Positions 1 through 64,000 of a stretch of 64,000 nt of DNA are shown in pieces. The DNA lies in contig ONZJ01000002.1 of the NCBI GenBank assembly GCA_900313005.1, positions 1,566,996 through 1,630,995 of the forward strand, read 5' to 3'. This DNA comes from Rhodobacteraceae bacterium EL129. Lineage in GTDB: Bacteria > Pseudomonadota > Alphaproteobacteria > Rhodobacterales > Rhodobacteraceae. Within the stretch, counting starts at the first letter, position 1. Each line of letters begins with the position of its first letter. Both the position numbers and the translations under genes were made by a program. The notes beneath the pieces were generated by a model, which saw only the letters and a program-made list of their open reading frames with translations, searched no databases and was not told the origin of the DNA.

Positions 1-948
1 ATCTTTGGCTGTGCGCTGGCTTGGATGGCACCGACGCTAGAGTTGGTGTTGCTGGCGCGGGTGTTTCAGGGCATCGCGACGTCTGCTGCACGGGTTGTTC
101 CAATGGCCATCACCCGCGACTATTTCGCCGGGCGCGGGATGGCACGGATCGTGTCTTTCATCATGATGGTGTTCACCTTGGTGCCTGCCGTGGCCCCACT
201 GGCCGGTTCGGTGATCATTGACGCCTTTGGATGGCGCGCGATCTTTGGCGTCTTCGCCCTATTCATGATCATTTCGACCTTGTGGCTGTCCTTGCGCGTC
301 GCAGAACCGTTGCCCGTGCCTATGCGTCGTCCCTTCCGGCCGCGTGCGCTTTGGGCCAGTGCCCATGAGGTATTGTCGCATCCTGTAGTGATGCGATCGA
401 CCGCCATTCAGGCCCTGTGCATGACGGCGCTGTTTTCCTCGCTCAGCACGATCCATCAGATCTTTGATATTACCTATGGCCGGGCCGAGGGGTTCCCCTG
501 GTGGTTCTGTGCCATTGCTCTGACGGCCGGAGTGTTCAACCTGCTCAACGCCTCACTTGTTGTGCGGTTCGGGATGAACCGTTTGGTCAAGGTGGCCATG
601 ATTGGCATGATCGCGCTTAGTCTGCTGATGATCGGCATCACCCTGCTTCGAGGCGAGGCCGGCCTTCCCTTTGCGCTTTACTTTGTCTGGCAGGCGGGAG
701 TGTTCATTCACACCTCGATGACACTTGGCAATCTTAATGCCATCGCACTTGAGCCGATGGGGCATATTGCGGGTATGGCCACATCTGTCTTCAGTGCGCT
801 GGCTTCGGTCGGCGCGGTGATCTGTACGGTGCCGATTGGTTTGATGTTCAACGGCACGCCCCTGCCGTTGATGATGGGCACAACGCTGGCCGTAATGGTC
901 GGTTTGTTTTTGATGCGTAAGTTGCCAAAGGATACCGAGGAAATTTAA
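1..948 (+). CDS. Bcr/CflA-type MFS drug exporter, 5' end outside window
   Basis: The frame is open from base 1, so the gene starts upstream; 315 residues are visible. They are mostly hydrophobic with about eight membrane spans. The segment RVFQGIATSAARVVPMAIT followed by RDYF is the loop and helix typical of Bcr/CflA transporters of the major facilitator superfamily, which export drugs or metabolites by proton antiport in the inner membrane. The end (KLPKDTEEI) is a normal hydrophilic tail. The substrate cannot be told from sequence. The 146 bases before the next gene hold no gene. Confidence 0.8.
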   Translation: MFGCALAWMAPTLELVLLARVFQGIATSAARVVPMAITRDYFAGRGMARIVSFIMMVFTLVPAVAPLAGSVIIDAFGWRAIFGVFALFMIISTLWLSLRVAEPLPVPMRRPFRPRALWASAHEVLSHPVVMRSTAIQALCMTALFSSLSTIHQIFDITYGRAEGFPWWFCAIALTAGVFNLLNASLVVRFGMNRLVKVAMIGMIALSLLMIGITLLRGEAGLPFALYFVWQAGVFIHTSMTLGNLNAIALEPMGHIAGMATSVFSALASVGAVICTVPIGLMFNGTPLPLMMGTTLAVMVGLFLMRKLPKDTEEI

Positions 949-1094
949 GGCGTCGGGGTTGGTGCAAGGTAAAATCACTTTACGGTATACAATCGCATAC
1001 AGTACTTTCCCCCCCAGAAGAATTGCGCTATGAGAGCTGCAACGCCGACTCATTCAGTCAGCCGCAACATAGATTCAAAACATGAGGCATACCG

Positions 1095-3299
<2,205 letters not shown>

Positions 3300-3322
3300 T
3301 CCGGTTAGATCAGGCAGACAAA

Positions 3323-3358
3323 GGGGCGCGTCATATTCGGCGCGCCCTTCGTATTTTT
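3323..3358 (+). terminator. Rho-independent terminator after icd
   Basis: GGGCGCG (3324-3330) pairs with CGCGCCC (3341-3347) around a 10-base loop, followed by TTCGTATTTTT. It lies 24 bases after the icd stop codon and ahead of the SMR gene, so it probably ends the icd transcript. Confidence 0.6.
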
Positions 3359-3426
3359 GTCTGGACCGGATCATGCTGCCCGTGCCAAATCGGCAGGACT
3401 ATTTTTAGCCACAAGGGATACCGACC

Positions 3427-3762
3427 ATGGGCAAGGCTTATCTTTTTCTGATCATCGCCGTTGCGTTCGAAGGTCTGGGCACCACATCCCTGCAGGCCAG
3501 CCAGCAGTTCACCAAACCTCTTCCCACCCTTGGGGTCTTTATTGGGTTTGGCATGTCGTTTTATTGTCTGATGATCGTCCTGCAATACCTGCCGCTTGGG
3601 GTGACCTATGCAATATGGGCTGGGATCGGCATCTGCCTGACGGCCCTCCTGGGCTGGCTGGTGTTCCGCCAGGCCGTCGATCTGCCCGCGATGCTGGGTA
3701 TGGGCTTGATCATAGCTGGGATCGTGGTGATCAATCTCTTTTCAAAGACGGCGACCCATTGA
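3427..3762 (+). CDS. Small multidrug resistance (EmrE-like) transporter
   Basis: The 111 residues form four predicted membrane helices, the size and shape of SMR exporters. The essential first-helix glutamate is present at residue 15 (AFEGLGTTSLQ, aligning with Glu14 of EmrE). The third-helix signature YLPLGVTYAIWAGIGI is intact. EmrE relatives are dual-topology dimers that swap protons for quaternary cations or, in the Gdx group, guanidinium. The sequence does not decide which. Convergent with the amidotransferase gene, 12 bases apart. Confidence 0.9.
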   Translation: MGKAYLFLIIAVAFEGLGTTSLQASQQFTKPLPTLGVFIGFGMSFYCLMIVLQYLPLGVTYAIWAGIGICLTALLGWLVFRQAVDLPAMLGMGLIIAGIVVINLFSKTATH

Positions 3763-3774
3763 TGGCCTGCCGGA

Positions 3775-4572
3775 TCATGCCGCGCGGGTTTCTGGGTGGT
3801 CGGACAGAAAAGACTGTGTTTCGACAGTATCGCCCGTGAACACGCAAACGGATCCCGGCGCGATCTCGCACCACCCCGAGACGTCTGACATCAACGGCTC
3901 GGATACCACCATGTATCCACCCAAGGTTTCGCAGCGCCGATAATACAGGCTGGGTGCGCGGGGGTCTGAGGCATAGCGGATAGCATAGAGCCGCTCCCCA
4001 TCACTGAAGGCTGCCGACAGACGCATGTGCGGGGCGGTGCCGCGCGCCTCGGACATGGCTTGGAACCGCGCGACGGCGGTTTCCATGGCATTGATCGGAT
4101 GATCGTCCAGACCTTCGGCCAGTGCCGTCAGGAAGATGGCTTCACTGTCCGTAGCACCTTTGCGATTGGCATAAAGCGCATCAGAAATGCCCATGTCCGC
4201 CTGCTTGCGCAGCTGATCAAACCCCCCGACCTGACCGTTGTGCATGAAGCTCCACCGGCCCACGGCAAACGGGTGGCAATTGTTACGGCTGATCGCCGTG
4301 CCGGTCGAGGCGCGCACATGCGCCAGAAACAACCGCGACCGCACCTGCCGCGCCACGGCTGACAGATTGGGATCAGACCAGGCGGGATAGACATCGCGGT
4401 AGAGGCCCGGTTCAACCCGTTGATCATACCAGGCGACCCCGAAGCCATCCGCATTGGTGGTGGTTTTGCATTCATCCGCCTGCTGCGATTGCGCGATCAA
4501 TGAATGATCAGGCCGACTGATGATGTCTTCCAAAAAGATCGGTGCGCCGATCCATGCAGCCCAGCGACACAT
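3775..4572 (-). CDS. Class II glutamine amidotransferase (YafJ-like)
   Basis: 265 residues. The start Met-Cys2 (MCRWAAWIG) puts the catalytic N-terminal nucleophile Cys in place after Met removal. NADGFGVAWYD and RNCHPFAVGRWSFMHNGQV are the glutamine-binding and oxyanion parts of the Ntn-hydrolase glutaminase fold. There is no synthetase domain, as in YafJ and EgtC; the acceptor is unknown. EgtC genes normally sit with egtB/egtD, which are absent here, so YafJ-like is the safer name. The ATG directly abuts the stop codon of the upstream DUF6356 gene, so the two are probably co-transcribed. Confidence 0.88.
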   Translation of the reverse strand: MCRWAAWIGAPIFLEDIISRPDHSLIAQSQQADECKTTTNADGFGVAWYDQRVEPGLYRDVYPAWSDPNLSAVARQVRSRLFLAHVRASTGTAISRNNCHPFAVGRWSFMHNGQVGGFDQLRKQADMGISDALYANRKGATDSEAIFLTALAEGLDDHPINAMETAVARFQAMSEARGTAPHMRLSAAFSDGERLYAIRYASDPRAPSLYYRRCETLGGYMVVSEPLMSDVSGWCEIAPGSVCVFTGDTVETQSFLSDHPETRAA

Positions 4573-4779
4573 TTACTGACCCCGGTTGTGGGTTTTAGCG
4601 TACATGTCTGCGATCATATTGCTGGCGGTTTTTTCAAACAGGCAAGGGATCAGCGCGTGAATGAAAGCAGCCATCCCCGCCCCTATCAGGCGCAGACTGA
4701 ATTTACCGGCAAAGGCCAGATGCTCAAAATAGGTTTCATCGACGCTGTGCGGGTGATCCATGAAAATGCGGCTGAACAT
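4573..4779 (-). CDS. DUF6356 family small membrane-associated protein
   Basis: 68 residues from the ATG at 4779, chosen because AGGAG lies 9 bases upstream; a longer TTG-started form adds 11 unconvincing residues. The pattern FMDHPHSVDETYFEHLAFAG, then one hydrophobic helix rich in Gly/Ala/His (LIGAGMAAFIHALIPCLF) and the tail EKTAS, matches the DUF6356 family of unknown function common in alphaproteobacteria. It is likely a single-span membrane protein. It ends exactly where the amidotransferase gene begins. Confidence 0.75.
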   Translation of the reverse strand: MFSRIFMDHPHSVDETYFEHLAFAGKFSLRLIGAGMAAFIHALIPCLFEKTASNMIADMYAKTHNRGQ

Positions 4780-4886
4780 GTTGGGTGCTCCTGTTGAAAG
4801 TTGATGCATCAAGTTAATCGGGTTTGCCTGAGATCATTTCCCAAACATGCGCTTGAAATTTCTTTTCATGGGAAAAAATCCCGTAT

Positions 4887-5357
4887 ATGGGTAAATATAT
4901 GGTGAAATTAGACGATATTGATCGACGTATCCTGACAGAATTGCAGGCAGACGCCACGATTCCTGTGGAAACGCTCGGAGACCGTGTGGGCCTGTCGCGC
5001 AATGCGTGTTGGCGCCGGGTCAAGACGCTGGAAGCTGAAGGCATCATCACTGCGCGGGTGGCATTGCTGGACGCCAAGAAGCTGGATCTGAGCCTTATGG
5101 TGTTTTTGCAGGTACGTGCCGCGGCTCATGATGCGGCCTGGCTGGACAAGTTTGCACGGGCCACCACTGGCATTCCCGAAATCCTGGGGGTCTACCGAAT
5201 GAGCGGCGATCTGGATTACCTGATCCGAGCCCGCGTGAGGGACATGGCGGATTATGACCGGCTGTACCAGACGTTGATCGCAAGGGTGCCTATGGGCGAT
5301 GTCTCGGCCAGCTTTGTGATGGAAGAGATCAAAGAGACCACCGCACTCGCCTTGTAA
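4887..5357 (+). CDS. Lrp/AsnC family transcriptional regulator
   Basis: 156 residues. The N-terminal winged helix (LDDIDRRILTELQADATIP, then VGLSRNACWRRVKTLE) is followed by an AsnC/RAM ligand-binding domain with the GDLDYLIRARVRDMADYDRLY signature. Members form octamers that bind DNA and respond to amino acids. It is divergent from the DUF6356-amidotransferase pair, its most likely neighbour target. The gap (4780-4886) contains GGGAAAAAATCCC, an inverted repeat at 4870-4882 that could be an autoregulatory site. A start at the internal ATG 4902 is also possible. Confidence 0.92.
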   Translation: MGKYMVKLDDIDRRILTELQADATIPVETLGDRVGLSRNACWRRVKTLEAEGIITARVALLDAKKLDLSLMVFLQVRAAAHDAAWLDKFARATTGIPEILGVYRMSGDLDYLIRARVRDMADYDRLYQTLIARVPMGDVSASFVMEEIKETTALAL

Positions 5358-5480
5358 TCTGCATAACACAACATCTTAACCCCGCGGTTTAGTGTCGACA
5401 CCGCGTGGCCATCGCGCCTTTACGCCATGGTGTATCTGTGGTTTTACTTTCGCGTTAAACGATTGTTGAATAGAAATTAC

Positions 5481-5942
5481 ATGGCCCACTTAGTTTTCAA
5501 AGTTATAGCCACTCTCACATTGACGCTTTTTCTCTCAGCCTGCCAAATCGAGGGCGAAACAGAAACTGCGGCCGCTGCGGAAGCCTTGCGCAATGCGGAG
5601 CCAAATTCGGCATTTATTTACCGCGATTCCGGGTTTCATGGTAGCGCTATTAATCTGAACATCTACATCGATGGCGAGACGGTCGGCAAAGTCGGCAACA
5701 AACGCTTTCTTGAGTTTCGGATCCCAACGTCGAGCAAATTGATGGAAATCGGAATCTCAACATCAAGTGAACCAGGATGGAATACAGCCAGTATTGATTT
5801 GACAGGCAAAGCGAACAAGCCACGATATTTTCTAGCCACCGGAGATTTCTCGGTGGTTCCGTTGATCGTGGTCACAATTATGGAATCAAACCTTTACCTT
5901 TTGGAAGTTGATCGACAGACCTTCCTGTCGCAACTGCCTTGA
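5481..5942 (+). CDS. DUF2846-like lipoprotein
   Basis: 153 residues from ATG 5481. This start gives a 20-residue lipoprotein signal ending in the lipobox LFLSAC; the longer form from 5427 would put 18 residues before it. After the cysteine come AFIYRDSGFHGSAINLNIYIDG and a beta-rich region, the layout of DUF2846 lipoproteins. The function is unknown; a periplasmic, lipid-anchored position is predicted. The gene is clearly richer in A+T than its neighbours, which may mean recent acquisition. Confidence 0.7.
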   Translation: MAHLVFKVIATLTLTLFLSACQIEGETETAAAAEALRNAEPNSAFIYRDSGFHGSAINLNIYIDGETVGKVGNKRFLEFRIPTSSKLMEIGISTSSEPGWNTASIDLTGKANKPRYFLATGDFSVVPLIVVTIMESNLYLLEVDRQTFLSQLP

Positions 5943-5962
5943 AGTTGATGGGCGATCTAGGG

Positions 5963-7237
5963 CTATAGCCCTTCAAACTGCGCCTTTTGCATCGCATTCC
6001 AGCGTACGGTGAGGGCATAGCCGTCTTCGCCCTGCTCTTCGGCCTCGATCAACCCACGTTCATAAAGCCAGGCGCGGTGCCGACCTTTGTCGTAACCCAA
6101 TAGAATGTCTTCCTCTTGCGTGGTGCCCGAGAGTGCCTCGGTGATCGCCTCGGTTAGTTCGTCCAGCCCTGCTCCGGTGACGGCGGAGATGGCCAATCTG
6201 TTGTCGGATCGACCTGCACGGGTTTCAACGGCGTTGAGGGCGTCGGCGTCCAAGCGGTCAATCTTGTTCCAAACCTCGATCTGGGGCGTGGTGTCCAACA
6301 CACCGAGGCTTTCCATGATCAAAGCTACATCGCGGGCCTGTTCTTCGGTTTCGGGGTGCGAGATATCACGCACATGGCAAATCAGATCGGCCTCCAGCAC
6401 CTCCTCCAACGTGGCGCGAAAAGCCGCGACCAGCTCGGTGGGCAGATCGCTGATGAATCCCACTGTGTCGGACAGGATGATCTCGGGGCCGCCCCCGGGC
6501 AATTCGATCCGTCGCATGGTTGGGTCTAGCGTGGCAAAGAGCATGTCCTTGGCCATTACCTCGGCCCCGGTCAGGCGATTGAAGAGGGTGGACTTCCCGG
6601 CGTTGGTGTAACCCACAAGAGCCACGATTGGGAACGGCACCTTGGCCCGGGCCGCGCGGTGCAGGGTCCGGGTTTTGATGACCTTGGCCAATTGACGGCG
6701 CAGACGCACCAACTGGTCGTCAATCGCACGGCGGTCGGCCTCGATTTGTGTCTCACCAGGGCCGCCCACAAACCCCAGACCACCACGTTGGCGTTCCAAG
6801 TGGGTCCAGGCGCGCACCAGCCGCGTGCGCTGATAGCTGAGCGCTGCCATTTCAACCTGCAACACGCCTTCACGGGTGGCGGCGCGATCGCTGAAAATTT
6901 CGAGGATCAACCCGGTGCGATCCAGCAGCTTCAGGCCCCAGGATTTTTCAAGATTGCGCTGTTGAACCGGGCTGACCGGGCCGTCTATCAAGACCAGCTC
7001 AATTTCTTCGGCCTCGAACCTTTCGCCCAGCTCTGCCAGCTTTCCCTTGCCGAAAAGCGTGCCAGGATGCGGCGTTTTCAGACGCACCACATCTGCTCCT
7101 ACCACCTCCATTTCGGGCATGGCATGGGCCAGCGACACCGCTTCTTCCAGCGCCAGGTTCGGTTCGCGGGTTCGGTCCTTGGAAGGAATATCAGGATGCA
7201 GCACCCAGGCGCGGGTGACCGCCGGTCCGTCCCCCAT
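5963..7237 (-). CDS. hflX: Ribosome-associated GTPase HflX
   Basis: 424 residues with the HflX N-terminal domain (GTLFGKGKLAEL, VLIDGPVSPVQQRNLEK), a glycine-rich linker (GGLGFVGGPGETQIEADRR) and a TrmE-type G domain: G1 GYTNAGKST, G3 DTVGF, G4 NKID. HflX splits stalled or hibernating 70S ribosomes, for example during heat stress. Its start codon overlaps the hfq stop by one base (TGATG), so translation is coupled, the classic hfq-hflX arrangement. Confidence 0.97.
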   Translation of the reverse strand: MGDGPAVTRAWVLHPDIPSKDRTREPNLALEEAVSLAHAMPEMEVVGADVVRLKTPHPGTLFGKGKLAELGERFEAEEIELVLIDGPVSPVQQRNLEKSWGLKLLDRTGLILEIFSDRAATREGVLQVEMAALSYQRTRLVRAWTHLERQRGGLGFVGGPGETQIEADRRAIDDQLVRLRRQLAKVIKTRTLHRAARAKVPFPIVALVGYTNAGKSTLFNRLTGAEVMAKDMLFATLDPTMRRIELPGGGPEIILSDTVGFISDLPTELVAAFRATLEEVLEADLICHVRDISHPETEEQARDVALIMESLGVLDTTPQIEVWNKIDRLDADALNAVETRAGRSDNRLAISAVTGAGLDELTEAITEALSGTTQEEDILLGYDKGRHRAWLYERGLIEAEEQGEDGYALTVRWNAMQKAQFEGL

Positions 7238-7476
7238 CAGGAGGCGTCTTCACCGTCGTACAAGTTCACTGGTTGCGACGGCATGATCGTCGAGACCGCG
7301 TGTTTGTAGACCAGCTGCGACTGTCCGTCGCGGCGCAGCAATATGCAGAAATTGTCAAACCAAGTGATGACGCCTTGCAGCTTCACGCCGTTGATTAGAA
7401 ATACCGTGACCGGAATTTTGGTTTTTCTCACCTGATTCAGGAACGCGTCCTGCAGGTTTTGTCGGTCCGTAGCCAT
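7237..7476 (-). CDS. hfq: RNA chaperone Hfq
   Basis: 79 residues from ATG 7476; upstream in-frame residues do not belong to the family. The N-terminal helix ([21 protein letters not shown]) leads into the Sm1 fold and the Sm2 motif YKHAVSTI that forms the poly-U binding pore of the hexamer. The short acidic tail is usual for alphaproteobacteria. Hfq pairs small RNAs with mRNAs. The 143 bases upstream (7477-7619) hold its promoter and the end of trkH; no certain promoter boxes were seen. Confidence 0.97.
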
Positions 7477-7619
7477 TGTTTTTAAGCCTTTATTCTTGCG
7501 CACGCCGTGAACCGGCGCGTTCTCCCTCAGGCTGAGTATGTCGTCGGCAGGCCGGACTTTCCAGTCCAAAAATCAAGTTGTTTCAATATGCTGCAAAATT
7601 GAGTGGTTGAGGCCCTCGC

Positions 7620-9149
7620 TCAGTCGCGCCAAATTGCGGGATTGATCAAGGCGATGATCGCCAGCGTTTCCATCCGGCCCAGGATCATCGCCGCGCATAA
7701 GACGCCTTTTGCGGCCGGGGCCAGTTCCTGCAACGGGATGGGTGCTTCCCCCACCACGCTGGCCAAAGGGCCGGTGGTGGACAGCGTTGCAATGGAAAGG
7801 ATGATGGCACTTTCAAAGTCCTGCCCCAGGGCCGCCAGAGTGATGGAGATCAACGCCAGGGATATGGCAAAGAGCATGAAGAAGATCCACGCTATAAAAG
7901 CCCCCTCGCGACGAATGCGTCGCCGACCCGGTGTGGCGCGCCCCACCGAAGACGGATGTACCAGACGTTCCATTTCACGCTGCCCATTGAGATAAAGCGC
8001 ATAGACCCGCAGGAGCTTTACCCCGCCGGCCGTGGTGGCCACACCGCCCCCGATCAGGGTCAGCCCCAAAAGGATCAGACCGGGGGTTCCCAAGCCGGAC
8101 CAGTTGCGTGCAGTGTCCCAATCCGCACTTTCAAATCCGGTGGTGCTAAGGAAGGACAGCACGGTAAAGGCCCCGCCCCAGAGGGCGCGCAAGGCCTCGT
8201 TCAGGTTGCTGACCTCATCCACATCAAAGGCCGCGAGCCAATGTCTTGAAAACAGCAAAATGGGGATGGAGATGACCAATAGCATCCCCAGTTTGAATTC
8301 AGGATCGCGGTGAAACCCGGCACGGGCCGCCGTGGTGGTTGCCGTATCGGACGAAAATGTCAACCGTGACAGGGCAAAGAGAAGGAACAGGAACATCACG
8401 GCCTCGCCTCCAAATCCTGAGGCCCCGCCGGGCACACCACCAACCGATGAGATACCTGAGGTGGCCATGACCGACATCGCGTGGATGAAGGCGACGAGCG
8501 AACGATCCCCATTCAGAAGCAACAGGAACCACAAGGCCGCGGTCAGACCGACATAGATTGGGGCCAGCTGATAGGTGATCTGCGCCAGCCGTTTGGCGGA
8601 ATTGGCCCGCTCAAAGCGATCCATACGGGCCCCACCCTGCCCGGGTTCTGCGCTGGCCGTGACCTCAAATCCGCCCAGGTTCAGCGGGGCCAGAACCGCA
8701 CTGGCCGAAACCCAGATCAGTAAACCACCCAGCCAACCCACCAATCCACGCCACAAATGCAGGCTGTCCACCAGACGGCCGGGATTCTGATCAAACAGTG
8801 GCAAGCCTGTGGTGGTTATAGCCGAAACCATTTCCACATAGGCATTGAGGAACGTCGTGGTTTCCAGAGCCTCATAAAATGGAAGAGCCAGGAAGGCAGG
8901 TAGCATGGTATAGGCCAGCAAAAGCGACAGAAGGTTGGCAAAATCGCTGTTGTCTGATCGCTCGCGCCCAGACATGGCCAAGCCGATGATCATCACAAAC
9001 GCTGCCCCCAGAACCGAGGCATAAAAGAACGAGCGCGCCACCGAATGATCATCCCGCACCAGCGCATCAATAGCTGGCAACAGCATGACCAGCGCAGACA
9101 CCCCTGTCAGGATCAGGATCAGTGGAAAGGTGAGCAGCTTGCCCAGCAT
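7620..9149 (-). CDS. trkH: Trk potassium uptake channel subunit TrkH
   Basis: 509 residues, very hydrophobic, with the four repeated membrane-pore-membrane units of TrkH/KtrB. Pore signatures include SAITTTGLPLF, MATSGISSVGG, FLSTTGFESADW and TLSTTGPL, each supplying one glycine of the K+ filter. It forms the inner-membrane channel that is gated by TrkA, whose gene ends two bases upstream, so trkA-trkH are one unit. Confidence 0.95.
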   Translation of the reverse strand: MLGKLLTFPLILILTGVSALVMLLPAIDALVRDDHSVARSFFYASVLGAAFVMIIGLAMSGRERSDNSDFANLLSLLLAYTMLPAFLALPFYEALETTTFLNAYVEMVSAITTTGLPLFDQNPGRLVDSLHLWRGLVGWLGGLLIWVSASAVLAPLNLGGFEVTASAEPGQGGARMDRFERANSAKRLAQITYQLAPIYVGLTAALWFLLLLNGDRSLVAFIHAMSVMATSGISSVGGVPGGASGFGGEAVMFLFLLFALSRLTFSSDTATTTAARAGFHRDPEFKLGMLLVISIPILLFSRHWLAAFDVDEVSNLNEALRALWGGAFTVLSFLSTTGFESADWDTARNWSGLGTPGLILLGLTLIGGGVATTAGGVKLLRVYALYLNGQREMERLVHPSSVGRATPGRRRIRREGAFIAWIFFMLFAISLALISITLAALGQDFESAIILSIATLSTTGPLASVVGEAPIPLQELAPAAKGVLCAAMILGRMETLAIIALINPAIWRD

Positions 9150-9151
9150 GA

Positions 9152-10528
9152 TCAGAAAAAGTCGATCGAGACCTGAAGCAGCTGCTCGACCTGCGCCACA
9201 TCAGAGGCCATTGCAAAAATGACGACCACATCGCCGGCTTCGATCTTCAGACCCCCTGTGGGTTTGACGATCTCATCGCCTTTTTTGACCGCCCCCACCA
9301 GCACGCCTTCGGGGAAATCGATGTCGCGGATCGCTGTGCCTGCGATGGTCGAGGTGGACAAGACTTCGGCTTCAATCACCTCGGCCTCGCTGTCTCCGAT
9401 GGAATAGACGCCGCGCACACGTCCATGGCGGATATGGCGCAGGATCGAACTGACGGTGGTGGCACGCGGGTTAATGTAGGCGTCAATGCCCAGCGGTTCC
9501 AGCAAAGGCTGCAAGGTCGGATCGTTGATCAGGCTGATGGCCATGGGACAACCTTCGGCCTTGGCACGGACCGCGGCCAGCATGTTGGTTTTGTCATCGT
9601 CGGTTACGGCCAGAACGGCATCGGCCCGGCCAATTCCCGCCTCGGCCAGCAAAGATGCATCCAACCCGTCGCCATACAAGACGATTGTCCGCTCCAGCGC
9701 TTCGGCGGCCTTTTCGGCGCACATGCGGTTCTTTTCGATGACCTTGGCCCGAATGCGTATTCCGCTTTGTTCCAGTGATTGTGCGACGGCCAGGCCGATA
9801 TTGCCTCCGCCGACAATCACAACGCGTTCTTGTTTGGTTTCGGACTTGCCAAAGACTTCCAGCGTCCGCGGAATATCCTCGACCGGGGCAAAGACGTAGG
9901 CTTCGTCTCCGACGAACAGCTGGTCGCCTGCGTCAGGCGCAAACAGCCGGCCATCCCGGCGCACCGCCAGCACGACGACACGCAGGGTGGAAAAGAGATC
10001 GCTGAGCTGGCGCAAAGGTGTATTCACCACCGGGCATTCCTCGCCCAGACGCAGGCCCATCAATTGGGCTTTCCCGCCCAGAAACCGTTCGGTGTCAAAA
10101 GCCGCAGGGGCCGCGAGGCGCTGCAACGCCGCTTCGGCCACTTCGCGTTCGGGGCTGATCACAACATCAATCGGCATGTGATCACGGCGGTAGAGATCCG
10201 AATAAATGGCATCCAGATACGATTGGCTGCGCAGCCGCGCGATTTTGCGGCTGATCGCAAAGACCGAATGGGCCACCTGACAGGTGACCATATTCACCTC
10301 GTCCGAATGGGTGGCGGCGATGATCATATCCGCATCGCGCGCCCCGGCCCGGTCCAACACATCAGGATAGCTGGCAAACCCTGCCAGACCCTGAACGTCC
10401 AATGTGTCGGTTGCACGGCGCACAAGATCGGGGTTGTTATCAACGACGGTGACGTCGTTCTTTTCCCCGGATAGGTGACGGGCGATTTGCCATCCCACCT
10501 GACCTGCACCACAGATGATCACCTTCAT
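9152..10528 (-). CDS. trkA: Trk system regulatory subunit TrkA
   Basis: 458 residues from ATG 10528, chosen because GAGGAGATGAGG stands just upstream and MKVIICGAGQVGWQIARHL is the family N-terminus. It has two RCK halves, each with a Rossmann NAD/ATP site (GAGQVG at 7-12 and a second VGGGNIG near residue 240) and a C-terminal TrkA-C lobe (VINTPLRQLSDLF; AIRDIDFPEGVLVGAV). It is the cytosolic gate for TrkH. It is divergent from the lipoprotein gene at 10616. Confidence 0.95.
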   Translation of the reverse strand: MKVIICGAGQVGWQIARHLSGEKNDVTVVDNNPDLVRRATDTLDVQGLAGFASYPDVLDRAGARDADMIIAATHSDEVNMVTCQVAHSVFAISRKIARLRSQSYLDAIYSDLYRRDHMPIDVVISPEREVAEAALQRLAAPAAFDTERFLGGKAQLMGLRLGEECPVVNTPLRQLSDLFSTLRVVVLAVRRDGRLFAPDAGDQLFVGDEAYVFAPVEDIPRTLEVFGKSETKQERVVIVGGGNIGLAVAQSLEQSGIRIRAKVIEKNRMCAEKAAEALERTIVLYGDGLDASLLAEAGIGRADAVLAVTDDDKTNMLAAVRAKAEGCPMAISLINDPTLQPLLEPLGIDAYINPRATTVSSILRHIRHGRVRGVYSIGDSEAEVIEAEVLSTSTIAGTAIRDIDFPEGVLVGAVKKGDEIVKPTGGLKIEAGDVVVIFAMASDVAQVEQLLQVSIDFF

Positions 10529-10615
10529 AGGGCTTGCCTCATCTCCTCTGAGGGTGTTGCATGACATAAAGGGGCTGGTGGGGTCAATCGACATCTGGTC
10601 CAACAAGGGTGAAGG

Positions 10616-11095
10616 GTGATCAGAATGCGGCGGTGTGTTTTAGCAGTTCTCTGCGCGGGTTTGGTGGCGGGGTGTGTCCCACTCAGCCTGTTTTACAAAG
10701 AAGGCACTAGCGTGCAGCGGCTGAATACTGATCTGTCCGAGTGTAAACTTCAGGGGCTGAAAGCCCTGCCCGTTGATCAGGACACGCGGTTTATTCCCGG
10801 CACGCAGACGCCCAAGACCCTTTGTGATGCCAACGGGCATTGTCATACGGTCTGGGTGCAGATCACGCCGGATAAGATCGAGACCTATGACGCCAATGAA
10901 AACGCCCGTGAGGACTATGTCGAAGCCTGCATGGGCAAGTCTGGTTACCAACCCGTAAGATTGCCTGCATGCAACGATGCGGTGGTTAAGGTGACCCGTT
11001 TATCGGCAACTAAGGTGCTGCCTCCGCTGTCGTCTAACAGCTGCGCGATAAGGTTGAAAACCGGACAATATCAGATTGTTACGCCGCCAAGATAA
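10616..11095 (+). CDS. Lipoprotein of unknown function
   Basis: 159 residues from GTG 10616, or 156 from ATG 10625. A short Arg-rich start and hydrophobic stretch end in the lipobox LVAGC at about residue 20. The mature part has several cysteines (CKLQG, LCDANGHCHTVWV, CMGKSGY, ACNDA, NSCAI) that could form periplasmic disulfides. A segment ECKLQGLKALPV resembles small roseobacter lipoproteins but no family is recognised. It stands alone, divergent from trkA. Confidence 0.65.
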   Translation: MIRMRRCVLAVLCAGLVAGCVPLSLFYKEGTSVQRLNTDLSECKLQGLKALPVDQDTRFIPGTQTPKTLCDANGHCHTVWVQITPDKIETYDANENAREDYVEACMGKSGYQPVRLPACNDAVVKVTRLSATKVLPPLSSNSCAIRLKTGQYQIVTPPR

Positions 11096-11119
11096 CGTTT
11101 CGATACGTCTCTAACGGGG

Positions 11120-11890
11120 TCAATCACTCGTTTGCGTCCAGGAGGCAAAATCCACTATCACAGATGCAACTTGCATTGCCTTTTCCGCCAGATCTGGGTT
11201 CGTTTCCGGATCAAAGGCCAGCATTTCAAAACGCTCATACATCCGGCGCGATGTATAAAACTCAAAGGCAGCGGTGTTCCCGCTGCGCTCCCAGAACGCG
11301 GTGATCCAGATCGTTGGACGCCCAAGGCACCAATCCCGATGGAAACGCCGCACAAGCAGCTCATCCGGGAAGGCAGAAACCTGATCAAACAGCTCCTGCA
11401 ATGGCCAGCCGGCAAGGCCAAACATGCACAGAATATCATCCAGATAATCCTCGCCTTGCGACATGCTCCGTTCAAGATAGGCGCGTTGAAACCGGTTCAG
11501 CACCGCCCATTCGGCATCGCTCCAATTCTCTCGCACCCCGGTTTGAAACCGGTTCAGGCTGACTTCGAGCCCCACCATGGCCGGGTCGTCGCCAGCGGCA
11601 AGAACCTCCAGCACACGCGGCAACAAATATCCCCAGGTGCGCTTGGACACGCCGCTCGGATCATAGGCCGCGAAGTACCAATCCTGCAGGTAATGCAGAG
11701 GCAGATCGCGGATCGGAGGGGAGAAGAAGTCCGCCTCGATCTCCCGATCCATACAACACCCAACACAGACCTCGGTGCTGCTGGGCGTATCATAGCAGAA
11801 TACCTGATACGCATCCTCAATGATGCTATAGAACGGATGATCCGGTTCCAGCTTTGCCTTCAGCGGTTTTACTTGCTTTCGCTTGGTCAT
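11120..11890 (-). CDS. Unknown conserved-looking protein with CxGCC motif, downstream of ntrX
   Basis: 256 residues from ATG 11890, the first good start after ntrX ends at 11910; the longer frame overlaps ntrX. No family is recognised. Features are a lysine-rich start, the cysteine cluster VCVGCCMDREIEADFF near residue 43, many aromatics (YLQDWYFAAYDPSG, WGYLLPRVL) and no membrane span or signal peptide. The cysteines might bind a metal but there is no second half-site, so this is only a possibility. It is 20 bases after ntrX and may be read through from the ntr operon. Confidence 0.6.
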   Translation of the reverse strand: MTKRKQVKPLKAKLEPDHPFYSIIEDAYQVFCYDTPSSTEVCVGCCMDREIEADFFSPPIRDLPLHYLQDWYFAAYDPSGVSKRTWGYLLPRVLEVLAAGDDPAMVGLEVSLNRFQTGVRENWSDAEWAVLNRFQRAYLERSMSQGEDYLDDILCMFGLAGWPLQELFDQVSAFPDELLVRRFHRDWCLGRPTIWITAFWERSGNTAAFEFYTSRRMYERFEMLAFDPETNPDLAEKAMQVASVIVDFASWTQTSD

Positions 11891-11909
11891 GACCTGCCAA
11901 GAAAGGCGC

Positions 11910-13319
11910 TCAGTCGGCGTCTTCCGTCTCCAGATGTGCGCCGCGTCCACCGGCCTTGGAGCCCGTCACGACCCCTAGCGATTTCAGCTTGCGGTGCAGG
12001 GCTGAGCGTTCCATGCCGACAAACTCCGCAGTGCGGCTGACATTGCCGCCAAAGCGGTTGATCTGGGACAGAAGGTATTCCCGCTCAAACGCCTCGCGTG
12101 CTTCACGCAACGGCATGGTCGCCACAGCACCCGACAAGACAACGCGTCCCTCTTCGGCACTGTCTGGTTCGGTCTCACCGGGCAGTTCACCGGCTTGGAT
12201 GGGGCCTGTACCGTCGCCCAGGATCAGCACACGTTCGATCACATTGCGCAATTGGCGCACGTTTCCAGGCCAATTCATCGTTTGCAGCAGCGCCTTGGCT
12301 TCATCACTTAAGGTGCGCAGTGGAAGCCCCTGGGTTTTATTGAACAATTCAATAAAGTGGTTGGCCAGAACTGGGATGTCCTCGCGGCGTTCTTCTAGCG
12401 CAGGCACGGGAACCGGGACCACGTTCAGACGGTGGTAGAGCTCGCGGCGGAACCGCTCCGCCGCGATTTCTTCTTCCAAATCGCGATTGGTCGAGGATAT
12501 GACGCGCAAATCGACCTTGACCTTGTCAGTGCCCCCGACGCGGATGAAGGTCTGATCTACCAGTATCCTGAGGATCTTGGACTGTGTACCCAGCGGCATA
12601 TCTGCCACTTCGTCAAAGTAGATCACACCGCCATTAGCCTCGTCCAGCAGGCCGGGTTCGATCCCACGTTCGCCGTTTTCGCGGCCAAACAGAACCTCTT
12701 CCATCCGGTCCGGTTCGATCGAGGCGCAGCCCACCACAACAAAGGGACCCGAGGCCCGGTTTGAATTGGCGTGGATATACCGTGCGGCCAATTCCTTGCC
12801 TGCACCCGCCGGACCAGACAGCATCACGCGGCCGTTTGACTTGGTCACCTTTTCCAGCTGGCTGAGCAGCGTTTTCAAGGCGGAGCTTTCGCCAAGGATT
12901 TCGGCAGGTTCCACTTCGCGCTGCTTGAGGGCAATGTTTTCGCGACGCAGATGTGCAGTTTCCATGCCACGGCGAATGACCACCAGCAACTGATCGATAT
13001 TAAAGGGTTTTTCGATGAAGTCGTAGGCGCCTTGCTTGATGGCGGCGACTGCGATTTCAATGTTCCCGTGGCCCGAGATGATCACCACTGGCACTTCCGG
13101 GTAGTCGCTTTTGACAGCCTTGAGGATATCAATGCCGTCCATCTGACTGTCCTTCAGCCAGATATCGAGGATCAGCAGCGCCGGGCGCTCTTCTGCAATC
13201 GCGGCCATGCAATCATCCGAGTTGCCGGCCCGCCTTGTGCTGTAGCCTTCGTCTTCCAGAATGTCCGCGATCAACTCGCGAATATCGCGTTCGTCATCGA
13301 CAATTAATATATCGCCCAT
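11910..13319 (-). CDS. ntrX: Nitrogen regulation response regulator NtrX
   Basis: 469 residues: receiver domain (phospho-acceptor Asp52, LDIWLKD; Lys104), AAA+ domain (Walker A GPAGAGKE at 169-176, Walker B VIYFDE at about 232-237) and a Fis-type DNA-binding end (GGNVSRTAEFVGMERSALHRKLK). The sigma-54 contact loop GAFTGA is absent: the region between the Walkers reads LFGRENGERGIEPGL. This agrees with alphaproteobacterial NtrX proteins that act without sigma-54. It is the partner of NtrY, encoded 7 bases upstream. Confidence 0.95.
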   Translation of the reverse strand: MGDILIVDDERDIRELIADILEDEGYSTRRAGNSDDCMAAIAEERPALLILDIWLKDSQMDGIDILKAVKSDYPEVPVVIISGHGNIEIAVAAIKQGAYDFIEKPFNIDQLLVVIRRGMETAHLRRENIALKQREVEPAEILGESSALKTLLSQLEKVTKSNGRVMLSGPAGAGKELAARYIHANSNRASGPFVVVGCASIEPDRMEEVLFGRENGERGIEPGLLDEANGGVIYFDEVADMPLGTQSKILRILVDQTFIRVGGTDKVKVDLRVISSTNRDLEEEIAAERFRRELYHRLNVVPVPVPALEERREDIPVLANHFIELFNKTQGLPLRTLSDEAKALLQTMNWPGNVRQLRNVIERVLILGDGTGPIQAGELPGETEPDSAEEGRVVLSGAVATMPLREAREAFEREYLLSQINRFGGNVSRTAEFVGMERSALHRKLKSLGVVTGSKAGGRGAHLETEDAD

Positions 13320-13326
13320 ACTGTCC

Positions 13327-15597
13327 TCACACTGCCTGTTTTACTGTGTCCAAATCCGCTGTGATCAGCGGCAATTTAATCACGGCCATCGCCCCGACGC
13401 GCGCCCCTTTGGAAAAGGGTGACGCATCTTCGAGCACCAATGTGCCGCCGTGTTCTTCGATAATCTTTTTCACAATGGGCAGGCCTAATCCGGTGCCCTT
13501 ATCGCGCGTCGTCACATAGGGTTCAAAAAGCCGCGACCGGTCCTGTGGCAGGCCGATGCCATTGTCGGCAATGCGGATCACCGCTTCGGCGCCTTCCACG
13601 GCCGAGCTGACCCGGATCGTGGGTGTGTATCCTACAACCAAGCCGCCTTTTTCAATATAACTTTCAATTGCTTCTCCGGCGTTCTTGATCAAATTTGTCA
13701 GGGCTTGGTTGATCATCGTGGCATCCACATCCGTGGCCAGGTCATCGCTGGTGAAATCCGTTTCAAACACCACATCGGGTTGGCCACTGTCTTGCAGTAA
13801 CGTGGCCTCGCGCAGCAGCTTGGAGAGGCTTTCCTCTTTGGTTACTGGTTCGGGCATCCGGGCGAATTTTGAGAACTCATCGACGATACGACGTAGATCA
13901 TTGGTTTGGCGCACAACCACATCTGTCAGCTGTTCCAGCTCGGCTGCCGGGGCCTCGTCCAGCTGCTTGCCAAATTTGCGCTTGATACGCTCGGCCGAAA
14001 GTTGAATGGGCGTCAGGGGGTTCTTGATCTCATGGGCAATGCGCCTTGCGACATCACCCCAGGCGGCCATGCGCTGAGCAGACACCAAATCGGTCACGTC
14101 ATCAAAGGCCACAACATAGCCTTCGCGTTTGCCATCTTCGCTGTACCGGGTGGACATGCGAACCAGCAAGTTTTCCTGCCGGGTGCTGCGCGTGACCTTG
14201 ATTTCTTCCTGCACAAACCCCGACGCCGTGCGTTTTAGCCGGTCAAAAAGGTCCGAGAATTCCGGCACCGCAACCTTGAGGTTCAACGATTGTTGATCCT
14301 CGTGCCAATCCAGCAATCGTTCGGCGGCGCGGTTAACGAAAGTAACGCGGCCCTTGGGATCCATCCCCACCACTCCCGAGGACACCGACCCAAGCACGCT
14401 GTCAAACAACCGACGTCGGCGTTCAATCTGCTGGGTGTTGGTCAAAAGCGTATCGCGCTGGCCTTTCAACTGGTGGGTCATCTGGTTGAAGTAGGTCGAG
14501 AGCATCGCAATCTCGTCGTCGCCCTCTTCTTCGCGCACGCGCACGTCCAAATCGCCTTCGCCCACACGCTGCGCCGCCGATGTCAGGCGTCCCACAGGCC
14601 GCGACAGCCGTTCGGCAAACCACATGCCTAGCCAGACCGCAGCCAGGATCAGAATGACGGCAAAGCCCAGATAGAGCAGGCCAAATTCAAACAGTACCCT
14701 GCCCCGCTCGCTTTCGCGTTGTTGATAGAAGCGCGCTGTTTCCTGCGTGTCGTCGAGCAGACTGAGAATGTCACCGTCCACGTTCCGGCTGACATAGAGA
14801 TAGCGATCGGTGATCGCCTCCAAGGGCAGCAGCGCACGAAACTCGTTGTTGTCCCAATCGCGGATGACCAGCACCCCTTCTTCGCTGGCTGTTTTCAGCT
14901 GTGCGGGGGTCGGTTCTTCGTAATCGAAAAGGTAAGAGCGTTCGCCCCGGGCCCGGATTTCGCCCGTGCCGTCGATAACATAGGCCTCGCGAAGGCCGCG
15001 TTGGATTTCGCGTTGTCCGCGCGACAGCACCTGTCGAATATCGCCGTCGTCGATGAACACGGCAGCGCGTTTGGTGGCGTTGATGACCGAAGCCAGAACC
15101 CGCGCATCGGCCACAAGGTCGCGGCGATGTTCGTCTTCATAGGCCTGGGCGGCGGCGACGGAATTGTCGACCACTCGGCCGACGCGGTCTGAAAACCACG
15201 CCTCAAGCCCCATGTTCACGGTGAAGGTCGCAAAGATGGCGACGGTGATGGTTGGGGCCAGTGCCATGATGGCAAAGACGCCGGTCAATCGCAGGTGCAA
15301 CCGCGATCCGGCGGAATGTTTGCGTCGCGCGGTGATCATCTGCACCACACGTTGCAAGACAAGCGCGGCGACGATGATCACATAGATCAGATCGGCCAGC
15401 AAAACGATGCGCAGGATGTTGGACGATGTGCCCTGGTCCAGAGGACCCATGACAAGATAGGTGACCAGCGCCAGCACCGGACCCAAAACGACCAAACCAA
15501 AGGTCGCAACATTCTGCAGTTTGCGCAGCCGTCTGAGACGGCTGATGCTGTCCCAGGTCATTTTGCGTGTCCGTGTTGCCACGCGATGTGCCCCCAT
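13327..15597 (-). CDS. ntrY: Nitrogen regulation sensor kinase NtrY
   Basis: 756 residues. Three N-terminal membrane helices, a large periplasmic sensor, a fourth helix, HAMP (ERLSRPVGRLTSAAQRVGEG), PAS (VSSGVVGMDPKGRVTFVNRA), HisKA with the H-box [12 protein letters not shown], and HATPase (NLIKNAGEAIE, GIGLP, GTGLGLPIVKKI). It phosphorylates NtrX in response to nitrogen and redox state in related bacteria. A start 36 bases further in (MTWDSISRL) is possible; neither has a strong ribosome site. It sits between ntrC and ntrX in one leftward operon. Confidence 0.94.
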   Translation of the reverse strand: MGAHRVATRTRKMTWDSISRLRRLRKLQNVATFGLVVLGPVLALVTYLVMGPLDQGTSSNILRIVLLADLIYVIIVAALVLQRVVQMITARRKHSAGSRLHLRLTGVFAIMALAPTITVAIFATFTVNMGLEAWFSDRVGRVVDNSVAAAQAYEDEHRRDLVADARVLASVINATKRAAVFIDDGDIRQVLSRGQREIQRGLREAYVIDGTGEIRARGERSYLFDYEEPTPAQLKTASEEGVLVIRDWDNNEFRALLPLEAITDRYLYVSRNVDGDILSLLDDTQETARFYQQRESERGRVLFEFGLLYLGFAVILILAAVWLGMWFAERLSRPVGRLTSAAQRVGEGDLDVRVREEEGDDEIAMLSTYFNQMTHQLKGQRDTLLTNTQQIERRRRLFDSVLGSVSSGVVGMDPKGRVTFVNRAAERLLDWHEDQQSLNLKVAVPEFSDLFDRLKRTASGFVQEEIKVTRSTRQENLLVRMSTRYSEDGKREGYVVAFDDVTDLVSAQRMAAWGDVARRIAHEIKNPLTPIQLSAERIKRKFGKQLDEAPAAELEQLTDVVVRQTNDLRRIVDEFSKFARMPEPVTKEESLSKLLREATLLQDSGQPDVVFETDFTSDDLATDVDATMINQALTNLIKNAGEAIESYIEKGGLVVGYTPTIRVSSAVEGAEAVIRIADNGIGLPQDRSRLFEPYVTTRDKGTGLGLPIVKKIIEEHGGTLVLEDASPFSKGARVGAMAVIKLPLITADLDTVKQAV

Positions 15598-15682
15598 CTT
15601 TCGTGTGACACATCGGTGTCACACCCAGATTTAGTGGCGCTGTCGTGCAGTCATGTATTCGCGCCACATGTCTGTTGCACTT

Positions 15683-17047
15683 TTACATCAATTTGCGACG
15701 GCGTGTCACGCGAATATCCAGCTCGGTGATCTTCTTGCGCAAAGTATTGCGATTGATTCCCAGAAGATCGGCGCATTTGGCCTGATTTCCACCCGTCGCA
15801 TCCAGAGAAATCTCGATCAGCGGGACCTCAATTTCACGCAGGATTCGCTGGTAGAGCCCTGACGGCGGGAGAATCGCCCCATGCATGTCAAAGTAGCGCT
15901 GGATGTGCCCCGCGACGGATGCCGAAAGACTGTCGGAGCGCCCGCCCGCCTGAACGGCACTGAACGCCGGCTGCACGCTGAGGGCATCCATCACATCCTT
16001 TTCGGCGATCTCGGCGCTTTGGGCGATCAGCCCCAATTGCAGCACAACGTTTTCCAGCTGACGCACGTTTCCAGGCCAGCTGTAGCGCCGCAGGACCTCC
16101 ACTGCGGCATCGGTGAAATGGTGTGGGGTTTGACCGGCCTGCTCGGCCTGATGCAGGAAATGCGTGGCCAGCAACCCAATATCATCACTGCGATCCTGCA
16201 ATGGTGGGACATCCAGAACAGCGCCGTACAAACGATAATACAGATCTTCGCGCAGCCCGTCCGGCCCGATGCTTTGCCCCGGGGCAACCGTGCGTGTGGC
16301 CAGAAAACGAGGCGCGTTTTCTGCGATCGTGTCTATCATGCGCACGATGCGCGCCTGACTTTCGCTGTCGAAATCGTTGATGTCGTCCAGCAGCACAGTG
16401 CCGCCACGGGCGCGCGACATGATGCGCGTCATTGCATCGGCATCGCCTAAATCTCCGGGCACCACTGTGATTAGTGGCAAAGCGCGACGGTCGGACAGGG
16501 AATGAATGGATTGCGCAATCAGCGTTTTGCCTGACCCTGAAGGGCCGCAAATCATCACCGACAAATCGGAATTCATCACACGCGCCAACATGCGATAGAG
16601 CGCTTGCATCGCGGCAGTGCGGCCGACCAGAGGCAAATCTTCTGGGCGCTCGGACTTGGCGGAGGTGTCGCCACCTTTGCGGGTGTTGTTTTGCAGGGCC
16701 CGCGCCGTGCGCTTCATGATTTCGGGCAGATCAAACGGTTTGGGCAAATAGTCAAAAGCCGCGGCTTCTTCGGCCTTGATCGCGGTCATGATCGTATTTT
16801 GCGCAGAGATCACGATAACGGGCAGCCCAGGCCGATCCACTGCGATCTTGGGCAGCATTTCCAATCCATTGCCATCAGGCATGACCACATCGGTGATCAC
16901 TGCGTCGCCTTTGCCCTCGGCCACCCATCGCATGAGCGTGGTCAGACTAGAGGTCGCATGGACCCGGCACCCGGCCCGCGTGAGGGCTTGGGTCAGGACT
17001 GTGCGTATGGTGCGATCATCATCGGCTATCAGGACAGTGCCATCCAT
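15683..17047 (-). CDS. ntrC: Nitrogen regulator NtrC, variant without GAFTGA
   Basis: 454 residues from ATG 17047, which overlaps the ntrB stop by one base. Receiver (Asp53, Lys103 in LPKPF), AAA+ domain with Walker A GPSGSGKT (168-175) and a Walker B-like VLLDDI, and a Fis HTH ([22 protein letters not shown]). About 20 residues between the Walkers, including GAFTGA, are missing. The well-studied Rhodobacter capsulatus NtrC has the same loss and activates the housekeeping sigma-70 polymerase, so the same is inferred here. It switches on nitrogen-scavenging genes. Confidence 0.95.
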
Positions 17048-18138
17048 CAGGTGGTCTCCTTCGAAGGGGGAAGCGTCGCGCGCGGCAGGGACAGTTTCAC
17101 AACAGTGCGTCCGGGGACGGAGTTTAGCTGGATCCAACCGCCGTGGTCGGACATGATCTTGGCGGCCAGAGCCAATCCCAGACCGGTGCCGTTTTCGCGG
17201 CCCGAGACAAAGGGTTCAAACACATCTGCCTGAATGTCGGGTGGCAGTCCGGGGCCATCATCACTGATTTCGATATGAAGTGGCAGCGCCTGCCCCTGTC
17301 CATCGTCCTGCCGGATGCGCATGGATTGTTCAAAATAGCTGCGCAGCTGAATGGTGCCGCCTGTGGGCGAGGCCTCAGCCGCGTTTTTGAGAAGGTTGAG
17401 CACCACCTGCACCAGCTGGTCCGCATCCGCCAGTGCCAACGGCAGGGACGGGTCGTAACGCTCTTCGATGTGCATATGGGCCGCAAACCCAAGGCTGGCA
17501 GATTTTCTGGCCCGGTCCAGAACGTCGTGCAGGTTGACTGGTGCCAGTTGAGGCGCCGTGACATTGCCGAAATGTTCAACCTGGTCCAGCAGCGCTACGA
17601 TCCGGCGGCATTCACTGACGATCAGGTCTGTCAGTTCCAGGTCATCCCCTTCCATCGACATGGCCATCAACTGTGCTGCCCCTGTGATGCCCGCCAAGGG
17701 ATTCTTGATCTCATGCGCAAGCATTTCGGCCATGCCGATTGCCGTTTTCGCCGCCCGTTTGACCGATTGCCCCTGGCTGACCTGTCCGGCCAGTTCGTTG
17801 GGCGATATCTGCAGGATCATTTGCCCCGCCTCACGGTCTGGCCCAGAGACCAGAGGTGCGATGTGCAAATCACACGACACGGGTGGCGCGTTGCCTGTAC
17901 TGATATCGACATCCTTAACAAACAAGGGGGCATTGTGCTGCCGAGCCCGTTCAAACGCATCTTCCATAGGTGCGGCGACGGACAGACGGTCCCAGACGGG
18001 ACGGCCGGTCGCGGCCTTGGTGGAGGCCATCAGGAATTGCTCGGCCGCCGGGTTCATATGGACAATGGCGTCATCGGCATCCACGATCAACACCGGGGTC
18101 GGCAAAGAGGTCCAGACCATGTCGAATTGCTCGCTCAT
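17047..18138 (-). CDS. ntrB: Nitrogen sensor kinase NtrB
   Basis: 363 residues, soluble. PAS domain ([20 protein letters not shown]), HisKA H-box [16 protein letters not shown], and HATPase ([32 protein letters not shown]). It phosphorylates or dephosphorylates NtrC under control of the PII protein. Its ATG overlaps the dusB stop by four bases (ATGA), matching the nifR3-ntrB-ntrC order of Rhodobacter. Confidence 0.95.
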
Positions 18139-19130
18139 GCGGCTTGCCGTCCTGGTTGGGTCATCGCGAGGGGGATCAAACGCTGGACCTCACAGGACTG
18201 TTTGTTTGTTAGAATTTCGCGGCGCAGTGCGGGATCTGTGCCTGCATGATCCATGTACCAACCCAGATGCTTGCGTGCGACGCGGCTTCCCAGATCGTTT
18301 CCATAGAACGACAGCATGTCCTCGTAGTGGTGGCCTACAAGGTTGGCCAACGCGGGCCCGCTGGGAATGTCAGGGGCCGCTGTTTCATAGAGATCATGCG
18401 CCACCTGTGCCAGTTGCCAGGGTCTGCCCTGCGCGCCACGACCAATCATCACCCCATCAGCACCTGACTGCTGTAAGGCTGTACGGGCCGTGGTGCTGTC
18501 GGTGATATCGCCATTGGCAATAACGGGGATGGTGACTGCGGCTTTGACTGCGCCGATGGCGCGCCAGTTCGCGTGGCCTTTGTAAAACTGACACCGGGTG
18601 CGGCCATGAATGGTGATCATCCGAATGCCTGCCTGCTCCGCGCGGAGTGCCAACTCGGGTGCGTTGTGGTTCGTATCGTCCCATCCCAGTCGGGTTTTGA
18701 GGGTGACGGGCAGTTGTACCGCCTCCACCACGGCCTCGATCAAGGTCAACGCGTGATCAAGGTCTTTCAACAGCGCCGAGCCACAGGCCCCCGCCCCGCT
18801 GGCGCTGGTGACTTTCTTGGCGGGGCATCCCATGTTGATGTCAATCAGCTTTGCTCCGTTTGCTTCGATCATGCGCGCGGCTTCTGCCAACCAATGCGCC
18901 TCGCGGCCGGCCAGTTGCACGGCGGTATTCTCAACGCCCAGGCCAAGCTCGGCTTTTTCGTGCACGCCGGGTTTTGCGTTCAGCATATCTTGCGATGCGA
19001 TCATTTCGCTGACCACAAGACCCGCGCCAAAACGCGAGACAAGACTGCGAAACGGCAGATCCGTGATTCCGGCCAGGGGGGCCAGAAAGACCGGGGGTGA
19101 GATCAGTGGATCCGGAAGGGGAATCTGCAA
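18135..19130 (-). CDS. dusB: tRNA-dihydrouridine synthase DusB (NifR3)
   Basis: 331 residues from a TTG at 19130 that has AAGGA 8 bases upstream; another TTG at 19178 would add 16 residues. FMN barrel motifs APLAGITDLPFR, VSEMIASQDML, MGCPAKKV (catalytic Cys in MGCPAK), IHGRTRCQFYKG, NGDITD and GRGAQGRPW are all present. It reduces specific uridines in the tRNA D-loop with NADPH. It heads the ntr operon, as nifR3 does in Rhodobacter. Confidence 0.95.
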   Translation of the reverse strand: MQIPLPDPLISPPVFLAPLAGITDLPFRSLVSRFGAGLVVSEMIASQDMLNAKPGVHEKAELGLGVENTAVQLAGREAHWLAEAARMIEANGAKLIDINMGCPAKKVTSASGAGACGSALLKDLDHALTLIEAVVEAVQLPVTLKTRLGWDDTNHNAPELALRAEQAGIRMITIHGRTRCQFYKGHANWRAIGAVKAAVTIPVIANGDITDSTTARTALQQSGADGVMIGRGAQGRPWQLAQVAHDLYETAAPDIPSGPALANLVGHHYEDMLSFYGNDLGSRVARKHLGWYMDHAGTDPALRREILTNKQSCEVQRLIPLAMTQPGRQAA

Positions 19131-19287
19131 GTGCTTAATCCTTAGGCGTTTCTTTGCATCTACGGAGATGTGGGGCAAACCTCAACAAAAGCAAGAAAAA
19201 GTAGTAATGGAATTAGAAAGAATGCCTAATAATTGTGCAACAAGCTCAGCCATTGCGCTTTGACGGGTTGCGCCTTATCCAACTTTC

Positions 19288-20418
19288 ATGAGCATCGCAG
19301 CAATCATCGTCGCCGCAGGGCGTGGGACCCGTGCGGGCGGGGATCAGCCCAAGCAATGGCAAGCCCTTGCGGGCAAACGTGTCATCGACTGGACCGTTGA
19401 CGCCTTTGTGGCGGTCAGCGAGATTGATTGTATCGTCCTCGTGCTGCACCCCGATGATATGGAGCGCTTTCCGGCGCGTGGAAAAATCGAGCTGGCCGTA
19501 GGTGGTGACACACGGGCGCAATCGGTGCGCAACGGGTTGGAGGCTCTAGACGACCGCGGGGTGAGCAAGGTTCTGATCCATGATGTTGCGCGCGCCTGTA
19601 TAGATGCATCAACAATATCAACCATCCTAATGTCATTAAACGATAATAAGGCTTCGGCACCGGCTCTTGCGGTCACCGATGCGCTTTGGACCGGGGCAGA
19701 TGGTCTGGTCAGTGGAACCCAGGATCGCAACGGGCTTTACCGAGCGCAAACTCCGCAGGGCTTTGACTTTGAGGCGATCCTAGCGGCACACCGTTCATTT
19801 GAGGGCGATCCGGCGGATGATGTTGAAGTAGCCCGTGCTGCAGGGCTGGACGTTGCAATTCTGCCGGGCACAGAAAACAATCTGAAGATTACTTCGCCGG
19901 GGGACTTTGCCCGCGCTGAAAACATACTGCGAGGTCAGATGGATATTAGAACCGGATCGGGCTATGACGTGCATCGTTTTGGCGAGGGCGATCATGTGGT
20001 GCTTTGTGGCGTACGCATTCCGTTTGATCGGGGCTTGCAGGGCCATTCCGATGCGGACGTTGGCATGCATGCCTTGACCGACGCCATTTACGGCGCATTG
20101 GCCGAAGGTGACATCGGGCAACATTTCCCTCCAACAGACCCTGAATGGAAAGGCGCGGAAAGCCACATTTTCTTGCATCACGCCGCAAAAATGGCTGCGG
20201 ACAAAGGTTATGACATTAGCAATGTCGATGTGACGCTGATCTGCGAGTTCCCCAAGATTGGACCGCACGCCCTGCCCATGCGCGCAGCATTGGCTGAAAT
20301 TATCGACCTGGACACAGATCGCGTGTCGGTCAAGGCCACCACATCCGAACGTCTGGGCTTTACCGGACGTGGTGAGGGGATCGCGGCCATGGCCACAGCC
20401 ACGCTGGTGCGCCCATGA
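19288..20418 (+). CDS. ispDF: Bifunctional IspD-IspF of the MEP isoprenoid pathway
   Basis: 376 residues joining two enzymes. Residues 1-215 are IspD (CDP-methylerythritol synthesis; [16 protein letters not shown] nucleotide site, HDVARACID). Residues 218-376 are IspF (cyclodiphosphate synthesis; [27 protein letters not shown] metal ligands, [20 protein letters not shown]). The fusion is common in alphaproteobacteria although IspE, which acts between them, is separate. Its stop overlaps the pgpA start by four bases. Confidence 0.97.
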
Positions 20419-20903
20419 GAGTGTCGGCCCTGATTGCAACGGTTTTCTATGCAGGCCACCTGCGTCCGGCCCCAGGCACCTGGGGGTCGTTGGCCGCCCT
20501 GCCCCTGGCCTGGCTTGTCGCCGAAAGGGCGGGGTTTCTTGGCCTTCTGTTCGTTGGCGCAATCTGTTTTTTCGCAGGCGTCTGGGCCACTGACGAGGAA
20601 ACCAAAGGCAAAGACAATCATGATCCATCTGAGATTGTAATTGACGAATTGGTCGGTCAATGGATCGCCCTGTTGCCCGTCATTTACGGGGCCAACATGA
20701 TGCAGGTCGAGACCTTGGCGCTTTGGCCGGGCTGGATCACCGCTTTCGTGTTGTTCCGGTTTTTTGACATCACCAAGTTTGGCCCAATTGGCTGGGCCGA
20801 TCGGCGCAATGATCCACTGGGGGTGATGTTGGATGACGTCATCGCCGGCGTGTTTGCGGCCATCGGCGTGCTTTGTCTTGCGGCTTTGTCTCATGGGATC
20901 TGA
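20415..20903 (+). CDS. pgpA: Phosphatidylglycerophosphatase A
   Basis: 162 residues with the PgpA signatures [29 protein letters not shown] (metal and phosphate ligands), [15 protein letters not shown] and [11 protein letters not shown], and three or four membrane helices. It removes phosphate from phosphatidylglycerophosphate to give phosphatidylglycerol in the inner membrane. It overlaps ispDF by 4 bases and the next gene by 11, so the three form an operon. Confidence 0.94.
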
Positions 20904-21378
20904 CCTGATCACCCCGGCCGCCCTATTGGACAAGGCGCGCGCTAAGGAAGTGCGGATTGCCACGGCCGAAAGCTGCACGGGCGGTTTGGTTGCCGCGGCA
21001 CTGACGGCGATCCCTGGATCCTCTGACGTTGTGGAGTGCGGCTTTGTGACCTACTCCAACGCGGCCAAGCAAAAGATTCTGGGGGTGACGGCCGCAACGC
21101 TTGAGGCCTATGGCGCTGTGTCAGAGCTGGTGGCCTCTCAGATGGCCTCTGGTGCAGTGGCGCGGTCTGATGCGGAGTTGGCGATTTCGATTACAGGTAT
21201 TGCGGGGCCCGGCGGATCTGAACACAAACCCGAAGGGCGTGTGTGTTTTGCGGTGGCGGATCGCTCCGGGATTGTTGCTTGTGACACTGTCGAGTTCGGC
21301 CCCCTTGGCCGAGCGGAAGTCCGCAGCGCCAGTGTGCAGCACGCGCTTGATATGATGGCCCGCGCGTTAGACCAGTAG
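20893..21378 (+). CDS. pncC: NMN amidohydrolase PncC (CinA C-terminal domain protein)
   Basis: 161 residues from ATG 20893, inside the end of pgpA. It is a stand-alone CinA C-terminal domain with IATAESCTGGLVAAAL, VTYSNAAKQKILGV and ITGIAGPGG; full CinA has an extra molybdopterin-binding-like N-terminal domain that is missing here. PncC deamidates nicotinamide mononucleotide in pyridine nucleotide recycling. It is convergent with the MmgE/PrpD gene; the ends overlap by 12 bases. Confidence 0.9.
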   Translation: MGSDLITPAALLDKARAKEVRIATAESCTGGLVAAALTAIPGSSDVVECGFVTYSNAAKQKILGVTAATLEAYGAVSELVASQMASGAVARSDAELAISITGIAGPGGSEHKPEGRVCFAVADRSGIVACDTVEFGPLGRAEVRSASVQHALDMMARALDQ

Positions 21379-22629
21379 CGTCGGCAGTTCTGACACATCT
21401 TTGCCCGTGCCATGAACCACGTCCCAAAGGCGCTCTGCGCGCGCTTCTCCAATCAATGCCGCAGACTTGGCGCGAACACGTTGGGCTCGCCTGGGTGTGT
21501 CTTCGAGTTGGGCTAAATCGTGCGAGGCTTTATGAGTGCCGTTTGACGTCTCCACGCTTATCACAGCTTGAGTCTCGCTTAGGGAATCCAGGGCTGTTAC
21601 GCGAACCTTCTTCTGCAATTCCTCCAGTTCTGAGCTTTTCCATATGTTATCTGCAAATGTCTCCAGCCGCGCGGTGTCGTATCCTGCAATGCAGGCCGCG
21701 ACCACGGCCGCGAAGCTGAACTTGGCCTCCAGTCCGGTCGTTGGTGCTGGTTTGTTGCAGACGCTCATCCATCGGGGGTGCGTTTTGATCTCAACGTGTT
21801 TCACATCCGTGGCGTCAATCGGTTGCAGAGTGGCGAGGGCCTCCAAAGTTGCGTGCAAACCATGGCAACAGGCGTGGTACTTGTGGCTGACAGTATCCAT
21901 CAGAAAACCGGGATCGCTGGGTATGTCACCATCACAATGGTGCGTTGAAAGAAATCCCAAAGGACCGTTCAATGCGGCATTCGAAGATGTGAAACCCGCC
22001 AGTGCCAGCTGTGCGCACTCCACACCATTTGAAGCCGCGATCCCCGCGTTGTAGGGTTTGCCCATTGTACCAAATTGCGATTTCAGGCCCGACGCACGGG
22101 TGCTGACAAGAGCCAAAGCCTGCACGATGGATGGGGGATCGCCCTTCAGTATCTGAATCGACGCCACCGTCGCGCCAAAGGCACCCGCCGTGGCAGTTTG
22201 ATGAAATCCAATCTGGTAATGCCCACGCCCAAAGAGCATACCAAATCGGATCGAGGCTTCGCATCCGGCTAGGCAGGCCCGCAGCAGTTCATCGCATGTA
22301 GCTCCTGTCTTTTCAGCCAATGCAAGTGCCGCCGGTATGACGGTCACCGAAGGATGGCCGATATGGGCAAAATGTGTGTCGTCATAGTCCAGCGCATGGG
22401 ACGTCGTGCCATTTACAAGGGCCGCCATGCGTGCGGGGGCCTGACCGCCGCCAAACAGGCTGGCGTGGGGATGTCCCCCCTCCTCCTTCGCCATGTCCCG
22501 AAGGATGCGTGACACGGGTTCATTTCGCCCGGCCCAGCCGACGCTGAGCCAATCGACCAAAGACAGGCGCATGATAGCAAGGTTGGCTTGGGTCGGCGTT
22601 GCGAGGGCGGCGTCAAGACAGGGATTCAT
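21367..22629 (-). CDS. MmgE/PrpD family protein
   Basis: 420 residues from ATG 22629 (MNPCLDAAL), with GGGGA 5-9 bases upstream; longer starts run deep into the upstream gene. The signatures LSVGWAGRNEP, NGTTSHALDYDDTHFAHIGHPSVTVIPAALALAE and KYHACCHGLHA place it with MmgE/PrpD proteins. Known members include 2-methylcitrate dehydratase and cis-aconitate decarboxylase. No prpB/prpC is nearby, so the substrate is open. It overlaps the COQ10-like gene by 17 bases. Confidence 0.85.
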   Translation of the reverse strand: MNPCLDAALATPTQANLAIMRLSLVDWLSVGWAGRNEPVSRILRDMAKEEGGHPHASLFGGGQAPARMAALVNGTTSHALDYDDTHFAHIGHPSVTVIPAALALAEKTGATCDELLRACLAGCEASIRFGMLFGRGHYQIGFHQTATAGAFGATVASIQILKGDPPSIVQALALVSTRASGLKSQFGTMGKPYNAGIAASNGVECAQLALAGFTSSNAALNGPLGFLSTHHCDGDIPSDPGFLMDTVSHKYHACCHGLHATLEALATLQPIDATDVKHVEIKTHPRWMSVCNKPAPTTGLEAKFSFAAVVAACIAGYDTARLETFADNIWKSSELEELQKKVRVTALDSLSETQAVISVETSNGTHKASHDLAQLEDTPRRAQRVRAKSAALIGEARAERLWDVVHGTGKDVSELPTLLV

Positions 22630-23080
22630 TTGCGTCCCCATAAAGCGCATCCGCCCGGGTCTCGAACGCGCGCACGATGCGCTGCATGGCCTCATAAAAG
22701 AACAGACCCGCAGCCTTTTGCAGGATAAAGTTGCGAAACTCGAAATCCACAAAGAACGACACGTTGCATCCGTTCGTCTCAGGAGTGAACTCCCAGGTTG
22801 AGATCATGTGCTTAAACGGCCCATCCAGATACTCGGTTTCAATCCTACGCACATCAGGGCGCAAAATCACGCGGCTCCCGAACTTTTCGCGGAACAGTTT
22901 AAAGCTGATCACAAGATCCGCCAGCATCACATCACTGCCATCCTCTTGTGGTGTCACAGACCGGATACGCGCCGCCGCTGCCCACGGAAGAAACTCAGGA
23001 TAGCGCGCCACATCGGCGACCAGGTCATACATCTGATCCGGTGTGTACGGCAGAAAGCGGGTTTCGGAATGGGTTGGCAT
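22613..23080 (-). CDS. COQ10/RatA-like START domain protein
   Basis: 155 residues with the polyketide-cyclase/START fold signature [26 protein letters not shown] and a C-terminal [21 protein letters not shown] helix. Relatives bind coenzyme Q and help place it in the respiratory chain (COQ10), or were described as the ribosome-binding toxin RatA in E. coli. No partner antitoxin gene (RatB) lies here, so the ubiquinone role is favoured. Confidence 0.88.
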
Positions 23081-23153
23081 TGGGCCCCGTTCAATTCACA
23101 TGGACAGTGGAAATCTATTTCGTAGACTGGGCTGGAAAAGACAAGGGGGCGAC

Positions 23154-23696
23154 ATGGCAGATCAGAGCTATGTGATAGACCGTATGATCTCGGCCAAATC
23201 CATTGCTGCGCGGATTGAGGCTTTGGCGGTGGAGATAAAATCAGAATTTGCAGGCACAGAGCGGTTAATCGTGGTCGGGTTGTTGCGTGGATCGTTTGTG
23301 TTCATCGCCGATCTGGTGCGCGAGTTGGACATGAACGTCGAGGTGGATTTTGTTGAAACCTCATCTTACGGCAACGATATGACATCGAGCCGCGAGGTGC
23401 GCATCCTCAAGGATCTGCGAGGCGAGATCGAAGGGCGCGATGTGTTGGTGGTCGAGGATATCGTTGATACCGGTCACACGCTGACCCATGTGCTGCATCT
23501 GTTGGAAAGCCGCCACCCGGCCAAATTGCGGACAATTGCCCTGCTCGACAAACCCTCTCGCCGTGAAGTGGACATTCGCGCAGATTGGACGGGCTTTGAA
23601 ATTCCCGATGAGTTTGTCGTGGGCTACGGCATCGACTACGCCCAGGCCAACCGCAACCTGCCCTACATCGGTAAAGTGTGCTTTACCAATACTTAA
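23154..23696 (+). CDS. hpt: Hypoxanthine phosphoribosyltransferase
   Basis: 180 residues from ATG 23154 (AAGGGGG upstream). The PRPP loop [14 protein letters not shown], the flexible loop [12 protein letters not shown] and the base-binding [12 protein letters not shown]-like segment ([20 protein letters not shown]) are intact. It salvages hypoxanthine (and often guanine) to the nucleoside monophosphate. It is single, divergent from the COQ10-like gene, and ends 41 bases before the end of the cassette on the other strand. Confidence 0.95.
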
Positions 23697-23737
23697 CTCT
23701 GCGCGGATGAATGTGGCAGCGATGATCCTGAATTTGC

Positions 23738-25813
23738 CTAGTATTCAGCCAGGATCGTCAGCCCTTCGCGTGTGGCAAGGGCCATGGGCATAAGCGCCCG
23801 GTCGTACTGCGGGGAAATCCACGGGTTGCAGTTGAGGTTTTGCACCGTTCCTCTGACGCCCCCCCAGCTAAATCGACATTGCCCGATTTGAAGTTGTCTC
23901 GGGTCGTCCTTGATGCCGAACGGGGGTATATGAGGACCAATATCAAATGACTGGTTTGCATCGCGCAAGGTCAATCTGATGTCACAGCTTAAATAGGCGC
24001 GCCCTCTCACGGCTTTAGGGATATAGAGCCACTGATCTCCTAGATGGTCCCCGTCGTCGATTTTAATATCGGGAAACGAACTGACAAATAGCAGGCCACC
24101 ATTGAATGAAACCAATCCGGTCGCGTTGAAACGATGCAGACCCGGACCATAGGTGACTGTCCCGCTTTGTGTTGTGACATCACCAGGCCCGACAAAGACG
24201 TAGTCGGGGTTTCCATCTGATGTCTCGAAACTGGTTGCCGGAACCTGAGGCGGAGCGATGAGGGGTGTCACCTCACACAAGGCCAAGGTGGTGTCATCCA
24301 GAAACGCGGGGCGTTGCAGGGACGATTGTTCTTCGAGCTTCAATGTATCATACAACGTCTGTGTTGGATATTCGCCGTGCTGAACCCAATGCGGATTGGC
24401 GCCCGTATGTAGGTCAGGCCGATCGGGCTGAATGTGTGTGTTTGCTTCTTGTCTCCCATAAGCATAGCCGTGCAAAATCCCATCGTCTTGCAACGCCTTA
24501 CCGAACCGCAGAGCGCGTTCAAGTCTGCTGAAATACGTCCCGCTTCGCCCCGAGCGCAGAGGATTCACCTTCAGCATGACGTATCGATACCATGTCCGGT
24601 ATCGCCTGATCTGTGTGCTCAAAGCGTTGTCGGGCAGTGCATCGATCAAGGCGTATGTTTTCGCGTGGGTGAATGCGTTTGCACTACTTGCGCCCCAGAA
24701 ATAGTAGAGAGCTTTGGTCGCGTCGGTAAACTCCGGTAGGTGCGCCAGTAAGTCGGCCCGGACGAGTTCATGGCTATTGACGTTCCCGGTTCGCATCATT
24801 CGAAACAGGGCATAATGCCCAACAAGGGCCGGGATGTGGTGACCGGTGCTTTCCATGCTCAGCGCATTGCAGCCCGAGGCCATGAAAGACGTGTAGGAAA
24901 TCAGTTCGTTTTCAAAAGCGCCATCATTGCGGATGCCGCCGCGAAAGGGGCTGTATTCATCCTGGGCTGCAATGATGCCATAGCCGCGCAAGCCAACCGA
25001 TTTGACCTTCGCCCCCCAATCTTGCACCAGTTGAATATAGTTGCCACCGAACCCGGTGCTGACCAGCGTATAGATCGACGGTCCATCGATGGTAGGTGCG
25101 TCGCGGTGCGATGCGTAAGCATAAATGCCCAACTCAGCGTCCGGTACGGTTTCTTGCACTTTGGCGACCACAGCATTGGCAAAGGCAACCACTTGATCGC
25201 TGGACCAGATCGCGCCGTCTTGCGGATCAAAATTAGTTCGGCCATCAATCAACCTGTTCAGAACTTCAATGGCCACTCGATCGACCAACGCATCATAATC
25301 GGTTCCCGTTATGTCGAGGTTAAAGCTCGCCCCCGCGTGGCCGATCGTTCCGGTCATATAGGTGGGGTTGGCCGTAAAAAACCCATCGACAGCCTCAATC
25401 GCGGATATGAGCGAAGGCCAGGCGTGACCCGCAGGGCGCCGTCGATCGTTGGCGCAGTTGAGTGCTCTCCACCTGTTGAACGCGGCCTCTTTATAGGTGG
25501 CCCAAGAGGCGTAGCCGTAGTTGTAGAACAGATAGAAATGCGGAAATGCGAACTCTTGCCTCGGCAGTGTTATCCCGCCCGAAGGCAGGGACAATGGCCG
25601 GACTGTCCACTCAGGCGTGTACCAACGATAACCCATCTGGTACATGGCCTCGCTGGCGCCTTGCTCACAAGCCTCGTCAGACCCACCGTAAATGGTCCAG
25701 CCTGAAACAGACCATTCGTTTTCACCATAATCGGAATATCTGCTTTGCGTGGTGAATGCCCTGGTTGGATCAACCAGGTTAAGCTCCTCGTTGAACTCTG
25801 CCGCTATGGTCAT
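23738..25813 (-). CDS. DUF4838-like glycoside hydrolase-type protein of the spike-like cassette
   Basis: 691 residues, no signal peptide. The N-terminal part, with GASEAMYQMGYRWYTPEW, resembles the domain in front of GH67/GH20-type enzymes. The middle, FDPQDGAIWSSD followed by FANAVVAKVQETVPDAELG and IYAYASHRDAPT, follows the DUF4838 pattern (a PnDg motif, then an AY motif). DEYSPFRGGI may carry acidic catalytic residues. The last 150 residues look like a beta-sandwich ending FGIKDDPRQLQIGQC. An action on uronic-acid polysaccharide is only a guess. The start overlaps the fibre gene stop by four bases, so it is made together with it. Confidence 0.6.
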   Translation of the reverse strand: MTIAAEFNEELNLVDPTRAFTTQSRYSDYGENEWSVSGWTIYGGSDEACEQGASEAMYQMGYRWYTPEWTVRPLSLPSGGITLPRQEFAFPHFYLFYNYGYASWATYKEAAFNRWRALNCANDRRRPAGHAWPSLISAIEAVDGFFTANPTYMTGTIGHAGASFNLDITGTDYDALVDRVAIEVLNRLIDGRTNFDPQDGAIWSSDQVVAFANAVVAKVQETVPDAELGIYAYASHRDAPTIDGPSIYTLVSTGFGGNYIQLVQDWGAKVKSVGLRGYGIIAAQDEYSPFRGGIRNDGAFENELISYTSFMASGCNALSMESTGHHIPALVGHYALFRMMRTGNVNSHELVRADLLAHLPEFTDATKALYYFWGASSANAFTHAKTYALIDALPDNALSTQIRRYRTWYRYVMLKVNPLRSGRSGTYFSRLERALRFGKALQDDGILHGYAYGRQEANTHIQPDRPDLHTGANPHWVQHGEYPTQTLYDTLKLEEQSSLQRPAFLDDTTLALCEVTPLIAPPQVPATSFETSDGNPDYVFVGPGDVTTQSGTVTYGPGLHRFNATGLVSFNGGLLFVSSFPDIKIDDGDHLGDQWLYIPKAVRGRAYLSCDIRLTLRDANQSFDIGPHIPPFGIKDDPRQLQIGQCRFSWGGVRGTVQNLNCNPWISPQYDRALMPMALATREGLTILAEY

Positions 25814-28800
25814 AGCGACAGACCAATGGTGTTGCCGAAATATGTCTCAAGTGCTGCGCGATCATCCGCAACATTCGCCCCGACCACAACAAGCGCCTGA
25901 TAGATTGCCCCGGCTGAATGATCCGAGAATGATGGGTGAACCCGTCTTGCGAGGGCTGTCAGCTTGTTCGTATTGGTGGTGTCGAACCACTTTGATCCAG
26001 CCTTGGTCGGCGCGCCGACAAGCACACCATTCACATAAATGCGGAACGTTTTGTCGGCCTCCGTTGCCACAACTGTGACCACGGACAAACCCGTTGGGGA
26101 AATGGGCTGAGTGGCTTTGCCGTTGAAATCATTCGACGTGTGGCGAATGAGGTCATGCTCGATATTGATGAATTCGCCATTAGTGCTGTTCGCATTGGCA
26201 AAGGACAAGACGGTGCCCGTCGCAGCCGAGAAATCAGCGGCAACCATCATCAGAATATCGCCGTCTGCGGCGAAGGCATCCGTGAGGACACCGTCGTTGG
26301 ATCCGTCACCAAACACGTTGTCGTAAGGGGTGTCCGTGTCGTAGGTTAGCTGTTCCGCAGTTGTTGCCTGCTTCAAAGGGTTGCCGTTGCCGGAGGCATC
26401 CGCGATGCAGCCAACCGGATCACCATCGGCGGTGACTGCCGTGGTGGCCGTGCTGTCTTGGAACAGATCACCAACCACATCGGGTCGCCACCAACCACCC
26501 GCCTTGCCACCGTCAAACACCGTGGCGGGGCTATAGGCCCCGGTGCCCGACGTGGCAGTCACAGCGCCCTTGGCGTTTGTCGCGGTCACATCACAGACCA
26601 TTGTATTGAGATAAGCGCTGTCACCTGTAACGGGAGTGTACGACGCGCTTGTTGCCCCCGAGATAGCCGCTCCACCTGCGGTCTCGCGCCATTGGTAAGC
26701 ATAGGTGATCGCAGATGTGCTGTCCCATGTGCCACCATCACAAGTCACGGCCACACCGACGGTTGGAGTTCCATCCAAAGCAGGCGTGACAGAATTAAAG
26801 GCGAAGGCCTCTCCCGCATCATTATCAATGCTATGCTCCACCGGATAAGCGATTGTTTCAGTGTCTGAAAGCGTGGACCCAACCGCCTGTGCCGCTTCAC
26901 CGAAGGAAACAAGAATGCTCTCTCCCGCGCCTGCGTTGGTCCGCAGGTCGCTCGCTGTCGTCAGGATCACTTGCGCGGATGTGCTTCCCTGTACCGCGGA
27001 TGCAACAGCCACCGTGCCAGAAGTGTCCTCGACCGCCCAACCTGTGGCATCAGCGTGGTTTTGAACCGCACGATCAAAAGTCACGGTGATCTCGCGCACG
27101 CCCGTGACGTTGATCGTCGAAATGGTCGGGCCGTCTGGCGTGGCTGATCCACCATAGAAGTGATGCTCAATCGCGCGCCACCACCGCGCGCCACCAAGCT
27201 GTTGCTGGGCAACCCCAGCCGGAGCCTTGCCGAAGTGCACACCGTCGCCAAAATCAAGGTCAATCCATGACGGGCCGCGCAAGATGTCGGCATCCGTGGC
27301 AATCGCCCTTTTCTGAGCGGCGCGCAGATTTTCCAGGTTGGTGGTTTCCGCCAGCACCTCGCCCACAAGCGAGATAACCATCTGAACGCCAGCGAAATTT
27401 TCAGCCTCAAGCTGATAGGCGTCAATCAGATCTTTCAGGTTCTGTTCGTAGAAGGTGTTCGCGTCGATCACATCGTTCGGGCCTTGTTCCCAGATCAGGG
27501 CTTTGAAGCCGCCTGCATCAATCGCGTTCAGGCGCGTCAAGGCTGTGCTGTAATAATAGTCCGTGTTGCCGTTCGTGGGGTTTGGGTGCCAGGATCCGCC
27601 TGCGCTGCCTCCAAGGTCAGGCCGGAACGCTGAACCCGACGACCCGTATTGAATGAAGACCGGCGGAACACCCGCCGCATCCAGACCTGCCGCCAGAGAC
27701 GGCCAGATCGAGGTTTGATGTGTGGTTACGTTGAAGCTCGTGCCGTCGAAAATGAGCCAATCATAATTCGTCTTAGTATAGGTGTCGTTGTTGTCAGCAA
27801 GACCAGCGGCCATGCTATCTCCCAGCAACGCAAAGACGTCCGTCACGGTCACGTCATCATGGGTGGCCACAGCTCCCGGCCCGTTCACCGGGCGGATTTG
27901 AAGCTGACCCTGCGCAAGATAGTTTGCCGGAATGTCCAGCGTGCCGGACCAGGCGTTTGCACCGATTGTGGATGACGCCATCTGCACCCACTCGCTCGTA
28001 TCCACGCGCCATTCGATGGCGACGGGATCTTCGCTGAGGGAGTAAGTCCCAGCCAGCGTGATATTCGCTCGGTCGCGTTGGAAGGCCTGCCGGGGTTTGA
28101 GCGGTGTTGTCAGGGCGATCGTACCCGTGATCACGCTGCCGGCCGCAACTTGCAGGGATGCGATGGTGTAGGACACAAGAGAACCTTGGCTGTTTGTCGC
28201 GGTTTCCGAACGACGTAGATATTTGGTCTCATCTGCAACCACTGCCGTGTAATCCGCAGAAGTTGCTCCGCTAATATTGGACCAGCCGGTCAATCCATCA
28301 TTGGAGCGCTGCCACTGATAGCTTCCAATGGCGGGGGTCGGATTGCCCGTGTATGTCCCGTCGTTTCCGGTGAGGGTGAACCCAACCTGCGGGGTGCCCG
28401 AGACTGTCGGCGCGGATGCCAGGGCGGGCGGCGAAAGCGTCGGCCCTGCATCTGTTGTGAAACTCGCCGCTGTCGTTTCTACTTCTGATAGGTTCCCTGC
28501 AGCGTCTGCATGAATCGCATGACCCCAGTAAGAGGTTGTGGCCAATAGTGCGCTGTTGCCCGTCAGGTTTTGCACTCCAGCCGCAGTGACGGCCCGGTTA
28601 AGCAAAGCATCTGCTGCCACGTCGCCGGTGTGGCTCTGACCGGCGGCAATCTGTGCGGCAGTGGGCGGGGTCGCAGAGGTGGTGATCACCACATCCAACA
28701 AACCTTCGCCCGTGTCGGTGTTGACCGTGCCAGCCCAGTTGTCATCGCCATCCTCAGACAGATCAAGCGATGAAATGAAGGGGGCTGTCACATCTGCCGG

Positions 28801-29226
28801 GATGAAATCGCCCGTCTCCTGCACAGCCGAGACCGCCAAATTACTGTCGCGGAACACGGCATAGGCTCGGTAGGTCTCGCCTTCAATCAAACCCGTGATG
28901 CCGCCCGCAAATGTCTGCAGCCCCGTGGACCCGACGCCTTGGTTGTGATCCCAGGCCGGAGTGGCGCCGCTGCCATCCTGTCCGGCAATGATCTGTGCAG
29001 CAGTTGGTGGAATGGTCCCCGTTGTGGTGTTGATCACCACAGCGAAGACATCCCCGGCGTTTTTGTTGACGGACACCGTCAGCGTTGCTGAGGTTTCATC
29101 CAGCACCGTTGCGATCAAATTACCGGCGGCTGGCAAGGTGGGGCCAGACCCGCCGTTCCCCAAGGATCGCACACGGCCGAGGCGGTTGTAGCTTAAGCGG
29201 GATTCAGACAAGCGGGACTGGCGCAT
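25810..29226 (-). CDS. Large fibre/spike protein with Ig-like, SGNH esterase and lectin-like domains
   Basis: 1138 residues without signal peptide. In order: a short basic repeat head (RQSRLSESRLSYNRLGRVRS); two FnIII-like modules (about 30-145, 148-258), each with PPTAAQI and AGQ; an Ig-like module with SYQWQRSNDG (265-358); a linker; an SGNH hydrolase (about 462-690) with block I GDSM at 469, block III GPND at 582 and block V DGVH at 661; further Ig-like modules, one with YAYQWRETAGG; and a concanavalin-like C-terminus from about 930. The layout is that of phage tail or head fibres that bind and deacetylate surface sugar. It lies 2 bases after the small upstream gene. Confidence 0.65.
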   Translation of the reverse strand: MRQSRLSESRLSYNRLGRVRSLGNGGSGPTLPAAGNLIATVLDETSATLTVSVNKNAGDVFAVVINTTTGTIPPTAAQIIAGQDGSGATPAWDHNQGVGSTGLQTFAGGITGLIEGETYRAYAVFRDSNLAVSAVQETGDFIPADVTAPFISSLDLSEDGDDNWAGTVNTDTGEGLLDVVITTSATPPTAAQIAAGQSHTGDVAADALLNRAVTAAGVQNLTGNSALLATTSYWGHAIHADAAGNLSEVETTAASFTTDAGPTLSPPALASAPTVSGTPQVGFTLTGNDGTYTGNPTPAIGSYQWQRSNDGLTGWSNISGATSADYTAVVADETKYLRRSETATNSQGSLVSYTIASLQVAAGSVITGTIALTTPLKPRQAFQRDRANITLAGTYSLSEDPVAIEWRVDTSEWVQMASSTIGANAWSGTLDIPANYLAQGQLQIRPVNGPGAVATHDDVTVTDVFALLGDSMAAGLADNNDTYTKTNYDWLIFDGTSFNVTTHQTSIWPSLAAGLDAAGVPPVFIQYGSSGSAFRPDLGGSAGGSWHPNPTNGNTDYYYSTALTRLNAIDAGGFKALIWEQGPNDVIDANTFYEQNLKDLIDAYQLEAENFAGVQMVISLVGEVLAETTNLENLRAAQKRAIATDADILRGPSWIDLDFGDGVHFGKAPAGVAQQQLGGARWWRAIEHHFYGGSATPDGPTISTINVTGVREITVTFDRAVQNHADATGWAVEDTSGTVAVASAVQGSTSAQVILTTASDLRTNAGAGESILVSFGEAAQAVGSTLSDTETIAYPVEHSIDNDAGEAFAFNSVTPALDGTPTVGVAVTCDGGTWDSTSAITYAYQWRETAGGAAISGATSASYTPVTGDSAYLNTMVCDVTATNAKGAVTATSGTGAYSPATVFDGGKAGGWWRPDVVGDLFQDSTATTAVTADGDPVGCIADASGNGNPLKQATTAEQLTYDTDTPYDNVFGDGSNDGVLTDAFAADGDILMMVAADFSAATGTVLSFANANSTNGEFINIEHDLIRHTSNDFNGKATQPISPTGLSVVTVVATEADKTFRIYVNGVLVGAPTKAGSKWFDTTNTNKLTALARRVHPSFSDHSAGAIYQALVVVGANVADDRAALETYFGNTIGLSL

Positions 29227-29228
29227 GA

Positions 29229-29519
29229 TCAGGCGGCTCCTGTCATTACTGTGACATCAGATGGGTCGCCGGCGGTGGCTAGAAAAAGCCGCTCTCCATC
29301 TTTCAGGGTGATGTCATAGGTGTTGTCATCACTCCACGCAGGTTGGATCTTGTCGCCCAGATCTACAGAGAATGGCGGCAGCGTATCGTCATCCATTTTT
29401 GCGACGTATAACGCGACATCGTCACTTGTGTTTACGATCCGAACGGCCGTGTCACCGACCGCAGAAATCCGCCCGGATGTGCTCCAATTGCTTGGAATTG
29501 TCAGTCTTGAGCTTGCCAT
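29229..29519 (-). CDS. Small structural-type protein heading the cassette (possible spike base)
   Basis: 96 residues from ATG 29519 with AGGAGA 8 bases upstream. It is predicted all-beta: SRLTIPSNWSTSGRISAVGD, VRIVNTSDDVALYVAKMDD, GDKIQPAWSDDNTYDITLKD, ERLFLATAGDPSDVTVM. Proteins of this size and pattern are found as capsid or tail decoration next to fibre genes. The Rhodobacter capsulatus gene transfer agent has a small head-spike base (GhsA) next to a larger spike fibre (GhsB); the order here matches, but homology was not tested. Confidence 0.55.
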   Translation of the reverse strand: MASSRLTIPSNWSTSGRISAVGDTAVRIVNTSDDVALYVAKMDDDTLPPFSVDLGDKIQPAWSDDNTYDITLKDGERLFLATAGDPSDVTVMTGAA

Positions 29520-29540
29520 TTGAATGTCTCCTTTTCTCAC

Positions 29541-30001
29541 CAGAATGGGTCTGGCACCCTACCCGATCACAGCGACCCCGATGATTGCCGTCCTCTGGTC
29601 TCGGCAGATCTACAGGCGGCGCAGGGACGCGGTCTTTGGGTCGCACTCACGCATCCCCACGCCCTTCGGCTTTGCGAGTGGCGCACCCAATGCAACGCGC
29701 TATTTAACAATCGGATCAATCCCTTACAGAAGTGTGGGCACACCGTTCGCTACGCTGATCAAGGCGCGCACTCACTGGTTCTATTAGCATTTGTCTGAAA
29801 TCTTTCGGGCGGCTTAACAGGGCGTTCACCGCCCCTTCATCCCCCTGTTTTTTGCGTGATTTTCACCGACAATCGATCGCATCAGCGCGCAGCAATGGCC
29901 TTCCTGGATCATACCGGGGCAGATCAAAATTAAACTGTCCTCTCCCAAATCTCGGATGCGGGAAAGACGGAAACGTTCAGGCTTCAATTGAAAAGGAGGA
30001 G
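29541..30001. other. Intergenic stretch between the cassette and tRNA-Arg
   Basis: About 460 bases. A plus-strand frame of 87 codons (29524-29787) overlaps the small cassette gene start, has no ribosome site of note and resembles no family, so it is not called a gene. The cassette promoter should lie here on the minus strand. No integrase, no repeat of the tRNA 3' end and no terminator were recognised. Confidence 0.4.
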
Positions 30002-30078
<77 letters not shown>

Positions 30079-30126
30079 ACTACCGCGCGGTATAGCCGGG
30101 CCTTGGGGCCCGCGCAATCGCGATTT

Positions 30127-31347
30127 TCAGGCAAAAAGTTCGTGCGCCAACTCAAGCGCTTCGACCAGGATGTCGACTTCGGCACGGGTGTTATACATCC
30201 CAAAGGACGCGCGACACGTGGCCGTTACCCCCAGATGATCCATCAGCGGTCCGGCGCAGTGATGGCCCGCGCGCACCGCGACGCCCTTCTTGTCCAGAAT
30301 GGTCGAGATATCATGCGCATGCGCTGCGCCGTCCAGTGTGAACGAAAAGATCGCAGCTTTGTCGGGGGTCGTGCCCTGAACATTCAACCAGTTCAGGCCA
30401 GCCAGTTTTGACTGTGCATAGGCACTCAGATCGTCCTCATGGGCGGCAATCGCCTGCATTCCGACGCCCATCATGTACTCCAGCGCAACACCCAGCCCGA
30501 TGGTTTGCACGATACCCGGCGTGCCGGCCTCAAACTTCATGGGGGGGTCGTTGTAGGTGACCGCCTCTTTGCTGACCTCTCGGATCATGTCGCCGCCGCC
30601 CATGAAGGGCCGCATTTCGGCCAATCGGTCTTTGTGCACATAAATGGCACCAGACCCTGACGGGCCATAAAGCTTATGACCGGTGATCGCATAGAAATCA
30701 GCCCCGATGTCATCAACATTGACGGGCATGTGTACGGCGGCTTGTGACCCATCGACCAGCACGGCCACACCGTGCGCACGGGCTGCAGCGCAGATGGTCT
30801 TGACGTCTACGCGGGTGCCCAGAACATTCGACAAATGTGTCACGGCAATCAGCTTGGTCTTTGGCGTGATTGCTTCAATCACCGCCTGAGGATCAAGCGC
30901 GCCAGTACTGTCCACATCCACCCACTTCAAAACCACGCCCTGACGCTCGCGCAGGAAATGCCAAGGGACAATATTGGCGTGATGTTCCATCACCGACAAG
31001 ATGATTTCATCGCCAGCTTCAAACCGTGGCATGGCCCACCCATAGGCCACCATGTTGATGCCCTCAGTGGTGCCGGAGTTTAGGATGATCTGATCCTCAT
31101 CCGATACCCCGAGAAAACGCGCAATGATGCCGCGCACGCCCTCATACTTCTCGGTCGCGATGTTGCTGAGCGTATGCAGGCCGCGATGGACGTTGGCGTA
31201 TTCGTGGGAATAGGCCGTGCTGATCGCATCAATCACCGCCCGTGGCTTTTGCGCAGAGGCGCCGTTGTCGAGATAAACCAGCGGCTTGCCGTTTACCTCG
31301 CGGCCAAGGATCGGGAAATCTGCGCGGATTGCATCCACATCATACAT
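30127..31347 (-). CDS. sufS: Cysteine desulfurase SufS
   Basis: 406 residues of the group II (SufS/CsdA) desulfurase type: N-terminus VDAIRADFPILGREVNGKPLVYLDNGASAQKP split over the first 40 residues, PLP lysine in TGHKLYGPSGSGA, and active-site Cys in RAGHHCAGPLMDHLGV. It removes sulfur from cysteine for Fe-S cluster assembly. Its ATG overlaps the upstream membrane-protein stop by eight bases. No sufE, sufA or sufT follows; the operon stops here, before tRNA-Arg. Confidence 0.96.
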   Translation of the reverse strand: MYDVDAIRADFPILGREVNGKPLVYLDNGASAQKPRAVIDAISTAYSHEYANVHRGLHTLSNIATEKYEGVRGIIARFLGVSDEDQIILNSGTTEGINMVAYGWAMPRFEAGDEIILSVMEHHANIVPWHFLRERQGVVLKWVDVDSTGALDPQAVIEAITPKTKLIAVTHLSNVLGTRVDVKTICAAARAHGVAVLVDGSQAAVHMPVNVDDIGADFYAITGHKLYGPSGSGAIYVHKDRLAEMRPFMGGGDMIREVSKEAVTYNDPPMKFEAGTPGIVQTIGLGVALEYMMGVGMQAIAAHEDDLSAYAQSKLAGLNWLNVQGTTPDKAAIFSFTLDGAAHAHDISTILDKKGVAVRAGHHCAGPLMDHLGVTATCRASFGMYNTRAEVDILVEALELAHELFA

Positions 31348-31954
31348 TGCCGGGCACTCCGATAAGGGACGGGCTGAGAAGACCCATGATCAGTGACGCG
31401 CCCAGGGCAACCGCCAGAAAGCTGAGCAGCATGACACCTATGGCCTTGCCAATGTTGTGGTAGCGATGTGCGACATTCACGAAAGACGCCAGAATGTAGA
31501 CGCCCCAGACCGTCGCTGCGAGAACCAATAAAGCGCCAAACGCCGGGGCGACCAGCGACAGGATCAAAACCACCACCTGCAACAGCAGGCGTAAAACCTG
31601 CATCCACGTGATAATCAACAAGATATCACGCAGGCTTCCCTGCCCTTCCATCCAGGCGCCGACCCGGTGCAAGGCAAAAACGGTCAGGCTCAGAGCCACC
31701 ACCAGAAAGATCGTGAAGATCACCGGGGATTGGAATGCAGGCGGGATAAACAGCAGCTCTTCGGGGCTGGATGGCGGGTTCAATTGCAGCGAGATGGAAT
31801 ACACGATCGCATTCAGCACGCACATTAGAACCAACGCGCCCCACAACCAGTTCGCCGCAAAGTTAAAGCTCAGCACCCGCGCAGCGGCGGTCTTGGGTGA
31901 CCGAATGGTTTCAAGCACCAATGATTGGATATCCGTCTGTGTCGTCTGCGTCAT
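31340..31954 (-). CDS. YIP1 family membrane protein in the suf operon
   Basis: 204 residues from ATG 31954. Five predicted membrane helices follow a cytoplasmic start SLVLETIRSPKTAAARVLSF, the opening typical of bacterial YIP1-domain proteins. It contains LLFIPPAFQSPVIFTIFLV and a C-terminal GVMLLSFLAVALGASLIMGL. The role in Fe-S assembly is unknown, but YIP1 genes recur between sufD and sufS in Rhodobacterales. The start overlaps the previous gene by four bases and its end overlaps sufS. Confidence 0.75.
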   Translation of the reverse strand: MTQTTQTDIQSLVLETIRSPKTAAARVLSFNFAANWLWGALVLMCVLNAIVYSISLQLNPPSSPEELLFIPPAFQSPVIFTIFLVVALSLTVFALHRVGAWMEGQGSLRDILLIITWMQVLRLLLQVVVLILSLVAPAFGALLVLAATVWGVYILASFVNVAHRYHNIGKAIGVMLLSFLAVALGASLIMGLLSPSLIGVPGNV

Positions 31955-32436
31955 CTGCGTCCCCAACCAGCTGTTTTCAAACCGGATAACCAAAACCAAA
32001 GAAACGCGGCCAGCCATATGCCCCCGACCACCGTCAATTGAATGCCCGGGCCGATGAACCCTGCGACCAGGCCGTGCAGTAAGATCAGCGGGCTGGCGGC
32101 CAGGAAAGACCAAAAAAGCGCCAGCCGTGCGTCAAAGCCTGATAACTGAGCGCCGAGCGCCCTCAGGATCAGATAGCTGACAAAGGCAATGGCATAGAGC
32201 ATCAAGGGCGCGATGAATATCCATCCCATCAATGCGCCTCCCAGCATGGGATTCAACTCCTGCCCGGTCAGATGTGCCTCGCGAGCAAGCCGTGGCCACT
32301 GACCGACAAACACCACAAGACAGGCGGCCATCGCAATGGCCAGCGCCCGGTCCTCACGGGCACCCATGCTCAGCAAGCGGTCGATGACCTTGCCGGGCCC
32401 ACGATAGGTGGCGGCTATGTCTCGCGTCACAGGCAT
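31951..32436 (-). CDS. Second YIP1-like membrane protein in the suf operon
   Basis: 161 residues, about four membrane helices, starting VTRDIAATYRGPGKVIDRLLSMG, which is again YIP1-like. Other features are ALIAMAACLVVFVGQWPRLA and a Gly-rich ALMGWIFIAPLMLYAIAFV. It overlaps the sufD stop by one base and the next YIP1 gene by four. The two adjacent YIP1-like proteins may form a heteromer; this is inference from size and coupling only. Confidence 0.65.
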   Translation of the reverse strand: MPVTRDIAATYRGPGKVIDRLLSMGAREDRALAIAMAACLVVFVGQWPRLAREAHLTGQELNPMLGGALMGWIFIAPLMLYAIAFVSYLILRALGAQLSGFDARLALFWSFLAASPLILLHGLVAGFIGPGIQLTVVGGIWLAAFLWFWLSGLKTAGWGRR

Positions 32437-33722
32437 TAGCCGCGACGACGCTCCAGCCAGTCTGCCAGTCGGCTGACGATATCTTCGCGCAAGACCTCAT
32501 CTTCGACCTCCTCGACCGCCTCGGCCAGAAAGGCCAGGGTTAGAAGGTCGGTCGCGATGTTCTGGGGAATGCCGCGGGCACGCAGATAAAACAGCCCGTC
32601 TTCGTCAATCGCACCTGACGTCGAGCCGTGCGAACACACCACGTCATCCGCATAGATCTCAAGCTCGGGTTTGGCGAGGAACTGGCTGTCGCCGTCCAAA
32701 AGCAGGGACTGGCTGATCTGGTAGCCATCGGTTTTCTGTGCCCCTTCCTTGACAAGGATCTTCCCCTGAAAGACACCGGTGGCCCCGTTGCGCAGAACTT
32801 TCTTGAACACTTGTCGGCTTTCGCAACGTTCCGCGTCATGGGTGACAAAGACGGTATCATCATGGTGGAAATCACCGTCGCCCACACAAGCCCCGGCCAC
32901 ATGCGCCACGGCATCGTCGCCTGTCAGTTCGATCACGCATTCGTTGCGGGTCATCACGCCATTGGCTGTCAGTGTGAAGGATTTGAAGGTCGACTCGGCA
33001 CCCAATCGCGCAAAGATATGCGTTACGGCCTGGCGTTCATGATCACGGCCTTGTTTGCGGACGTGGTGAAAGGCCGCCGTGTCCGCAATGTCCACTTCCA
33101 TCACTTTGTTGAACCGCGCCGCAGCAGGACCACTTTCCAAAATGGTCAGGTCCGCACCAGCGTCAAGTTTGATCGTGTGGTGCAGGATCGCATCTGACGT
33201 CTCAGAGTTATGGTGATACACTAAATGGATGGGTTTGCTGACATGCCCCGTCGCGTGGATCAACACCCCGTCGGTCGCCATAGCTGTGTTCAATGTGGCC
33301 ATGGGACGGGCCACGGGCGTTTGACCGCGCATCTCCAACGCCCCATAGAGGTCTTTGGCCCAGTGAATATCCGTCTGACTGGCCTCAGCCAGCCGTTCGA
33401 TCTTCACGCCTTCAAGGTTGAGATCATCGCTCTCATCCGGGTCAAACACACCGTCCACAAAGACGAGCTTCAAGCGGTCTACACCGCCGAAACGTTCGGA
33501 ATCGTCACCGGCGAACAACGCCGCCTTAGGGGCATTGGCCTGCACCAACGTATCGGGCCGCGTGTACTTCCAGTATTCATCGCGTGCATGCGGCAGGCCC
33601 ACAGCCCGCAAGCGGGTCAGAGCGTCTTCGCGCAACGCATTGATCCACCCTGCTCCGCCAGGCATCTCCAGCGATGCAAGCCGCGCCTCTGTGGCGGTTT
33701 GTTTTGCTTCTGGCAATGCCAT
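32436..33722 (-). CDS. sufD: Fe-S assembly scaffold subunit SufD
   Basis: 428 residues; the N-terminus EMPGGAGWINALREDALTRL and the C-terminal SufBD core are recognisable: VVCSHGSTSGAIDEDGLFYLRARGI contains the conserved His of SufD, and LLTLAFLAEAVEEV is the family end. SufD pairs with SufB on the SufC ATPase dimer to build Fe-S clusters. Its start overlaps the sufC stop by one base. Confidence 0.95.
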   Translation of the reverse strand: MALPEAKQTATEARLASLEMPGGAGWINALREDALTRLRAVGLPHARDEYWKYTRPDTLVQANAPKAALFAGDDSERFGGVDRLKLVFVDGVFDPDESDDLNLEGVKIERLAEASQTDIHWAKDLYGALEMRGQTPVARPMATLNTAMATDGVLIHATGHVSKPIHLVYHHNSETSDAILHHTIKLDAGADLTILESGPAAARFNKVMEVDIADTAAFHHVRKQGRDHERQAVTHIFARLGAESTFKSFTLTANGVMTRNECVIELTGDDAVAHVAGACVGDGDFHHDDTVFVTHDAERCESRQVFKKVLRNGATGVFQGKILVKEGAQKTDGYQISQSLLLDGDSQFLAKPELEIYADDVVCSHGSTSGAIDEDGLFYLRARGIPQNIATDLLTLAFLAEAVEEVEDEVLREDIVSRLADWLERRRG

Positions 33723-34477
33723 TACGCCACCTCGGCCAGGATGTCGGCATAGCCATTGTTTTCAACTTCCAGCGCCAGTTCCGGCCCGCCGGTCTTGACG
33801 ATTTGGCCGTCAGCCATGATATGCACCACGTCCGGTTTGATGTGGTCCAGCAGCCGTTGATAGTGTGTGATCACCAGAAATCCGCGACCTGCGTCGCGCA
33901 GGGCATTCACACCATCGGCGACCAGTTTCATGGCATCTACATCCAGGCCGGAATCCGTTTCATCCAGAATGCACATCTTGGGCTCCAACATGGCCATCTG
34001 TAGGATTTCGTTACGCTTTTTCTCACCACCCGAGAAGCCAACGTTCACCGGACGCTTCAGCATATCCGCGTCGATTTTCAGCGTCTTGGCTTTCTCGCGC
34101 ACGAGTTTCAGGAAGTCAGCAGCGCTCAACTCTTCCTCTCCGCGTGCTTTGCGTTGGGCGTTCATTGCTGTGCGCAGGAAGGTCATGTTGCCCACGCCGG
34201 GGATTTCCACCGGGTATTGAAAGGCCAGGAACAATCCAGCAGCGGCGCGCTCCTCGGGATCCATGTACAGCAGGTCTTCACCGTCCAGCGTGGCCGACCC
34301 ATCGGTGACTTCATAGCCATCCTTGCCTGACAAGACATAAGACAGCGTCGACTTGCCCGAGCCATTGGGCCCCATAATGGCATGGACCTTGCCGGCATCC
34401 ACTGTCAGATTCACGCCTTTCAGGATAGATTTGTCCTCTTCTTCAAGATCGACGTGCAGGTTTTTGATTTGCAACAT
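33722..34477 (-). CDS. sufC: Fe-S assembly ATPase SufC
   Basis: 251 residues from ATG 34477, with GAGGAAA upstream; a start five codons earlier is less likely. ABC ATPase motifs are Walker A GPNGSGKST, the SufC-type signature FSGGEKKRNEI, Walker B CILDETDSGLDVDA and H-loop VITHYQRLL. It powers the SufBCD complex. Confidence 0.97.
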   Translation of the reverse strand: MLQIKNLHVDLEEEDKSILKGVNLTVDAGKVHAIMGPNGSGKSTLSYVLSGKDGYEVTDGSATLDGEDLLYMDPEERAAAGLFLAFQYPVEIPGVGNMTFLRTAMNAQRKARGEEELSAADFLKLVREKAKTLKIDADMLKRPVNVGFSGGEKKRNEILQMAMLEPKMCILDETDSGLDVDAMKLVADGVNALRDAGRGFLVITHYQRLLDHIKPDVVHIMADGQIVKTGGPELALEVENNGYADILAEVA

Positions 34478-34512
34478 ATTTCTTTTCCTCATGTCCTCAT
34501 TGACCCGATGCC

Positions 34513-35115
34513 TCAGGGTTGGGTCATCATCTGTATGATTTCGATCAGTTTATGTGCGGGGACGGGCATCGGCTTGACTTCGAACCGGGCCATGCGGCCG
34601 GTGATGTCTGGCGATCCCAGATATTTTTCAACTTTGTGATAGTGTTTTCGGCTGACGTAGTCGTCCATCAAGACAGTCACCGGTTTGAGGCTGCGAAAGG
34701 CGGCGGCCATGGCGCAACCCGCCCGAAACCGTCCGTCAACCAGCACCACATCGGGTTGGCGAAATTCATCGAGGTCCCAGACCTCAAGCGGGTAGCGCGC
34801 AAATCGCTGCCAGTCTTTATGGGACGCCGGATGGCCCCATTTCTTGGTCGGTCCGATATCGGCCAAGATAACATCAATCTCGGTTCCCGGTGCAGCTGGG
34901 TTCTCAGCCAAATAGCCCCGCATCATTTCGGCCCAATGCTGATCACTCTCCACCGAAAACACCTGCTTGCCCGGCATTTCCGAGGCCATCACCGTAGACC
35001 CACCGGACCCGTACTCCAGAATGACATCCGCACCTTCATAGCACGCCTGTACCAGTGCGCATTCCGCATCAGGCAAGGTCAGCTCGGGCCGAGATATCCG
35101 GGTGGCGGTGGTCAT
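34513..35115 (-). CDS. Class I methyltransferase-like protein within the suf operon
   Basis: 200 residues with a Rossmann start VILEYGSGGSTVMASEMPGK (motif I), FSVESDQHWAEMM (acidic sugar-binding residue) and PDVVLVDGRFRAGCA (post-II strand), then VLMDDYVSRKHYHKVEKYLG. This is a SAM-dependent methyltransferase fold of the kind that acts on small molecules or sugars. Genes like it are not standard Suf parts. It starts 1 base after ybjQ ends and lies 35 bases before sufC. Confidence 0.6.
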   Translation of the reverse strand: MTTATRISRPELTLPDAECALVQACYEGADVILEYGSGGSTVMASEMPGKQVFSVESDQHWAEMMRGYLAENPAAPGTEIDVILADIGPTKKWGHPASHKDWQRFARYPLEVWDLDEFRQPDVVLVDGRFRAGCAMAAAFRSLKPVTVLMDDYVSRKHYHKVEKYLGSPDITGRMARFEVKPMPVPAHKLIEIIQMMTQP

Positions 35116-35116
35116 G

Positions 35117-35431
35117 TTACGCCAGCACCACCGCTGTGCCCGAAGCCGAGACCATCAACATGGAATTGCCCACCACTTCGTAATCGAGATCAACACCGAC
35201 CACGGCATTCGCCCCCACGGCAGCGGCGCGTTCTTCCAACTCACGAAGGGCAGTGTCGCGGGCATCCTGCAGCTTCGATTCATAGGCACCCGAGCGCCCG
35301 CCCACGATGTCGGTGACGGCGGCAAACACATCGCGCACCACATTTGCGCCCATGATCGCCTCGCCCACGACGATGCCTTTGTAGTCGGCAATCGGGCGGC
35401 CTTCGACGGTGTTGGTGGTTGTGATGATCAT
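35117..35431 (-). CDS. YbjQ/UPF0145 family protein
   Basis: 104 residues of the UPF0145 type: [74 protein letters not shown]. Members form rings and are sometimes called heavy-metal-binding domain proteins, but no activity is established. Its ATG overlaps the upstream small gene by four bases. Confidence 0.9.
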
Positions 35432-35736
35432 TGTGAAGCTTCTTTGATAATATTCATCGCTTGCTCTTTATTTATGCCAAAGGATTTTTGAACCCAGAGC
35501 GAACGCGAGTATCCTGATCGGTTTGGATAACGCATAATTTCATTTTGGATTTCTCTGATACGTAAACCCCGTTCTTGCTCACAGGCAGAAATCGCATCCT
35601 CCAGAGACAGACCGAATTGCAGCCTAGCTGCGATCCTGCAGGCAATTTCCGTACTACCCAAATCGTCCTGTCGTTTGACAAAGTCGCAAATTGTCTCATC
35701 AGGCAGTTTTTCGAGGTGAACTAGCCCAGTGTGCAT
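35428..35736 (-). CDS. Unknown 102-residue protein between sufB and ybjQ
   Basis: 102 residues, mostly helical, no recognised family: [60 protein letters not shown]. It overlaps sufB by one base (TAATG) and ybjQ by four, so it is translated with them. Its DNA is visibly richer in A+T than the neighbours, suggesting a later addition to the operon. Confidence 0.6.
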
Positions 35737-37256
35737 TACCCCACTGATCCTTCCAACGAAATCGCCACGAGTTGCTGTGCTTCCATGGCGAACTCCATTG
35801 GCAGGGCTTGCAAAACGTCCTTACAGAACCCGTTGACCACCAGGGCCACGGCCTCTTCCTCGTCCATGCCGCGCTGGCGGCAATAGAACAGCTGATCGTC
35901 ATCCACCTTCGATGTTGTCGCCTCGTGCTCCACCCGCGAGGAATTGTTCTTCACCTCGATGTAAGGCACCGTATGCGCCCCGCAGTCCGAGCCGATCAGG
36001 AGCGAGTCACACTGGGTATAGTTGCGCGAGTCCTTGGCCTTCGGATGCATTGAAACGAGGCCCCGATAGGTGTTCTGCGCCTTGCCGGCGCTGATCCCTT
36101 TGGACACGATCCGCGACTTGGTGTTTTTGCCAAGATGGATCATTTTGGTACCGGTATCGGCCTGCTGCATGTTGTTGGTGATGGCGATGGAGTAGAACTC
36201 GCCTTGGCTTTCATTCCCACGCAGGATGCAGGACGGATACTTCCACGTCACGGCCGAGCCTGTTTCCACTTGAGTCCACATCACCTTGGAGCGATCCCCG
36301 CGGCAATCGGCACGTTTGGTCACGAAGTTATAGATACCACCCTTGCCGTTCTCATCGCCCGGATACCAGTTTTGTACGGTCGAGTACTTCACCTCGGCGT
36401 CTTCCTCGATCACGATCTCAACGACGGCGGCGTGCAGTTGCGCAATGTCACGCTGTGGTGCTGTACAACCTTCGAGATAAGAGACGTATGAACCCTTGTC
36501 AGCAATGATCAGCGTACGCTCAAACTGGCCGGTGTTTTCGGCGTTGATGCGGAAATAGGTGCTCAACTCCATCGGACAGCGCACGCCGGGTGGCACGTAG
36601 ACAAACGATCCGTCCGAAAAGACAGCCGAATTGAGCGTGGCATAGAAATTATCCGACACAGGCACGACGGTGCCGAGGTACTTTTTCACTAGTTCCGGAT
36701 GCTCGCGAATGGCTTCGGAGATCGAGCAAAAGATCACACCGGCTTTCTTCAGCTCCGCCTGAAAGGTGGTTCCGACAGAGACGGAATCGAAAACAGCATC
36801 CACCGCGACCTTGCGGCCTTCGGCAGGCATATCTTCAGCGCCTTCAACACCGGCCAGGATCATCTGTTCCTTCAGCGGAATGCCCAGTTTTTCATACGTG
36901 GCCAGCAGCTTCGGGTCGACTTCATCCAGTGACTTCGGTTTCACTTCCATCGACTTGGGTCGCGCGTAATAATACTGGTCCTGAAAGTCGATTTCAGGGT
37001 AATCCACCATGGCCCAATCCGGCTCTTTCAGCTTCAGCCAACGCTCGTAGGCCGCAAGCCGCCATTCGGTCATCCATTCGGGTTCCTCGTTGTTCGAGGA
37101 AATCAGCCGGACGATATCGTGGGTCAGCCCTTTAGGGGCATAGTCCATTTCAATGTCCGTCTCCCAGCCGTATTTATAGGTGCTGACATCCCGAACGGCA
37201 TCCACCGTTTCCTGATCTACGCCGTCCTTGACCTGTGGTTCGTCCAGTACCGCCAT
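35736..37256 (-). CDS. sufB: Fe-S assembly scaffold subunit SufB
   Basis: 506 residues, near the usual 480-500. Conserved blocks include [99 protein letters not shown] and [20 protein letters not shown], with the functional cysteine in GCTAP. SufB is the scaffold on which clusters form. It lies 18 bases after the NifS-like gene. Confidence 0.97.
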
Positions 37257-37274
37257 GGCGGGGGCCTCCTTGCG

Positions 37275-38357
37275 TCACGCACCCGAACGGGCGCGGTGTT
37301 TCTTGTGGGCGGCCAGCCAGCTGTCAACAAAGCGGCGCACCTCATCTTCTGTTGTCTCGGGACCCAGCGACACGCGGATGGCGCTGGCCGCCTGTGTGTC
37401 GTCAAACCCCATCGCGCTCAGCACGCGGCTGGTTTTCACCTTGCCACTTGAGCAGGCCGACCCTGCGGAAATGGCGAAACCAGCCAGATCCATCTGCATC
37501 ACCTGCGTCTCACCTTTCCAGTGAGGCGTAAGGATGCAGGACGTATTGGGCAGCCGAGCATCTGATTTCCCGACAAAAATAGTCTCTTTTGTCGATTCCT
37601 CAATAGTCTTTTCTAGAATGTTTCTAAGTTTCTCGACCTGCTGCCATTTCCCGTCAGCAAGATCCTGCATCGCAGCCGTGATCGCAGCCCCGAATCCGGC
37701 TATGCCTATGACATTTTCAGTCCCGGAACGCCGCCCCATTTCCTGACCACCCCCATCGGCCAGAGGGTTGATGTCGAGCCCCTGCCTAAGGATAAGCGCC
37801 CCAATGCCCTTGGGGCCACCCAATTTATGCGCCGACAAGATCGCCATATCAGCCCCCGACCAAGCAAATGAGAAAGGGATGCGCCCAACAGCCTGCGTGA
37901 TATCCAGACACAGCCAATCAGCACGGGCTTGCCCGTAAGGATATTGGCCTTCTTGTTTTTCAGGTGGCTGCGTAATCACCCCTGTTTCAGAATTGGCCAA
38001 CCCCATAGCCAGGGTATGCCTAGCCCCATGGGGGCGCTCCGGCATGTTGGTCAACCGCGCCTGCGCCCACAGCGCGTCATGGGCGGTCTCATCCACCAGC
38101 ACGTCCATGCCATCCTGTGCAAACCCCAGAACACGCGCAGCTTCAGTCGCACCAGAAGTAAAAATCACCTCTTGCGGCTTGCATCCCACGGCCTCGGCCA
38201 CCTGCGCCCGCGCTCGCTCAACCAGCGCCTTGGCCGAACGCCCTTCGGCATGAACACTGGACGGGTTGCCCGCCACATCCATCGCCTGGATCATTGCAGC
38301 ACGCGCCTCGGGCCGCAAAGGGGCCGTGGCGTTATAATCCAGATAGACCCGCGTCAT
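37275..38357 (-). CDS. NifS/IscS-like cysteine desulfurase
   Basis: 360 residues, group I desulfurase: YLDYNATAPLRPEARAAM, FTSGATEAARVLG, LSAHKLGGPKGIGAL (PLP lysine), RRSGTENVIGIAGFG and the active-site Cys in ISAGSACSSGKVKTS. With SufS this gives the operon two desulfurases of different classes, as usual in Rhodobacterales. It is 118 bases downstream of iscR, separated by a run of hairpin repeats. Confidence 0.92.
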   Translation of the reverse strand: MTRVYLDYNATAPLRPEARAAMIQAMDVAGNPSSVHAEGRSAKALVERARAQVAEAVGCKPQEVIFTSGATEAARVLGFAQDGMDVLVDETAHDALWAQARLTNMPERPHGARHTLAMGLANSETGVITQPPEKQEGQYPYGQARADWLCLDITQAVGRIPFSFAWSGADMAILSAHKLGGPKGIGALILRQGLDINPLADGGGQEMGRRSGTENVIGIAGFGAAITAAMQDLADGKWQQVEKLRNILEKTIEESTKETIFVGKSDARLPNTSCILTPHWKGETQVMQMDLAGFAISAGSACSSGKVKTSRVLSAMGFDDTQAASAIRVSLGPETTEDEVRRFVDSWLAAHKKHRARSGA

Positions 38358-38377
38358 GAGGCCGGGCTTTCTTCTTG

Positions 38378-38453
38378 CTCAAAATATCCTGGGAGTGAGG
38401 CCGAAGGCCGAGGGGGCAAGGCCCCCTGCCACCGCGACGCCGAAGGCGGCGCA
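38378..38453. repeat. Intergenic triple-hairpin GC-rich repeat
   Basis: Starts with CTCAAAATATCCTGGGAG and contains three tight stem-loops: GGCC-GAA-GGCC (38399-38409), AGGGGGC-AAG-GCCCCCT (38411-38427) and an 8-base stem with one mismatch around GAA (38434-38452). Similar blocks are, as far as I recall, scattered between genes in roseobacters. It may act on the mRNA between iscR and the desulfurase gene. Confidence 0.6.
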
Positions 38454-38475
38454 AACACTTTCGCATGGTGGGACA

Positions 38476-38937
38476 TCAATCCTCGTCCACGATGTCAAAG
38501 AGGTTGGGCACCGCCGGACAGGGTGCCAACTCATTGCCGATCACATCGCTCAGCCGGGTCTGGTGCAGATAGACATAAACCTGCGCGCTCAGACCCTCCC
38601 ACAAACGGTTGGTCATGCTTTGCGCGCGCGAGCCGGACGCACCACCAGAGGCTCCTGCCCCTTTGTGCAGCGCATCCACGGTTTCATCCACGGCGGCCAG
38701 AATATCCGACACACGAATATCCGAGGCTGACCGGGCAAGTCGATATCCCCCACCGGGCCCGCGTACGGATTCCACCAGTTTGGCACGCCGCAGCTTCACA
38801 AACAGCTGTTCGAGGTAAGGCAGCGAGATATCCTGCCGCTTCGCGACATCTCCCAAGGTGACGAGGGCTTCTCCATGCTGCAGGGCGATATCGGCCAGGG
38901 CGACCATGGCATAGCGACCCTTTGTGCTGAGTTTCAT
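38476..38937 (-). CDS. iscR: Rrf2-family regulator, IscR type
   Basis: 153 residues: winged helix (KLSTKGRYAMVALADIALQH, QDISLPYLEQLFVKLRRA, VRGPGGGYRLARSASDIRVS). The Fe-S ligand region differs from E. coli IscR: instead of three closely spaced cysteines, only Cys at LAPCPAVPN near residue 145 is present. Rhodobacteral IscR proteins are known to have few cysteines and still regulate suf. It heads the suf operon. An Irr-like palindrome lies 103 bases upstream. Confidence 0.9.
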   Translation of the reverse strand: MKLSTKGRYAMVALADIALQHGEALVTLGDVAKRQDISLPYLEQLFVKLRRAKLVESVRGPGGGYRLARSASDIRVSDILAAVDETVDALHKGAGASGGASGSRAQSMTNRLWEGLSAQVYVYLHQTRLSDVIGNELAPCPAVPNLFDIVDED

Positions 38938-39039
38938 ACGGCCTCCCCCTCGAAATGCCTTGAAACGCCGTTGAACTGATTGACCTGAGCGGTTTGAGGT
39001 AATATCCCGCTTTGAGCCATTCCGGCGGATGTCGGATAA

Positions 39040-39054
39040 TTAGAAACGTTCTAA
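39040..39054. promoter_or_regulatory. Irr-type iron control element (ICE) candidate
   Basis: TTAGAAACGTTCTAA: perfect arms TTAGAA and TTCTAA with a 3-base centre, the pattern reported for Irr binding sites in alphaproteobacteria. It lies between divergent iscR and the hydrolase gene, about 103 bases before iscR and 64 before the hydrolase, a fitting place for iron control of the suf operon. Confidence 0.6.
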
Positions 39055-39117
39055 GATGACCGCACCAATTCGTCAAGAAACCCAAAGCCGGTCCAAGCGC
39101 AAGGAAGAAATACCCAG

Positions 39118-39771
39118 ATGCCCGAGGTAATATTTGCAGGCCCAGAGGGTCGCCTTGAAGGTCGCTACCACCCGCAAAAGGAACGTGACGCACCGATCGC
39201 CATCGTGCTGCATCCGCATCCTCAATTTGGCGGAACGATGAACAACAAGGTGGTCTACAACCTGCATTATGCGTTCTACAACATGGGCTTTACCGTTTTG
39301 CGGTTCAATTTCCGGGGCGTCGGCCGCAGCCAGGGGGAGTACGATCAGGGCGTGGGCGAGCTTTCGGATGCGGCTTCGGCACTGGATTACCTGCAGTCCA
39401 TGAACAACAACTCCAAGCACTGCTGGGTCGCAGGTTTCAGCTTTGGGGCATGGATCGGCATGCAACTTCTGATGCGTCGGCCCGAAATCACGGGTTTTAT
39501 TTCCGTGTCGCCACCCGCCAATATGTATGACTTCTCGTTTCTGGCACCCTGCCCGTCTTCCGGGTTGATCATTAACGGCACCAATGACCGCGTGGCACCA
39601 CCGGCAGATACCACTGCGCTGGTCAACAAGCTGCACGAGCAGCAGGGGATCACGATCACCCATCAAGAAGTAGAAAGTTCGGGCCACTTCTTTGAAGAGC
39701 CACACATGGACACGATGATTGATTCAGTCACCGGCTACGTCAAACGCCGCCTCACGGAGACCACGCGATAA
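39118..39771 (+). CDS. Alpha/beta hydrolase
   Basis: 217 residues with VLHPHPQFGGTMNNKVVYNL, LRFNFRGVGRSQGEYDQGVGE, nucleophile elbow GFSFGAWIG (Ser in GFSFG), and a late INGTNDRVAPPADT acid and ESSGHFFEEPH histidine, so the triad is complete. This is the small hydrolase group often annotated as dienelactone-hydrolase-like; its substrate is unknown. The stop overlaps the next gene by one base. Confidence 0.85.
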   Translation: MPEVIFAGPEGRLEGRYHPQKERDAPIAIVLHPHPQFGGTMNNKVVYNLHYAFYNMGFTVLRFNFRGVGRSQGEYDQGVGELSDAASALDYLQSMNNNSKHCWVAGFSFGAWIGMQLLMRRPEITGFISVSPPANMYDFSFLAPCPSSGLIINGTNDRVAPPADTTALVNKLHEQQGITITHQEVESSGHFFEEPHMDTMIDSVTGYVKRRLTETTR

Positions 39772-40019
39772 TGGGTGTCACAGAAGACCTTGCGGATGCT
39801 TTGGCCATTGACGTCATCAAGGCGATGGACGTCATGGGTGATGAAGAGCTGGTTAATGAGGTGGCCCTGTTGATGGGGGCCACGTCTCAGACCGCGGAAG
39901 AAGCGTTTTTGACGGCCGTGCGCGTGCGCCGTTCAAACATCAAGGCGCGCGAGTTTTTGATGCAGAAACTGAAGAAGTTCAAAGCCGAGCAAGAAGCCAA
40001 GCAAAAGACCGACGAGTAG
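39771..40019 (+). CDS. Small helical protein coupled to the hydrolase
   Basis: 82 residues starting MGVTEDLADALAIDVIKAMD and ending with a Lys/Glu-rich helix LKKFKAEQEAKQKTDE. No family recognised; no membrane span. Its ATG overlaps the hydrolase stop by one base (TAATG), so it is made together with it. A terminator follows. Confidence 0.65.
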   Translation: MGVTEDLADALAIDVIKAMDVMGDEELVNEVALLMGATSQTAEEAFLTAVRVRRSNIKAREFLMQKLKKFKAEQEAKQKTDE

Positions 40020-40043
40020 ACTTACCCGTCGGTCACCTGTCAG

Positions 40044-40063
40044 AGGGCATCAACTGCCCTTTT
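40044..40063 (+). terminator. Short terminator after the hydrolase pair
   Basis: AGGGCA (40044-40049), five-base loop, TGCCCT (40055-40060), then TTT. It lies 25 bases after the stop at 40019 and before the convergent YceI gene. Confidence 0.5.
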
Positions 40064-40077
40064 GTATCTGCGCGACC

Positions 40078-40659
40078 TTATTCGGCTTTTTCAGCTTCGA
40101 TTGAAATCATGATCTCAATCTCGTCGCTGACCGCTGGCGCGAAATTTCCCAAACCAAAATCGGACCGAAGGATCGTGGTGCTGGCGTCAAATCCCGCCCA
40201 GGCCTTGCCCTTCATCGGATGATCACCCGTCTGGTTAAGCTTGGCGTCCAGGGTCACAGATTTGGTCATGCCGTTTACAGTCAGATCGCCCATGATCTTG
40301 GCCGTATCATCGCCGGTCACTTCAATACCGGTTGAGGCGAAGGTGATCGTTTCACCGCCTTTTGCGTCAAAGAAGTCAGGCGACATAAAGTGATTAAAGC
40401 GCCCTTCCCAGCCTGTGAACAATGAATCCAACGGCATAGATACATTGACGGAGGATGCGGATGGGTCCTCCTGGTCAAACATGATCTCACCTTCAAAGCC
40501 CGAAAACATGTTCCATGTGGTCGAATAGCCAAGGTGGTTGTACGAGAACAAGACCTGGCTATGGCTCGCGTCGAGCATATATTTTTCAGGTGCGGCGACA
40601 GCCGATGTGGCAAGTGTCGTGGCGGCGGCAATGGCGGCGGCATAAGCGAAATGTTTCAT
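40078..40659 (-). CDS. YceI family periplasmic protein
   Basis: 193 residues from ATG 40659 (AGGGA upstream). A Sec signal ends AVAA. The lipocalin-like fold shows LDASHSQVLFSYNHLGYS, FDQEDPSASSVNVSMPLDSL, HFMSPDFFDAKGGETITFAS and FGLGNFAPAVSDEIEIMI. YceI proteins bind isoprenoid lipids in the periplasm. Stress-related in E. coli; role here unknown. Confidence 0.9.
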   Translation of the reverse strand: MKHFAYAAAIAAATTLATSAVAAPEKYMLDASHSQVLFSYNHLGYSTTWNMFSGFEGEIMFDQEDPSASSVNVSMPLDSLFTGWEGRFNHFMSPDFFDAKGGETITFASTGIEVTGDDTAKIMGDLTVNGMTKSVTLDAKLNQTGDHPMKGKAWAGFDASTTILRSDFGLGNFAPAVSDEIEIMISIEAEKAE

Positions 40660-40794
40660 CATCACGTCCCTAATCATGGAATTTTAAGATGGGACATAGT
40701 GCGCGCAGCCTCAGCTGCGGGGCAAGTGGGTACAGATAAACATATTGTGTGTATCGGTGAACATTCGCCGATGCCCTAGATCGGGCCGCCTGCG

Positions 40795-41301
40795 TTAGCC
40801 AGAAATTTGCAATGCAGACCTGACGGCGGCCTCCGCAGCTTTGTTTGGCATTGGCACAGACATGATCAATTGCCCAGTTTCATCACGTGCGGACAGCAAC
40901 CGGTCTTTTAGGGTCACGTCCGTCAGACTATCCATCGCGTGGCAGGCTGAAACATAAGGCTTATCGTTGCTGTCTCGCTTCAACACTCGGATTTCGCGTG
41001 TTGCTGTGTCGATCTGTATTTCTGGCGCGTCCGACGACTTGCGGGCGGAAAAAATGAACATCGCGCCCAAGCCCAGCATCACAACGGAAACAAGCAATTT
41101 GATCAGTTGCATCGCCGAATCCCCTGGATCAACGGGCACCAGCCACAAACCAAAGGCCGAGATGGATAGAGCCGATCCAAAGAAGATGCGCCCCGCATGG
41201 TTCACACCACTGGAATTCTTGATGGTTTCACGCAAAGCTTTGGCGTGATCATACTCGGTGGATTGCCCCATTTCGGGGTGCGTATCAGAGGTTGCAGCCA
41301 T
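40795..41301 (-). CDS. Unknown membrane protein with two helices
   Basis: 168 residues. A charged N-terminus is followed by two membrane spans (FFGSALSISAFGLWLVPV; LIKLLVSVVMLGLGAMFIFS) and a soluble tail EIQIDTATREIRVLKRDSND. The tail recalls PH-like domains but no family is claimed. It is single and divergent from rpsF, 266 bases away. Confidence 0.55.
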   Translation of the reverse strand: MAATSDTHPEMGQSTEYDHAKALRETIKNSSGVNHAGRIFFGSALSISAFGLWLVPVDPGDSAMQLIKLLVSVVMLGLGAMFIFSARKSSDAPEIQIDTATREIRVLKRDSNDKPYVSACHAMDSLTDVTLKDRLLSARDETGQLIMSVPMPNKAAEAAVRSALQISG

Positions 41302-41567
41302 TGCTTTTGTCCTTCACTTAGAAGCCTGTCCTGTTAAGAGGATCATCTTGCTGAAAAGCGACCAGAATTGGGCAACTGCAAGGAGATTGCTTGCCGTTTT
41401 AATACAGGCTTAACGATTGGGGCCTGCCCCCTTGCCCTGTGGGCTCATCCGTCGTATACGCCACCGTCCTTTCGCAGTTTTTATGAACCGCGCAGTCTCT
41501 CGTGGATGGGTCGCGGAAGGATCAGGCCCTCCTATGAAATGCGCCTTGACAGAAATGGAATACCCTC

Positions 41568-41921
41568 ATGTCTCTTTATGAGCATGTCTTTATCTCGCGT
41601 CAGGACCTGTCCAACACGCAAGCTGAAGGCCTTATCGAACACTTTGGTACTGTCCTTGCCGACAATGGCGGCAAACTCGTGGATCACGAGTATTGGGGCG
41701 TTAAAACCATGGCCTATAAAATCAACAAGAACCGCAAGGGTCACTACGCCTATCTGCGCACCGATGCCCCAGCGGCGGCCGTGCAAGAGATGGAGCGCCT
41801 GATGCGTCTGCATGATGATGTGATGCGTGTGCTGACCATCAAAGTGGACGAGCACGCTGAGCTCCCTTCGGTTCAAATGCAAAAACGTGACGAACGCGGC
41901 GACCGCCGCGAGCGCCGCTGA
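41568..41921 (+). CDS. rpsF: Ribosomal protein bS6
   Basis: 117 residues: YEHVFISRQDLSNTQAEGLI, DHEYWGVKTMAYKINKNRKG, HYAYLRTDAP and the tail KRDERGDRRERR. It binds 16S rRNA with bS18. It is first in the rpsF-rpsR-rplI operon. The 266-base leader upstream holds no gene; CATCC (41446) and GGATG (41514) could pair in the mRNA leader. Confidence 0.98.
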   Translation: MSLYEHVFISRQDLSNTQAEGLIEHFGTVLADNGGKLVDHEYWGVKTMAYKINKNRKGHYAYLRTDAPAAAVQEMERLMRLHDDVMRVLTIKVDEHAELPSVQMQKRDERGDRRERR

Positions 41922-41947
41922 TTAACCTGAAGAAAGGACCCTAAGTT

Positions 41948-42175
41948 ATGGCTGCAAAACCATTTTTCCGCCGTCGCAAAGTGTGCCCCTTCTCAGGTGA
42001 GAACGCGCCCGCAATCGACTATAAAGACACGAAACTGCTGCAACGCTACATTTCTGAGCGTGGAAAGATCGTGCCTTCCCGTATCACCGCTGTATCCGCC
42101 AAGAAACAACGTGAGCTGGCCAAAGCCATCAAACGCGCTCGTTTCCTGGCTCTGCTGCCCTACGCTGTGAAATAA
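41948..42175 (+). CDS. rpsR: Ribosomal protein bS18
   Basis: 75 residues with [37 protein letters not shown] and [14 protein letters not shown]. It pairs with bS6 in the small subunit platform. It lies 26 bases after rpsF and has a good AGAAAGGA site. Confidence 0.98.
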
Positions 42176-42185
42176 GGAGAGAAAC

Positions 42186-42830
42186 ATGCAAGTTATCCTT
42201 CTTGAACGCGTCGCAAAGCTTGGCCAGATGGGCGAAGTCGTGGACGTCAAACCGGGGTATGCCCGGAATTTCCTGCTGCCACAGGGTAAAGCTCTGTCTG
42301 CCTCGGCGCAGAACGTTGCGGATTTCGAAACCCGCAAGTCACAGTTGGAAGCTCAGAACCTTGAGACCAAGAAAGAAGCCGAAGCGATGGGTGAAAAGCT
42401 GGAAGGCCAGCAGTTCATCGTGATTCGCCAGGCCTCTGACGCTGGCTCGCTGTATGGTTCGGTTTCGACCCGTGATGCCGCAGATGCCGCCACTGAGGCT
42501 GGTTTCACCGTGGATCGCAAGCAGGTCGCTCTGACCAGCCCGATCAAGGAACTGGGCCTGCACGACGTGATCATCACGCTGCACCCAGAGGTGGACGCCA
42601 CAATCCAATTGAACGTCGCCCGGTCCCCAGAAGAAGCCGAGCTGCAAGCCTCGGGTAAAACCATTCAGGAATTGGCAGCGGAAGAAGAAGAAGCGGCTGA
42701 ATTCGAAATTGCCGAACTCTTCGAAGACATTGGCGCCGCCGCGGATGATGACGACGAATTGGCCGCTGCTGTGGCCGACGATGCAGATGCATCTGATGAC
42801 GCCGCTGATGAGGCCTCCGACGAGGACTAA
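42186..42830 (+). CDS. rplI: Ribosomal protein bL9 with long acidic tail
   Basis: 214 residues; E. coli bL9 has 149. The N-domain ([37 protein letters not shown]) and C-domain ([20 protein letters not shown]) are standard. The extra 40 or so residues are Asp/Glu/Ala-rich ([18 protein letters not shown]), a tail seen in other alphaproteobacterial bL9. Confidence 0.97.
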
Positions 42831-42850
42831 TTCGTCGCAAAGTATGCAAA

Positions 42851-42882
42851 AGGCCGCCTGAATGTTCGGGCGGCCTTTTTTT
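42851..42882 (+). terminator. Terminator of the rpsF-rpsR-rplI operon
   Basis: AGGCCGCC (42851-42858) pairs with GGCGGCCT (42869-42876) around 10 bases, followed by seven T. It lies 20 bases after the bL9 stop codon. Confidence 0.9.
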
Positions 42883-42992
42883 GTGACCGAGAAATGTCGA
42901 CAGTTGTGTGGATAAGATGCTATATACCCTATGCGGGAGCTCGAGGTCTATTTTTGGGCGACCGTCGCGTGGGGGCGCCCTATTTGGGGACG

Positions 42993-43017
42993 AGGTATGG
43001 ATGTAGGTACGATACCT
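42993..43017. promoter_or_regulatory. Inverted repeat upstream of luxR
   Basis: AGGTAT (42993-42998) and ATACCT (43012-43017) are perfect arms 13 bases apart, 80 bases before the luxR start. The arms recall lux-box half sites (ACCT...AGGT) but the spacing is larger than the classical 20-base box. Candidate regulator site. Confidence 0.4.
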
Positions 43018-43097
43018 GCTGTTTTGCGGGCACACCCACATTGGGTGAGTGATAGACTCGAAAGGCCATGCGCCTTTCGGTCTGATGGGGTGCAATC

Positions 43098-43799
43098 ATG
43101 GAATTGATTGATCTCGCCGCCACCCCCGAAGGTCGCAACGATTTTGTCGGATTTTTAGAGAATATCTGCTCGACTATGGATCTGGACTACGCGTCCTATG
43201 CTTCGGCCAATCCGGTCAGTGGCAAGGTTGTGGCGTTCACCACATATCCTGACCCTTGGCGCGATCACTATATGCAGCAAAATCTGCATCTGAGCGACCC
43301 TACTCTACACACAGCCGCCCGGTCGATTGCCCCTGTAGATTGGGGCCGTCTGGATGAGTCTGATGCCTTCAACAAGGTTTTTAATCAGGCCAGTGATTTC
43401 GGGTTGCCCAGCATCGGGATGACTATTCCCATCCGTGGTCCATACGGTGAGACGGGATTGTTCAGTGTAACCTCCGGAGCAAGCGTCAGAGATTGGGGTT
43501 TACTAAAACGCAAGATTATCGCCGACCTGCAACTGAGTGCAGTCTATATGCACGACCGTGTTATGAAATCAGATCGCCTTTTGGATATTTTGCGTCATCC
43601 GGCCCTGTCGGCGCGCGAGAAGGAAATATTGCAATGGGTTGCCGTTGGAAAATCCCAGCAGGATGTCGGAGATATTTTGTCGATTTCTCCTCGCACAGTG
43701 GAGGTTCATCTTAGATCGACGCGCCACAAACTCAGCGTTTTGACCACCCCTCAAGCGGTAGGACGCGCGGTCAGCATGGGCTTGATCTATCCTGGTTAG
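43098..43799 (+). CDS. LuxR-type quorum-sensing regulator
   Basis: 233 residues. The autoinducer-binding domain has the conserved Trp54, Tyr58, Asp67-Pro68 and Trp82 (PWRDHYMQQNLHLSDPTL), matching the ligand pocket of TraR/LuxR. The C-terminal GerE HTH is LSAREKEILQWVAVGKSQQD then SISPRTVEVHLRSTRHKL. It should bind an acyl-homoserine lactone and control transcription. It is followed 164 bases later by the luxI gene on the same strand, so sender and receiver are paired. Confidence 0.93.
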   Translation: MELIDLAATPEGRNDFVGFLENICSTMDLDYASYASANPVSGKVVAFTTYPDPWRDHYMQQNLHLSDPTLHTAARSIAPVDWGRLDESDAFNKVFNQASDFGLPSIGMTIPIRGPYGETGLFSVTSGASVRDWGLLKRKIIADLQLSAVYMHDRVMKSDRLLDILRHPALSAREKEILQWVAVGKSQQDVGDILSISPRTVEVHLRSTRHKLSVLTTPQAVGRAVSMGLIYPG

Positions 43800-43910
43800 C
43801 TATTTTTTTACGGTTTTTGACGGCGGATTCTCGCCTGAAAACCCTGTTTTTTGACCTTTCCCCTTAAATCGCGGTCCTAAATACGGGATTTCCCCAATAT
43901 CGCGATGCCT

Positions 43911-43946
43911 CAGCTCTGCTAAAGTTTTCGTAGAGTTAAAGAGCTG
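43911..43946. promoter_or_regulatory. Inverted repeat in the luxI leader
   Basis: CAGCTCT (43911-43917) and AGAGCTG (43940-43946) are perfect 7-base arms separated by 22 bases, ending 17 bases before the luxI ATG. It could be a regulator site or a leader hairpin close to the ribosome site GGGGA. Confidence 0.4.
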
Positions 43947-43963
43947 TATAGGGGACCTCAGCC

Positions 43964-44758
43964 ATGATCGTTGTTGTAGACGCAATAAACAAAGACAAAT
44001 TCACACACATCCTTGACGATATGTACAAACTCCGCGCGCGGGTCTTTCAGGACCGCATGGGCTGGGACGTCAAGGTTACCAACGGTCGCGAAATGGATGA
44101 GTTCGACGAGCTGGATCCGGCCTATGTCATTAGCCTTGATGACGATATGAATGTCATTGGGTGCGCACGTTTGCTGCAAACCACGGGCCCGCACATGTTG
44201 TCTGATGTCTTCTTTGATATTCTGGACGGCGAACCACCACTGCGAAGTGCCTTGATCTGGGAAAGCACGCGGTTCTGCGTGGACAGGGATCGTCTTGGCA
44301 AGGGTGTGGCGAAGAACTCTGTTTCCTATGCCACTGCCGAGCTGATGGTCGGAATCATGGAATATGCCCGCGAATCGGGTATCAGCGACATCATCACGGT
44401 CATTGACCCAGTGATGGACCGTGTGATGAAACGCTCGGACAACGCGCCTTATGACTATGTTGGTAAAACAGCCGATATGGGTAAGGTCAAAGCATTGGCA
44501 GCCCTTGTGGACTGCACAGACGAGCGGATCAACAAAGTGCGGGCTTTTGCCGGTATCGAAGGCGAGATCTTCCTGCCCGAAAAAGCTGTGGCCGAAGCCC
44601 ATCAGGACAAAGACCTGGCCATGATGGAAACGGAACTGAAAACCTACATCGAAGAGCAATTAACTGCCGCCACCACGGAACGTGAACGCTCGGATGCTAT
44701 CGCTTTGAAGGAAGCGATCGGCGAGATGCTTCGTACGCGACGGATGAGTGACGCCTGA
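43964..44758 (+). CDS. LuxI-type acyl-homoserine lactone synthase
   Basis: 264 residues, longer than the usual 200-220. All eight family invariants are present: Arg24, Phe28, Trp34, Asp45, Asp48, Arg69, Glu100 and Arg103 (RARVFQDRMGW, IGCARLLQTTGPHML, IWESTRFCV). It joins an acyl group from acyl-ACP to S-adenosylmethionine. The extra C-terminal helix (from about 215; TYIEEQLTAATTERERSD) is of unknown use. A strong terminator follows. Confidence 0.93.
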   Translation: MIVVVDAINKDKFTHILDDMYKLRARVFQDRMGWDVKVTNGREMDEFDELDPAYVISLDDDMNVIGCARLLQTTGPHMLSDVFFDILDGEPPLRSALIWESTRFCVDRDRLGKGVAKNSVSYATAELMVGIMEYARESGISDIITVIDPVMDRVMKRSDNAPYDYVGKTADMGKVKALAALVDCTDERINKVRAFAGIEGEIFLPEKAVAEAHQDKDLAMMETELKTYIEEQLTAATTERERSDAIALKEAIGEMLRTRRMSDA

Positions 44759-44826
44759 CCCCCAACGGACGTTACTTCGACCCCATCGGGACCTGACCAG
44801 CCCGATGTTTCCAACGCAAACGAAGA

Positions 44827-44859
44827 GGGCCGCCCCTGGCAGGGCGGCCCAAATTTTTT
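44827..44859 (+). terminator. Terminator after luxI
   Basis: GGGCCGCCC (44827-44835), loop CTGGCA, GGGCGGCCC (44842-44850), then AAATTTTTT. It lies between convergent luxI and tig and has its T run on the plus strand. Confidence 0.85.
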
Positions 44860-44881
44860 AGTCCAGCGTTGCAGCTGATTG

Positions 44882-46213
44882 TTACATGTCTTCCAGGGCT
44901 TCGACGGCCTTTTGCAGATCGTCTTTGCTGATCTCTTTTTCAGTCACCTTCGCCTGTTCAAAGGCGAAATCGACAACTTTGTCTTCAAAGATCGGGGCGC
45001 GCAGCTGTTGCTGCATTCCGGGGTTGGACTGCACGTATTCAAAGAACTCACGCTCCTGGCCAGGATACTGGCGCGCCTGCTCCATTACAGCCTGGCTCAT
45101 CTCCTGATCGCTGACTTCCACTTCGGATTTGCGGCCCAGTTCGGCCAGTAAAAGACCCAGACGCACACGGCGTTCGGCCAGTTCGTTGTGTTCTTTAGTG
45201 GCTTCGATTTCAGGATGATCGTGGCCCTGCACATCAGGGTTTTCTTCGTGCCAAAGCTGATGCGCGATCTGCTTGGCTTCCATTTCAACCATGGTGGGCG
45301 GCAGCTCAAAGCTGACCTTTTTATCAAGCGCATCCAACAGGCTACGTTTCATCACCGCACGCGCGGCACCAGAGTATTCCATCTCCAGGCGCTCGGAAAT
45401 CTGGCCTTTCAGGGCGGCCAGATCTTCTGATCCGAACTTTTGTGCCAGATCATCATTGATCTCTGCAGCCACAGGCTCTTTTACGGCCTTGATCGTGCAA
45501 TCGAACACGGCTTCCTTGCCGGCCAGATGCTCAGCCTGATAATCCTCGGGGAATGAGACGGTTACGGCTTTCTCTTCACCGGCCTTCACGCCTACCAGTT
45601 GTTCTTCATATCCAGGGATAAAGCTGTTGGAGCCCAAAACCAGCGGATAATCTTCAGCAGCACCACCGTCAAACGGCTCGCCATCCACTTTGCCAACAAA
45701 GTCAAAGGTGACCTGATCGCCGTCTTTGGCTTTGGAGCCTTTCTTGCGATCTTTGAAGTCTTGCGCGTTCTCAGCAAGGTTCGCCAGCGCTTCGTCCACT
45801 GCCGCTTCATCGGCTTTGACAACCAGCTTTTCCAGCTTGATCTTGCTCAGATCAATCTCGGGCACTTCGGGCAATGCCTCGTAAGACATTTCCACCTCGA
45901 CATCATCGCCCTCTTTCCAATCTTCATTGGTCATCTTGACCGCAGGTTCCGCCGAGGGGCGCTCACCGCTGTCCTCAAAATGCTTGGACATGGCGCCATC
46001 CACAGCTTCTTGCATGGCTTCGCCCAGCACGCGTTGACCAAACTGCTTTTTCAGCAATGGCAGCGGCACTTTGCCTTTGCGAAAACCTTTCAGCTCCACT
46101 TCAGGCTGCGCTTCTTTCAGCTTTTCCAGAACTTTGTCGTCCAATTCCTTGGCACTCAGCACCATTTTATAGGCGCGCTTCAGACCCTCATTCAGGGTTT
46201 CGGTGACCTGCAT
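44882..46213 (-). CDS. tig: Trigger factor chaperone
   Basis: 443 residues in the standard order: ribosome-binding domain with [17 protein letters not shown], PPIase (FKBP-like) domain with [20 protein letters not shown], and the long helical chaperone domain ending [14 protein letters not shown]. It holds new chains at the ribosome exit. Single gene; tRNA-Thr lies 134 bases upstream on the same strand. Confidence 0.97.
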
Positions 46214-46347
46214 TGTCGTCCTCTCATATGCATCGGGCCGCAGAGGCGTCTGCGGCGGTCAAAATCAGTGGCCCTTCTAGGGCTGCACAAGGAGCGATGC
46301 AAGCTGGTTTCAGCATATGCGAACAATGATTTTGACATTTTGAGGAA

Positions 46348-46423
46348 TGGTGCCCCCACACGGACTCGAACCGCGGACCTACTGATTACAAATCAGTTGC
46401 TCTACCAGCTGAGCTATAGGGGC
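46348..46423 (-). tRNA. tRNA-Thr (anticodon UGU)
   Basis: On the minus strand GCCCCTA pairs with TGGGGGC, the anticodon arm ACTGA-TTTGTAA-TCAGT gives UGU, the T arm is CCGCGGTTCGAGTCCG, and an A discriminator is followed by encoded CCA. It reads ACA threonine codons. Confidence 0.97.
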
Positions 46424-46833
46424 TGAGACGGCTTGCGTCACTTCTGGTCATGGGGCCGAAGCGCCATGTGATGTGCCATATGCCAAAGCTTGAGTTCTGT
46501 TGCAACTGATTAAATGCGGGTTTTTTCACATTCCTGAGACGGTTGGGTTTTTGCGACAATGTCCGGGCAATGAGACCGACGATGTCAGTGACGCTGAGAC
46601 GCCTTAAATCGCGACTACGGCACCCCTTTTAACCGGAAAATGTGTGTCAATGCCTGAGCTTTTGCTGGGCCGTCGGGCTTGCCGGCTCATTTTTGCTTCA
46701 GAATAATGTATACAGCCGATTTACCATAGCATCGCCCCAGCCTCGCCTTATATGCGGCCAAAAATCCGGTTTAATACAGCATTAAAGGCCTATATCAAAA
46801 AAATTGGCCGAATATTGAGAGCTGGATCGCAAC
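46424..46833. other. Gene-free stretch between tRNA-Thr and the sulfotransferase-like gene
   Basis: 410 bases, A+T-richer than average, no convincing reading frame. It must hold the tRNA promoter (minus strand) and that of the next gene (plus strand). GCCG at 46669 and CGGC at 46683 followed by TCATTTTT could form a weak hairpin. Confidence 0.4.
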
Positions 46834-47712
46834 ATGCAAGTCGTCATACACGCAGGCGCCCACATTACAGACGAAGACCGCTTGGTGAACACGTTGATCA
46901 TCAACCGCGATATGCTGGCCGACAACGGGACCAATATCCCGCATCCTGGCGCCTATCGAAAGTTGATTCGGGACGTATTGCAGAATGCTCAGCACGGGGG
47001 TGGTACCAGTGATCAAGCCCGTGACGTCCTGCTTGACGCCATTCTAAAGGGGGACGCGCAAGATCGGTTGGTTCTGTCAAACCCCGGCTTTTTTGGCACG
47101 CCGAAAATGGCTGTCTCTGACGGAAAGCTCTACAATGCTGCTGAACGACGGCTAAGCGCGCTCAATGAGATTTTTCCTCGGGACGACGTTGAATTGTTCC
47201 TTGCCATCTGTAATCCCGCGACATTTCTGCCCGCGATCTATCAAAAAACGCCCTTCGGATCATTCAACGACTTCATGCGCGATGTGGATCCGCGCTCGGT
47301 GCGGTGGTCGGATATGATATCGCGGGTGCGGGACGCGCATCCAAGCCTGTCTATCACCGTCTGGTGCAATGAAGATTTGCCGATGGTCTGGTCGCAGGTT
47401 CTGCGGGAAATGGCGGGGCTTGATCCCACTGTGGATATCGCGGGTGAATACACCTTATTGCGCGAAATCATGACAGACGTGGGTCTGAAGCGCTTCAAGG
47501 CCTATGTCCGCTCGCATCCGAATATGTCTGAAATTCAGAAACGCCGGGTGATCTCGGCCTTTCTCGACAAGTTCGCCAAGGAAGATGCGATAGAGGAAGA
47601 GCTCGATATTCCCGGCTGGACGGAAGAGATGATTGATGAGCTCACCGATATCTATGACGAGGATCTCTATACGATCCAGCGCATACCTGGCATCAACGTC
47701 ATCACGCCGTAA
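46834..47712 (+). CDS. Sulfotransferase-like protein lacking the nucleotide loop
   Basis: 292 residues. The N-terminus VVIHAGAHITDEDRLVNTLI with NRDMLADNGTNIPHPGAYRK follows the start of sulfotransferase-like proteins (hiGahKTGTT, then nR.~L...Gi..P). The KTGTT phosphate loop is replaced by ITDED. The rest (LSNPGFFGTPKMAVSDGKLY, SITVWCNEDLPMVWSQVL) has no clear motif. If the relation is right, it probably does not bind PAPS in the usual way. No operon partner. Confidence 0.5.
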   Translation: MQVVIHAGAHITDEDRLVNTLIINRDMLADNGTNIPHPGAYRKLIRDVLQNAQHGGGTSDQARDVLLDAILKGDAQDRLVLSNPGFFGTPKMAVSDGKLYNAAERRLSALNEIFPRDDVELFLAICNPATFLPAIYQKTPFGSFNDFMRDVDPRSVRWSDMISRVRDAHPSLSITVWCNEDLPMVWSQVLREMAGLDPTVDIAGEYTLLREIMTDVGLKRFKAYVRSHPNMSEIQKRRVISAFLDKFAKEDAIEEELDIPGWTEEMIDELTDIYDEDLYTIQRIPGINVITP

Positions 47713-47724
47713 ACCGCGCGTGCG

Positions 47725-47982
47725 TTACATTCCAAGCGCTTCTTTATACATATCCAATACGGCTTCTTCTTCGGCGATGTCGTCCTTGTCGCGTTTGCGA
47801 AGCGAAATCACCTTGCGCAGGACTTTGGTGTCATAACCGCGGGCCTTGGCTTCGGCCATCACCTCTTTTTGCTGATCGGCCACGTCTTTCTTCTCGGCTT
47901 CCAGACGCTCAAAGCGCTCGATGAACTGGCGCAGCTCATCGGCTGTTACACGGTAGCTGGTGTCGGTCACGCTGTCGTTCAT
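47725..47982 (-). CDS. gapR: GapR-family (DUF2312) nucleoid protein
   Basis: 85 residues from ATG 47982. TADELRQFIERFERLEAEKK, VMAEAKARGYDTKVLRKVIS and LRKRDKDDIAEEEAVLDMY match Caulobacter GapR, a small coiled-coil protein that clamps over-twisted DNA ahead of replication and transcription. The length (89 in Caulobacter) agrees. Convergent with the 292-residue gene, 12 bases apart. Confidence 0.88.
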   Translation of the reverse strand: MNDSVTDTSYRVTADELRQFIERFERLEAEKKDVADQQKEVMAEAKARGYDTKVLRKVISLRKRDKDDIAEEEAVLDMYKEALGM

Positions 47983-48124
47983 CTTGGGCCTCATCTGCAA
48001 GCTGGTTTGAAGCCCCGTCCTACCCAAGCCCGCAGGCCGCTGCAAGACGGGACTTGCAGCTTACCTTGAAACTGCGCTGCAACTGGGCTAGGCGACACTC
48101 ACTTTGCTGCAGGAGGCACGAGCG

Positions 48125-48340
48125 ATGGAAGTTTTAGTGTGGATCGGCGCATTGGTGTCGCTGATCGGTCTGTTCGGCTTGGTGTGGTGCATCGTCGTCG
48201 TGTGGAAAGCAAAAAAGGCGGGGTTGAGTGATGAAGAGCTCAAAACCAGCATTCAAAAAGTCATGCCGCTGAACACCGGTGCGCTGTTTCTGTCTGTGAT
48301 CGGGTTGATGATCGTGATCCTGGGGATTGCCTTTAGCTGA
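48125..48340 (+). CDS. Small two-helix membrane protein
   Basis: 71 residues from ATG 48125 with AGGAGG 8 bases upstream. Two membrane helices (VLVWIGALVSLIGLFGLVWC; NTGALFLSVIGLMIVILGIA) flank a basic loop KAKKAGLSDEELKTSIQKV. No named family is recognised. It is convergent with the FadB-like gene. Confidence 0.65.
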   Translation: MEVLVWIGALVSLIGLFGLVWCIVVVWKAKKAGLSDEELKTSIQKVMPLNTGALFLSVIGLMIVILGIAFS

Positions 48341-48356
48341 TCAGTTTTGCCCCGCG

Positions 48357-50423
48357 CTAACCGACGCTTCGTCCAAAAAATCCATTCCCGTGTTTGACCA
48401 TATCCGCGAAAGTTTCTTTCGGGGTCCAAAGGGGCGACAGCTCAGCTAGGGTTTGCATATCCTTAAAAAGATAAAACACTCCCCGCAAATCGACCTGCAA
48501 CAAGGGCCCGCCCCGTGCGCGATCAAAGCCGAACCCTTTGACAAGAACCAGATCAATGTCTGACGCACGCCGCACGCGCTTGTCCCAGATCAGATCGACG
48601 GCCTCGTTCACCAAAGCTCCAATAAGAGCAGAAGCCATCAAATCAGTGTCCATCTTCTGCGCTTTCATCCCACGTCGGGGTGGTGGCAGCAGACGTTTCA
48701 AATCCCCGTCCTGCGACGCGGTGCCGTCAGTGTAAATGTAAAACCCTCGACCCGCGCTGCGCCCGGCCTGCCCTTCTTTGATAAAGCGTGTCAGTGTGTG
48801 TATCGCCGTATCGGGCAGATCGCGGTCTTCTACAAATTGGGTCAACCGATTGTGGATGGAAGGCAGACCCGCCCGGTCGATCAGTTGAAAAGGCCCCTTG
48901 TCAAAACCTGCTTTTCGGGCGGCTGCATCAACCACATACGGGTTAGCACCGTGGTGGATCAACTCCAGCGCTGCCGCATATAGGGATGCACCAAGCACCG
49001 CCCTGAGTGTCCCTGCCCTCATGGTGCTGAGCACCGCAGATTTACCTGCCCGCCCGATCACGGCCATCACGGCCGCCACATCGGCCCCGGAGTGTTGCGC
49101 CCCACAAGACATTTCAATAACGGGGCGTGTTCCAATCGGAGAATAGGCATGCAGGCCTATGGGCGGTTTGATTTGGCCCACAGCGTGTCCTCGTGCGCGG
49201 GCATCGGCTTGCGGCTCCAACACCGACCAAATCGCATGAGGACGCAACTCGGGCGGGTTGGCAAAGGAAATGCTGGCATCATCAATGATCAAATCAACCT
49301 TGGCCAAGGATGCCAGGTTTGTGCCGCTGTCCAGCAGAGACAAACGTTTCTGCAGAGTGTCGTCGCTCAGTTTCCTTTGTTTGGCATCGCGTTGAAGAGC
49401 GCGCGCGAGCCACGCGGAAAAGGCTTCTGCCTCAGTTTCGGACGCCGATACGATGCTGATCCCAAAGCCTGCATTCAGCAGCATCAGCGTCAGCGCATCC
49501 AAATTGGTTTGACGTCCCATCACTGCGATCTGTCGCACAGCCGTGCGCCGGTCGCGCCCGGTGCGGGGCGGGGTCGCTGCAAATTTCTCGGCCATCAAAA
49601 AGTGACGCGCGCCCCTCGCTGAGGGAGACTGCAACCGGTCCTCGAACATGGCGCGTTCCAAGATCAATCCTTGATCAAACGGCAACAGCTGCGCTGCTTC
49701 AACACATTGCAATATGTCATTCGCGGCGGCGTTGCCCTCTTTGATTTGCGTTCGGATTGCACTCAAAGCAGCCTGAAACCCTTCGGGATCGGAAAAGCCC
49801 AGGTTTTCGTCGCGGGTTCTGGGCCACTGCCCTTTTCGTGCAAGGCTTTTTGCCAGTTGAAGCGCTTCTTCGACTGGTGAGCCTTGCGTCAATTGCGCGA
49901 TCATACGCAGCAGCCGGGTATCAGAGGCATGTACAACTTGTCCGCTGAGAAGCATCTCAAGCGCGCGCTGCGCCCCCAGGATGCGTGGCAGTCGTTGGGT
50001 TGCGCCTCCACCGGGGGTCATGCCCAGTTTGACGTCGGGCATCGCCAAGCGTGCATCTGTCTGTGCGACACGGGCATGCGCGGCCAAAGCCAGCTCGAAC
50101 CCGGCCCCCATCGCCGCACCATGGAGGGCCACAACAACCGGTTTGGGTGCATTTTCGATCTTGGTGCAGAGATCCGATACCCAAGGGAGAGCGAGCGTGT
50201 TGTTATACTCTGACAGATCGACGCCTGGGCAAAACCCGCGGCCCGCCCCTGTCAAAACAACCCCGTCGACATCAGGCGCGTCGATCGCTGCATCCAGCTG
50301 CGCGTCCAAAGCCGTCCGCATCGTCGGCGTCAGCGCATTGACCGGTGCGCGATCCATTGTCAGCAGAGCGATCCGATCGCGGATTTCAATGCGCACTTGA
50401 TCCACCACTCGGGGTCCCTTCAC
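48357..50423 (-). CDS. FadB/FadJ-like enoyl-CoA hydratase and 3-hydroxyacyl-CoA dehydrogenase fusion, degenerate
   Basis: 688 residues from GTG 50423; the exact start is uncertain. Residues 8-190 form a crotonase domain (GAGRGFCPGVDLS; MGAGFELALAAHARVA). The first catalytic Glu is at 110, but the second is Asp130 (MPDVKLGMTPGGG). The dehydrogenase half (from about 295) has no GxGxxG loop (IAVMGRQTNLDALTLML) though the His (GLHAYSPIG, 425) remains. FadB-like proteins do beta-oxidation steps 2 and 3; here the NAD step is doubtful. Confidence 0.75.
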   Translation of the reverse strand: MKGPRVVDQVRIEIRDRIALLTMDRAPVNALTPTMRTALDAQLDAAIDAPDVDGVVLTGAGRGFCPGVDLSEYNNTLALPWVSDLCTKIENAPKPVVVALHGAAMGAGFELALAAHARVAQTDARLAMPDVKLGMTPGGGATQRLPRILGAQRALEMLLSGQVVHASDTRLLRMIAQLTQGSPVEEALQLAKSLARKGQWPRTRDENLGFSDPEGFQAALSAIRTQIKEGNAAANDILQCVEAAQLLPFDQGLILERAMFEDRLQSPSARGARHFLMAEKFAATPPRTGRDRRTAVRQIAVMGRQTNLDALTLMLLNAGFGISIVSASETEAEAFSAWLARALQRDAKQRKLSDDTLQKRLSLLDSGTNLASLAKVDLIIDDASISFANPPELRPHAIWSVLEPQADARARGHAVGQIKPPIGLHAYSPIGTRPVIEMSCGAQHSGADVAAVMAVIGRAGKSAVLSTMRAGTLRAVLGASLYAAALELIHHGANPYVVDAAARKAGFDKGPFQLIDRAGLPSIHNRLTQFVEDRDLPDTAIHTLTRFIKEGQAGRSAGRGFYIYTDGTASQDGDLKRLLPPPRRGMKAQKMDTDLMASALIGALVNEAVDLIWDKRVRRASDIDLVLVKGFGFDRARGGPLLQVDLRGVFYLFKDMQTLAELSPLWTPKETFADMVKHGNGFFGRSVG

Positions 50424-50508
50424 CGGTGCATTGCAATTCTATTGCATTACACTCAAAGCGAGAGGATCAGGCAAGCCTTAGGTTAATCTTAGTTGCAATT
50501 GTCTTTGA

Positions 50509-50715
50509 TCACACAGGAACGTTGTCAAACTGCGCCTCCAAAGCCTCGCTTTGCAGGAGGTGATCCCATTTGCGCGCTTTTGAGGGCACCGATTGGCCTT
50601 GGGTCTTGAGATCATGGATAAGCCTGGCTAGGTCGGGTTGCAGGCGATAGCGGTCTGCTTCGGGACAGCGTTCGATCTTGCGTAGAAGGTCCGTCCAGCG
50701 GTTATGGTCTGTCAT
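50509..50715 (-). CDS. Small unknown protein
   Basis: 68 residues from ATG 50715 with GGGGAGAT upstream; the longer frame is rejected because it starts in non-coding DNA. Helical and charged: WTDLLRKIERCPEADRYRLQ, DLARLIHDLKTQGQSVPSKA. No known family and no link to neighbours is evident. Confidence 0.55.
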   Translation of the reverse strand: MTDHNRWTDLLRKIERCPEADRYRLQPDLARLIHDLKTQGQSVPSKARKWDHLLQSEALEAQFDNVPV

Positions 50716-50848
50716 GTCAGTATCTCCCCGGAGTGCACAACCTGAAGTATAGCAGCTTGTGTATCGTTTTTCGATGATCATGCCGGGAAGATGTAAAGGA
50801 TTGGTAAACCTCCGCCGATGCGGCAGGAGCAAGCTGGATATTTTTCCG

Positions 50849-51946
50849 TTAAGATGTCGCGGGCAAGGCCATCACCGGATCGGGCAGATCCAGGTCTGGC
50901 AAATCGTCAAAACCAGCCAATGTGTCATCGGGCAGATCAGGCAAGTCCTGCATATCTGCTAGGGTCTGATCAATTTGGAGCCGAGCCTCTTCCGGTTCCA
51001 GCGCCTTTGGGAGCTGCCCATTTTCTATGTCCCTTGCCCCATCACTTGCGCCTGACTCGGACGGTTGGTCAAAGCCCGGTAACATCACCCGGACCGCACG
51101 CATTCCGCTGAGCTGTCCGAGATGAACATCTGCCACGAGGTGCCCCAGTGATGTCACCAGTTCGGACTGCCCGAGGCATCCCAAGGGCAAAGGCAAAACG
51201 GCACCCTGTTGTAAGTTGCAGACCACATTGAGCGGCTGGTTCAACCGCGCGATGACAGTTGTAAAGGCCACCGGGGCATCCAATGCCTGCTTGTGTAAAA
51301 CGGGTGATTTCTGATCCTTGTCCCCACGTATCCGGTTCGACGCCGATTTCTTTGTCTTGCGATGTGGCAGGGCCAGAAATATCACACCTGTTTTTGCGCC
51401 TTCTGCCAGGTCGAGCGTCAAGCGGAACAAATCAAACTGCCCATCGTCCAACAAAAGCGACAAGGCGCGTGTGTCTTCCACCCGGTCACCAAAGCGGAAC
51501 TCACTTGGCCTGTAGGCCTCGTTATGCTCTGACAGCTGGGTGTCATATCGTTCAAGCGTGGCATCGAGCAGCGGTGCGATCATTGCGGCGTCCGTGCGGG
51601 TGTAAGCCCGGTCTGCCGCCTTGACCGCGCGCACCTGACCCGAGATTTGCTGTTCCACAATTGCGGTCACGCTTTGACCGTCGAAACAGGCGACTGCGCG
51701 TGCTCCATCAACCCCATCCAACAAAACAAGCATCCCCTGCCCGTCCATCTGGCTCAAAAGGTCCTTGGTGGTGACGGATGTCTGTTCCAGCGTGGTGACC
51801 CCCACCGCCAGTTCAAACAACTTGTCCGCCGAGCGGGCCAGGCCAAGGCGCAGCGCCTTGGCGGGATTCATCGCGCGGGCATCGAACCCTTCACGGGCGA
51901 CGCGCGCTTTCCTGTGGATAATTGAAATGCTGTTGGTGTTGTCCAT
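50849..51946 (-). CDS. FliM/FliN-like C-ring homolog outside a flagellar cluster
   Basis: 365 residues from ATG 51946 (a TTG at 51973 is the alternative). The middle (RTDAAMIAPLLDATLERYDT) and the SpoA-like segment (VVCNLQQGAVLPLPLGCLGQ, then HLGQLSGMRAVRVML) follow the flagellar motor switch pattern. The C-terminal 80 residues are acidic and Pro-rich (LPDLPDDTLAGFDDLPDLDL). No other flagellar gene is nearby. It may be a divergent FliM or a regulator; this call is tentative. Confidence 0.5.
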   Translation of the reverse strand: MDNTNSISIIHRKARVAREGFDARAMNPAKALRLGLARSADKLFELAVGVTTLEQTSVTTKDLLSQMDGQGMLVLLDGVDGARAVACFDGQSVTAIVEQQISGQVRAVKAADRAYTRTDAAMIAPLLDATLERYDTQLSEHNEAYRPSEFRFGDRVEDTRALSLLLDDGQFDLFRLTLDLAEGAKTGVIFLALPHRKTKKSASNRIRGDKDQKSPVLHKQALDAPVAFTTVIARLNQPLNVVCNLQQGAVLPLPLGCLGQSELVTSLGHLVADVHLGQLSGMRAVRVMLPGFDQPSESGASDGARDIENGQLPKALEPEEARLQIDQTLADMQDLPDLPDDTLAGFDDLPDLDLPDPVMALPATS

Positions 51947-52012
51947 AGATGCTTCGCTGAGCCCGATCTTCAAACTTCACCGAAGCCTACGAAAAACTGG
52001 TTACCAAGGCCT

Positions 52013-54709
52013 TTATGCGGCTGGACTTGTCGCCTGCGAGACTGTCGCAGGAGGCAAGATCACCCGAAACGCGCTGCCGCCCTGTGCCGGAACGATGCCG
52101 ACGCTGCCACCAAGGCGTGTCATGATCTCAGCGCAGATCGCCAGTCCCAACCCTGCACCGCCGACGCGGGCATGGCTGATCCGGGAAAACTTTTCAAAGA
52201 TCACGGCATGCATGTCGGCGGGGATGCCTGAGCCGTTGTCGACAAAATCAATAATCAGCTGTCCATTCTGGCGCTGTGTGCTGATGGTCAGCACGGGCTC
52301 TTTGGCATCGCAGTATTTGCGCGCATTTGTAATCAGGTTGATAAAGACCTGCGCCAAACGGTCCAAATCCGTCGTCAGCACTATGTTTTGATCAATCTGC
52401 CCATACTTAATTTCCAGCTGCCCCTCTTCCCCTTGAGCGGCACGGACAGAGCGTTGCAGCAGGTCCGACAGGCTGCCTGTTTGGGTGTTCAGCACCACCT
52501 GCCCGTTTTCCAGAACACTGAGATCCAGAAGATCATCCAGCAGCCGTGTCAGGCGCACGGTCTCATCATGGATAATGGTCGAGTATTTCTCACCGTCGGC
52601 CTCAGAAAGTCCTTTACCGTCGCGCAGGATTTCCGAGAACGCGCGGATGGATGTCATGGGCGTGCGCAGCTCGTGGCTGATCTGGCTGAGAAACGTGTCC
52701 TTTTGTTCAGAGATCTGCGTCAGTTTTGTATTGGCCGCGCGCAGCTGTCGGGCGGTGCGAGCAAGCTCTTCGGACTTGGCTTCAAGCTGGCTGGAGTACT
52801 CCATGATCTGCGCTGTTTCGTCCGCAACCGCCATCAGGTCCTGCACCGAGACCGTGGCCCCGCCGACGATCTGGCTGATCATGGCATGGGCCGTGGCCCC
52901 GCCGACGGATCCGGACAATTCACGCTCCAATTCCTGCAGGAAATCAGGGCTGGGTTCGGGCAAATATCCCGACAAGCCCTGGCGTGAGGCCGCTTTGGAA
53001 AACAAGGACTGCGCTTCCGCGGCCCCCAATATGCGCTGCGACATCAGCAAAAGGTCCTCACTTTGGGCCAATCCGCCAGACCAGGTGCCGGTGGTGGCCG
53101 AGTGTTGGAAGACATTGACAAATTGTGCGCCCTGTAACCGCTCCAGCGGTTTGGGGAAGCTCAGGATCGACACCGCAATAAAGGAAAAGGTGTTCAGCAG
53201 CATCGACCACATCACCGCGTGCACCAGTGGGTCCATCCCATCTACGCCAAACAAGGCCCGGGGTCTGAGCCAGCTGATGCCAAATGGTCCTGCCTCTAGA
53301 AGCGCCTGAGACAGGATGACAGATGGCCCGAAACTGGGTAGAAAAAGGGTGTAAAGCCAAATGGCGAACCCAACGAGCAGTCCCGTTAACGCGCCAATAC
53401 GTGTGGCCCCACGCCAAAACAGCCCGCCCAACATGGCAGGCAGCAGCTGCGCCACGCCGGCAAAGGACACAAGCCCGATAGCCGCCAAAGCGGCGCCACC
53501 GCTGGACAGACGCAGGTAGACATAGCCAAGCAAGACAACGCCTGCGATCGACAGTCGCCGTGTCAGCAAGGCCACTTGCCGCACATCGCCCGACACAACA
53601 ATCCCCGTGCCGCCGGTCATGCGCAACCAGACGGGCATCACCACATGGTTGGACAGCATGGTCGACAGCGCAATAGCGGCCACAATCACCATGGAGGTGG
53701 CCGATGAAAAGCCACCCAAAAACGACAAGATCGCCAAGCCTTCTCGGCCTTCCTGAAGCGGCAGTGTGAGGACAAACAAATCTGGGTTGGCACCCGCAGG
53801 CATGATATCCAGGCCGATCGCGGCGATGGGCACGACAAAGAGGCTCATCAGCATCAGATAGGCTGGAAAGGCCCAGGATGCGGTGCGCAAATGGCCTTCG
53901 TCCTCGTTTTCAACCACCATTACCTGGAACATCCGGGGCAAGCACAAGAAGGCTGCGGCTGACAAGAGCGTTAGCCCGACCCAGCGACTGCCGGGCACAT
54001 CCCAGCGGGCAATCTCCGAGGCGTCGATCCGGGCAAAGGTTTCTGATACGCCTCCGGCAATACCCCAGACCACAAAGATACCCACAGCCAGCAGGGCAAA
54101 CAGCTTGACCACCGCCTCAAGCGCGATGGCCATCACGACACCGTGGTGACGTTCGTTGGCATCCAGGTTGCGCGTTCCAAAGAGGATCGTGAAGAGCGTG
54201 AGCCCCAGCGCAACCCAAAGCGCTGTCGAGGATGCGTCACCCAAACTGGCGTTTGGATCGGCTTCTGCGAAGGCAGCAAAAGACAAGGTGACCGATTGGA
54301 GCTGCAGGGCAATATAAGGCGTGGTCCCGATCACAGCCAAAATAGTGACGAGAACCGCCAAAAGGTTGGATTTGCCATAGCGCGAGGAAATCAGATCCGC
54401 GATCGAGGTGATCCGCTGGCTTCGTCCGATACGTACCAGTTTGCGAAGGGTCCACCACCAGCCGATCATGATCAGCGTCGGCCCCAGATAGATCGTCAAG
54501 AACTCCAAACCGGAACGCGCCGCAAACCCCACCGCGCCGTAAAACGTCCAAGCGGTGCAATAGATGGACAATGACAGTGTGTAGATCCATGGGCTGCGAA
54601 GCCATGCTCCACGACCGTGCAATGCCGCGCGATCCGCCGCAAAGGCCACAGCAAACAACAGCACCACATAGAGCAGGCTGGCCAGAACAAGGACGTTCAG
54701 CGTGGCCAT
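52013..54709 (-). CDS. Solute-symporter-type sensor histidine kinase (CbrA/CrbS-like)
   Basis: 898 residues. About 13 membrane helices of the sodium:solute symporter fold (TLSLSIYCTAWTFYGAVGFA, ITSIADLISSRYGKSNLLAV, FLGGFSSATSMVIVAAIAL) fill residues 1-500. A STAC-like segment (RILGAAEAQSLFSKAASRQG; ISQIVGGATVS) and a coiled coil (SQLEAKSEELARTARQLRAA) follow. Then come HisKA (FLSQISHELRTPMTSIRAFS, His about 680) and HATPase (DNGSGIP, GGAGLGLAICAEIM). There is no receiver domain. The likely receiver is encoded two genes upstream in the same operon. Confidence 0.9.
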   Translation of the reverse strand: MATLNVLVLASLLYVVLLFAVAFAADRAALHGRGAWLRSPWIYTLSLSIYCTAWTFYGAVGFAARSGLEFLTIYLGPTLIMIGWWWTLRKLVRIGRSQRITSIADLISSRYGKSNLLAVLVTILAVIGTTPYIALQLQSVTLSFAAFAEADPNASLGDASSTALWVALGLTLFTILFGTRNLDANERHHGVVMAIALEAVVKLFALLAVGIFVVWGIAGGVSETFARIDASEIARWDVPGSRWVGLTLLSAAAFLCLPRMFQVMVVENEDEGHLRTASWAFPAYLMLMSLFVVPIAAIGLDIMPAGANPDLFVLTLPLQEGREGLAILSFLGGFSSATSMVIVAAIALSTMLSNHVVMPVWLRMTGGTGIVVSGDVRQVALLTRRLSIAGVVLLGYVYLRLSSGGAALAAIGLVSFAGVAQLLPAMLGGLFWRGATRIGALTGLLVGFAIWLYTLFLPSFGPSVILSQALLEAGPFGISWLRPRALFGVDGMDPLVHAVMWSMLLNTFSFIAVSILSFPKPLERLQGAQFVNVFQHSATTGTWSGGLAQSEDLLLMSQRILGAAEAQSLFSKAASRQGLSGYLPEPSPDFLQELERELSGSVGGATAHAMISQIVGGATVSVQDLMAVADETAQIMEYSSQLEAKSEELARTARQLRAANTKLTQISEQKDTFLSQISHELRTPMTSIRAFSEILRDGKGLSEADGEKYSTIIHDETVRLTRLLDDLLDLSVLENGQVVLNTQTGSLSDLLQRSVRAAQGEEGQLEIKYGQIDQNIVLTTDLDRLAQVFINLITNARKYCDAKEPVLTISTQRQNGQLIIDFVDNGSGIPADMHAVIFEKFSRISHARVGGAGLGLAICAEIMTRLGGSVGIVPAQGGSAFRVILPPATVSQATSPAA

Positions 54710-54979
54710 TCACTCATCCTTGAAAGCATCGTCTGTCTCGGCACCACTCGGCAGCCGGGACGAGATCAGCGCAGCTGCAATGAGTAACACCAACCATGCC
54801 AGAAAGAGAAACGACATCACATAGGTGGTCGCACGCCCCTGCCCTCCTGAGATTGCCCATAGCAATGGCAAGTAAAACAAGACCACGCCAAAGACCGGCA
54901 ACATGCGCGCCGCATCCGCCATCCGCCTTTGGCGATAGGCGCGACGTTCCAGAAAGACGGACGGCTGTTCCTGGCTCAT
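54710..54979 (-). CDS. Small two-helix membrane protein of the sensor operon
   Basis: 89 residues: a basic cytoplasmic start VFLERRAYRQRRMADAARML, two helices (LPVFGVVLFYLPLLWAIS; MSFLFLAWLVLLIAAALI), acidic tail. The size and layout recall the small partner subunits of some solute symporters (DUF4212), but the motif match is weak. It directly precedes the kinase gene (no gap) and overlaps the receiver gene by four bases. Confidence 0.6.
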   Translation of the reverse strand: MSQEQPSVFLERRAYRQRRMADAARMLPVFGVVLFYLPLLWAISGGQGRATTYVMSFLFLAWLVLLIAAALISSRLPSGAETDDAFKDE

Positions 54980-55344
54980 GGGGTCATCAGGTCCCGCACT
55001 GTGGCCAAAACATCGGCGTTGGAGAAAGGTTTGGTCATGTATTGACTGGCGCCGTAGCGCTCGGCCATGTCGCGGTCCGTATCCTGCCCACGCGCGGTGA
55101 GCATCAGAACCGGCAGGTCAGCGGTCTGTTCATTGGCGCGAATGTCTCGTAGAATATCAAACCCGCTGCGCCCCGGCAGCATGACATCCAGGATGATCAG
55201 GTCGGGCGCGCGGGCCAATACAGCCTCAATGGCGTCATGTCCGTTTGAATGTGTTTTAACGTCATACCCGTCACGAGACAGGATGAAGCTGACGGCCTCA
55301 ATGATATTGGGCTCGTCTTCGATCAAAAGGACGCGTTTCGTCAT
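54976..55344 (-). CDS. Single-domain response regulator
   Basis: 122 residues, only a CheY-like receiver: acidic pair in LLIEDEP, phospho-Asp in LIILDVMLPGRSG, Thr in VLMLTARG, Lys in YMTKPFSNAD. There is no output domain, so it must act by binding another protein. It is first in a coupled operon with the small membrane protein and the sensor kinase, and lies 86 bases from scfR-type gene. Confidence 0.92.
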   Translation of the reverse strand: MTKRVLLIEDEPNIIEAVSFILSRDGYDVKTHSNGHDAIEAVLARAPDLIILDVMLPGRSGFDILRDIRANEQTADLPVLMLTARGQDTDRDMAERYGASQYMTKPFSNADVLATVRDLMTP

Positions 55345-55430
55345 CTATGGCTCCCCTGCCATTCCCGAAGGTCCCGGGCGTTCGGATACTATGAGAAATA
55401 GAACCCAGCCTGTCAAAAGCAGATTGCGGC

Positions 55431-56738
55431 TCACTCTGCCCCGGTCATCAAAGATGGCTCGCGACGTGCGGCACAGTCTTGCATTGGGCAGATCCGGCAA
55501 CTTGAGCCGACATGTTCAACACGTTCGGCTGTCGCCTCGGGATGGTCGGGCAACAGCAACATATGCGCATGCACAAGTGCCGGGCCGTCAAATCCCGCTG
55601 GGCGGCGAAGCTCGGCCAGGGAATAGCTCATGATCCTACTGTGCTGGCTTCCTGATTGTTCCAGCGGTACGGCGACCCGACTGAGCGGGCTTTGCAAAAC
55701 GCGGTAAAGCGGCCAGAGCGCACAAGCGCCAGCAGCCGTTGGAATGGAAAACCCCGGCACCTGTTTGCGAAAGATAATCGTGCCCGATCCATCACAGATG
55801 ACCAATCCCACGGGCCCATACACATCCGAGGGCAACGACGCCATACGCCGCAACAATAGCGGGGCGTCCACCTGCAATTGACGGGCCAGGGCGTTGGGCT
55901 CAAGCCCCAGAACATCGACCGCCTGGCGCAAGGCGCGCATCGGCAGGATTTGCGCATCGCTGTGTGCCTGTCGCAACCAGGTCTCGGTCAGACGACGCGC
56001 ACTGTCCGTTGCCAAATCTGGTGCTTGTGCGACCAGATGCGGTATGGCCCCATCCCCCATGGATTTTTCCAGAAACGGCAGTGTGTAGTTATGCTGCGCC
56101 AGAAAAGCGTGCATTTCGTCCATGGGGGAACGCACGTCCTCATCAGTATCGGGGGCAGCCTCCAGATGGCGCACAAGCGCCTCGGCGCCTTCAGCCAATC
56201 GCCGACTGTCTTCGCCCAGATTGCGATGAAACCTTGCGCGCCATTCGGGTTCCAGCTCTTTCGTTTCGACCAGAATGGAAGCGGTGGAACGGATGGCTGT
56301 CACCGAGGTAATCACATCATGCAACGACGCCGCCAGATGCGGGTCATTGGCCAGCCGGTCATTCAATGTGGCCACGGTCTGTTCCAACGTTTCGGCCTTT
56401 TGATGCAATGCAGTCAGAACCTGTGCCCAACCCGGAAAGCGCCCGGCAAATTCCTCGGTGCGATCCAGTTCGGCAGCATGGGCGTTTTGCGAATGAGCCG
56501 CCACCTGCAAGCCGTCCAGCAACGCCGCTTCGGCTCCTTCACTGAGCAAGGCGGGCTCGACCTGCAAATGCTCGGCCAGGGTCAGCAACGTCTTGCCGCC
56601 GATTCTGCGGCGGTTGTGTTCAATCAGGTTGAGATAGGATGGTGATATGCCGGCTTGCTTGGCCAGCTCTGTCTGTTTGAGCCCCAACATCACTCGCCTG
56701 TCCCGGATCCGGTTGCCGATAAGCTGGCTTTGCGCCAT
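55431..56738 (-). CDS. ScfR-type short-chain fatty acyl-CoA responsive regulator
   Basis: 435 residues: XRE helix-turn-helix (IGNRIRDRRVMLGLKQTELA, AGISPSYLNLIEHNRRRIGG), an unusual helical middle (about 70-205), then the DUF2083-type C-terminus ending CRICPMQDCAARREPS, with closely spaced cysteines. Relatives (ScfR, RamB, PccR) control acetate and propionate metabolism genes on sensing acyl-CoA. Divergent from the ABC transporter operon; matched operator-like repeats lie between. Confidence 0.88.
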   Translation of the reverse strand: MAQSQLIGNRIRDRRVMLGLKQTELAKQAGISPSYLNLIEHNRRRIGGKTLLTLAEHLQVEPALLSEGAEAALLDGLQVAAHSQNAHAAELDRTEEFAGRFPGWAQVLTALHQKAETLEQTVATLNDRLANDPHLAASLHDVITSVTAIRSTASILVETKELEPEWRARFHRNLGEDSRRLAEGAEALVRHLEAAPDTDEDVRSPMDEMHAFLAQHNYTLPFLEKSMGDGAIPHLVAQAPDLATDSARRLTETWLRQAHSDAQILPMRALRQAVDVLGLEPNALARQLQVDAPLLLRRMASLPSDVYGPVGLVICDGSGTIIFRKQVPGFSIPTAAGACALWPLYRVLQSPLSRVAVPLEQSGSQHSRIMSYSLAELRRPAGFDGPALVHAHMLLLPDHPEATAERVEHVGSSCRICPMQDCAARREPSLMTGAE

Positions 56739-56759
56739 TGGTTTTCCTTTACAATTCCG

Positions 56760-56849
56760 GTGCTTTACCTAAGGGTATGGCGAATAATTTACAGAATTTA
56801 CGATACTTCTGTTTATTTTTTTACAAAATTATTCTTTCAAGTAAAGCAC
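56760..56849. promoter_or_regulatory. Matched 9-base operator-like sites between regulator and transporter
   Basis: GTGCTTTAC (56760-56768) and its exact reverse complement GTAAAGCAC (56841-56849) lie 72 bases apart in the divergent promoter region. They are candidate sites for the ScfR-type regulator acting on itself and on the transporter. The region is A+T-rich (TTTTTTACAAAATTATTC). Confidence 0.5.
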
Positions 56850-56956
56850 TTGTTGCGGTGTTTTCTTACCTGCTGCGATAATGAATTTGCACGAGTTTGT
56901 GCCCGCACCTGCACGAGGAGACGCAAGTTGCGGTAAAATCTAATGGGAGGAACTCC

Positions 56957-58309
56957 ATGACGAAATCCAACTTTACGCGTCGCGGTCTGCTGAAAACCAG
57001 TGCCATCGCGGGTGCAGGTGTCGCTCTGCCGACAATCTTTACCGCGCAATCTGCGCATGCTTTCACCAACGAACCGACTGGCAGCTCGGTCACACTGGGC
57101 TTCAACGTGCCTCAGTCGGGCCCCTACGCTGACGAGGGCGCGGACGAGCTGCGCGCCTATGAGCTAGCGGTTGAGCACCTGAACGGTGGCGGCGACGGCG
57201 GCATGATGAACACTTTCTCGTCCAAGGCCCTGCAAGGCAACGGCATCCTGGGCAAAGAAGTAAAATACGTTACAGGCGACACGCAAACCAAGTCGGACGC
57301 AGCCCGTGCCTCGGCCAAGTCGATGATTGAAAAAGACGGCGCAATCATGATCACCGGGGGCTCGTCCTCGGGCGTGGCCGTGGCTGTTCAAGCACTCTGC
57401 CAAGAGGCCGGCGTGATCTTCATGGCGGGCCTGACCCACTCGAATGACACCACGGGTAAAGACCGCAAGGCCAATGGCTTCCGCCACTTCTTTAACTCGT
57501 ATATGTCAGGTGCTGCTCTGGCGCCGGTTCTGGCTGCCAACTACGGCACAGACCGCAAAGCCTATCACCTGACCGCCGACTACAACTGGGGCTACACAAC
57601 GGAAGAAGCTGTCAAAGCTTCGACCGAAGCCATGGGCTGGGAAACGGTCGCAGCTGTGAAAACACCGCTGACACAAACCGACTTCAGCTCGTATATTGCT
57701 CCCGTTCTGCAATCCGGTGCCGATACGCTGGTTCTGAACCACTACGGCGGGAACATGGTGAACTCGCTGACAAACGCGGTTCAGTTCGGCCTGCGGGACA
57801 AGCAAGTAAATGGTAAAGACTTCCAGATCATTGTTCCGCTGTACTCTCGCCTGATGGCGAAGGGTGCGGGTGCCAACGTGAAGGGCATCTTTGGCTCAAC
57901 CAACTGGCACTGGTCGCTGACGGATGAAGGCTCACAAGCCTTCGTGAAATCCTTTGGCACCAAATACGGCTTCCCACCCTCACAGGCGGCACATACGACA
58001 TATGTTCAAGCTCTGCTTTATGCAGATGCGGTTGAGCGTGCGGGCTCCTTCGCTCCTTGTGCTGTGGCCGAAGCGTTGGAAGACTTTGAGTTTGATGGCA
58101 TGGGCAACGGCAAGACGCTGTACCGTGGTGCCGATCACCAGTGCTTCAAGGACGTGTTGGTTGTGAAGGGTAAAGAGAACCCTGACAGCGAATTCGACCT
58201 TCTGGAAGTTGTTGAAGTCACCCCAGTGGATCAGGTCATGTATTCGCCAGATCACCCACAGATGGGCGGCGCAGAAGCCACTCTGGGCACGTGTAACAAC
58301 GGCGCATAA
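56957..58309 (+). CDS. HAAT-family ABC transporter substrate-binding protein, Tat-exported
   Basis: 450 residues from ATG 56957 (GGGAGG upstream). A twin-arginine signal (FTRRGLLKTSAIAGAG, cleavage near SAHA) is followed by a type I periplasmic binding fold: LGFNVPQSGPYADEGADELR, AIMITGGSSSGVAVAVQALC, LTADYNWGYTTEEAVKASTE. The family takes amino acids, urea or amides and others; the ligand is unknown. Tat export suggests folding before export. It heads the transporter genes, with a hairpin before the permease. Confidence 0.9.
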   Translation: MTKSNFTRRGLLKTSAIAGAGVALPTIFTAQSAHAFTNEPTGSSVTLGFNVPQSGPYADEGADELRAYELAVEHLNGGGDGGMMNTFSSKALQGNGILGKEVKYVTGDTQTKSDAARASAKSMIEKDGAIMITGGSSSGVAVAVQALCQEAGVIFMAGLTHSNDTTGKDRKANGFRHFFNSYMSGAALAPVLAANYGTDRKAYHLTADYNWGYTTEEAVKASTEAMGWETVAAVKTPLTQTDFSSYIAPVLQSGADTLVLNHYGGNMVNSLTNAVQFGLRDKQVNGKDFQIIVPLYSRLMAKGAGANVKGIFGSTNWHWSLTDEGSQAFVKSFGTKYGFPPSQAAHTTYVQALLYADAVERAGSFAPCAVAEALEDFEFDGMGNGKTLYRGADHQCFKDVLVVKGKENPDSEFDLLEVVEVTPVDQVMYSPDHPQMGGAEATLGTCNNGA

Positions 58310-58335
58310 GACGCTGACGGCCTCATAAAATCAGT

Positions 58336-58366
58336 GGTGGGCACCATTCACAATAAGGTGCCCACC
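58336..58366 (+). other. Strong hairpin between binding-protein and permease genes
   Basis: GGTGGGCACC (58336-58345) pairs with GGTGCCCACC (58357-58366) around 11 bases, with no T run. Such hairpins protect the upstream mRNA and let binding protein be made in excess over permease. Confidence 0.55.
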
Positions 58367-58442
58367 CTACCCCCGACCTCTCTCTGACAGTGAAAGCGCG
58401 ACGCTGACGCGCGACGTCTGTGAACCAAAAAGGGACAGACCG

Positions 58443-59474
58443 ATGGAAGCCATCATTCTACAAATTCTAAACGGCCTCGACAAAGGGTCGGCCTATGCGC
58501 TGATCGCGCTGGGGCTGACGCTGATCTTTGGCACGCTGGGTGTGGTCAACTTCGCCCACGGTGCACTGTTCATGATCGGCGCGTTTTGTGCTGTAACGCT
58601 AAGCCGGCTGATCTCTCTCAGCCATGAAGTGGCCGTTGAAGGCAAGGTGGATTTCCTCGGCAACCCCGCGACGGAAAGCGTCCCTTACATCTACGACTGG
58701 TTTGGGCGGGCCACGGGGGATGCAATCATCGACTGGGCCGTGCCGCTGTCTATTCTTTTTGCCATTCCGGTGATGATGCTGATCGGTGTCATCATGGAGC
58801 GTGGGTTGATCAAACATTTCTACAACCGCCCCCATGCGGACCAAATCCTTGTGACCTTTGGCCTGGCCATCGTACTGCAAGAGATCATCAAGTATTACTA
58901 CGGTGCCAATCCGATCCCGACGCCCGCGCCTGATGCGTTCCGTGGCTCGTTCGACTTTGGCGCTGCCATGGGCTTTGATCCCAATACAATCATCTATCCT
59001 TACTGGCGACTGGTTTACTTCGCTTTCGCCGCAGTGATCATCGGGGCTGTCTTTGCCTTCTTGCAATTCACTACTTTTGGCATGGTGGTGCGCGCCGGCA
59101 TGGCTGACCGTGAAACAGTGGGGCTTCTGGGGATCAATATCGACCGTCGCTTCACTATTATGTTCGGCCTCGCAGCCGCCGTCGCCGGGCTGGCGGGGGT
59201 GATGTACACGCCTATCAATTCGCCCAATTACCATATGGGAATGGACTTCCTTGTTCTCAGCTTCGTCGTGGTTGTTGTCGGTGGCATGGGATCCCTGCCC
59301 GGTGCTGTACTGGCCGGTTTCCTGCTAGGTATTCTGGAAAGCTTTGCGTCGATGGGCGCCGTGCTTGAAGTGCTTCCAGGCCTGAACCAGATCATCATCT
59401 ACCTGGTCGCAATTATCATTCTGCTCACCCGCCCAAGGGGCCTGATGGGCCGCAAAGGCGTGATGGAGGACTAA
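58443..59474 (+). CDS. LivH-like ABC transporter permease
   Basis: 343 residues with about nine membrane helices. Signatures: NGLDKGSAYALIALGLTLIF, GVVNFAHGALFMIGAF, GMVVRAGMADRETVGLLGIN (ATPase-coupling loop) and VVVVGGMGSLPGAVLAGFLL. It is one half of the membrane channel of the HAAT transporter. An unusual insert with DFLGNPATESVPYIYDWFGR (about 66-90) lies after the second helix. Confidence 0.92.
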   Translation: MEAIILQILNGLDKGSAYALIALGLTLIFGTLGVVNFAHGALFMIGAFCAVTLSRLISLSHEVAVEGKVDFLGNPATESVPYIYDWFGRATGDAIIDWAVPLSILFAIPVMMLIGVIMERGLIKHFYNRPHADQILVTFGLAIVLQEIIKYYYGANPIPTPAPDAFRGSFDFGAAMGFDPNTIIYPYWRLVYFAFAAVIIGAVFAFLQFTTFGMVVRAGMADRETVGLLGINIDRRFTIMFGLAAAVAGLAGVMYTPINSPNYHMGMDFLVLSFVVVVVGGMGSLPGAVLAGFLLGILESFASMGAVLEVLPGLNQIIIYLVAIIILLTRPRGLMGRKGVMED

Positions 59475-59477
59475 CCC

Positions 59478-60683
59478 ATGCTTGGATTGAACAAAAAAGA
59501 CTTCCGTCTGTTGATGATTGTGCTTGGGTTGACCATGCTCGCCCCCTTCATCCTGAATCCCTTCCCGTCCAGTTCGGGCCTGGCACAGTTCAATGCGGGC
59601 TATCCTGACCTGATGCAGCGGTTCGTGATCTTCGGCATCTTTGCCATTGGGTTCAACATCCTCTTTGGCCTCACAGGATACCTGTCCTTCGGTCACGCGG
59701 CCTTTCTGGGCGTGGGATCCTACGGCGCGATGTGGATGATGAAGCTCTTTTCGCTGAACGTCATCCCGGCGATTATCATGGGAGTGATTGTGGCCGGTAT
59801 CTTTGCAGTCGCGGTTGGATATGTGTCATTGCGCCGGTCAGGCATCTACTTTTCGATCCTGACACTGGCCTTTGCGCAGATGTCCTATGCCTTGGCCTAT
59901 TCGGTCCTGACGCCGATTACGGGTGGCGAAACCGGCCTGCAGATCAAATCGACTGACAGCCCGCTTTTGTCCAATCTGGCCGAAGGCGAGATTGGTCGCG
60001 CCAACCTCTTTGGGATGGACATGCGTGCCAGTTACGAGATGGCCGTCGGAGACTGGCTCTTTACCTTCAACGCTGGCTACTACATCGCAGCTGTTTTCAT
60101 GCTGATCAGCTTTTATCTGGCGATCCGCATCTTCCGCTCGCCCTTCGGCACCATGCTGCGGGCTGTGAAATCAAACCAGACACGGATGTATTACACTGGC
60201 CTGAACGCGCGGCCCTATACGCTGGCGGCCTTCGTGATCTCTGGCATGTATGCGGGTCTGGCAGGCGGTTTGCTGGTGGCGATGGACACGCAAGTAGGCC
60301 CGGAACGGATGTTCTGGACCGCTTCGGGCGAAGTGGTGCTAATGACCATTCTTGGTGGTGCGGGCACGCTGATCGGCCCTGTGCTGGGTGCAGGCGCGAT
60401 CAAGTACATGGAAAACATCCTGTCCAAGATCAACAAGGACATCCTGCACCAATGGTTCGCCTTCCTGCCTGATGGGCTTGAAGATTTCATCATCACCCTA
60501 GTTTACCCGTTCATCGGAAAAGGCTGGCACCTGACACTGGGTCTGATCTTCATGGCCGTCGTGATCTTCTTGCCCGGTGGGTTGGTCGAAGGGGGACAGC
60601 GCATCAAGCGGCTCTTTAGCCGCAAGAAAAAACCGGGTGACGACGAGGCTGACAAGGCCAGTCAATCCACCCCGGCTGAATAA
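59478..60683 (+). CDS. LivM-like ABC transporter permease
   Basis: 401 residues, about ten membrane helices, with [58 protein letters not shown] (coupling loop) and [20 protein letters not shown]. The tail is charged ([14 protein letters not shown]). Partner of the LivH-like permease, three bases downstream. Confidence 0.92.
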
Positions 60684-60695
60684 GGAGACGGGCCT

Positions 60696-61451
60696 ATGGG
60701 AATTCTTGAGGTCAAAGACGTCAACAAACGCTTCGGCGGTCTGCAGGCTCTGGGGGATGTGAACCTGAGCGTCGAGGACCAAAGTGTGCATGCCATCATC
60801 GGCCCCAACGGTGCCGGTAAATCCACGCTGCTCAATGTGCTGGTGGGCAAACTGATTCCCGACACAGGCTCGGTCATGTTTGACGGCCAATCGGTTTTGG
60901 GCCGCAAGCCCTATGAGATCAATCAGATGGGGATCAGCCGGGTCTTTCAGACGCCTGAAATCTTTGGCGACTTAACGGTCATGGAAAACATGATGATCCC
61001 GATCTTTGCCAAACGTGATGGGGCTTTTCGAATGCATGCCATCGAAAGCATGGCGAAGGAGAAGGCCATCATTGAACAAGCCACAGAGATGTTGGAAAAT
61101 CTGAACTTGGCCGATGATCGCGACATGCACGCCGCCGCGATGAGCCGGGGCAACAAACGACGCCTGGAAATCGGGATGTGCCTGGCGCAGGAACCCCGTC
61201 TTCTTCTGCTGGATGAACCCACCGCAGGCATGGCGCGCGCGGATACCAATGCCACGATCGACCTGCTCAAGCAGATCAAAGACGAGCGCGACATCACTAT
61301 CGCGATCATTGAACATGACATGCATGTGGTGTTCTCATTGGCCGAACGCATCACCGTTTTGGCGCAGGGCACACCGTTGGTCGAAGATACGCCCGATAAC
61401 ATCAAGGGCCACCCAAAGGTCCGCGAGGCGTATCTGGGCGAAAGCGCCTGA
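60696..61451 (+). CDS. LivG-like ABC transporter ATPase
   Basis: 251 residues: Walker A GPNGAGKST, a variant signature MSRGNKRRLEIGMCLAQEP in place of LSGGQ, Walker B LLLLDEPTAGM and H-loop IIEHDMHVVFSLAERI. Belongs to the HAAT transporter operon, 12 bases after livM-like. The signature change (SRGNK for SGGQ) is common in the short-chain-amide/urea branch. Confidence 0.92.
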   Translation: MGILEVKDVNKRFGGLQALGDVNLSVEDQSVHAIIGPNGAGKSTLLNVLVGKLIPDTGSVMFDGQSVLGRKPYEINQMGISRVFQTPEIFGDLTVMENMMIPIFAKRDGAFRMHAIESMAKEKAIIEQATEMLENLNLADDRDMHAAAMSRGNKRRLEIGMCLAQEPRLLLLDEPTAGMARADTNATIDLLKQIKDERDITIAIIEHDMHVVFSLAERITVLAQGTPLVEDTPDNIKGHPKVREAYLGESA

Positions 61452-61466
61452 CGCGAAGAAATGCAA

Positions 61467-61526
61467 GCCCCGGACCTGATCCGGGGCCTCGACCTCAACC
61501 ACGAGGTCCCGGATCAATCCCGGGAC
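61467..61526. repeat. GC-rich palindromic repeats between the two ATPase genes
   Basis: GCCCCGGA (61467-61474) pairs with TCCGGGGC (61480-61487), and GTCCCGG (61506-61512) with CCGGGAC (61520-61526); CCTCG and CGAGG link them. Repeats built on CCGGATC are common between genes of alphaproteobacteria. Hairpins here would separate the two ATPase genes in the mRNA. Confidence 0.6.
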
Positions 61527-61539
61527 AGGAGACACCGAG

Positions 61540-62298
61540 ATGAACGAAGTAAAAGAACGTCCTGAAGGCCGCCGCAACATGGCCAAGACCACCCCTGCTT
61601 ACCTTTCGGTCTGGGGGCTGCAAGCGTACTACGGCGAAAGCTACATCGTTCAGGACATCAGTTTTAATGTTCACGAAGGCGAAATCCTTGCCCTTCTGGG
61701 CCGCAACGGTGCGGGCAAAACCACCACGTTGCGCTCGATTGCCCGGATGGACAACCCGCAGGTGCATCACGGCGAGATCTGGCTGGATCACCAACCGCTG
61801 CACAAGATGAGAAGCCACGAAGCTTCGGCCGCAGGCATCGGCTTGGTGCCAGAGGATCGCTGCATCATCCCCGGCCTCACGGTTGAGGAAAACTTGCAAC
61901 TGGCCCAAATCGCTCCGCCGGTTGGCTGGTCTATTGAGCGTCTGTACGACCTCTTTCCTCGACTGGCGGAACGCCGCAAACAAGAGGGTGTAACCCTTTC
62001 GGGCGGCGAGCAGCAGATGCTGGCTGTCGCCCGTGCACTTGCGCGTGATATCAAGGTGCTGCTCTTGGATGAGCCCTATGAAGGCCTCGCACCTGTAATC
62101 GTTGACGAGATCGAGAAGACCCTCAACATCATCAAGGCACAGGGCATCACCACGGTCATCGTGGAACAAAACGCCGTGCGTGCGCTGGAGTTGTCCGACC
62201 GTGCGGTGATCCTTGACACTGGCGGCATCGTTTTTGATGGTAGCGCCGATGAGGTGCTCAACGACGAAGCCCTTCGCGCCGAATACCTCGCCATTTAG
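61540..62298 (+). CDS. LivF-like ABC transporter ATPase
   Basis: 252 residues from ATG 61540 (AGGAGA upstream). Walker A GRNGAGKTT, signature LSGGEQQMLAVARAL, Walker B VLLLDEPYEGLAP and H-loop VIVEQNAVRALELS. It works with the LivG-like ATPase. Its stop lies 31 bases before acs. Confidence 0.93.
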   Translation: MNEVKERPEGRRNMAKTTPAYLSVWGLQAYYGESYIVQDISFNVHEGEILALLGRNGAGKTTTLRSIARMDNPQVHHGEIWLDHQPLHKMRSHEASAAGIGLVPEDRCIIPGLTVEENLQLAQIAPPVGWSIERLYDLFPRLAERRKQEGVTLSGGEQQMLAVARALARDIKVLLLDEPYEGLAPVIVDEIEKTLNIIKAQGITTVIVEQNAVRALELSDRAVILDTGGIVFDGSADEVLNDEALRAEYLAI

Positions 62299-62329
62299 GT
62301 AGCCACGATCCAAAACACAAAGGTCCAAT

Positions 62330-64000
62330 ATGACTGATACAACACATGCACCGTCGGCCGACTTTGAAGCCAACGCCCACATCACTTCTGCCAAGTACGA
62401 TGAGATGTATGCGGCCTCGATCAAAGATCCAGATGGGTTCTGGGCAGAGCACGCCAAACGCATCGACTGGATGAAACCGTTCACGCGCGTCAAGGATGTT
62501 TCCTATGCCTTTGGCGATGTGTCTATCAAATGGTTCGAGGACGGCACGCTGAACGTATCGGCCAACTGTATCGACCGCCATTTGGCCACGCGCGGTGATC
62601 AAACTGCGATCATCTGGGAGCCGGACAGCCCTACGGATGAGGCGTTGTACATCACTTACAATGAGCTGCACGAGAGAGTCAGCAAAATGGCCAATGTGAT
62701 GAAATCGCTTGGGGTGAGCAAAGGCGACCGCGTGGTCATCTACATGCCGATGATCCCCGAAGCGGCCTATGCCATGTTGGCCTCGGCCCGTATTGGGGCC
62801 ATTCATTCAATCGTGTTCGCGGGGTTCTCTCCTGATGCGCTGGCCGCCCGGATTGACGGATCCGAAGCCAAGCTGGTGATCACCGCCGACGAAGCCCCAC
62901 GTGGCGGGCGCAATACTGCGCTGAAATCGAATGCGGACATCGCCCGTGACAAAGCAACGACCAAACCACAAATGCTGGTGGTACAACGCACGGGCGGCGA
63001 CGTGGCGATGGCGACAGGGCAAGATCATTGGCTGCACGAAGCCTCGGCCACAGTGTCTGCCGACTGCCCGCCCGAGGAAATGGGCGCCGAAGATCCTTTG
63101 TTCATTCTCTACACATCTGGATCAACCGGCCAACCCAAGGGCGTGGTGCACACCACCGGGGGCTACATCACCTATGCGGCCATGACGCATGAACTGACCT
63201 TTGATTATCATGACGGCGACATCTACTGGTGTACGGCGGATGTGGGCTGGGTCACGGGCCACAGCTATATTGTCTACGGACCACTGGCCAATGGGGCCAC
63301 GACGCTGATGTTCGAAGGTGTTCCAACCTATCCCGATGCCTCGCGGTTTTGGAAGGTTTGCGAAAAGCACAAGGTCAACCAGTTCTACACTGCCCCAACC
63401 GCTCTGCGTGCGCTGATGGGACAAGGGGACAGCTTTGTCGAAGCCGCTGACCTCAGCAGCATCAAAGTTCTGGGCACCGTGGGCGAGCCAATCAATCCTG
63501 AGGCCTGGAACTGGTATTCCGAGGTCGTGGGCGGCGGGCGTTGTCCCATCGTCGACACTTGGTGGCAAACTGAAACCGGTGGTCACCTGATGACCCCCCT
63601 GCCCGGCGCACATGCCACCAAACCCGGATCAGCGATGAAACCGTTCTTTGGGATCAAACCCGTCGTGCTTGAGCCCACTTCGGGCGAGGTGATTGAAGGA
63701 AATGATGTCGAAGGCGTGCTGTGTATCGCAGACAGCTGGCCCGGTCAGATGCGTACCGTCTGGGGCGACCACAAACGGTTCATGAAAACTTATTTTGCCG
63801 ATTATAAGGGCTATTACTTCACTGGCGACGGCTGCAAACGTGATGCAGATGGCGATTACTGGATCACAGGTCGTGTGGACGATGTGATCAACGTTTCTGG
63901 TCATCGCATGGGCACTGCCGAAGTGGAAAGCGCCCTCGTTGCACACCCCAAAGTCTCTGAAAGCGCGGTCGTCGGATACCCACATGACATCAAAGGTCAG
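62330..64000 (+). CDS. acs: Acetyl-CoA synthetase, 3' end outside window
   Basis: Starts ATG 62330 and stays open to the last base: 557 of about 650 residues. ANL-family motifs: AMP loop [15 protein letters not shown] (about 260), [69 protein letters not shown]. The hinge Asp and [15 protein letters not shown] are present; the catalytic lysine end is cut off. It activates acetate to acetyl-CoA through acetyl-AMP. It directly follows the transporter genes. Confidence 0.96.

Follow-up and report, generated by a model that had tools for sequence, protein, structure and literature searches.

A three-gene cassette between hpt and tRNA-Arg(CCG) that may encode a phage-derived virion spike with a base outside the GhsA family

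The closest described counterpart of the locus reported here is the head spike of the Rhodobacter capsulatus gene transfer agent (RcGTA), encoded by ghsA (base, Rcc01079) and ghsB (fibre, Rcc01080). In that spike, the N-terminus of the fibre plugs into a pentameric small base through five hydrophobic residues spaced with a period of two, and the peptide IALGLGLGL fills the pockets of the base subunits in steps of two (PMC7296036). The ghsAB genes and the tail fibre gene are unlinked and under CtrA/GafA control (PMC9638019), ghsAB adjoins capsule genes in R. capsulatus (PMC10218006), and RcGTA also employs a further unlinked spike gene, tspA (PMC13420450). The accessible part of a paper on the R4C roseophage mentions no head-spike base.

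The cassette examined here lies near 1.59 Mb of contig C2 in G000, the genome of a roseobacter-type bacterium, within what we call the window, that is, the whole 64,000-nucleotide stretch analysed (G000:C2:1566996-1630995). The ORF and tRNA coordinates bear out the reading of a first-pass annotation of this DNA, which had described three tightly coupled minus-strand ORFs (of 96 and 1138 residues, and a DUF4838-like enzyme, which has 691) with a 2-nt gap between the base stop and the fibre ATG, a 4-nt overlap of the third-gene start with the fibre stop, and the 3' end of tRNA-Arg facing them. The features, numbered by window position, are as follows.

23157..23696, plus strand: hpt (phosphoribosyltransferase), left border of the insertion, from ORF reading and comparison of hpt loci
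23738..25813, minus strand: third gene, 691 aa, DUF4838-like, probably of glycosidase type, no signal-like N-terminus
25810..29226, minus strand: fibre gene, 1138 aa, with anchor, FN3/Ig-like repeats, SGNH/SASA esterase, Ig-like part and LamG-like C-terminus
25813..26538, minus strand: LamG-like C-terminal domain of the fibre, residues ~897-1138
27157..27849, minus strand: SGNH/SASA carbohydrate-esterase domain, about residues 460-690 of the fibre, limits estimated
29149..29226, minus strand: N-terminal anchor peptide of the fibre, MRQSRLSESRLSYNRLGRVRSLGNGG, Arg at 5, 10, 15 and 20, hydrophobic residues at 1, 6, 11, 16 and 22
29229..29519, minus strand: base gene (family name used here, win96), 96 aa, small protein predicted to be all-beta
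29520..30001, minus strand: leader of ~480 bp from the tRNA 3' end to the base gene, presumed promoter region, no promoter-like site listed
30002..30078, minus strand: tRNA-Arg(CCG), right border of the insertion, 3' end facing the cassette

At its full extent the base ORF covers 29229-29540 and encodes 103 residues from a GTG; the 96-residue form starts at the ATG at 29519, which has a Shine-Dalgarno sequence, AAGGAG, 8 nt upstream. The neighbours, by reading, are housekeeping genes, with ispDF, cinA and hpt on the left and the suf operon on the right, and no capsule genes were seen among them, unlike the setting of ghsAB in R. capsulatus. We noticed no integrase, capsid or lysis gene by eye among ORFs of at least 80 residues at 20-34 kb and of at least 160 residues at 36-52 kb, in agreement with the first reading. 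A sequence search of the PDB with all three proteins gave a best E value of 0.18.

The base protein led to a small family. It matched Rhks_54 of Rhodovulum phage vB_RhkS_P1 with 32% identity over 88 residues (E 0.2 against the whole phage collection), and a two-row profile of these proteins found clear homologues in G235, in G222 and twice in G355 (E 1e-16 to 6e-7). A six-row profile matched the IMG/VR prophage L048, with an E value of 3e-12 that is relative to the candidate stretches, as well as two loci of GTDB genomes, L049 and L050 (Sedimentitalea arenosa). With L050 taken as the same entry as G222, and with four marginal matches (E 0.002-0.01) and seven further marginal ones left out, the family alignment has eight rows, in which M1, W12, R17, A20, N30, P48, L72, G75, E76 and A81 are invariant. 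Viral matches L010-L012 were set aside, as just a 28-residue stretch is common to them and the base (in L010 and L012 within a 503-aa protein). The base had no match in PHROGs and just two weak ones in plasmids (E 9). The earlier proposal that it is an all-beta protein agrees with an AlphaFold2 model of eight predicted strands, built from a four-sequence alignment with a mean pLDDT of 82 (66-70 for the other four models). Set against the jelly roll of GhsA, the model returned just common beta folds in fold searches (C1q/TNF, cupin, GOLD and viral jelly rolls; best Z 7.3), and Foldseek gave no match at E <= 0.001. The RcGTA base is absent from the fold-search matches listed, which is no evidence either way.

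In five of the eight aligned family members (the window, G235, L048, L049 and Rhodovulum phage P1) the base is followed directly by a fibre. The G235 pair, with a 534-aa fibre after a 1-nt gap, lies between tRNA-Leu and tRNA-Asp. In prophage L048 the base overlaps a 607-aa fibre by 1 nt and a 989-aa protein follows; by reading, holin-like, lysozyme-like and integrase-like ORFs lie downstream and a polyvalent protein with LPD39 upstream. L049 has the base, a 7-nt gap and then a 1256-aa protein with bacterial Ig/cadherin domains, near ParA/ParB. In the siphophage vB_RhkS_P1, the base (Rhks_54) comes after a tail component gene and two hypothetical genes and directly before the fibre (Rhks_55), which is 611 aa as annotated and 630 aa from an earlier GTG; with this start, at 7267 instead of the annotated 7324, the fibre overlaps the base stop (GTGA). 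Unlike the cassette, P1 is a complete phage with the pair at its tail end, no DUF4838 gene was seen in it, and its fibre body is mostly unrelated to ours (best piece 25% identity over 109 residues, E 0.02). Of the remaining members, G355:C8 has a base-like domain and then, across a broken frame, a right-handed beta-helix (PF13229, E 5e-8), within a polysaccharide locus (UDP-glucose dehydrogenase, polysaccharide pyruvyl transferase, ManC and glycosyltransferases), and two of the eight, G222 and G355:C1, are lone bases with no adjoining fibre. The order of small base and then large fibre is thus one that phages really use, as the homologous pairs show in the Rhodovulum phage, after a tail component gene, and in a prophage.

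The fibres paired with win96 bases open with a peptide of five-residue period (R-hydrophobic-x-x-x). The window fibre begins MRQSRLSESRLSYNRLGRVRSLG, with hydrophobic M1, L6, L11, L16 and L22 and arginines at 5, 10, 15 and 20; the fibres of G235, L048 and L049 begin MMNGGRFNTGRFAAGRFGAGRFSG, MFRAGISGRLKGSRMSGARTAGSRLIG and MPKSFATQKFSGLG, and that of the Rhodovulum phage begins VSGRFSAGRFAAGG when read from the GTG that overlaps the base stop, upstream of the annotated start. We scored hydrophobic and basic pairs over the first 26 residues (the phage entry carrying one extra upstream residue), in a test devised after the pattern had already been noticed. The joint score of the five N-termini was 22 at period 5 versus 0-8 at periods 2-4 and 6-8, and none of 20000 shuffles reached the joint score at any period from 2 to 8. 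Single-sequence shuffles reached the period-5 score in 52 (window), 0 (G235), 891 (L048), 704 (phage) and 16577 (L049) of 20000, and at any period 2-8 in 357, 3, 5473, 4720 and 20000, respectively; on these counts, the joint signal rests mainly on the window and G235, and L049 adds nothing. The window and G235 fibres each carry five hydrophobic residues at intervals of about five (counting M1 or M2), and the RcGTA star also has five; this agreement in number is suggestive only. As in GhsA/GhsB, a base gene thus stands directly before a fibre with a regular N-terminal hydrophobic repeat, with a step of five here versus two there.

To compare the base with GhsA, we represented the GhsA family by a profile of RcapNL_29 and RcapMu57, which can stand for it since they matched Rcc01079 (6tb9) at E 3e-30 and 1e-5. 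Membership of the base in this family was tried and rejected. Phmmer gave E 0.7 and 0.8 to RcapNL_29 and RcapMu57 in a ten-sequence set; hhalign gave a probability of 0.5% with two GhsA-type sequences, and of 1.7% (local) and 0.1% (global) with 22 rows, the latter being those of 45 candidates (38 loci, 5 longer loci and 2 phages) that passed extraction. The eight-row base profile had no match to the chains of 6tb9 at E <= 10. Given this lack of detectable homology (profile-profile probability 1.7%), the base, judged by sequence, is not a member of the GhsA family. The idea of a related spike therefore stands for the gene plan and the fibre modules, and falls for the base. RcapNL_29 itself weakly matches the 'Spike Base Protein' of 8cjz (E 0.11).

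Of 388 genomes of the family, 124 matched the GhsA-type profile, as did 17 of 83 in the genus, and G000 gave no match. The 124 positive genomes do not include G222, G235 or G355; the listing leaves open whether all three were sampled. In 30 GhsA-type loci, a base-like ORF was found in 19, five of them in the wrong frame (L082, L084, L095, L100 and L106). Eleven of the 14 readable bases are followed by a fibre-like ORF (L083, L085, L087-L090, L094, L098, L099, L103 and L104). Judged by eye, these fibre-like ORFs begin with hydrophobic repeats of short step, such as MLGLGLG and MYGPGIGINIG; L091, L093 and L096 have no fibre-like ORF next.

The body of the window fibre is modular. It matched PHROG 1407 (E 6e-7) and, just under the Pfam cut-off of 24.8, PF03629 (SASA; E 4e-5, 23.8 bits), and the SGNH motifs are intact and in order (GDS 469-471, GPND 582-585 and DGVH 661-664). 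Its Ig-like repeats are related to those of the G235 fibre. The LamG label for the C-terminal domain is weak (E 0.004, below cut-off, in one of three related fibres scanned). Six other genus genomes match the fibre, one (G097) in its Ig-like part and five (G001, G072, G080, G082 and G085) in its C-terminal domain; in these five, which are of other species, the match begins 20-62 nt after a GhsA-type profile match. In all four such cases in which both starts are readable (L125, L126, L128 and L129), the base ORF runs 4 nt into the fibre ORF. The pairs at L126 and L127 sit among sugar-transferase, glycosyltransferase and polysaccharide-synthesis genes, as does L129 by reading, and no polysaccharide genes adjoin L125 and L128 (by reading). 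The C-terminal domain was also matched in two of 11 further GhsA-paired fibres (L088 and L098), and a Pfam scan of ten of these 11 found SASA in one (L083) and GDSL below cut-off in one (L094). This shared C-terminal domain is the strongest tie between the cassette and GhsA/GhsB. In the two viral-contig matches of the fibre that were read (L022 and L023, with L024-L026 left out), no homologous base was noticed.

Taken together, the cassette resembles GhsA/GhsB in having a small base gene that immediately precedes the gene of the fibre and lies away from the GTA cluster, a base predicted to be all-beta, a regular hydrophobic repeat at the N-terminus of a putatively polysaccharide-directed fibre, and a fibre C-terminal domain common to GhsA-paired fibres of the same genus. 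It differs in its anchor, which has a step of five with Arg whereas that of RcGTA has a step of two with Gly; in its fibre of 1138 residues, apparently enzyme-armed, compared with 325 residues in RcGTA (PMC7296036); and in a base without detectable homology to GhsA, a third gene, a place away from capsule genes and a GTA role that is putative.

The third gene matched PF16126 (DUF4838) with E 9e-4 and 18.8 bits, below the cut-off of 26.6, and residues 41-241 of its product align at 24% identity to L051, which is 907 aa long and contains DUF4838 (E 2e-24) as well as a GH2 sugar-binding domain. By hydropathy, L051 has a hydrophobic signal-like stretch at its N-terminus, whereas the third-gene protein does not. 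Its AlphaFold model (pLDDT 31) was not used. The 691-aa protein had no match in viral contigs and phages, and a literature search found no paper combining DUF4838 and phage.

Between hpt and tRNA-Arg(CCG) lie 6.3 kb of inserted DNA, which the cassette fills. Hpt-like matches occur in 81 of 83 genus genomes, and we compared 30 loci, our own and 29 from other species. Elsewhere, hpt directly adjoins tRNA-Arg(CCG) in six of the 29 (L061, L062, L063, L066, L067 and L078) or lies ~1.1 kb from it in two (L056 and L073), which shows that the interval varies and that the cassette was inserted into it; the remaining 21 loci have no such tRNA within the ~1.5 kb compared. Among the eight loci with the tRNA, the sufS-side flank is like ours in all seven that reach it, and L062 ends at a contig end. 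The signs of an integrase-borne tRNA island were sought: no duplicate of the tRNA 3' end (att site) was found near hpt, and no integrase among the ORFs read. A 27-nt repeat, D1, was rejected as an att site, as it lies within the third gene and is 74% alike. The distribution of the cassette is sporadic, with the third gene in one of 36 genus genomes (1 of 60 genomes overall), the full-length fibre in one of 84 genus genomes, our own, and the base at E <= 0.01 in four of 394 family genomes, own included.

We consider it fairly probable that the locus is a phage-derived, stand-alone virion-spike cassette that works in the manner of GhsA/GhsB with a different base and anchor. By analogy with RcGTA, and with moderate confidence in the mechanism, the 96-residue protein would form a small ring on a particle, and one 1138-residue fibre would be held in this ring by its N-terminal peptide, in which the hydrophobic residues at about every fifth position (M1, L6, L11, L16 and L22) would plug pockets of successive base subunits. 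The Ig-like and LamG-like domains of the fibre may bind surface polysaccharide, its SGNH/SASA esterase may deacetylate the bound polysaccharide, and the DUF4838-type third protein may cut the glycan. The three genes would have entered the interval between hpt and tRNA-Arg together, as one unit, and the spike may be carried by the resident GTA or by a phage.

Homologous pairs occupy the tail-fibre end in a phage and precede lysis-like genes in a prophage. Together with the sporadic distribution and a position beside a tRNA 3' end, a usual site of integration, this would also suit a remnant, namely the tail-fibre end that is left of a decayed prophage or of a phage satellite, its ORFs intact but used by no particle. 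We regard this as unlikely: the unit of three genes is complete and cleanly coupled, no other phage gene was noticed among the nearby ORFs read, no second copy of the tRNA end that could mark an attachment site turned up, and similar pairs stand outside evident prophages in L035 and L049 (by reading). The domain types point in yet another direction, as secreted proteins, too, can have DUF4838, esterase, LamG-like and Ig-like domains and the related L051 carries a signal-like stretch. A secreted or surface adhesin or glycan-degrading operon of the cell's own is nevertheless very improbable. The highest 12-residue hydropathy mean within the first 40 residues is 1.28, 0.77 and 0.43 for the three proteins versus 1.88 for L051, the two larger proteins have no RTX repeat and no 19-residue window above 1.6, the fibre opens with a charged repeat, and its homologous pairs are phage genes. 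The first-pass annotation had named a lack of likeness to spikes, or an export system, as telling against its reading; what we found was likeness in gene plan and fibre modules, and no signal-like N-terminus by hydropathy.

A working head spike of the resident GTA, in place of ghsAB, is a further candidate. The genome does hold a GTA cluster elsewhere, as had been suspected: GTA_TIM was found by profile at C2:2001453-2002343, within a run of GTA-like genes assigned by reading and order only. There is no GhsA-type match in this genome, and the C-terminal domain of the fibre is common to GhsA-paired fibres of the genus. No link between the cassette and the GTA emerged: the RcGTA-type cluster lies ~405 kb from the cassette, the full-length fibre is in none of the 83 other genus genomes, and lack of GhsA is common (66 of 83 genus genomes, own included). 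GTA_TIM also occurs in all three other base-positive genomes (G222, G235 and G355), but this carries no weight, since GTA clusters are frequent in the family. No full CtrA site, of the consensus TTAA-N7-TTAA, was found near the cassette, and its distribution is sporadic. In favour of the GTA, RcGTA likewise has unlinked spike genes (PMC7296036, PMC9638019). On balance, a working GTA spike seems doubtful, and we would assign the cassette to a GTA with low confidence. Bolder, and in our view rather improbable, is the proposal of a second, non-homologous GTA head-spike system, with a step-five Arg-hydrophobic anchor, an esterase-armed fibre and a recruited glycosidase, that replaces ghsAB where it is missing, GTA spikes then being interchangeable, capsule-matched cassettes drawn from phage tail-fibre modules.

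If the reading as a phage-derived spike cassette is right, a base with a repeated-peptide anchor, known from one cryo-EM structure, would be a docking rule of at least two unrelated base families, and spikes could be recognised by gene order and N-terminal periodicity where sequence homology fails. Small cassettes would then be the form in which GTAs or phages exchange spikes that are armed with enzymes and specific for a capsule. This is relevant to how the host range of gene transfer by GTAs is determined, which is still an open question.

Two other proteins offer partial parallels. The RcGTA tailspike TspA (Rcc02623) is, like the putative spike described here, an unlinked polysaccharide-directed enzyme, made with the GTA particle; unlike it, TspA is a trimeric beta-helix with an N-terminal beta-sandwich, encoded by a single gene without a small base (PMC13420450). 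RcapMu56 is annotated as a DUF303-containing phage tail protein, and the cassette fibre has a match to SASA. DUF303 is the older name of the SASA family. No direct sequence match joins the two proteins, and the DUF303 protein is a separate gene in RcapMu, whereas the esterase of the cassette lies within the fibre.

The interval between hpt and tRNA-Arg(CCG), in which the cassette lies, is a small insertion hotspot. Other genes occupy it in two congeners: one encodes a 299-residue exported-looking protein there (L056, 2188-3087), and the other has an oxidoreductase-like ORF (L073). The tRNA-Arg(CCG) copy in the window (30002-30078) differs from those of the congeners at acceptor-stem positions (CCATAG versus CCCAAG on the printed strand), and the 5' and 3' sides of the window's copy pair with each other.

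In Rhodovulum phage vB_RhkS_P1 (L013), the fibre gene Rhks_55 probably begins 57 nt before its annotated start at 7324: a GTG at 7267 overlaps the stop codon of the base gene, and Rhks_55 gains the anchor peptide when read from there. In another genome of the family, within an exopolysaccharide locus (L038, contig C8 of G355, approximately 8022-10093), a base-like domain is followed by a beta-helix spike, with the frame broken. This arrangement suggests that base domains are capable of fusion to spikes.

Full TTAA-N7-TTAA sites, a CtrA-like consensus, were found at window positions 41399-41413 and 46771-46785 (2 observed against 0.17 expected, with as many in 3 of 100 shuffles), and they have no relation to the cassette. 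The genome G222, which has a base homologue, has two matches to GTA_TIM, one on C2 and one on C8, and thus possibly carries two GTA-like clusters.

Three same-genus genomes (G072, G082 and G080) have pairs of a GhsA-type base and a short LamG-like fibre surrounded by polysaccharide-biosynthesis genes, assigned by Pfam at L126 and L127 and by reading at L129. The ghsAB genes of R. capsulatus likewise lie among polysaccharide-biosynthesis genes.
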